Source: a bacterium
GTDB taxonomy: Bacteria > JACRDZ01 > JAJRWM01
Assembly: GCA_024276815.1 (NCBI GenBank)
Contig: JAJRWM010000073.1
Span: 1 to 33,052 of the forward strand
DNA length: 33,052 nt
Reading direction: 5' to 3'
A model generated the notes under the pieces. The model saw only the letters and a program-made list of their open reading frames with translations, made no database searches and had not been told where the DNA came from. Both the position numbers and the translations under genes were made by a program. Below, in pieces: positions 1 to 33,052 of this stretch. Each line of letters begins with the position of its first letter. The first letter of the stretch is position 1.

Positions 1-819
1 GAGGATTACTTCTTTGACAATACTGGTCAGGTTAACTATCGCGAACCTGGTTTTAATTGGTTTGGTAAACAACAAAAGATCTGAAACAATCCGGTTAAGG
101 CTTTGAGCGCCGCTGATTATGTTCCGGGCCAGCTTTTGCTCCTTTGGCATATCCGCCAGGTCCCGATACAAAAGCGAGGCAAAGCCCTCAATGCCCCCCA
201 GCGGGTTTCTTATTTCATGAGCAACGCCCGCCGCCATTTCCCCCAAAGCGGAAAGCCTTTCAGAGCGATGCAACTTCTCCTGCAATTCCTTGATTTCCGA
301 TAAATCATTAAATATCGCGATGGCTCCTTTTTGGTTTTGCGAACTGTCATAGAGTAGTGAGGCGCTGATATCAAGAGGAATTTCCTCTTCCCCCCGCTTA
401 AGATAATATTCGCCAAAGCTGTTCTTTTGGTTTTTTAACGCCTTGTCGAGTTCACGCTTAAAAATTGCCAGGCTCCGGGGTAACGCCTTGCCCAGCACAT
501 CGCTATCCTTAAGCCCGGTAATTTCACCGGCCCGCTTGTTAAAGGTTGTCACTTTCCCCTGATCGTCAATGACGATCAAGCCACTGGTCACACTGTCAAT
601 AATGTTGTTGGCGTATTGTTTCATGTTCTCGACTTCAAGAATCTTGCGTTGCAACTCAAGATTCTTGAGCTCAAGTTCCTTGCTAACGACCTCAAGCCCA
701 TCCTCTAAAGTTTTGTAGGCCTGTTGCAACTTTTGGGTTGTCCGGTTAAAAGCGTCGAAAGCGTCAGCGAGTATATCTTCTTCGCGGTGATAACTCTTTG
801 CTTTAGCTTGGGCTATCAT
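1..819 (-). CDS. PAS-domain sensor histidine kinase, N-terminal part (3' end outside window)
   Basis: Open frame on minus strand from ATG at 819 to the window edge: MIAQAKAKSYHREEDILADAFDAF...GLIVIDDQGKVTTFNKRAGEITG...LSALGEMAAGVAHEIRNPLGGIEGFASLL (PAS plus HisKA H-box). ATGA overlap with the upstream TPR stop. Confidence 0.88.
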   Translation of the reverse strand, partial: MIAQAKAKSYHREEDILADAFDAFNRTTQKLQQAYKTLEDGLEVVSKELELKNLELQRKILEVENMKQYANNIIDSVTSGLIVIDDQGKVTTFNKRAGEITGLKDSDVLGKALPRSLAIFKRELDKALKNQKNSFGEYYLKRGEEEIPLDISASLLYDSSQNQKGAIAIFNDLSEIKELQEKLHRSERLSALGEMAAGVAHEIRNPLGGIEGFASLLYRDLADMPKEQKLARNIISGAQSLNRIVSDLLLFTKPIKTRFAIVNLTSIVKEVIL

Positions 820-3443
820 GTCCGCTCCCCCAAATAAGCTTTTTGCCGTTTTAACCAGCGCACCGAGAGCTGTTCCTGAGCCGCTTGCTGAGACCAATAG
901 CCATCAGGATATTTTTGCGTGATAAAAACATACGTCTTCTCGGCTTCATCAAACTTTTTCAGCTCGCGCAAAACGTTACCCTTTTGATAATAAGCCCACT
1001 GGATCAGTTCCCCGGTTGCCCCCAGTTCAGTCAGCCCCTTGATAACTCTTTTCAACAGAACAAGAGCCTGGTCATATTTTTCCGTGGCGAAATAGGTATC
1101 AGCCAGCTTGGTTTGGTAAACCAGGACTTTTTCCTCGTTCTCAGCGGTGTCATTGATTAACTCCCGATATATTTTTTCGGCCTCGGAATAACGTTTCAGC
1201 CGAAGGAGCGAACTGGCCAACCGATCTCTACCCTTTTCCCCCAGTCGGGACATCGAAGACGCCTTCAAATAGTTATTGACAGCCAACTGGAATTTTTCAT
1301 CCCAATAAAAGGTGTCACCTATCCTGGTGTAGGCCCCGGCCGCGTATTTACTGTCGGGATGCCGCTCAATATAATCGAAGAGAAAGTCCCTCCCCGCCTG
1401 GTAATCGCCTTTTTCTATCAACAGGTAACCTATTCGATATTGGGCGTCAAGATAAAACTTGTCATTATAATCGCTGGCGGCTACCTTGCGGAAATTCTTA
1501 ATAGCGTTCTCATATAATCGCAGGAACTGCTCGCTACGACCAAACTGGAAATAACGGTTGACATAGTTTGGATATTTAGAAATAGCCCTCTCGTAACTCT
1601 GAGCGCTGTTCATAAAATCCTCCAACTGGTAGTAGCAGTCAGCCAAATAATACATCGCGTCGGCCGTGTACTCTCCGGCTGAAAACTCATCCAGCAGCTT
1701 GTTGAAACTGCCGGCGGCCGCTTCGTAATCCCTCATCTCATACTGGCAGCGGCCAATACGGTATAACGCCTTGTCGAGATAAGTATTCCCCTCAAAACTG
1801 TTAAAATACTCCTGGTAAACAACCAGCGCTTTTTCGAAATTGCGTTCATTATAGAAAAAATCAGCAATCCAAAGGGTTACTTCAGCCCCTCTCTTATATT
1901 CGGGGAAACGGTTTTTGGCCAACTGGTAATATTCAATAGCCTTCTCGAAGTTGGCTTGATTACGGAAGGTATCGCCTATCCGGTAATAGGCGTGAGCGAC
2001 ATAGGGGCTGACGGGGAAATTATCCATAGCCAACAAATACGCGGTGCGCGCCAAGCTGTATTCACCTTGCGCGTAAAACACGTCACAAACGCCAAATTGG
2101 GCCGCGTCGCGGAAAGAACTGTTCAGGTAAAGGTTGATAACTCTTTGGTAGGCTTTTATGGCTTGTCGATAATCCCCAAGATTAAAATTAGCTTTGCCAA
2201 TCAAATACTGGGCTTCACTGGCCATTTCGTGATCAGGATACTTTTTGAGCAGTTCATGAAGCAACTTCAGCGACCGGGAATAATCTCCCTGGGCGAAAAC
2301 ATCTTTCGCTCTTTGGTAACTGGCTGTATCAAACAACTTGTGCTCGGGATAGTTCCTGATTAGATAGGCCAAAATATTTTCCGCCTGGATAAAATTGTTC
2401 AACTGTTCATTCGCGAAAGCGATTTTCCAGAAAGCGTTCCCCTTCTTCTCCTGGTCAGAGGTGCTGTTAATCGCTTTTTCAAACATGGGGATTGCCTTAT
2501 TAAAACCGCCTTCCACCAGGTAAGTATCCCCGATTTTATAAAAGGCGTCGCTTCTTCTAGCAGAGGCGGGGAAACGTTCAATAAATTTCAAATAGGCATT
2601 GCGTGCATAGCTTGTCTCGCCTTGTTTGACATACAAGTCGCCAATCAGCAGCATGATTTCTTCGGCTCTTTCATTACGGGGATAATTAATCAAGGCTTGC
2701 TGGTAGGCGGCAATACTGTTTTCCAGATCCTTGCCTTCCAGGACAGAATCAGCGTAAGCGAAATAAGCCTTTTCCCGATAGGGGCTTTTTTTATAATTAT
2801 CAAGTAATTCCCGGTAACCCCTGGCCGCTTTTTCAAAATGGTTTTGCCGGTACTCGATTCCAGCGATTTTAAACAAGGCCGCGTCATGCCTGGAGCCTTC
2901 AGGAAACTCATCGGGAAGAGATTTTAAAATCCTGAGCGCTTCGCCCGGTTCACCTTTTTTCACTTTGACATCAGCCAGCGCGAGGTAGGCTTCTTCAGCG
3001 CCGGCGCTTTTGGGATACATTATAATAACTCCCATTAGTTCCGCTTCGCTTCTGGCAAGCCGAAAAGCGGCATGGGAAGCCTGGTCGCTATGGGGATATT
3101 TTTCAACAACTTTATTAAATTGCTTTTGCGCCGCAACGATATTATCTTGTTTTAAATAAATGTCACCGATATTGACCAAGGCGTCATCGGCCAGATTGCT
3201 ATCAGGATATTTCTCAACGACTTGTTTAAATTGTTCCAACGCTTTGCTTACCTCATTATTCCTTAAAGCTATTTCCGCTTTAGCGAAACGGCTCTGAGCC
3301 AGGTTAGCGAAATAATAATTAAGGCCGATAAACGCTCCGGCAACCAGCGTTATCCCGGCGATAACGGCCCAGACGATTTTCTTATTTTTGGGTTTCCTGT
3401 AATAATTGCGTATTTTTTTTAATAAATTTTGTTCGGCCGCCAT
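816..3443 (-). CDS. Large TPR protein with N-terminal transmembrane segment
   Basis: 875 aa ORF; TM segment KKIVWAVIAGITLVAGAFIGLNYYF followed by many TPR/YbgF-like repeats (e.g. YPDSNLADDALVNIGDIYLKQ). Confidence 0.9.
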   Translation of the reverse strand: MAAEQNLLKKIRNYYRKPKNKKIVWAVIAGITLVAGAFIGLNYYFANLAQSRFAKAEIALRNNEVSKALEQFKQVVEKYPDSNLADDALVNIGDIYLKQDNIVAAQKQFNKVVEKYPHSDQASHAAFRLARSEAELMGVIIMYPKSAGAEEAYLALADVKVKKGEPGEALRILKSLPDEFPEGSRHDAALFKIAGIEYRQNHFEKAARGYRELLDNYKKSPYREKAYFAYADSVLEGKDLENSIAAYQQALINYPRNERAEEIMLLIGDLYVKQGETSYARNAYLKFIERFPASARRSDAFYKIGDTYLVEGGFNKAIPMFEKAINSTSDQEKKGNAFWKIAFANEQLNNFIQAENILAYLIRNYPEHKLFDTASYQRAKDVFAQGDYSRSLKLLHELLKKYPDHEMASEAQYLIGKANFNLGDYRQAIKAYQRVINLYLNSSFRDAAQFGVCDVFYAQGEYSLARTAYLLAMDNFPVSPYVAHAYYRIGDTFRNQANFEKAIEYYQLAKNRFPEYKRGAEVTLWIADFFYNERNFEKALVVYQEYFNSFEGNTYLDKALYRIGRCQYEMRDYEAAAGSFNKLLDEFSAGEYTADAMYYLADCYYQLEDFMNSAQSYERAISKYPNYVNRYFQFGRSEQFLRLYENAIKNFRKVAASDYNDKFYLDAQYRIGYLLIEKGDYQAGRDFLFDYIERHPDSKYAAGAYTRIGDTFYWDEKFQLAVNNYLKASSMSRLGEKGRDRLASSLLRLKRYSEAEKIYRELINDTAENEEKVLVYQTKLADTYFATEKYDQALVLLKRVIKGLTELGATGELIQWAYYQKGNVLRELKKFDEAEKTYVFITQKYPDGYWSQQAAQEQLSVRWLKRQKAYLGERT

Positions 3444-3497
3444 TTTTCCCCTGAGCCAACATTTAACAATATTACCATACTTCTATTAACAATATTA

Positions 3498-3989
3498 TCA
3501 TATCTTTGTATTGCCTATATTCAAGATCTTGTTCTTAGCTACTTCCAGGAGTTGCGCTTCACTTTCGATATTGTCAGGCCTGACCTTGGACCAGATAAAC
3601 AAATCCAGGGCTACCCGGCAAATCTGGCTTTCATTAAGCTGGTTGCCATTGATCGTCCCGCTTCTGTAAGCGTATTCCCGGAGACTCTTTATTTGGTCCA
3701 GGCGCAGTTGGATGTTCTTTTGTTTTATTTTTTGCTTGCGGCTGCGACGGCGGACCTGGGGCGTTTTCCGCGGAGGTAAATCTTCCTGCGGTTCCTCCTG
3801 GCAGGCTTGCGGAGCGACTTCCAGGAGTCCGTTCCTGCGTCTCAGTTCATCCAGGTATCTTATTTGTTTTTCCGCCGCGGTAAGCGTGACCGGTTTTTCC
3901 TGACTAACATTTTCGACTATATCCTCCGCGCCTTTGCCCTCCTGAGCGCGCAATCTTTTAGCTCTTTCACGAATTGTCAAGACATCCAC
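3498..3989 (-). CDS. Small basic protein with possible ribbon-helix-helix-like C-terminal region
   Basis: ORF frame 3498..4034; likely GTG start at 3989 preceded by AAGGAG. C-terminal IQLRLDQIKSLREYAYRSGTINGNQLNESQICRVALDLFI has an RHH-like arrangement. Function inferred. Confidence 0.55.
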   Translation of the reverse strand: MDVLTIRERAKRLRAQEGKGAEDIVENVSQEKPVTLTAAEKQIRYLDELRRRNGLLEVAPQACQEEPQEDLPPRKTPQVRRRSRKQKIKQKNIQLRLDQIKSLREYAYRSGTINGNQLNESQICRVALDLFIWSKVRPDNIESEAQLLEVAKNKILNIGNTKI

Positions 3990-4064
3990 TGTTTTTGCTC
4001 TCCTTGGACAATATAATAGTAGGATTGTACCCAAAATAACAATATGATGCTACCATCAATTTGT

Positions 4065-4094
4065 AGTATATTGCAATAATAATATCGTTGTCAA
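4065..4094 (-). promoter_or_regulatory. Candidate sigma70 promoter for the RHH-like gene
   Basis: Minus strand TTGACA (4094-4089), 18 bp spacer, TATACT (4070-4065). Confidence 0.5.
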
Positions 4095-4105
4095 CAAAAA
4101 AAACA

Positions 4106-4256
4106 TTAAAGCAGTAACGCGTCAGTCTTCCGGGGAAAAGACCTTATTTGTCATTCCCGTGCCAACGGGAATCCACTAGATTCCTGCATACGCTGGAATG
4201 ACATTACTGGTTCCCCCACTTCACTGGCGGGTTACTTAAAGCAGTAACGCGTCAGT
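4106..4256. repeat. 21-bp direct repeat TTAAAGCAGTAACGCGTCAGT flanking the palindromic element
   Basis: Copies at 4106-4126 and 4236-4256; 14-bp core AGTAACGCGTCAGT also at 10522-10535; near-inverted copy ACTGGCGGGTTACT at 4223-4236 forms a hairpin with the second copy. Confidence 0.7.
4149..4203. repeat. Palindromic intergenic element TGTCATTCC...GGAATGACA
   Basis: Terminal inverted repeats TGTCATTCC (4149-4157) and GGAATGACA (4195-4203), with internal hairpin ATTCCCGT-gcca-ACGGGAAT. Confidence 0.65.
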
Positions 4257-4285
4257 TATTGGCAGGTTGACTGGTGTCGGGACAA

Positions 4286-4336
4286 AATGAACCTGCCCCC
4301 GCCAGCTTAGCTAGCGAGGTATTCTGGCGGCATAAT
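4286..4336. repeat. Dispersed AATGAACCTGCCCCCGCC hairpin repeat, copy 1
   Basis: AATGAACCTGCCCCCGCCAGC...GCGAGGTATTCTGGCGGCATAAT; internal CCGCCAG/CTGGCGG inverted repeat; related copies at 20665-20714 and 32998-33015. Confidence 0.65.
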
Positions 4337-4745
4337 AAAAGAGAATAAGGCTCAAAGGAAGGATTGGCGGCCATTGAGTCTAACGTATTTTTAAAACGGC
4401 AGACCCCGAAGCCGCAACGTGTGCAAAATGCTCACCAGCGCTTCAATCCTGGTTCGCAACTCCTTCGCCGGGATTAAATCTTCCCCGTCGTTTATCGGCA
4501 AGGTCCGCAATTTCATGGTCTTGGCCAGAAGCGGGACCGTCGTCCGGCCAAACACTCCGACTCGGGAAATTTCTTTTCTGAATCCGGCACGTCCCGCAGC
4601 AGATGCGCCCGGCAGTTGGCTGTTACCCAGAACTTCCCGCGCCACGTGGCCGCGAGTGGTAGTGTCAAGAATTTTTCGCACATTTTTTGTCGCCCATAAT
4701 CATTAGCGTTCAATCAAATATCAATAACATTAGCAGCTGTTGATG

Positions 4746-4824
4746 TGTGGGGAAGTCGAAGACTTATCCAAGGATTGTGGATGGCATGCTTTTTGTTATC
4801 CACATGGACGTTGTCATATCCACC
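4746..4824. promoter_or_regulatory. Cluster of DnaA-box-like 9-mers
   Basis: TTATCCACA (4796-4804) matches the consensus; near matches TTCCCCACA (minus, 4746-4754), TTATCCAAG (4764-4772), CCATCCACA (minus, 4776-4784), ATATCCACC (4816-4824). Confidence 0.4.
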
Positions 4825-4923
4825 GTGCGTGTTTTCCAAGTACTAAAAACTTATCAAGCAGGAGGAATCTTAGGTAAGAACGTTAAATGCGCTAACCCTT
4901 ATGTTTTTTTGCTGTCGACGTGA

Positions 4924-4958
4924 GCGCGCCCCTCTTTTTACTTCAAAGAGGGGCGCGC
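4924..4958. terminator. Strong hairpin downstream of acsB, possible terminator
   Basis: Perfect 14-bp stem GCGCGCCCCTCTTT / AAAGAGGGGCGCGC with 7-nt loop; no immediate U-run on the minus strand, a T-rich tract follows on the plus side. Confidence 0.5.
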
Positions 4959-5004
4959 GGGTTATTCTTTTTTCTCTTGGTCCTACATCTGAGGGTTACA
5001 CACT

Positions 5005-7194
5005 TTACAGAATCGACTCCATGGTCAGAGCGGGGTGCTCTTTCTCAGTCAGAAAGGCAAGCACTTCTTCCGATTCAGTGCCGTTCTCCTCAGTGGCGAT
5101 GCGGTCAAGCAAATCAGCGATACCGGCTTCGCTGGCTCTTTCCTGCAATTCTTCCCGTAATTGTTCTTTTAGATCCTTGGGCATCCAGACCAGACGCTTA
5201 AGACCGCCCTCGGCGGAGATGAATTTGCGGGAAGCGATATATTTACTGCCTACTCCCATAAAACCGGGATTCTGAACGCCGCCGCCAACCGTCCCCGCCA
5301 AAGTTGAAAACTTCATGCCGGACGGCGTCATGCCGGCGTAACCGCGGTGAACGACCATAACGCCGTTGGCCTCAGGCATAATGGCGATGATACATTCGAA
5401 ACAACCGCAGGAGGTCATGGGGTTCTCCATCAAAGAATAAGCGTTAAAGACATCCAGCGAATCATGAGACAGCTTCTTGATGGCCTCGTTAACGCCGCTC
5501 CACTGGCCTTTAACCGCGTCAAGAGTATCATTCTTGACTACCAGCTGGTTAGGACCGTTGGGATTTATCTCGTAAGCGGCTTTACCGTCCAGCCAACTGT
5601 AAGCGCCGCACAGTCCCAATCTTTCCGGCGTAATCATGCAGGCGTGATCCGGGGCAAACGACTGGCACAGGGTGCAGGAATAAAAAACGTCAACCGATTC
5701 ATCCGTCATGCCGGCGACCCGGTCATCTCTTTCCTTGTAAACAGTCGCGGCTTCACTGATAATTCCCTTGACCTTGGCTTCATCGGTATACAAGGTTACC
5801 TGAACCTTGTCCACAATCGCCGGGAATTCGCTGAGTAACTTGGCGTGGATAATATCGCCAATATGCTTGATCCGCAAGCCGGCTTCGTAACCGGTCTTGG
5901 AAATCCGCATCCAGTTCTGATTACGCTGTCCCATGTGCCAGAAGCCCTGAGCACAGTTCAGGTAATCGTGGATTTTCCTTTCCAGTACCGGCTCAAAGTC
6001 TTTCTGCATCTTGCGACCGGCGACCTCAACCAGAATGCCCAGCGGGGAAAGCCGGTAGCCGTCCAGATTATCGAGATCAGGACCGACTATCGTGGTTTTA
6101 TTGTCTTCAACCTCACTCATATCTTTCATGCGCAACCACTCAAACGCCGGGGAACGGGTGCCGCCGAATTCCAGGAAGGTGTCCTCCTTGCGGATTCTTT
6201 CACCTTCAAAGGCCGCGCCGTAAGGCACCGGCACCGGCACGTTGGAAACGTCCACCTTAACGCCGCGCACCTCAATGCAGGTATCAACCAGTTTATCCTG
6301 GTCCAGTTGCTTGACGACCGCTTCATAAGTGGTGACGCCCGAAGGGTGAACTTCCGGGATCTCTGAATCGGCGATCGCCGGGAAGCCCATGTTGATCGCG
6401 CCGGCTCCCGTGGCCCAGATGATATCCGTCAGAGGTCCCAAAACCAGGGCGAAAGCGAAAACGCGGTCCTTGGTGTATTTCAGGATCCGCCGGTAATCGC
6501 CGCCCGCGATCCCGCCGAAGGTTAAAGCGCCCCGGGCGGCCCAGTTCAGAGCGTAAATAGTGGAAATCGTATCAGGACCGAGCGGCACGATATAATGCTC
6601 CCAGCCAATGTCAACTCCCTTTTCCTGTAACTGCTGCAGAACGCCGCCGCTCTCCTGCTCGGCGGAGAGGAAGGTCAGGATACTGCGTTTTTGAAAATCA
6701 CGGACAATTTTAACCGCCCGGTCAGCGCTCTCGGCTTTCCCCAGAATCGCGGCAAAACCAGGCATACGGCCATCAACCAGCTGAATACCCAGTTCCCTGA
6801 GAATCGTATCCGAAAGAAAACCTTCGTAAGGTGTATTGGCGTAAGGATCTTCCATGCCGTCCAGGTAGTATTTCAAACCGGTGTAAATCTCCTCCGCCAG
6901 CATGGTGGCGATTCCGGCGTCCAGAGCGTGTCCCAGGTAGGGGAACCAGAGGTTGTCATTCGGAAGGGGGTGGACCAGTGATTTAACCAGGTCCATAACC
7001 GGCAGTATCTCTTCGACCGTTTGTACTTTACGCCCTGTCAGACATAAGATCATCGGCATGTAATAGGCGGTGTCGGGGAAAATAATCTGGGTCGCGCCGC
7101 TCTTGGCCTCCAAGGTTTCCTTCAGCAGCTTATCCGCCATGCTGACGATGCCCGCGGCGCCATTGATAGCGTTTGTGGCGATAATTTTCGACAT
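5005..7194 (-). CDS. acsB: CO dehydrogenase/acetyl-CoA synthase, acetyl-CoA synthase subunit
   Basis: 729 aa, full-length bacterial AcsB/CdhC-type; A-cluster Cys motifs FYSCTLCQSFAPDHAC and TSCGCFECI. Confidence 0.97.
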   Translation of the reverse strand: MSKIIATNAINGAAGIVSMADKLLKETLEAKSGATQIIFPDTAYYMPMILCLTGRKVQTVEEILPVMDLVKSLVHPLPNDNLWFPYLGHALDAGIATMLAEEIYTGLKYYLDGMEDPYANTPYEGFLSDTILRELGIQLVDGRMPGFAAILGKAESADRAVKIVRDFQKRSILTFLSAEQESGGVLQQLQEKGVDIGWEHYIVPLGPDTISTIYALNWAARGALTFGGIAGGDYRRILKYTKDRVFAFALVLGPLTDIIWATGAGAINMGFPAIADSEIPEVHPSGVTTYEAVVKQLDQDKLVDTCIEVRGVKVDVSNVPVPVPYGAAFEGERIRKEDTFLEFGGTRSPAFEWLRMKDMSEVEDNKTTIVGPDLDNLDGYRLSPLGILVEVAGRKMQKDFEPVLERKIHDYLNCAQGFWHMGQRNQNWMRISKTGYEAGLRIKHIGDIIHAKLLSEFPAIVDKVQVTLYTDEAKVKGIISEAATVYKERDDRVAGMTDESVDVFYSCTLCQSFAPDHACMITPERLGLCGAYSWLDGKAAYEINPNGPNQLVVKNDTLDAVKGQWSGVNEAIKKLSHDSLDVFNAYSLMENPMTSCGCFECIIAIMPEANGVMVVHRGYAGMTPSGMKFSTLAGTVGGGVQNPGFMGVGSKYIASRKFISAEGGLKRLVWMPKDLKEQLREELQERASEAGIADLLDRIATEENGTESEEVLAFLTEKEHPALTMESIL

Positions 7195-7235
7195 AATTTC
7201 ACTCCTTTTTGGGAAATAGTCTGAATTTTATATTT

Positions 7236-8585
7236 TTACTGGTTGAAGTTGCCGGACTTCAGGAACTTGGGAATTTGATTAGCGTCTCTAGGTCCGACAA
7301 TGATCTTCCAGTCACTGAGTTTCTCGCCCAGAGAACCGCTGATGACTGAAACATAACCAGGGATTATTAAATTACGATGATTAACCTTCTCCGCGATGCC
7401 ACTTTCCTGTATATACTCCGCGATCTTGCCCGGCGTGAATTTGCCGGCCGCCCAGCCGGTCAGAACGCTGAGTCCTTCGCTGTTCTGCACCATCAGCCAG
7501 GCCGAGACCTTGGAGGCTTCAATCTCGCCCTGAACCAGGAAAAAGGTCAGGGAAAAGTTGGTGGTAATGAATACCGGCGAGTCCGCGGTGGGTTCGCCGA
7601 TCTGATAAATTTTCTGGGCCACCTGCATTGGTTTTTGCGGATCGGTGTAAATATTCTGTCTCAGAGTGAACAGGGGGATCATCTTCTCTTTTTCAATATT
7701 TCTCAGGACAATCAATGAAGCGTATTTGCAGACGCCAACCGCCGCCAGCATCGCCTCGCCCAGTTCATCATCGAAAATGTCGCCCGGCAAGATCATTACC
7801 GGGTAGCCCAGGGGCTTGAATCCGTTTTTAATGGCCGCCCGCCTGATCTGGGTCAGTTCCTCCAGCATTTGCCGGCCATTTTTGAAGTCGGGGACCAAGA
7901 TCAGGTCGTCAACACCCGCGGCTTTGATTTTCTCAGTCAGAGCGCTTAACTTATCCAGGTCATCAGCGGTCACCGCCAGAGGTACTTTGTACTCTTTCGC
8001 GATTGCAGCCAGTTGCTCGGCGTTGCCCTCATTAGCGACGCCGATTAAGGGGCGCTTCGCCGCGACAACAGCCAGAGCGGCCTTCAGGTTATCAGCGTTT
8101 TGGCTCAATAATATCAAGTTGGCCGATGAATTGTCGCTGACCTGCTGAACCACCGTTTTGAACCGATCGGCGGCACCGGTGGAGCGAACCGCGATAAAAT
8201 CAACTTTCAGGTGCTGACCAACCCGTTCGATTTCAGAATCGTTAACCTGGTCGATTTTAGCTTTGATCTCGTCATCAGAGGTGGAATCATCAATCAGTAC
8301 GGCGAACCCGGGCACGTTATAAAAAGTTTTCTCATGCCGGAAAAGCACAACTTCCTCGCCGACTTTGAAAGCCTGATCGCCGGCGCCGAAAGTAACGCCC
8401 TTGATGGGCGGAGCGGAAGCTTCGTCCAACTGGGAGCGAGCCTCGTCGCTGACGTACGGGCAGGCGTCCAGTTGCACTTGCTTGGCGGCCAATTTCATGG
8501 CGAAAGCCAGGCAGGTCGGGAATTTACACTCCCCGCAATTGGTTTTTGGTAAAAGTTTAAAGATCTGAATACCGGTTAAAGCCAT
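7236..8585 (-). CDS. acsC: Corrinoid iron-sulfur protein large subunit
   Basis: 449 aa; N-terminal Fe-S motif KTNCGECKFPTCLAFAMKLA; adjacent to acsD and acsB. Confidence 0.95.
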   Translation of the reverse strand: MALTGIQIFKLLPKTNCGECKFPTCLAFAMKLAAKQVQLDACPYVSDEARSQLDEASAPPIKGVTFGAGDQAFKVGEEVVLFRHEKTFYNVPGFAVLIDDSTSDDEIKAKIDQVNDSEIERVGQHLKVDFIAVRSTGAADRFKTVVQQVSDNSSANLILLSQNADNLKAALAVVAAKRPLIGVANEGNAEQLAAIAKEYKVPLAVTADDLDKLSALTEKIKAAGVDDLILVPDFKNGRQMLEELTQIRRAAIKNGFKPLGYPVMILPGDIFDDELGEAMLAAVGVCKYASLIVLRNIEKEKMIPLFTLRQNIYTDPQKPMQVAQKIYQIGEPTADSPVFITTNFSLTFFLVQGEIEASKVSAWLMVQNSEGLSVLTGWAAGKFTPGKIAEYIQESGIAEKVNHRNLIIPGYVSVISGSLGEKLSDWKIIVGPRDANQIPKFLKSGNFNQ

Positions 8586-8587
8586 AA

Positions 8588-9523
8588 TTAATTACCTCCC
8601 AGGGTGTCGATCGTTCGGTGTACCAGTTTGACACTTTCAGGATGACGTAAAATCATCAGTTGACTGCCGGCCATCATCATGGCGGTAGCCGTAACCGATT
8701 CCCAGAGAATCCCCCGCTTGTTGGCTTCCCCCCACTGAGGCTCATCCGCGGTTGGCGTTTTCGCTTCCTTGGCTTTCCAGGCTTCCGGACCAATATCGTT
8801 GACAATCGGCATTTGCATCATTTCGTCCCCTTGTCTGAGGGCGGCCAGGGTAACCCGCTCCATAACGGAATAGGTGTACTCAAGGCCGTATCCCAAAGCG
8901 CTGGACATGGTATCCATCAGGATCCTGGACTTGTCGAAGCCCATTTGGGTCAGTAGAATATTCAATTGCTTGGCCAGGTTAATATCCAGGTCTGATAAAG
9001 CGATCAGGTGATGATTGTTGGCCATGGCGGCCGCGACGAAGGTCTTGTAATTATCTTCCTGCGCCTTGCCGATAATACAGGAATGACCTTTCGCGGCGTC
9101 ATAAACGCTTTTCATGACCTCCAGATCTTTTTCCGGATGATTGCTGCCCAGAAATATCAGCGGGACGGAGATCTCGTCCAGCATCTTCTTGGTCAGCGCC
9201 ACCGCTTCCCCGACCGAAGTGTCACCCCGGTCAGGATGAGTCGAATCAAACCGCAGGCAAATCAGGTCCGCCTTGACTTCATCCTGGGCGAATTTGGCCC
9301 ACTTGACCGGATCGTCCCAGACTCCGCTCAAAGCCTCGACCAAAGGCGGCGCCCAGTCATCCGGGGTCTTGTCCCGGACCTCGACGGCAACCAATGGTTT
9401 GTTCGGAACCTTGCCTTCAAATTGTAAAAACGGCAGGGCTTCGTTACCACCGATCTTGGCTCCCTGAATATCAAGTTCCTGGATACTTCCCGCGGCTTTC
9501 TCCACGGGTACCACAAAAGCCAT
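8588..9523 (-). CDS. acsD: Corrinoid iron-sulfur protein small subunit
   Basis: 311 aa; CdhD/AcsD TIM-barrel type (LICLRFDSTHPDRGDTSVGEAVALTKKML); operon context. Confidence 0.95.
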   Translation of the reverse strand: MAFVVPVEKAAGSIQELDIQGAKIGGNEALPFLQFEGKVPNKPLVAVEVRDKTPDDWAPPLVEALSGVWDDPVKWAKFAQDEVKADLICLRFDSTHPDRGDTSVGEAVALTKKMLDEISVPLIFLGSNHPEKDLEVMKSVYDAAKGHSCIIGKAQEDNYKTFVAAAMANNHHLIALSDLDINLAKQLNILLTQMGFDKSRILMDTMSSALGYGLEYTYSVMERVTLAALRQGDEMMQMPIVNDIGPEAWKAKEAKTPTADEPQWGEANKRGILWESVTATAMMMAGSQLMILRHPESVKLVHRTIDTLGGN

Positions 9524-9561
9524 GGTATTTCCTCCTCGAAAAGTTTTCTATTTCATTTTTA

Positions 9562-10326
9562 TTACGAAGCCGCCTGAACCAAATCGCCAATAAGCCGGTC
9601 GATAGCTTGATAGGCGGCGCTTTGCTGATCTATGTCGTAAGTCGGCTGCCCCTTTGAGTCCATCTGATAGACGAGCCGGTCCTCGGGAATCGCCGCGGCT
9701 ATATCAAAATTGACCGATTCAATGTAATCAATCAGTTCAGGCGTCAGTTCACCGTCAGCCCGGTTGATAATCAGCTTCTTTTTCCTTACCGCGATATCCA
9801 TCTCATCCACGAGGTCGGAAATGCGTTTCGCTGTCAGGACGCTTCGCTTAATGGGATTAGCTATGATAAACAGGATATCGATTTTCTGGGTTGTCCGGCG
9901 GCTCAGATGCTCCATTCCGGCTTCGTTGTCAATCACGATAAAAGGATAGGAATCAGTCAGTTTTTCAATGATATCCCTGATTAAATTATTGGCGAAACAG
10001 TAGCAACCAGGGCCTTCGGGGCGGCCCATAACCAGGAGATCGTAACCGGCGGCCTCGATGAGACTGCTTTGGATCTTCATGTCCAGGATTTCCGACTTGC
10101 TCATTGAAGCCGGCAAATCCTTGATGCCGGCCAGGACGTTTTCCCTGACGCTGCCGACGGTCGCGGCGACCTCAAGCCCCAGCACTTCATTCAGGGTAGC
10201 GTTGGCGTCCGCGTCAACAGCCAGAACCGGCTTTTTGCCCCGATTGACCAGCGACTTGATGATCAGGCCGGCGAGGGTTGTTTTGCCAGTTCCCCCTTTT
10301 CCGCTTACCGCTATAGTTAAGCTCAT
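9562..10326 (-). CDS. cooC: CooC/AcsF-type nickel-insertion ATPase for CODH/ACS maturation
   Basis: 254 aa; deviant Walker A GKGGTGKTT, metal-binding GPGCYCFANN, upstream of acsD. Confidence 0.92.
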   Translation of the reverse strand: MSLTIAVSGKGGTGKTTLAGLIIKSLVNRGKKPVLAVDADANATLNEVLGLEVAATVGSVRENVLAGIKDLPASMSKSEILDMKIQSSLIEAAGYDLLVMGRPEGPGCYCFANNLIRDIIEKLTDSYPFIVIDNEAGMEHLSRRTTQKIDILFIIANPIKRSVLTAKRISDLVDEMDIAVRKKKLIINRADGELTPELIDYIESVNFDIAAAIPEDRLVYQMDSKGQPTYDIDQQSAAYQAIDRLIGDLVQAAS

Positions 10327-10476
10327 ATATAACTTTCCTGATCGTAACTATTAATTTCTTAGGGAGAATGAATTAAATCCACGATGGTATGCCGTTAATT
10401 CAAAGACAAATGGTTTTCCCGGGAAGTATCCCACCATTAATTATAACATTCAACCATGTATAGCTAAGGTGAGAAG

Positions 10477-10503
10477 ATTTTATCACGGTTATTTTTTTGT
10501 CAA
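10477..10503 (-). promoter_or_regulatory. Candidate promoter of the acs operon
   Basis: Minus strand TTGACA (10503-10498), 15 bp spacer, TAAAAT (10482-10477); about 150 bp leader before cooC. Confidence 0.35.
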
Positions 10504-10546
10504 GTTTTTTATCCATTGAGAAGTAACGCGTCAGTGAAGCGGGAAA

Positions 10547-12970
10547 TCAGTAGTACTCGCTTTCCCTGAGAGGAGCGTTAATAATTAAATCCCGAAGTTT
10601 TTGTAAATGTTTTTGCCTCAGTTGGGAGATGGTTGTCTTGGTCACTTCCGAGAAGGGCTGCAAGGAGTTGATGACAGAAAGACTGTTTTCCTGAAAAACA
10701 TGCGCCGCCTCGGATTTAAACCGGCCGGTTTTCAACTCGTCCAGAATCTCGAGGCTGTTTTCAACCTGAAAATCCGCCTGGCTGATCTTGATTTCAAACT
10801 GGTAGGGGTTTTCAGGAAAATCGTTTTCAATCCGCTTTAAATATTTAATGGCTAAAGGGATGTCCCCCGATTTTTGCGCTTCCAGAAAAAGAAGGTAAAG
10901 AGCTTCTTCAGCCAGGCCTGTTTTCTTGAATTTATCGGTGAAATTTTTCAGGACGGTTCGGACGCCATACCAGTCCTCGCCTAGAAAATGGCTGAATCCC
11001 AAAGCGAAATTAACCGTTTCGATTAACCGGTGGCCGGGAAAACTGACCATGAATTGATTAAATTCCATGCCGGCTTCGGTGAATTTATTGTTTTTGAAAT
11101 GAATCACCGCGAGACGGTATTGAGCCAGCGGAGCGATTGGCGTATCCGGGTAAACAACCGGAATGTTCCGATAATACCTGGCGGCTTCGAAATAATTGCC
11201 CAGTTCATAATGAATATTGGCGAGCAGGAAACAAGCTCTTTCACTTTCATTGGCGTTGGGGAACCGGGTGACGAGTTTTTCCAGGGTCAGCACGGCGTCG
11301 ATGTTGTCTTTGGTCAGATAATAACAATAGCCCAGCTTGTATAAGACTTCAGGAAAAACGAATTCTTTTTGCTCTTTGCTCTTCAGGGACAACTTGAAAT
11401 TCCTGATAGCTTCCTGGTAGAGTTTTTTCTGATAAAAAATCTGGCCCCGCCAGTAATAGGACAGCGAGGTTTCAATATAATCAGGATAGCGCTCGATAAT
11501 ATCGTTCAGCAACCGGAGCGCGCTCTCGGTATCCCCGGCTAAAAAACTGGTTTGCGCCAGATAATTTGACAGGCGGATCTTCATCTTTTCATCCGGCGAC
11601 TCCGCTAAAAGTTTCTGGTAAATTTGCCGGGCTTTCCGCCAGTTGTTTTTGTGGCGGTATATGGAGGCTTGTCCCAGATAGGCTTTGTAAACCAGTTTGT
11701 CGCCGGGAGGAAGTTTCTGTATCGCTAACAGGTAGTATTGCAGCGCGGCGTTATCGTTGCCCATTTTCAGGTTGCTTTCAGCCAGCATGAAGTATGAATC
11801 AATCGCGAAATCAAGGTCGTTTAATTGCTGAACGCTTTTCAGGTAATTTTCGCTGGCCAGGCTGAAAAATGGTTTCCAGTTCACCCCGGCCGGTTCATTA
11901 TGTTGATCGGAAGCCTGGCTTATAATGTTGATGTATGACGCGATCGCGGTAGGATAATCTCCGTCCTTCTGGGCGTTTTGGCCAATGATAAAATAGGCGT
12001 TGGGAGTGAACTTGCTGTCCGGGTAGGCGTTTATCAGTTTTTTCAGAACCTTCACCGCCGTACGCGGCTGGTTGATTTCCCGGTAAATCCGGGCCAGATT
12101 GAATAACGACTCCGCCCTCTGTTCGCTGGCGGGATAGTCGTCTATCAGTTGCCGGTACTTTTGTATGGCCAACAGGTTCAGGGACTGTTCTTTGGCAATC
12201 TGCGCCTTGAGAAAGATACTTTTCGGGGCGTAAGGGGATTCCGGATAATTGATCACTATCTGGTCAAGATAATCAAAGGTCTCCTCCCGGTTGTCCGCGG
12301 TCACTCCCTCCCGGTAGCTTGCCCAGCCCAAACCGTAATAGGCCGCCGCCGCGCTTTCCGAGCTATCAAGTTTCAATAAGCGCTTGAGGGTTTTTCGCGC
12401 CTGGGGGAACGCTCCAATCTCCAGCCAGGCCTTGGCCAGAATCGACAGGGAATCTTTGGCCAGAAAGTGGCGGGGATATTTCTTGACCAGACGGTTAATC
12501 ACCAGTTCGGCCTCGTTCAGTTTCTTCTGGGCGATCAGGGTCTGACTTTCCAGGTAGATCGCTTCCACCGCTTGATAGGTGGTGGGGAAATCGGAATATA
12601 GTTTTTGAAAGACGGCCACGGCGTTGGGATATTGTTTCAGCTGGTAATAAGTTTTACCCAGGGCCAACAGAACGTCGCTTATCTTGCCATGACCATAATA
12701 ACTGCTGATAAAGGTCTGATAATACTCAAGCGCCAGAAGATAATTCTTCTGTTCTTCGTATATCCGTCCTAAATAAAAAACCGCCTCCGGGAGATTGCGG
12801 TTATCCTGGTCGGCCTGTTTGATGAAAACTTTAAACAAATTGATTGATTGGGAATAATTTTTATTGTTGTAGGACTCCAGGGCATTTTGATACACTTGGT
12901 CAAGGTTTTGGCCCCAAATATTTGTCATGAGGGAAATAAATAATAATATGGTAACCAGCGACCAGCGCAT
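10547..12970 (-). CDS. Large secreted/periplasmic TPR protein
   Basis: 807 aa; signal-peptide-like MRWSLVTILLFISLMTNIWGQ then many TPRs. Confidence 0.9.
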   Translation of the reverse strand: MRWSLVTILLFISLMTNIWGQNLDQVYQNALESYNNKNYSQSINLFKVFIKQADQDNRNLPEAVFYLGRIYEEQKNYLLALEYYQTFISSYYGHGKISDVLLALGKTYYQLKQYPNAVAVFQKLYSDFPTTYQAVEAIYLESQTLIAQKKLNEAELVINRLVKKYPRHFLAKDSLSILAKAWLEIGAFPQARKTLKRLLKLDSSESAAAAYYGLGWASYREGVTADNREETFDYLDQIVINYPESPYAPKSIFLKAQIAKEQSLNLLAIQKYRQLIDDYPASEQRAESLFNLARIYREINQPRTAVKVLKKLINAYPDSKFTPNAYFIIGQNAQKDGDYPTAIASYINIISQASDQHNEPAGVNWKPFFSLASENYLKSVQQLNDLDFAIDSYFMLAESNLKMGNDNAALQYYLLAIQKLPPGDKLVYKAYLGQASIYRHKNNWRKARQIYQKLLAESPDEKMKIRLSNYLAQTSFLAGDTESALRLLNDIIERYPDYIETSLSYYWRGQIFYQKKLYQEAIRNFKLSLKSKEQKEFVFPEVLYKLGYCYYLTKDNIDAVLTLEKLVTRFPNANESERACFLLANIHYELGNYFEAARYYRNIPVVYPDTPIAPLAQYRLAVIHFKNNKFTEAGMEFNQFMVSFPGHRLIETVNFALGFSHFLGEDWYGVRTVLKNFTDKFKKTGLAEEALYLLFLEAQKSGDIPLAIKYLKRIENDFPENPYQFEIKISQADFQVENSLEILDELKTGRFKSEAAHVFQENSLSVINSLQPFSEVTKTTISQLRQKHLQKLRDLIINAPLRESEYY

Positions 12971-14090
12971 GGAAGCTCCCGTTTATGATCCGTCGGTAAG
13001 ATTAAGCGCTTTTGAAGCCAAGATAGAACAAACGCTGCTCCTGATCGACATTCCCTTGCTCATACTCAACCTCAAAGAGAGAAACCCCAACTATATAATG
13101 TATACCACTATTGAGGACCACGCTTCGCCAGCGGCCTTGATAATTAATCCGGACGGCGGCACTAGTCTTATCGTCAACAATATGGAACTGGATCTGGTCC
13201 GGCATTATTCTCAAAACTGCACCATCCGATTATACGGTGGAATGGCTGAATTTTACAAGCGTTTACATGAGGCTTTACCGGCGGGCGAGAAAATCTATGG
13301 CGAGATTTCGGAAAACCTTTCTGACCTGGACCTTTTGCCGCGGCACATTTATTCAAAGTTAACGGATAATTACGTCATCGAATCAGCTCGTGATATTCTG
13401 GTAGAACTGCGTTCAGTGAAAACGGAGCAGGAACTGCGATTTATTAATGTCGCCGTTCAGGAAACCCTGGATATTTTTGAACAAATCAGACCGCTGCTGG
13501 TCGCCGGGACGCCGGAAGCCGTTATCGCCCACGAAATAATGACCACGATAATCAGGCAGTACGCCAATATATCGTTTAAACCGATAGTTTCCAGCGGGCC
13601 GAGAGTGATCAACCCGCATCCGGTGCGGCACACCGGCCGGGAGTTAAAAAACGGCGACTGGCTGATCATCGATTTTGGCTTGAGCATCAACGGCTACACT
13701 TCAGACCTGACGCGCACCTATTTGATTGGCGGCGACTTCCGGGAGCATCCGTTTTATCAGACCTATGAAGAAATGTATCAGTTGTTGATTACCGAGGATC
13801 TAACTCAACTGACACCACGGACGCTGGCGTTGAAATTGCGTGAAATCGTAAACGGGAAAAACCTGGCCGGGTTTGAGAAGCACGGGTATGGTCATGGGCT
13901 GGGGGTGGAAATCCATGATATTTCCCCCAGCATCTCAACCTGCAAAAGTTTGCTCTCTGAAAAACCTTTGCGTGACAACATGGTTTTTACTTTTGAGCCG
14001 GGATTTTATGATGATGAGACTCTGACCGGCTTTAGAATAGAGAACGATTTTTTGATTGAAAAGGGAAAAGCGGTCAGGCTGGGGAAATGA
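12969..14090 (+). CDS. M24-family metallopeptidase (Xaa-Pro aminopeptidase-like)
   Basis: Likely start ATG 12969 (ORF frame open from 12927). All five M24 metal ligands visible: IIDFGL, YTSDLTRT, GHGLGVEIHD, FTFEPG, FRIENDFLI. Confidence 0.9.
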   Translation: MEAPVYDPSVRLSAFEAKIEQTLLLIDIPLLILNLKERNPNYIMYTTIEDHASPAALIINPDGGTSLIVNNMELDLVRHYSQNCTIRLYGGMAEFYKRLHEALPAGEKIYGEISENLSDLDLLPRHIYSKLTDNYVIESARDILVELRSVKTEQELRFINVAVQETLDIFEQIRPLLVAGTPEAVIAHEIMTTIIRQYANISFKPIVSSGPRVINPHPVRHTGRELKNGDWLIIDFGLSINGYTSDLTRTYLIGGDFREHPFYQTYEEMYQLLITEDLTQLTPRTLALKLREIVNGKNLAGFEKHGYGHGLGVEIHDISPSISTCKSLLSEKPLRDNMVFTFEPGFYDDETLTGFRIENDFLIEKGKAVRLGK

Positions 14091-14152
14091 CCATGTAGTC
14101 GATGTTGTTGTTAACATCACGAATACTCATGCGGGGATGAATGGCTTGTTTC

Positions 14153-15211
14153 TTATAACTTTCGGTATCTGGTTGTTCGGCCCTCTCCCAACCGTTCAAT
14201 CCTCTTTAAGCGCAGAAGCTTAGTCAATGCCTGGTTGACCGTAGGCCGGGCGGTTTTCGTTCGTTTCGCTATTTCGCCTGGGGAAGCCTCGCTAACCGAT
14301 TGTAAATAACGCCACACTGTCAGTTGCTTGGGCGAGAGAATCTTCTCGATGTTTTCCTGTGACAGCAGTTCCACCGCCAGCGCTGACTGCTTAAGAAAAA
14401 TTGTTAAGAAGAAGTCCAGCCAGGGAGCGATGTCTTCCTGGTCATTCCGAAGTTTTTTCTGGCTTTTACGTAAAGCCCTGTAATAATCAGATTTATTATC
14501 CTCCACCAGTTTTTCGTGAGACACGTAAGGCATATACAAGTAACCCTCTTTAAGCAGGAGCAGGTTAGTAAGGATGCGGGACAGGCGGCCGTTACCATCC
14601 AGGAAAGGGTGGATTTTCAGAAACTCAAGGAGAAAATTACCCACAATTAACAGCGGATGATGTTTCTTTTCCTCAAGCGCTTTTTGTGTCCACCCAACCA
14701 GTTCCCGCGTTTCTTTGGGGGTGAGAAAGATTGGCGTTGTGTCAAGCAGGACGCCGATAGATTTACCGGTTTTGTCTATCATCTCAATTCTATTCTCAGT
14801 TTTTTTATAATCACCCAGATGTCCCTGATCTTTTTCAGCGTACTTCAAAAGCTCTTTATGGAAATGTTTGATGGTGTTCTCGGAAAACTTTATAGACTCC
14901 CAGGAATTAAACACGTTTTCCAATAGCTCAAAATAGCCCTTAACTTCCTGCCTGTCACGATTGGTAAACTTCTGAATATCAATGCCCAGCATTAATTTTT
15001 CAACGTCGTCATCAGACAAACGGGCACCCTCGATACGGGTGGAAGCGCCTGTGGAAGTGACCAGGACGGATCTTTTCAGGCGGCCTAAAAGCTGGGGATT
15101 TAACCTGGCCCCGGCGACCCACTGACCTTTTAACTCATCGATCTTGATGATCTTTGACCAAATCTCGCTGGGAATGAGTTTTAGCCGGTTATCAAGGCTA
15201 TTATTTTTCAC
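14153..15211 (-). CDS. Fic family protein with C-terminal winged-helix domain
   Basis: 352 aa; Fic motif IHPFLDGNGRLSRILTNLLL; C-terminal wHTH (LTVWRYLQSVSEASPGEIAKRTKTARPTVNQALTKLLRLKRIERLG). GTG start. Confidence 0.92.
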   Translation of the reverse strand: MKNNSLDNRLKLIPSEIWSKIIKIDELKGQWVAGARLNPQLLGRLKRSVLVTSTGASTRIEGARLSDDDVEKLMLGIDIQKFTNRDRQEVKGYFELLENVFNSWESIKFSENTIKHFHKELLKYAEKDQGHLGDYKKTENRIEMIDKTGKSIGVLLDTTPIFLTPKETRELVGWTQKALEEKKHHPLLIVGNFLLEFLKIHPFLDGNGRLSRILTNLLLLKEGYLYMPYVSHEKLVEDNKSDYYRALRKSQKKLRNDQEDIAPWLDFFLTIFLKQSALAVELLSQENIEKILSPKQLTVWRYLQSVSEASPGEIAKRTKTARPTVNQALTKLLRLKRIERLGEGRTTRYRKL

Positions 15212-15230
15212 TATATATTCCTCTGCATAT

Positions 15231-15260
15231 TAACTATATTAGATTATATTAGATTATATT
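15231..15260. repeat. Three 10-bp tandem repeats (AGATTATATT-type) in the fic promoter
   Basis: taACTATATT / AGATTATATT / AGATTATATT at 15231-15240, 15241-15250, 15251-15260. Confidence 0.8.
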
Positions 15261-15271
15261 AGGAAAGTCAA
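15243..15271 (-). promoter_or_regulatory. Promoter of the fic gene overlapping tandem repeats
   Basis: Minus strand TTGACT (15271-15266), 17 bp spacer, TATAAT (15248-15243). Confidence 0.65.
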
Positions 15272-15389
15272 CCCGTCTTGTGACCTCCCAGGGTCATTTA
15301 AAACTTCAACCTAAGTAACTACAGTTCTTAGATAAGGTTGATTTTCTTATTGATGATTTTTAGTTGGCTTGTAAGGCCGAAGGCCAACT

Positions 15390-15494
15390 AAAGTTTTTTG
15401 GGGAAGGTGTCGGAAAGAAGCATGCTGCTTCACCCAATGCGCCTTCGGCGTAAAAAGGGGTTTCCAAGGTTCTTGTTTTGCCTTACATAATGTC
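15390..15494. repeat. Dispersed ~100-bp intergenic repeat, copy A
   Basis: aaagttttttggggaaggtgtcggaaagaagcatgctgcttcacccaatgcgccttcggcg...ccaaggttctt; closely matches 24069-24166; internal GAAGCA/TGCTTC palindrome. Confidence 0.75.
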
Positions 15495-15504
15495 TTGTTT
15501 TGTC

Positions 15505-16380
15505 CTAATATTCTTCCAGGGCGCGTCTCGCCTCAAGATGATCGGGGTCCAGCTTGATGGTTTGCTTCCATTCCTTATGTGCCCGGCGGTGTTCTTCCAG
15601 TTTATAATAAGCCAGCCCCAAACCAAAATGATAATTGGCGTGGCCAGGATCCAGTTCCACCGCTTTTAAATAATGAACTTTGGCGTCGGAAAAGCGGCCG
15701 ACATTGAAATAGAGCACCCCAAGATTAAAATAAGCTGAAGAATAGTTGGGATTCAGCTTGACGGCTTTGAGGTACTCCGCCAGAGCCTTGGAGTAATCTT
15801 TTCTCTGGTAGTAAGCATAACCTAATCCATTATGAGCTTCCGCGCTGTTCGGGTTTTTGCTCAAGACCAGGGAAAAACTGGCGATATCATAGAAAACCCT
15901 GACATCGCGGTTTTGAGGATTTTTGGTCAAGACGGTTTTAAACTCGTTAATCGCCCGGGCGTAATGCTTGCTGTTTAAATAAGCCTGTCCCAAGACAATA
16001 TGCGCTTCCTCAAAATAGTCAGTCTTCTGGCTGACGGCTTTGAGATAATGGGGCACCACCAGGTTATGATCGCCTAACTGCGATGATATATAGCCAATCT
16101 GAAAATGCGCCTTCGCTTCATTGGGATACTGTTTAACAATCCCCTGATAAAGATCGCGGGCCTCTTTCAGCCGGCTCTCCTCGACCATCTGATCCGCCTG
16201 CTGGTATAACTGGGTGGGCGATAACGAAGCGGTTGAGGAAGGCTCCTGTTCCTGAGCGGTTTCCGGCGCAAGGTTGCTTTTCGATGGTACGGAAGCCGTG
16301 GGAGGAGGTCCGTAGATCTTGGTTTGGGCCATGTATTTCTGCTGGGCCAGCCGATGAATACCGCTGACGCCATTGGGCAT
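15505..16380 (-). CDS. TPR repeat protein
   Basis: 291 aa; canonical TPRs (SSAYFNLGVLYFNVGRFSDAKVHYLKAVELDPGHANYHFGLGLAYYKL). Confidence 0.88.
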   Translation of the reverse strand: MPNGVSGIHRLAQQKYMAQTKIYGPPPTASVPSKSNLAPETAQEQEPSSTASLSPTQLYQQADQMVEESRLKEARDLYQGIVKQYPNEAKAHFQIGYISSQLGDHNLVVPHYLKAVSQKTDYFEEAHIVLGQAYLNSKHYARAINEFKTVLTKNPQNRDVRVFYDIASFSLVLSKNPNSAEAHNGLGYAYYQRKDYSKALAEYLKAVKLNPNYSSAYFNLGVLYFNVGRFSDAKVHYLKAVELDPGHANYHFGLGLAYYKLEEHRRAHKEWKQTIKLDPDHLEARRALEEY

Positions 16381-16410
16381 TGTTGCCGGTTGGGCCGGCT
16401 CATCTTTCCT

Positions 16411-17259
16411 TTATTCAACCGGAGGCCTTATCTCACCCTTGAACACCTTGCCTAAATGTTCCAGGTCCTGGGCTAACTCAGCGCCGCTCTGATAGCGGTC
16501 ATCAGCTTTTTTCTCCAGGCACCGCAAAATGACCCGTTCCGTCTCCTCCGTCAGTTCCGGATTGATGGACCTGGGTTTGGGCGGTATGGTATAAATATGG
16601 TCATGCAGCATGGCGTGATCGCTCTTGACCTTGAAGGGGGCGCAACCGGTAAATATTTCATAGAGGATTATCCCCAGCGAGTAAATATCGCTGCGACCGT
16701 CAATCTGTTCTCCGCGCGCCTGCTCCGGAGACATGTACTTGGGAGTGCCGATCTTGGTCCCGGCGGAAGTCAGGATTGTCGAATCGGTCAAGTGAGCGAT
16801 ACCAAAATCAGTAACTTTTATTTTCAGTTCGCTGGTCATAAGGATGTTGGCCGGCTTGATGTCCCGATGGATAATACCCTTGCTGTGAGCGTAATCTAAA
16901 GCCCGGGCGATTTGTCCCCCGATGTCCGCCGCGATAGCCGGCTCGATGACCTTGTTGCGCTCAAAATAATAATGGGCCAGGTTGGTTTCGCTGACATATT
17001 CCATGGCGAAATAGTGCACGTCGTCTACCTGGCCGACATCGAAGATTTGCACGATACTGGGATGGTTTAAGCGGGCGACCGCCAGAGCCTCACGATGGAA
17101 ACGCTTAACGAACTGCTCGTTGAAACTAAGCTGGGGAGGGAGGATTTTGATGGCGACTTCACGCTTGAGGTTGGTTTGTTCGGCCTTATAGACGATCGCC
17201 ATGCCGCCTTCGCCGATTTTCTCCAGTAATAAATAATTGCCGAGCTGCTTGCCGATCAT
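16411..17259 (-). CDS. Soluble Hanks-type Ser/Thr protein kinase
   Basis: 282 aa; [46 protein letters not shown]; no transmembrane/PASTA region. Confidence 0.95.
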
Positions 17260-17418
17260 ATTTTGTCTGTTGACTCTCGATTATTCCGCGCCAGTCACCG
17301 GAACTCAAAGGTTTGAATTTTTCCTATAATCTACCATAAATCATGGCAAAGATAAACCGCTAAATGGATAAAGTCTCCCTGGTGGCTCCAATACCCTGGG
17401 GTTTGTAAAAACAGAGAG

Positions 17419-18264
17419 CTAGTCTTCCTCTAAAGCATTTAGCAAATCCTGGTGGGTTGATGTCGAGATCGCTGACGAAGCGATTTTATCGACCTGACAA
17501 ACGATAACCGTGACATCATCCTGACGTTTTAATCGGCGGGTCAGACTGTCAAACGCGAAACAGGTTTTTTGCGGATGAGTCTGGTACTCTTTGGTCGCTT
17601 TGAGAATTTTGGTCAGTTCGTCATCAGAGACCAGCTTGGTAAGTCCGTCCGTGCAGAGCAAAAACATATCCCCGGGCTCGAACACTACTTTCATGGTGTC
17701 GACTTCGACTTCTTCCGCCACTCCCAGAGCCCGGGTTAAAACATTGGCTTTCGGATGGCTGGCGGCTTCCTGGGGGGAAATTTTATTGGCCGACAAAAGT
17801 TTGCCGGCGATAGTGTGGTCCTTGGTTAATAATTCCAGGCGGTCGTCTTCGTTGTGGAAAAGGTAGGCCCGGCTGTGACCGACATGAGCTATATAGGCAT
17901 AATTATTGACAATAAAAGCGGTTGTGATGGTGGTGCCCATACCTTTTAAGGCCGGCGACCGGGACGATTTTTCATAAATAGAGGCGTTAGCCTGCTGGAT
18001 GGCGCCCTTGAGCACTTTTTCGATACTTAGGACTTGTTTTTCCTGGTCCAGGCGCAAGAGGGTCTCCAGCACGACGCCGGTCGTGGTTGAGACAACCATC
18101 TGGCTGGCCAGGTCGCCGGCCTGATGACCGCCCATACCGTCCGCGACGATATAAAGATTGAAAACCAGTAAATCCTCATTCTTATTAAAAGCGAACTCCA
18201 CCGCGACCGAACAATCTTCGTTGGTTTTTCCTTTTCCAGCTCCTGAGACTCTTCCGACCTTCAT
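17419..18264 (-). CDS. PP2C-family protein phosphatase
   Basis: Motifs NEDC, VADGMGGHQAGDLAS, GTTITTAFI, LLCTDGLTKLVSDDEL, RQDDVTVIV; likely start MKVGRVSGAGKG (ORF frame from 18285). Confidence 0.95.
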   Translation of the reverse strand: MKVGRVSGAGKGKTNEDCSVAVEFAFNKNEDLLVFNLYIVADGMGGHQAGDLASQMVVSTTTGVVLETLLRLDQEKQVLSIEKVLKGAIQQANASIYEKSSRSPALKGMGTTITTAFIVNNYAYIAHVGHSRAYLFHNEDDRLELLTKDHTIAGKLLSANKISPQEAASHPKANVLTRALGVAEEVEVDTMKVVFEPGDMFLLCTDGLTKLVSDDELTKILKATKEYQTHPQKTCFAFDSLTRRLKRQDDVTVIVCQVDKIASSAISTSTHQDLLNALEED

Positions 18265-18310
18265 AAGTCTTCCTCCCGAAAACACCTCAAATAGTTAGAG
18301 AATTAAAAGT

Positions 18311-18505
18311 TTAGGTTGTTTTTTCGATAATAACTTTATGCTTCAATAAATTAATGGCGACGATCCTGGCTGAGACAGTCTGCTGCCGGCCAAAGATATC
18401 AACCAGGAATAAACGGTTTTCAGCCTCCGGAGTAATCTCGGCGACTGATTCCAGGAATATCTCTTCGCTGTCGCCTTTTTTTAGATAGATATTCGCTTCA
18501 CACAT
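18311..18505 (-). CDS. CooT-like small nickel-binding protein
   Basis: 64 aa MCEANIYLKKGDSEEIFLESVAEITPEAENRLFLVDIFGRQQTVSARIVAINLLKHKVIIEKTT; conserved Cys2 and CooT-like length and pattern. Confidence 0.75.
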   Translation of the reverse strand: MCEANIYLKKGDSEEIFLESVAEITPEAENRLFLVDIFGRQQTVSARIVAINLLKHKVIIEKTT

Positions 18506-18508
18506 GAA

Positions 18509-18928
18509 TTATCCTCCCGGGTAAAGTTTCTTTACCAAAGCTGTCAAATCCTCAAAGAGATGAGGCAGGGGTTTCTTTTCCGACGAAACGACCTCAACGC
18601 CGCTACGATTAATCGGCAGAAGTATCTTTCTCGCCTCCGAGCGCCCGATGGCCGCTGTTATCGGAGCCGTAATCTCTCCCATCAAGGAGTCGGCCACCAA
18701 GATATCCAGCGTTCCGATAATTAAATCAGCTTTCGCGACTGTGCGGATGACCGCGTTTTCCCCTGACGCTCCCTGGGTGGCCTTGGCTTTCATCATTTTG
18801 GAAGTGGCGACCGCGTTTGTGCCCAGCGCGTAAATTATCGTACCCTCAGGGAACAAAGGCCTGATATGGTTAATAATTTCGCAACCTATACCGCCTCCCT
18901 GCCCGTCAAGAACCGCAATTTTCATCAT
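18509..18928 (-). CDS. DUF3842 family protein
   Basis: 139 aa; IAVLDGQGGGIGCEIINHI...ALGTNAVATSKMMKAKATQGASGENAVI pattern typical of DUF3842. Confidence 0.8.
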   Translation of the reverse strand: MMKIAVLDGQGGGIGCEIINHIRPLFPEGTIIYALGTNAVATSKMMKAKATQGASGENAVIRTVAKADLIIGTLDILVADSLMGEITAPITAAIGRSEARKILLPINRSGVEVVSSEKKPLPHLFEDLTALVKKLYPGG

Positions 18929-19270
18929 AAATAAATTTATTACCCAGGTTATTTGTGATTATCTTAGCTGTTAACGGTCATAAAAGCAAGTGAAAATCTT
19001 TAGTGAAGTGGAAAAGGGAAGGAACATCGTACCCCCCTGGTGAACTCAAGGTGAAGGTGAACAGAGTCGTTCTAAAAAACTGTACGTTTGAAAAAAGGGT
19101 TGCCCCCGCGAATTGGGAAAACCAAAACCGCGAGCGGGCTTTTTAGACTTCGCAGAAAAACAGTTCGTCGATAAACAGGCCAAAACCGCCCCGCGCGCGG
19201 GTTTTCGCTTTCTGATTTTTAATGTCTTAATTGGAGTTTGCCTGTTGCCCTGGCCTGGCGAACTCGGAGC

Positions 19271-19298
19271 TTGACAAAGCAGAAAAAATAACTATAAT
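19271..19298 (+). promoter_or_regulatory. Sigma70-like promoter of the ffh operon
   Basis: TTGACA 19271-19276, 16 bp spacer, TATAAT 19293-19298. Confidence 0.7.
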
Positions 19299-19355
19299 AT
19301 TGTGACATTCTTTTCAAGGGAATGCTTAACCGCTAAAAACTGTAAGGAAACGTTG

Positions 19356-20666
19356 ATGTTCAACCGTCTGGGCGACAAACTGCAGCATGTTTTTAAGAAA
19401 TTGAAGGGCGAGGGCGCCCTGACCGAGAAAAATGTCGTGGACGCGTTGCGGGAAGTGCGGCTGGCTCTGCTGGAAGCTGATGTCAACTTCCAGGTGGTCA
19501 AGGAGTTTATCGCCCGGGTCAAGGAAAAAGCTATTGGCCAGGAGGTTTTACGCAGCATCTCCCCCGGTCAGCAGATCGTTAAAGTAGTTCACGATGAGTT
19601 GGTCGTGACCCTGGGGCGGAAAACGTCGGAAATTTCACTAACACCGCCTATGACCAGGATTTTGGTCTGCGGCTTGCAAGGCTCGGGTAAAACCACTACG
19701 GTCGCCAAGCTGGCCCGGAAACTGAAAAGTGAAAATCCGCTGCTGGTTGCCGGCGACATTTACCGGCCGGCGGCGGTTACCCAGCTAAAAGTGCTGGGGA
19801 AACAACTGGATATCCCGGTTTTTCATGAACCGGATGCAAAGCCGGAAAAAATGATCCGCTCAGCGGTCGGAATGGCCCGGGATAACGGCCACAAACTGAT
19901 AATTATGGATACTGCCGGCCGGTTGCACGTTGACCCGGATATGATGGCCGAACTGACCAGGGTGAAAGAGGCTTTCAAGCCCACTGAAACCCTGTTGGTC
20001 GCCGACGCCATGACCGGCCAGGACGCGGTGAGGATTGCCGTCGAATTTGATAAACTGCTGGATGTTGACGGAATTATCCTGACCAAACTTGATGGCGACG
20101 CCCGGGGCGGAGCCGCCCTTTCAATGAGAATAGTGACCGGCAAACCGATAAAAATGATCGGCGTCGGGGAAAAAATAACCGACCTTGAGGTGTTCCATCC
20201 CGATCGGATCGCTTCCCGAATCCTCGATATGGGCGACGTGCTGACCCTGGTGGAGAAGGCCGCGGAATCGCTCGATCAGGAACAAGCTTTTAAAATGCGG
20301 GAAAAAATGCTCAAAAATAATTTCACTTTTGAGGATTTTCTGGAGCAGTTGAAGCAGATTAAAAAGCTCGGTCCGCTGGAGCAGGTCATGGGCATGATCC
20401 CGGGAATGAATAAAATGCCCAAGGTGGATGAGAAGGAACTGGTTAAGGTCGAGGCCATAATCAATTCCATGACCCGGCAGGAAAGGCTGCGTCCCAAAAT
20501 AATCAACGGCAGCCGCCGTAAACGGATCGCCAAAGGCAGCGGCACCAAGGTCAACGATGTCAACAAGCTCCTGAACCAGTTTGTCATGGTGCGGAAAATG
20601 ATGAAAAAATTCTCGAAATTTGGCCTGGGAAAAGGAATACCGAATTTACGAGGTTTTGGTATATAA
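19356..20666 (+). CDS. ffh: Signal recognition particle protein Ffh
   Basis: MFNRLGDKLQHVFKKLKGEGALTEKNV; GLQGSGKTTTVAKLA; DTAGRLHVD; TKLDGDARGGAALS; M domain. The ORF-track start at 19302 is probably too early. Confidence 0.97.
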   Translation: MFNRLGDKLQHVFKKLKGEGALTEKNVVDALREVRLALLEADVNFQVVKEFIARVKEKAIGQEVLRSISPGQQIVKVVHDELVVTLGRKTSEISLTPPMTRILVCGLQGSGKTTTVAKLARKLKSENPLLVAGDIYRPAAVTQLKVLGKQLDIPVFHEPDAKPEKMIRSAVGMARDNGHKLIIMDTAGRLHVDPDMMAELTRVKEAFKPTETLLVADAMTGQDAVRIAVEFDKLLDVDGIILTKLDGDARGGAALSMRIVTGKPIKMIGVGEKITDLEVFHPDRIASRILDMGDVLTLVEKAAESLDQEQAFKMREKMLKNNFTFEDFLEQLKQIKKLGPLEQVMGMIPGMNKMPKVDEKELVKVEAIINSMTRQERLRPKIINGSRRKRIAKGSGTKVNDVNKLLNQFVMVRKMMKKFSKFGLGKGIPNLRGFGI

Positions 20667-20714
20667 TGAACCTGACCCCGCCAGCCTGGCTGCGAGGTCT
20701 GCCGGCTACATAAT
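20665..20714. repeat. Dispersed AATGAACCTG hairpin repeat, copy 2
   Basis: AATGAACCTGACCCCGCCAGCCTGGCTGCGAGGTCTGCCGGCTACATAAT; begins within the ffh TAA stop codon (20664-20666). Confidence 0.65.
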
Positions 20715-20754
20715 CAAGTCGTATTAATTTAAACCTGTTAAGGAGGTGATGTGA

Positions 20755-20997
20755 ATGTCAGTATCGTTAAGATTAGCTCGTCATGGCAGCAAAAAACGTC
20801 CTTTTTATCGGATAGTAGCCGCGGACTCTTCCAAACCGCGCGATGGCCGGTTCCTGGAAATTGTCGGGACCTATAATCCCATCAAAGAGAACATCGAGGT
20901 CGCCATCGACAAAGAGCGGGCGTTGTACTGGATCAATAACGGCGCCAGGGTATCTGATACCGTGAAGAGCCTGCTGGTTAAGCAGGGTATAATTTAG
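20755..20997 (+). CDS. rpsP: 30S ribosomal protein S16
   Basis: [42 protein letters not shown]; strong Shine-Dalgarno AAGGAGGTG. Confidence 0.98.
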
Positions 20998-21056
20998 ATC
21001 TTCCCGCTTGCGGATAAACACTCGGAAAAAGATGACGGTAAGAAAGGTTTTTTGCT

Positions 21057-21287
21057 ATGAAAGATTTGATTGTTACAATTGTTAAGGCTTTGGTTGACAA
21101 CCCTGATCAGGTGGAAGTGGAAGTTGTGCCTGAAGAGGGGATCGACCGGTACGAACTGAAGGTCGCCCAGGAAGACTTAGGCAAGGTTATCGGCAAGCAG
21201 GGACGTACCGCCCAGGCAATGCGCACGCTGTTAACAGTCAGCAGTATGAAAAATGGTAAAAAAGCAACCCTGAAAATTCTGGAGTAA
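21057..21287 (+). CDS. khpA: KH-domain RNA-binding protein
   Basis: 76 aa; LGKVIGKQGRTAQAMRTLL; position between rpsP and rimM. Confidence 0.93.
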   Translation: MKDLIVTIVKALVDNPDQVEVEVVPEEGIDRYELKVAQEDLGKVIGKQGRTAQAMRTLLTVSSMKNGKKATLKILE

Positions 21288-21805
21288 TGGACGATTTAGT
21301 TGTAATCGGCAAGATTAAAGGAATTCATGGACAAAGCGGGGCGGTTCGGGTGATCCCCTTAACCGATTTCCCTGAGCGTTTTAAAGGTCTTGCGCGGATT
21401 TTTCTTACTAACGATGATTCCTTGCTGGGCGACCCCTATCAGATTGAGAGAGTCGCCTACAAGCCAAAATTCATCTCGGTCAAGCTGGCTCATATTAACA
21501 GCGCGAAACAGGCCTGGGAGCTAAATAATTTACAGGTTGTCCTGCCCATAGCTGAAAGGATGCCGCTGGATGAAGGCTCCTATTACGTCAGCGATCTGGT
21601 CGGTTTGCGGGCCGTGGACCGGGAAGGTAAGCGCCTGGGCGTTCTGACCGACGTCATTGAAACGGGCGCGCATTCCGTTTACCTGATTGAAGACGAGGGG
21701 CGGGAAATCTTGCTCCCGGCGTTAAAGGAGACGATCATTGAGGTGAATTTGGCCGACGGGGTGATCAAGGTCTCACCTTGGGAATACGCTGATGATGAAG
21801 ATTGA
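21287..21805 (+). CDS. rimM: 16S rRNA processing protein RimM
   Basis: 172 aa; [28 protein letters not shown]; operon position. Confidence 0.95.
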
Positions 21806-22415
21806 TATTCTCACGCTTTTCCCGGGGATGTTCAAAGGACCGTTTGAGGAGAGCATCATCAAGCGGGCTGTCGAAAACGGTATTTTAGATATTCGCATTC
21901 ATAATTTCAGGGAGTTCGCGCCCGGCCGCCATCACCATGTTGACGATTATTCATATGGCGGCGGTGAAGGTATGGTACTTAAGTGCGAACCGGTATTTAA
22001 CGCTGTGGAGGCGCTCAAAGAACCAGGTCAGAAGTTAATATTCTTAACTCCCCAGGGCCGGAAATTCAACCAGGCTGTCGCCGGGGAACTGGCGGCGGAG
22101 AAAAGCTTGATGTTCTTTTGCGGCCACTACGAAGGCTTTGATGAACGGCTGCGGGAAGCTCTGGCTGACGATGAGATTTCCATTGGCGATTACGTTTTAA
22201 CGGGCGGCGAGTTGCCGGCCATGGTTATTGTGGACGCTTTGGCCCGGCGGTTACCGGGAGTCCTGGGTAGCGCGGCGGCGGCTCATGAGGATTCCTTCAG
22301 CGAGGGCTTGCTGGAATATCCTCATTACACTCGTCCGGCTGATTTTCGGGGACTGAAAGTCCCGGAAGTCCTGTTGAACGGCAACCACGCCGAGATAAGA
22401 CGCTGGCGGCTGTAG
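21792..22415 (+). CDS. trmD: tRNA (guanine-N1)-methyltransferase, truncated by in-frame TAG
   Basis: [25 protein letters not shown]...[14 protein letters not shown]...[10 protein letters not shown]; the frame continues RSKERTLKRRPDLIKDGDET* to 22478. Confidence 0.95.
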
Positions 22416-22474
22416 CGGAGTAAGGAGCGCACGCTGAAACGCCGTCCCGACCTGATTAAGGACGGAGATGAAAC

Positions 22475-23041
22475 TTGAGCGCGCCGCTTTACATTGCTTT
22501 ACTCCACTACCCGGTTTATAACAGGAACGGCGAGGTCGTCGTCACCTCGGTCGCTAATTTTGATATTCATGACGTTGCCCGCTGCGCCCGCACCTATGGC
22601 GTCAAGGCGTATTATATAATCAACCCGGTGGAGTCCCAGCGGTACCTGGCGCAAAGAATCATGGCTCACTGGCAGAGCGGGCCGGGGGCTGAATACAACA
22701 AGTCGCGTAAGGAAGCCTTCAGCATTGTCCGTTTCGCTGATTCGCTGGAGGACACTTGCGGGGCGATTGAAGCGGTGGAAGGCAAGGCTCCGGAGCTGAT
22801 GATTACCGACGCTAAAAAGTGGTCGGACAACACCAGTTATCAGGAAGCCAGGGAACTGCTCTCGGATGAGGAGCAACCCTATTTGCTGTTATTCGGCACC
22901 GGCTGGGGGCTGACCAAGGAAATTATTGAGCGGGCGGATTACAAGCTCTCGCCCATTTTGGGTCAGGATGAATATAATCACTTGTCAGTTCGCAGCGCTT
23001 TAGCTATAATTCTGGATCGGCTCATAGGGGTTGACCGTTAA
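22475..23041 (+). CDS. PF09936-type SAM-dependent RNA methyltransferase
   Basis: 188 aa, TTG start; SAPLYIALLHYPVYNRNGEVVVTSVANFDIHDVARCARTYGV; between trmD and rplS. Confidence 0.85.
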   Translation: MSAPLYIALLHYPVYNRNGEVVVTSVANFDIHDVARCARTYGVKAYYIINPVESQRYLAQRIMAHWQSGPGAEYNKSRKEAFSIVRFADSLEDTCGAIEAVEGKAPELMITDAKKWSDNTSYQEARELLSDEEQPYLLLFGTGWGLTKEIIERADYKLSPILGQDEYNHLSVRSALAIILDRLIGVDR

Positions 23042-23078
23042 GATAATATTATAGAAATCAAGCACCAAGGAGATAGAA

Positions 23079-23429
23079 ATGCGTAATCCGATTATTCAGG
23101 AAATTGAAAAGGAGTTTACGACCAGGGAAGTGCCTGATTTCATTCCCGGCGATACTGTCCGGGTAAGCGTCCGGATTATCGAGGGCACCCGGGAGAGGAT
23201 CCAGGATTTTGAGGGAGTTGTTCTGGCTCGTAATAACGGCGGTGTTGACGAGAATTTTGTGGTTCGCAAAATCTCGGCCGGCATCGGGGTAGAGAGAACT
23301 TTTTGTTTCCACTCACCGAAGGTGGAGAAAATAAAAGTCGTTCGTCGCGGCCGGGTACGCCGGGCCAAGTTATATTATCTGAGGGAGCGTTCCGGCAAGG
23401 GAGCGCGGATCAGGGAACGCAAATATTAA
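23079..23429 (+). CDS. rplS: 50S ribosomal protein L19
   Basis: [49 protein letters not shown]...[26 protein letters not shown]. Confidence 0.98.
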
Positions 23430-24033
23430 GAACTGGTGTCGATTATTTAAAAGCGAACAGGAATACCTTCGGCGTGGTTACCAGTCGGTTTGCGGTATTG
23501 ACGAAGCGGGTCGGGGACCTTTGGCCGGCCCGGTGGTAGCCGCCGCGGTAATCATTGATTCTTGTGTCGTTGTCGAGGGTGTTAATGATTCAAAAGCGCT
23601 GAGGGAGCGGGAGCGGGATATCCTCTTTGAGGCCATTTACGAGAAGGCTGTTTCCGTCGGGGTCGGCGTTTCCGATCACGCTGAAATTGATTCGATAAAT
23701 ATTCTTCAGGCCACTTTTCTCGCCATGCGCCGCGCGGTGGAAAACCTTTTCGTCAAGCCGCAGTTTATCCTGGTAGACGGTAAAATGACCATTCCCGGGC
23801 TGGATTATCCGCAAGAAGCGGTTGTCCGGGGAGACCAAAGTTGCGCTTCCATAGCCGCCGCCTCAATCATCGCCAAGGTCACTCGCGACCGGTTAATGAA
23901 AGAATACCACGAGGAATATCCCGGTTACGGTTTTGACAGACACAAGGGCTATCCCACCAAAGCTCACATCAACGCCATCCGGCGGCACGGCCCCTGTTCC
24001 ATCCATCGAATGACCTTCAACAAAGTGCGGTAA
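23425..24033 (+). CDS. rnhB: Ribonuclease HII (start codon uncertain; possible ATT at 23425 or a frameshift)
   Basis: In-frame [34 protein letters not shown]...; the ORF-track start TTG 23521 would remove the catalytic DEAGRG motif. Confidence 0.85.
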
Positions 24034-24068
24034 CAGCTTGTCGCATTTTTATTGACAAGCGCTATATT

Positions 24069-24166
24069 AAAGTTTCTGGGAAAGGTGCCGGGAAGAAGCA
24101 GGCTGCTTCACCCAATTGCCTTCGGCGAAAAGCAGGGTTCCCAAGGTTCTTCTGCCCTGCAGATGT
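24069..24166. repeat. Dispersed ~100-bp intergenic repeat, copy B
   Basis: aaagtttctgggaaaggtgccgggaagaagcaggctgcttcacccaattgccttcggcg...ccaaggttctt; matches 15390-15494. Confidence 0.75.
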
Positions 24167-24175
24167 CTATATCCT

Positions 24176-25132
24176 CTAAAAAATTAAATATAAATAACCG
24201 AACAGCGGCGCGGAGATGAGGCTGATCGCGAAATAGAGCCAGAAGAGTTTTTTGCTGGTCATGGCCCCCAGGGCGGTCAGGGCCGGGATGCTGGTTACCG
24301 GGCCGGCAATTAAAAAGGCCAGGGCGGCTCCTTTATTCAGCCCCATATCCAGCAAACCGTGCAGGATTGGCACCGCGGCGACCTGGTGGGTTGGCAGCGG
24401 TATCCCCAGGATGGTCATCAGCAGGACTGAGCGCATTCCCGGTTTACCGGCCAGTTGGCTAACCAGGTTAATCGGCACCAGGGTGACTATGACCGCTTCG
24501 ATTATAGTGGCCAGCAAGATAAACTTGCCCATGAAGATGAACAACTCTTTGAAGCGGTCCCAGAAGAACTTTATCTTATTGTCGGCTAATTTGATGCCGC
24601 CGCTTTGACCTTTGTGCCGTAACGCCAGGGAAGTGCTGACGGCGCAGGGCTTCTCGGTCGCTGCCGTATGGCTGAACCCGGCGTCGCTGCCGGCGATAAT
24701 CTTTTTCCTGGTTAGATACAGGGTGATAAAGCCGGTCATTACGCCAAGGGTTAAGGCCGAACCCAGTTTCCAGAGCGCCAGTTCCCAGCCCAGGTCCGCG
24801 CCGGTCAGCCAGAGAGCGGCCGGACTCATTATGGGCGAGGTGATAAGCAGCGCCATTATGGGCGCGGCCGGGATACCCGCTTCGAACAGGGACAAGACTA
24901 CCGGCAGGATGCCGCAGGAGCACAGCGGACTGATTAACCCGGCCGCCGTGGCCAGAAAAATAGTCAGCACCTCGTTTTTACTGAAGACCCGGTACATCTT
25001 TTTATCCAGTTTGCAGGTCTTGATCAGGGCGGCCAAAGAGACTCCCAGCAGGAAGATCCAGCTAATATTCAGGAGATACTTGGCGGCGTAGCGAACTATC
25101 TCCCGGATAATCGGAACCAGGTTAGAAGGCAT
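24176..25132 (-). CDS. Permease, PF03773/ArsP-type
   Basis: MPSNLVPIIREIVRYAAKYLL...LISPLCSCGILPVVLSLFEAGIPAAPIMALLITSPIMSP; multiple TM segments. ORF-track N-terminal extension to 25402 lies in repeat DNA. Confidence 0.88.
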   Translation of the reverse strand: MPSNLVPIIREIVRYAAKYLLNISWIFLLGVSLAALIKTCKLDKKMYRVFSKNEVLTIFLATAAGLISPLCSCGILPVVLSLFEAGIPAAPIMALLITSPIMSPAALWLTGADLGWELALWKLGSALTLGVMTGFITLYLTRKKIIAGSDAGFSHTAATEKPCAVSTSLALRHKGQSGGIKLADNKIKFFWDRFKELFIFMGKFILLATIIEAVIVTLVPINLVSQLAGKPGMRSVLLMTILGIPLPTHQVAAVPILHGLLDMGLNKGAALAFLIAGPVTSIPALTALGAMTSKKLFWLYFAISLISAPLFGYLYLIF

Positions 25133-25407
25133 AATGATCAGAGACAAAAAGGAAAACCTCAGGGGACTCTTTTTCGAAAAAATACCGCCCCCTGAAACCC
25201 CCGCCAAAACTTTAAATGCTCTTCGGAGAAAACCTTGCATAAGTTTGAAATACACGCTAAAGCAAATTAAAACCTTATGTAAGGCGATGTGGGGGAACCT
25301 TTTTTTATTCCAAAAAAGAGTTCCCCCACGCCCCCTCCAAAAAATATAACTCTGCCTTCGGCAAAAATCTTGTATAAGCTTGAAATACGCTCTAAAAGGC
25401 ATAATGA
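25126..25407. repeat. Diverged tandem hairpin repeat flanked by AAGGCATAATGAT direct repeats
   Basis: AAGGCATAATGAT at 25126-25138 and 25395-25407; hairpin GTGGGGGAACCTTTTTTT...AAAAAAGAGTTCCCCCAC (25289-25329); CTTGCATAAGTTTGAAATACACGCTAAA / CTTGTATAAGCTTGAAATACGCTCTAAA inside. Confidence 0.65.
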
Positions 25408-26273
25408 TGGGGGCAGTCAGTAGTATACAGCCAGTGATATTTCTCGGTCATGCCCGGCGTCAGCCAGGGAGTGATCAGGAGCCGGGCCGTTTCAAAATCA
25501 ATCATACTCACCAACTTTTTGTCAGCGTTAATCGCCTGAATAATGGCTTTTTTACAGAGGTTCTCAATGTCCCAGCCGACAAAACCCTCGGTTAACTGAG
25601 CCAGCCTCCCGATGTTAACATCGGCGTCCAGGATCATGTCTTTGGTATAGATCTTCAACATTTCCAGCCGGTCGCCCGCTTCCGGCGGCGGTACGAATAC
25701 CTTGCGGTTAAAGCGGGTCTTTTCCTTGATCGCGGCGCCGTCAACACAGTCAAGACGGTAACTGCCGCCGACCAGCATCAGCCCCTCCAGCCCACCGGCG
25801 CTGTCGAGTTCCGCCAAAAACAGGTCAGCCAGCTCACGACTGCCCAGCACCGGCGGCTGCCCGCGGAAATTACCTTCTTCCCACTGGTAATCAGCGGCCG
25901 GACTCGGGCATAGCCATTCCACGTCAGAGATATACAAAACGCCGGGGCGGTTGGTTTTAGCGGCGGCGAAGGCGTTTTTCAACTCACGAGGTTTGCCCAG
26001 GATTTCCCGCCCGCTGACATACACGTAGTGAGCGCCGGCCGCCCTGGCCGCCGCTTCGGCGAGCATGGTAACACCGGTTCCCAGCGGGCCCCAGATCAAT
26101 ACTCCGGTGGGGATGGTCAATCCCATTTCCTGAACCTGGTTCGCTTTCTTCAAAGGTAGCGCGACCAACTCCTTGAGTTGCTCTTTCTGTTTTTCGTAAC
26201 CGCCGATATCATCCCACTCAAGCAGCGGGTCCCTGACCTCGTAATAGATACCTTCTCCCAATCGATTGTGCAT
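25392..26273 (-). CDS. CDC48/FtsH-like AAA protein with degenerate Walker A and B (pseudo-ATPase candidate)
   Basis: WDDIGGYEKQKEQLKELV; Walker A position GPLGTGVTML (Lys to Val); Walker B position VLYISDVEWL; RFNRKVFVPPPEAGDRLEMLKIYTKDM; GFVGWDIENLCKKA. Confidence 0.82.
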   Translation of the reverse strand: MHNRLGEGIYYEVRDPLLEWDDIGGYEKQKEQLKELVALPLKKANQVQEMGLTIPTGVLIWGPLGTGVTMLAEAAARAAGAHYVYVSGREILGKPRELKNAFAAAKTNRPGVLYISDVEWLCPSPAADYQWEEGNFRGQPPVLGSRELADLFLAELDSAGGLEGLMLVGGSYRLDCVDGAAIKEKTRFNRKVFVPPPEAGDRLEMLKIYTKDMILDADVNIGRLAQLTEGFVGWDIENLCKKAIIQAINADKKLVSMIDFETARLLITPWLTPGMTEKYHWLYTTDCPHHYAF

Positions 26274-26301
26274 TTAATCCCTTCCCGATAAATTTCAAAA
26301 G

Positions 26302-27564
26302 TTATTTGTGTTGTTCCCACCACGACAACCATTTATGATAATCATCAGCGAAATCCCGCCGGGTTATTTTTTTCAGGGCCATGGACGCGCCCAGCCGGGC
26401 ATAGGAATTTTTATCCCGCAAGGACCTGATTAACGACTCGATAGCCGGTTTGCCAATTTTTATCAATTCGCTCCATTTGCCGGCGGCAACATAAAAAGTG
26501 ACCTGTTCTTCCTGGTTGCTTGGTTGCCAGCCGATTTTATCCAGGGCTTTGGCGGCGTTAACCCGAACCTCGGCATGTTTGTCTTTAAGTAAGCTCTTTA
26601 ACGCCTTTACCGCCGGTTTTCCGATACCGATGAGCTTGCCCCATTTTTCGGTGGCGATCAGGTAATTGACCTGCTCTTCCTGACTGGCCGGCTTCCAGCC
26701 GATTTTATCCAGCGCCCAGGCAGTTTCCCGGCGTAACGACCTCTTTTCATCAATATCCATAAAGACTTCGACCAGCGGCTCAACCGCCCGTTTATCCTCC
26801 AGGTCCGCCAGGGCCCTGGCCGCTCCCGCCTTGACCTCCTGGTCGGTGTTTTTCAGAGCCGAGATCAACTGTTCAACCGCCGGCTCGCCTATTTTTTTCA
26901 GCTTATCCCAATCCTTGGCCGCGATTAAGGAGAGGATCTTTTCCGGCAACTCCGTCGAGTCCTCATCAATTTCTTTCAAGGCCCAGGCAGCGCCGACCCG
27001 TACCCGGGATTCGTGGTCTTTCAGCGTGATAATCAGCGGCCCCACAGCCCGGGTATCCTTAAGCTCGCCCAGCGCCCTGGCAGCGCTCAGCCGAACTTCC
27101 CAATTCTCATCACGCAACGCTTCTATCAGCGGTTCCACGACCCTCCTGTCATTTATTTTCCCCAGCGTCTCAGCGGCGCTGACCCGTACGGAAAGGTTGT
27201 AATCCCCCAAAGCCTTGATTAATGGCTCGACCGCCGGCACGCCGATCCGGGCAATGGCCAGTTTGAGATGTTTTTGCAGCCTTGAATACTCACTTTTGAG
27301 GGCGCTGACCAGCGACTCGACCGCTTTGGGATCGTTGAGCTTGTCCAGCGCGTTTTCCGTTCTTCGCAAAACAGCGGCATAGCTGTCCTTAAGCGCCTCG
27401 ATTAACGGCCCGACCGCCCTGGGGTCCTTGAGCTGTCCCAGCGCCTGAGCCGCTTCGATTTGAATGGTAGAGTTTTTTTTGTATTTTAAGGCTTTGATCA
27501 AACCGGCGATGTCTTTATTCGCTTTTAACTTTTCAATGTTTGGAGTGGTAAGAAATATCGCCAT
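26302..27564 (-). CDS. HEAT-repeat (PBS-lyase type) protein
   Basis: 420 aa; repeats such as RVVEPLIEALRDENWEVRLSAARALGELKDTRAVGPLI. Confidence 0.92.
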   Translation of the reverse strand: MAIFLTTPNIEKLKANKDIAGLIKALKYKKNSTIQIEAAQALGQLKDPRAVGPLIEALKDSYAAVLRRTENALDKLNDPKAVESLVSALKSEYSRLQKHLKLAIARIGVPAVEPLIKALGDYNLSVRVSAAETLGKINDRRVVEPLIEALRDENWEVRLSAARALGELKDTRAVGPLIITLKDHESRVRVGAAWALKEIDEDSTELPEKILSLIAAKDWDKLKKIGEPAVEQLISALKNTDQEVKAGAARALADLEDKRAVEPLVEVFMDIDEKRSLRRETAWALDKIGWKPASQEEQVNYLIATEKWGKLIGIGKPAVKALKSLLKDKHAEVRVNAAKALDKIGWQPSNQEEQVTFYVAAGKWSELIKIGKPAIESLIRSLRDKNSYARLGASMALKKITRRDFADDYHKWLSWWEQHK

Positions 27565-27675
27565 TTACTCTCTCTTACTTCCCGAAAAGGTATGCTCCGA
27601 GGTAAATCAATATGAAAATATTTTATCACCAAAGCCATTATTTATTGTCGGTTAACCGGGGTCAATGTTGGAGTA

Positions 27676-28164
27676 TTAAATTGGGGACTCGTGATCCGCC
27701 CCCGAAACCATGTGTAACGCGTGGAGGATTATCGGGCTGACAACATGCCAATTCTCTTCAACGGCTTTAACAGAACCGGGGAAATTAATGATCAGGGACT
27801 TGCCGAGTAAACCGGCCATTCCCCTTGAAAGCATGGCGTTGGGAGTGATTCTCAGGTTTTGGACGCGCATCGCTTCCCCAATCCCGGGGATTTCTCTCTC
27901 AATGACGGCCCGGGTGGCTTACGGAGTCACGTCGCGGGGCGCCAGACCGGTGCCGCCGGTGGTCAGAACAAGGTCCGCTTTTTTCAGCAAAACCATATCA
28001 AGGAGCTGCGATTTGATCTTTTCAACATCATCGCTGACGACAGCCTCGCCAACGATCTCGACATCTAACGTACAGGCCAGTTCCCTGAGCCTGGGGCCGG
28101 ACAAGTCTTGCCGTTCGCCCCGGCTGCAACGGTCGCTGACGGTAATTATCGCGGTCCGAATCAC
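27676..28164 (-). pseudogene. mogA: MogA-family molybdopterin adenylyltransferase interrupted by in-frame TAA
   Basis: GTG start 28164: MIRTAIITVSDRCSRGERQDLSGPRL...[74 protein letters not shown]; TAA at 27921-27919, same frame on both sides. Confidence 0.88.
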
Positions 28165-28595
28165 CTGACGACCTCGATGTTATCACCCGGCTTGATCGTA
28201 CCGCCCCTGATAACCCGGGCGAAAATGCCTTCTCTGGGCATAACGCAGTCGCCGGCCTGCTCATAGATAGCGCAGCGGCTGTGACATTCCTTACCATGCT
28301 GGGTAATTTCCAATATTATATTTTCACCGATTTTAAGTTGGCTGTTGAGCGGCAAGGCCAATAAATCCAGTCCCCTGGTGGTTATATTCTCAGCGAAATT
28401 ACCGGCCGAGACAGAAAGTCCCTTCGCCTTCATCTTTTCAATACTTTCCAGGGCCAGCAGGCTTATCTGCCGATGCCATTTCCCGGCGTGGGCGTCGCTT
28501 TTGATACCATGATTCCCGATTAATTCAGCTTCCGCCACGTTTTCTTTAGGCACTCCCTTGTCACAACTGATAGAGACAGCGTAAACCTCAGCCAT
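28161..28595 (-). CDS. MOSC-domain protein
   Basis: 144 aa; AVSISCDKGVPKENV...HAGKWHRQISLLALESIEK...GNFAENITTRGLDL...GKECHSRCAIYEQAGDCVMPREGIFARVIRGG. Confidence 0.9.
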   Translation of the reverse strand: MAEVYAVSISCDKGVPKENVAEAELIGNHGIKSDAHAGKWHRQISLLALESIEKMKAKGLSVSAGNFAENITTRGLDLLALPLNSQLKIGENIILEITQHGKECHSRCAIYEQAGDCVMPREGIFARVIRGGTIKPGDNIEVVR

Positions 28596-28599
28596 TTAG

Positions 28600-29082
28600 T
28601 CATCCTTTCCTGATATAATCGCCGCTTTTTCCGCCGCTTTTTCGGACCAGCTTGATCTCGCCGATAACCATGTCCTTGTCAACCGCTTTCGCCATGTCAT
28701 AAATAGTCAAGGCGGCCGCGCTGACAGCGACCAGCGCTTCCATTTCCACGCCGGTCCGCTCGGCGGTCTTGACGACGGCTTTAATGTTAATCTCTGAATT
28801 GTCCCCGTCAGCGGTTATTTCAAGATCGACATATGTAATCGGCAGAGGATGACACAAAGGAATCAATTCGGCCGTCTTCTTGGCCGCCATGATCCCGGCC
28901 AGCTTCGCCGTGCTGATGACATCGCCTTTGGCGACCTTGTTTTCCTGGATCAACCGCAGCGTGCCGGCTCTCAAAAAAACCTTGCCGGCCGCTTCGGCGA
29001 CCCGCTGGCTGACAACCTTGCCGGAGACGTCCACCATTTTAATTTCGCCGCGCTCATCAACATGGCTGAAACGGGATTCCAT
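28600..29082 (-). CDS. moaC: Cyclic pyranopterin monophosphate synthase
   Basis: FSHVDERGEIKMVDVSGKVVSQRVAEA...KKTAELIPLCHPLPIT...VKTAERTGVEMEALVAVSAAALTIYDM. Confidence 0.97.
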   Translation of the reverse strand: MESRFSHVDERGEIKMVDVSGKVVSQRVAEAAGKVFLRAGTLRLIQENKVAKGDVISTAKLAGIMAAKKTAELIPLCHPLPITYVDLEITADGDNSEINIKAVVKTAERTGVEMEALVAVSAAALTIYDMAKAVDKDMVIGEIKLVRKSGGKSGDYIRKG

Positions 29083-30063
29083 CTATCCTCCGATTGCCGA
29101 CATGGTGTGCTGCCGTGATTTTGAAATTGAATAACCGGCCGGCTTGCTTTTCACCGCTTTGTCTATCAAATTTTCCACTTCGGCCATATTTTTTATCCGT
29201 AAAGGAGTTTTCAGGTCAAATTCCCGGTCGGAAAAAAGACAGGGGCGCAACCGGCCGACGCTGCTAAGACGTAAACGGTTACAGGTTTGGCAAAAAGCAT
29301 GACTCAGGGGATTGATGAAGCCAATCAGGCCGGCGGAAGAGTCGGGCCGGTAATAGACAGCCGGCGCGTTTTCCTGAACCAGAGCCGGGGACAGTTTCAG
29401 TTCCGATTTAATTATTTTCTTGACGTCATGACCGCTGACGCCGCCAAAACGGGCATAAAAATCCTGATCGCCCAGCGGCATATATTCGATAAAGCGCACC
29501 CATAACGGGTATTCAACCGCCAGCCGGGCGAAGTCCAGTATTTCATCCTCGTTATAGTTTTTGAAGATAATGACGTTAAGCCGCACGGGCTCGATTTTTT
29601 GCCCGAGCGCGCTGGTCACGCCCCGCCAGACCGAGTTGAAATCGCCGCCCCGGGATAAGTAGCGGTAACGGTCCGGTTTTAAGGTGTCGAGTGAAATATT
29701 GATCCGTGAAATACCGCTTCCGACCAGGTCATCAAGCAGGGGCTCCAGTAAAAGAGCATTGGTGGTAAGCGCCAGCCGTACGTCGTCGCCAAGCGCTTTC
29801 AGTTGCTTTATCAAAAAGGCAAGATTGGGCTTGATTAACGGTTCGCCCCCCGTCAGCCGCCATTTTCTTACCCCCTGACGATAAAACAACCCCGCCAGCT
29901 CGACAATTTCCTCATAACGCAAGACCTTATCATGAGCGACCTGTTTGACGCCTTCTTTGGGTAAACAGTAGCGGCAGCGCAAATTACAACGGTCGGTTAA
30001 GGAAATCCTCAGGTAATCAATCCGACGGTCGAAATTATCCGTTAATCCCGGTTCATTTTTCAT
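29083..30063 (-). CDS. moaA: GTP 3',8-cyclase
   Basis: Radical SAM DRCNLRCRYCLP; second cluster FCQTCNRLRLSSVGRLRPCLF; C-terminal GG. Confidence 0.97.
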   Translation of the reverse strand: MKNEPGLTDNFDRRIDYLRISLTDRCNLRCRYCLPKEGVKQVAHDKVLRYEEIVELAGLFYRQGVRKWRLTGGEPLIKPNLAFLIKQLKALGDDVRLALTTNALLLEPLLDDLVGSGISRINISLDTLKPDRYRYLSRGGDFNSVWRGVTSALGQKIEPVRLNVIIFKNYNEDEILDFARLAVEYPLWVRFIEYMPLGDQDFYARFGGVSGHDVKKIIKSELKLSPALVQENAPAVYYRPDSSAGLIGFINPLSHAFCQTCNRLRLSSVGRLRPCLFSDREFDLKTPLRIKNMAEVENLIDKAVKSKPAGYSISKSRQHTMSAIGG

Positions 30064-30886
30064 AGCTTAACTCTTCTATGTCTTTTGGCCAGCTAATACC
30101 TGTTTCGCCAAATTCGACAGTACCGGCAGAAACCTTGCCCCGTTCAATCTCGATAACAGTACCGCGAGCGGCGATTTTATCCAGTTGTGAATCCCCGCAA
30201 CGGTGCTGCCCCCGCAACGAAACCAATTTTTCCTGATAACGGAACAAACCGTTACGGACATTGGTGTGGCGGTGATGACCACAAAGAATTATATCATAAC
30301 CAATTTCAATAATTTCCCGCAGGGAGCGCCGGGTGTTGGCCCGCTCCAGGACCACCGCTTCAGCCCAGGTCAGTTCCCCGTCAAACACCCGCTGATAGGG
30401 AACGTAACCGACTCCGTGCGCGATCCCGATATTAATCCGCTCCTTCTCCGGTTCCCGTATTGGTAAACTGACCGAGGCGCCGTAAAAGTGGTCATCCTCG
30501 TGATAACTGTTTAAACAGCTCAGGGCGACCATACCGGACAAGGCTAACGATTTGCCGTCCGGTATGGTCGCCCCTTCTTCTTTGAAGATACCAACGACCT
30601 CATCCAACACCCGTTTTTTCCCGGGGCCGCTCTGACGATGGAACCTGTCCGGATCGTGATTGCCGGGAATGATAATCAATGGCGTACCGCTCTCGCGAAC
30701 CAGTATTCTCAGTTTATCGCTAATGATCTCCCAGGCTCGTAAAGAAGTCGGGCGTTTTTTACGGTCCAGCAAATCACCGGTGTGGATAATGAAATCCACC
30801 GCTTCGCTTTTAACGAAATCAACGATCAGTTTTTCCTCGGAGCCGTCGGCTAATTGCGTGTCTGAAACATGCAGGATTCTTAACAT
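30053..30886 (-). CDS. Calcineurin-like metallophosphoesterase (SbcD/YkuE-like)
   Basis: ILHVSDTQLADG, HTGDLLDRKK, IPGNHDPDRFH, IAHGVGY, CGHHRHTNV. Confidence 0.92.
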   Translation of the reverse strand: MLRILHVSDTQLADGSEEKLIVDFVKSEAVDFIIHTGDLLDRKKRPTSLRAWEIISDKLRILVRESGTPLIIIPGNHDPDRFHRQSGPGKKRVLDEVVGIFKEEGATIPDGKSLALSGMVALSCLNSYHEDDHFYGASVSLPIREPEKERINIGIAHGVGYVPYQRVFDGELTWAEAVVLERANTRRSLREIIEIGYDIILCGHHRHTNVRNGLFRYQEKLVSLRGQHRCGDSQLDKIAARGTVIEIERGKVSAGTVEFGETGISWPKDIEELSYEK

Positions 30887-31722
30887 CAGAAAATCTCCGG
30901 CAAAAAAACCAACCGGTCAACGCCCTCGTGGTTTGAGTACGGCTCCTGTTCCCGGTAGCGGGCGCATCCTCTAGCGATTAAGGGCTGGTTAAATTCCCGG
31001 TTATCCAGATAGATGATGTTGTCGCGGCAGTTCCTCTCACAGCCGGCGTAGTTTTGCCAGCCCGAATCCTTCTTATAGGCGGCGGCGCAATAGCGGGTGA
31101 CGCTGACGATACTGTATGGTAAATACAGGGAAAACCTGAATTTTGTTTCACTTTCCGAGCTTAGATCGAGGTTCTTTTCATAGTCCAGCTCAAGACGCCT
31201 GACACCCAGATTCCGGAGAAACTGTTTGATCCGGGGATGAGTCAGCGGTAGAGTCGAAAAATGTTTTTCTTCCGGTTCACTCAAAGACATCTTTTGCCCC
31301 AAACGCTTCTGCCGGCTCAACAAACGCCCGATGACCGGCGTCAGCTTTTTGAAGTTACTGATTAAAAACTCGAAAATCCCCCAGTCGTTAACCACCACTT
31401 CCCCGGCGGTTTCCAGTTCCGCGTAATATTCAATTGTTTTTTCTACCTGAGGCCGGGTTATTTCAAAGCAAAGCGGGGTTACCAGGATGAATTCAAGTCC
31501 CCCCCGCCGGCAAAGCTGGGAAGCCCTGGCGATATCGCCGAAACCGGGCAGCAGATGGGGACAATGTTCAACTCCCAGGTAGAGCCTCTGAAAACCGTTC
31601 GAACCCGGGGCGTCTTCCGCATGGTTGGCGGGAGGGGCTTGGGCGGAGCGGAATTCAGCCCAATAGCCGCCGAGCGAATCAAATTTATTGATATCATTGA
31701 GATAAACGGCGTATTCAGTCAT
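30886..31722 (-). CDS. U32-like protein, UbiV-like partner (divergent)
   Basis: Likely start MTEYAVYLNDINKF at 31722 (overlaps upstream stop at 31715); central LGVRRLELDYEKNLDL; Cys set CAAAY...AGCERNC...ARGCARY. Confidence 0.6.
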   Translation of the reverse strand: MTEYAVYLNDINKFDSLGGYWAEFRSAQAPPANHAEDAPGSNGFQRLYLGVEHCPHLLPGFGDIARASQLCRRGGLEFILVTPLCFEITRPQVEKTIEYYAELETAGEVVVNDWGIFEFLISNFKKLTPVIGRLLSRQKRLGQKMSLSEPEEKHFSTLPLTHPRIKQFLRNLGVRRLELDYEKNLDLSSESETKFRFSLYLPYSIVSVTRYCAAAYKKDSGWQNYAGCERNCRDNIIYLDNREFNQPLIARGCARYREQEPYSNHEGVDRLVFLPEIF

Positions 31723-32653
31723 GGCACGACTCGTAAGGATAATAACAAAGCCGGCGACTGCATGACCGGCCAAAAGCTTCCGCGTACCGCTCAGGTTCAT
31801 CCTCCGTTAAATCTTCACCCCTGTCCAGCGCGTCCAGCCCCTGTTTGACAAAACGGACGGCTTTCAGCTTGTTTTCCAATCTGGCGCCTCGTCCCACTAC
31901 TTTCAGTCCCCTGACGCCGGCGACCGATAACTTGCCGAGTACGCCCAGCCCGCAGGCGAGGTACCGCGGACAGTCCCGCCAGCTCAACTCGGCTTCCAGA
32001 ACCTCTTCGGCGGCTTTGGATTGGGGCAGGACCCGGAATTTTTGAACACAGGGCCAGCGGCGGTTCGGATCAAGATGGAAAAACCCACAGTAACCTTCGA
32101 TATTGACACATTTCCCTCCGAAGATAAAGACGTCAAACTCCATCCCCGGGTTAGTGGAGGTGACATAAGCAATTTCTTCCGTGGTCAGGCTGCGGGGCAG
32201 GACGATCCGGCAGACGCCAAAGCGCTGATAGAAAGCGACCGTGTTGGCGTTTAATGTCGGGGCCAGCGAACTGAGGTGCAGCCGCAGGTCCAGTTTCTCC
32301 TCTTGCAGTCTGAGCATCAATTCCAGGTCCGCCACTATGAAGGCGTTAATGCCAAGGGCGAGAAAATTATGGACATCAGCCAGGAGCAGGTCATATTGCT
32401 CAGGCGAATAAAAAGCCCGGTTCAAGGTGATGGCCAGTTGCTTACCGGCTCTTTGCAGGTGTGAAAACGCGGCGTTCAGTTCGTCGATGTCGGTAAAACT
32501 GGCGTCAATAAAAGCGCGGCGGTTGGGTCCGGCCAGTTCTGAATACCGTTCCCGCCATTGAGGGCTGACGAAGCCGGCGTAAAACCCGTCCGCGCCGGCT
32601 GCGAGCAAAGGTTCCACTTCGGCCGAATTATTCAAGGGCGCCAGAATGCGCAT
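31715..32653 (-). CDS. U32 family protein (UbiU/peptidase U32-like)
   Basis: MRILAPLNNSAEVEPLLAAGADGFYAGFVSPQWRERYSE...LHLSSLAPTLNANTVAFYQRFGVCRIVLPRSLTTEEIAYV...FGGKCVNIEGYCGFFHLDPNRRWPC. Confidence 0.85.
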   Translation of the reverse strand: MRILAPLNNSAEVEPLLAAGADGFYAGFVSPQWRERYSELAGPNRRAFIDASFTDIDELNAAFSHLQRAGKQLAITLNRAFYSPEQYDLLLADVHNFLALGINAFIVADLELMLRLQEEKLDLRLHLSSLAPTLNANTVAFYQRFGVCRIVLPRSLTTEEIAYVTSTNPGMEFDVFIFGGKCVNIEGYCGFFHLDPNRRWPCVQKFRVLPQSKAAEEVLEAELSWRDCPRYLACGLGVLGKLSVAGVRGLKVVGRGARLENKLKAVRFVKQGLDALDRGEDLTEDEPERYAEAFGRSCSRRLCYYPYESCHD

Positions 32654-32704
32654 ATAAAAGATTCCCCCTTTTCTATTACTGTTAAGTATAACCACGTTTA
32701 TACT

Positions 32705-32815
32705 TTTAGAGCAAATTAAAACCTTCTAAACGGCATGTGGGGGAACCTTTTTTTATTCCAAAAAGGTTCCCCCACGCCCCCTCCAAAAAATATAAATTTG
32801 CCTTCGGCAACTGCC
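32705..32815. repeat. Dispersed hairpin repeat, second copy of the 25257-25363 element
   Basis: AGAGCAAATTAAAACCTT...; perfect 16-bp stem GTGGGGGAACCTTTTT (32737-32752) / AAAAAGGTTCCCCCAC (32760-32775); shared tail ACGCCCCCTCCAAAAAATATAA...TGCCTTCGGCAA. Confidence 0.8.
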
Positions 32816-32937
32816 GCATTGCCAAAAAACTTCAATTCGTCTCCCGGCGTCGCGCCCCCATTTCCTGGAAAAACTGTTTTTGCTTAATAATCATAATTAC
32901 TTGAATTGAATAATTAAATAACACTGACAGGAAACAT

Positions 32938-32956
32938 CCCCCAGAATTTTTGGGGG
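32938..32956. terminator. Small GC hairpin CCCCCA...TGGGGG, possible terminator
   Basis: CCCCCA 32938-32943, TGGGGG 32951-32956. Confidence 0.3.
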
Positions 32957-32997
32957 ACTCAAATCCTGGGAACCGCAAGTTCGCCAGCTTGTGGTAC

Positions 32998-33015
32998 AAT
33001 GAACCTGCCCCCGCC
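32998..33015. repeat. Dispersed AATGAACCTGCCCCCGCC repeat, copy 3
   Basis: AATGAACCTGCCCCCGCC identical to the start of the 4286 copy; downstream diverges. Confidence 0.6.
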
Positions 33016-33052
33016 TTGTGGAAGAGCAGGGCGCTCTTGGCAGGCTCTATCA

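Follow-up and report, generated by a model that had tools for sequence, protein, structure and literature searches.

Our analysis shows that the window, the whole stretch of 33,052 nucleotides of DNA studied here, encodes an AAA-type pseudoenzyme which keeps the AAA core and lid and in which six features are replaced alike in all or nearly all of 39 family members from at least five phyla, very small and little-known ones among them. The pseudoenzyme status is firm; the exact role is one that we infer. AAA proteins are defined by ATP-driven motion, yet this family has dropped every catalytic or threading feature alike and persists, so that it would be a clean natural example of an AAA fold serving as a scaffold. 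Rather than being broken, the gene probably encodes a scaffold that does not move. The interpretation we favour, with roughly even confidence and on comparative grounds, is that of a stand-alone AAA-fold pseudo-ATPase which acts independently of nucleotide, as scaffold or chaperone, in a cofactor or metal pathway linked to molybdenum or tungsten. Pseudo-AAA domains are already known; the novelty lies in a bacterial family of such proteins that stand alone and are accompanied by molybdenum-linked genes. We found neither an NCBIfam nor a Pfam family dedicated to the protein, and literature searches for the family or its gene set returned nothing matching, which is not proof that no description exists.

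25392..26273 (-): pseudo-AAA protein, 293 aa; open reading frame with Pfam AAA and AAA_lid_3 matches, member of a 39-member family, AlphaFold model with pLDDT 89

The open reading frame is intact, without internal stops, and begins at an ATG that is common to the family (start motif MHxxL). The protein matches Pfam AAA (1.5e-12) and AAA_lid_3 (1.2e-12) and, among PDB sequences, a VCP-like ATPase (3e-69) as well as Cdc48 and p97; its homology to AAA proteins is far above chance. The AlphaFold model (pLDDT 89.3, pTM 0.87) supports a retained AAA fold, with PAN, Cdc48 and p97 D2 as best fold matches, but its alignment was deepened with viral AAA proteins, which are active and bias the model towards that fold, a two-row alignment having given pLDDT 52. 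The C-terminal tail is poorly resolved in the model (pLDDT about 32). An alpha/beta core followed by a C-terminal lid is found alike by Pfam, PDB sequence, profile, model and fold matches. The original prediction had described a CDC48-like AAA protein with altered Walker A and Walker B motifs, and all of the peptides it quoted are present in the frame.

CDC48/p97 D2, the VCP-like ATPase and PAN share the core and lid and provide the best sequence, profile and fold matches. Unlike CDC48/p97 D2 and PAN, the pseudo-AAA protein is a single domain without N-domain or second ring, is altered in Walker A and B, sensor 1, one Arg finger, pore loop 1 and Gly-Ala, and carries an additional insert and a DCPHHYxF tail. 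It falls outside the CDC48 family TIGR01243, scoring 147.8 bits against a cut-off of 802.65 and lacking the two rings and N-domain. Its best matches, in the CDC48/PAN/FtsH clade, place it apart from the MoxR AAA+ chaperones, and no VWA protein was seen among the identified recurrent neighbours. The defence AAA proteins of PADLOC (IetA, TRIP13) were also rejected as relatives: they gave weak AAA-wide matches only (≤47 bits), and the recurrent neighbours include no defence partners. The elements that set the family apart are as follows.

26061..26093 (-): degenerate Walker A, WGPLGTGVTML, residues 61-71, with Val68 at the Lys position

25980..26015 (-): pore-loop-1 region, residues 87-98, SGREILGKPREL; Cdc48/FtsH have 5 more residues here

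25911..25937 (-): degenerate Walker B, LYISDVEWL, residues 113-121, with DE replaced by Ser116-Asp117

25848..25895 (-): family-specific insert, residues 127-142, ADYQWEEGNFRGQPPV, with Tyr129 and Trp131 invariant (39/39)

25701..25775 (-): degenerate sensor 1 and Arg-finger segment, residues 167-191, with Tyr172, Glu184 and Arg187

25572..25574 (-): Trp234, standing where the Gly-Ala-Asp adenine-contact motif has Ala; Trp in 37/38 readable members

25395..25418 (-): C-terminal tail DCPHHYAF, residues 286-293, family motif DCPH[HY]YxF

Active classic AAA ATPases carry a Walker A of the form GxxxxGK[ST], which none of the 39 members has: the Lys position is occupied by Ile in 33, Met in three, Val in two and Leu in one, and never by Lys, the Gly-rich loop being retained and the following Thr kept in 35/39. 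In Walker B the hhhhDE pattern is likewise missing, with Ser (38 members) or Thr (one) followed by an Asp that is invariant (39/39) and, as Asp117, occupies the position of the Walker B Glu. The codons in the window are GTT for V68 (26070-26072) and TCT for S116 (25926-25928), then GAC for D117. Whether the Val and Ser substitutions are conserved was a question raised by the original prediction, and the answer is mixed, a hydrophobic residue instead of Lys and the Ser being kept and Val itself being a minority choice beside the prevailing Ile. Its view that sequencing error is unlikely holds, because every one of the 39 homologues found carries the altered motifs. Homologues with an intact GKT or DE were looked for in the family, and all 39 members are without both.

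Four further losses had escaped the earlier reading of this gene. Pore loop 1, aromatic in active classic AAA ATPases, is deleted by 5 residues in every member except a paralogue in G002, whose loop is of another sequence. The sensor-1 Asn is replaced by Tyr in 38/39 members (Tyr172 in the window protein) and the first Arg finger by Glu or Asp (Glu184), which leaves the family without an SRH comprising the sensor-1 Asn and two Arg fingers; the second Arg finger (Arg187) is retained in 38/39. Finally, Gly-Ala has become Gly-Trp. The Ala of Gly-Ala-Asp contacts adenine in AAA structures, and from general knowledge of such structures Gly-Trp-Asp reads as a blocked adenine site. With these changes, the protein would be expected neither to hydrolyse ATP nor to thread polypeptides. 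That the P-loop still serves an unusual working ATPase, some other residue substituting for Lys, appears very improbable: the Gly-rich loop, its Thr and the invariant Asp117 would suit such an enzyme, but the joint loss of six distinct catalytic or mechanical features speaks against it.

An AAA domain without the Lys and Glu may still bind nucleotide, by analogy with the degenerate D1 domains of Pex1/Pex6, which still bind ATP (PMC10518020). Those domains resemble the pseudo-AAA protein in being AAA domains without hydrolysis that serve assembly (PMC10518020), but they stand in one chain with an active ring, whereas the bacterial protein consists entirely of a single degenerate domain and has operon partners of its own. 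We weighed a regulatory subunit in which bound nucleotide would play a structural or sensing part and which might lend its Arg finger to an active AAA protein such as FtsH or Cdc48. The retained second Arg finger and Walker Thr, together with the Pex1/Pex6 D1 precedent (PMC10518020), speak for this account; against it, the adenine-contact Ala is Trp in 37/38 members, the Lys is present in none, and in the window's genome FtsH is the sole other related AAA protein shown, no Cdc48 partner having been found there. We regard it as doubtful. A direct link to Cdc48 was also dismissed as not needed, since that genome shows only FtsH besides the pseudo-AAA protein.

Other residues are conserved in the family beyond the degenerate motifs. 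Trp120, Tyr129 and Trp131 are family-specific and occur in all 39 members, and DCPH[HY]YxF is present in 37/37 members with a tail, the two exceptions being a fragment cut at a contig end and the paralogue of G002 (L065). The DNA of the tail overlaps the start of fmdE at many loci; the tail is equally kept in genes not followed by fmdE, the window's among them, and the constraint therefore acts on the pseudo-AAA protein. The second copy in G002 (L065 1866-2699) is more diverged: it has Asn instead of Trp and a different pore-loop region, and has lost both KEK and the DCPHHYxF tail.

A profile search of 386 genomes separated the family clearly from other AAA proteins: scores ran from 370 to 514 bits for 11 members and no higher than about 163 bits for the AAA proteins ranked next, which were ordinary Cdc48/FtsH domains with GPPGTGKT and DE. 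Profile searches collected 39 members in all, a figure that includes the second copy in G002 and two sequences ending at contig ends. Members occur in 4/4 species of the window's own phylum, in 7/12 of the phylum of G247, in 2/3 of that of G279, in 2/2 of that of G151 and G289, and in 23/395 genomes sampled from the large phylum to which the 'Deltaproteobacteria' MAG J040 belongs. A tree built from the 17 members found first, together with Cdc48 D1, Cdc48 D2 and FtsH domains, groups the members in a single clade (support 100/100) whose stem measures 1.4 changes per site; the program flags long branches. The simplest account of these sequences would be a single ancient loss of the catalytic motifs. 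Fusion proteins were considered for four members whose open frames span about 495 aa and were rejected, the conserved start MHRKL being internal and the upstream part lying outside the family profile. A viral origin was likewise rejected: with the patterns used, no family member was found in IMG/VR.

Omega lies mostly between 0.05 and 0.15 in close pairs of members; it is higher in wider pairs, probably because synonymous sites are saturated, and those values are not relied upon. These ratios show a family under purifying selection. Gene decay was looked for in related species and is absent, all frames being full length except the two ending at contig ends. A pseudogene, a sequencing error or recent decay, for which nothing speaks besides the lost motifs themselves, is refuted by the full-length frames, by substitutions shared among 39 members across at least five phyla and by the low omega of close pairs, and we give it a negligible probability. 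Lost catalytic motifs, an intact fold and purifying selection together identify a pseudo-AAA protein. The original prediction of a maintained non-catalytic role therefore stands, from the absence of GKT or DE in the family and the absence of decay, with the low omega alongside; the scaffold or adaptor part of that prediction is inferential.

The genomic context suggests what such a scaffold might serve. The gene order in the window is U32a, U32b, metallophosphatase, MoaA, MoaC, MOSC, a broken mogA, a HEAT protein, the pseudo-AAA gene and ArsP_1, and the genes used below are these.

24176..25402 (-): ArsP_1-type permease, next gene downstream; Pfam ArsP_1 1e-46

28161-28595 (-): MOSC, upstream of the pseudo-AAA gene; Pfam

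28600-29082 (-): MoaC, upstream of the pseudo-AAA gene; identified from sequence and synteny

29083-30063 (-): MoaA, upstream of the pseudo-AAA gene; Pfam

30886-31800 (-): U32b of the UbiU/UbiV-like U32 pair; clusters with the U32b adjoining the gene in other phyla

31715-32695 (-): U32a of the same pair; same-type clustering; Pfam Peptidase_U32 3e-29

Across the 39 loci the partners recur, comprising FmdE-like, ArsP_1, the UbiU/UbiV-like U32 pair, envelope proteins and molybdenum-cofactor genes. Counted on the same strand within the fetched stretches, some of which end at contig ends so that the counts are lower bounds, an FmdE-like protein lies directly downstream at 26/39 loci (its open frame overlapping the pseudo-AAA gene in 22), and the ArsP_1 metal permease (window included) and a carboxypeptidase-regulatory-like protein (CpReg) are each present at 26/39. 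They are followed by a NosD/PQQ protein (24/39; a beta-helix protein that matches NosD), an OpuAC-like protein (18/39), FG-GAP/UnbV and DUF362 proteins (14/39 each), an Fe-S membrane protein (11/39), U32a and U32b (10/39 each, window included in both), ResB (6/39) and a tetrapyrrole methylase (5/39). No neighbour is universal. FmdE was rejected as an obligatory partner, several carriers being without it, and no FmdE of the associated type was found in the window's genome. A CobM/CbiF-like tetrapyrrole methylase adjoins the U32 pair in one family (L055 4931-7614, L056, L071-L073).

The commonest of these partners, the ArsP_1 permease and the envelope proteins (CpReg, NosD/PQQ, OpuAC, DUF362 and the Fe-S membrane protein), would fit a scaffold for Cu/Zn-type metal efflux or for periplasmic metalloprotein assembly without a direct link to molybdenum cofactor. 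The permease, whose homologous part starts about 90 residues into the listed frame, has weak matches to SaoE and the SO_0444 Cu/Zn efflux protein, and the match of the beta-helix protein to NosD points the same way. We consider this account rather unlikely, as the links through FmdE, MoaA-MoaC-MOSC and MoeA/MobB-U32b favour molybdenum. FmdE takes its name from molybdenum formylmethanofuran dehydrogenase operons, and MoaA-MoaC-MOSC precede the pseudo-AAA gene in three genomes (the window's, G001 and G003). Molybdenum genes stand beside the pseudo-AAA gene itself in one phylum only; elsewhere the link runs via U32b, which is UbiV-like. In a profile survey of 50 genomes U32b was present in 30/33 carriers versus 2/17 non-carriers (Fisher p = 4e-8), and within one family in 7/7 carriers versus 0/5 non-carriers, four of the latter five being less than 82% complete; neither comparison corrects for descent. 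Where U32b lies apart from the pseudo-AAA gene, MoeA adjoins it at 7/12 loci, with MobB too at four of those seven. FmdE, MoaA-MoaC-MOSC and MoeA/MobB-U32b are separate lines of evidence that all appear to point towards molybdenum.

A UbiV-like U32 protein without a Pfam match occurs beside MoeA in several phyla (L196 6216-8738, L203 6865-9387, L200, L202, L198, L201, L206), with MobB likewise present at four of these loci. It is possible that such loci represent an unknown step of molybdenum-cofactor metabolism. UbiU-UbiV form an O2-independent hydroxylase pair in which four-Cys patterns bind 4Fe-4S clusters (PMC6747719). U32a and U32b have comparable four-Cys patterns with somewhat different spacing, a likeness that concerns these partners and not the pseudo-AAA protein; unlike UbiU-UbiV, the pair here is linked to MoeA/MobB, and ubiquinone genes were not seen alongside.

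Under the favoured scaffold interpretation, FmdE, the U32 pair or both would be docked through the conserved insert and DCPHHYxF tail. This docking would probably take place on the inner side of the ArsP_1 permease and serve molybdenum- or tungsten-linked cofactor or metal handling. The mode of working could resemble that of the CoxD/NorQ metal-cluster assembly chaperones, minus ATP turnover. CoxD is a MoxR AAA+ chaperone that matures the Mo-Cu centre of CO dehydrogenase (PMC3471820), and NorQ is likewise a MoxR AAA+ chaperone of metal-centre assembly (PMC9976466). Both are, like the pseudo-AAA protein, AAA-type proteins encoded with cofactor or metal-handling genes; they differ from it in belonging to another AAA clade, being active ATPases and having VWA partners. 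More tentatively, we suggest that this undescribed stand-alone bacterial family may be the dedicated ATP-independent scaffold of an undescribed Mo/W-linked cofactor pathway built around the UbiU/UbiV-like hydroxylase pair, the FmdE-like protein and the ArsP_1 permease. The gene partners, with a UbiU/UbiV-like pair beside MoeA and MobB, hint at an uncharacterised cofactor or metal pathway that is directly testable.

Three further observations concern the DNA around the gene. Directly upstream lies a HEAT/PBS-lyase-like repeat protein of 420 aa (26302-27564, -), which was not found beside the pseudo-AAA gene in other genomes. Between it and MOSC, a mogA-like gene (27676-28164, -) is interrupted by a single in-frame TAA at 27919-27921 (DVTP*ATRAVIEREIPG) and is either a pseudogene or an assembly error. 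The interval between the pseudo-AAA gene and the permease (25123-25408) holds a 25-nt inverted repeat and direct repeats that lie 135 and 270 bases apart (41 nt at 83%; 16 nt at 94%), and looks like a duplicated intergenic element.
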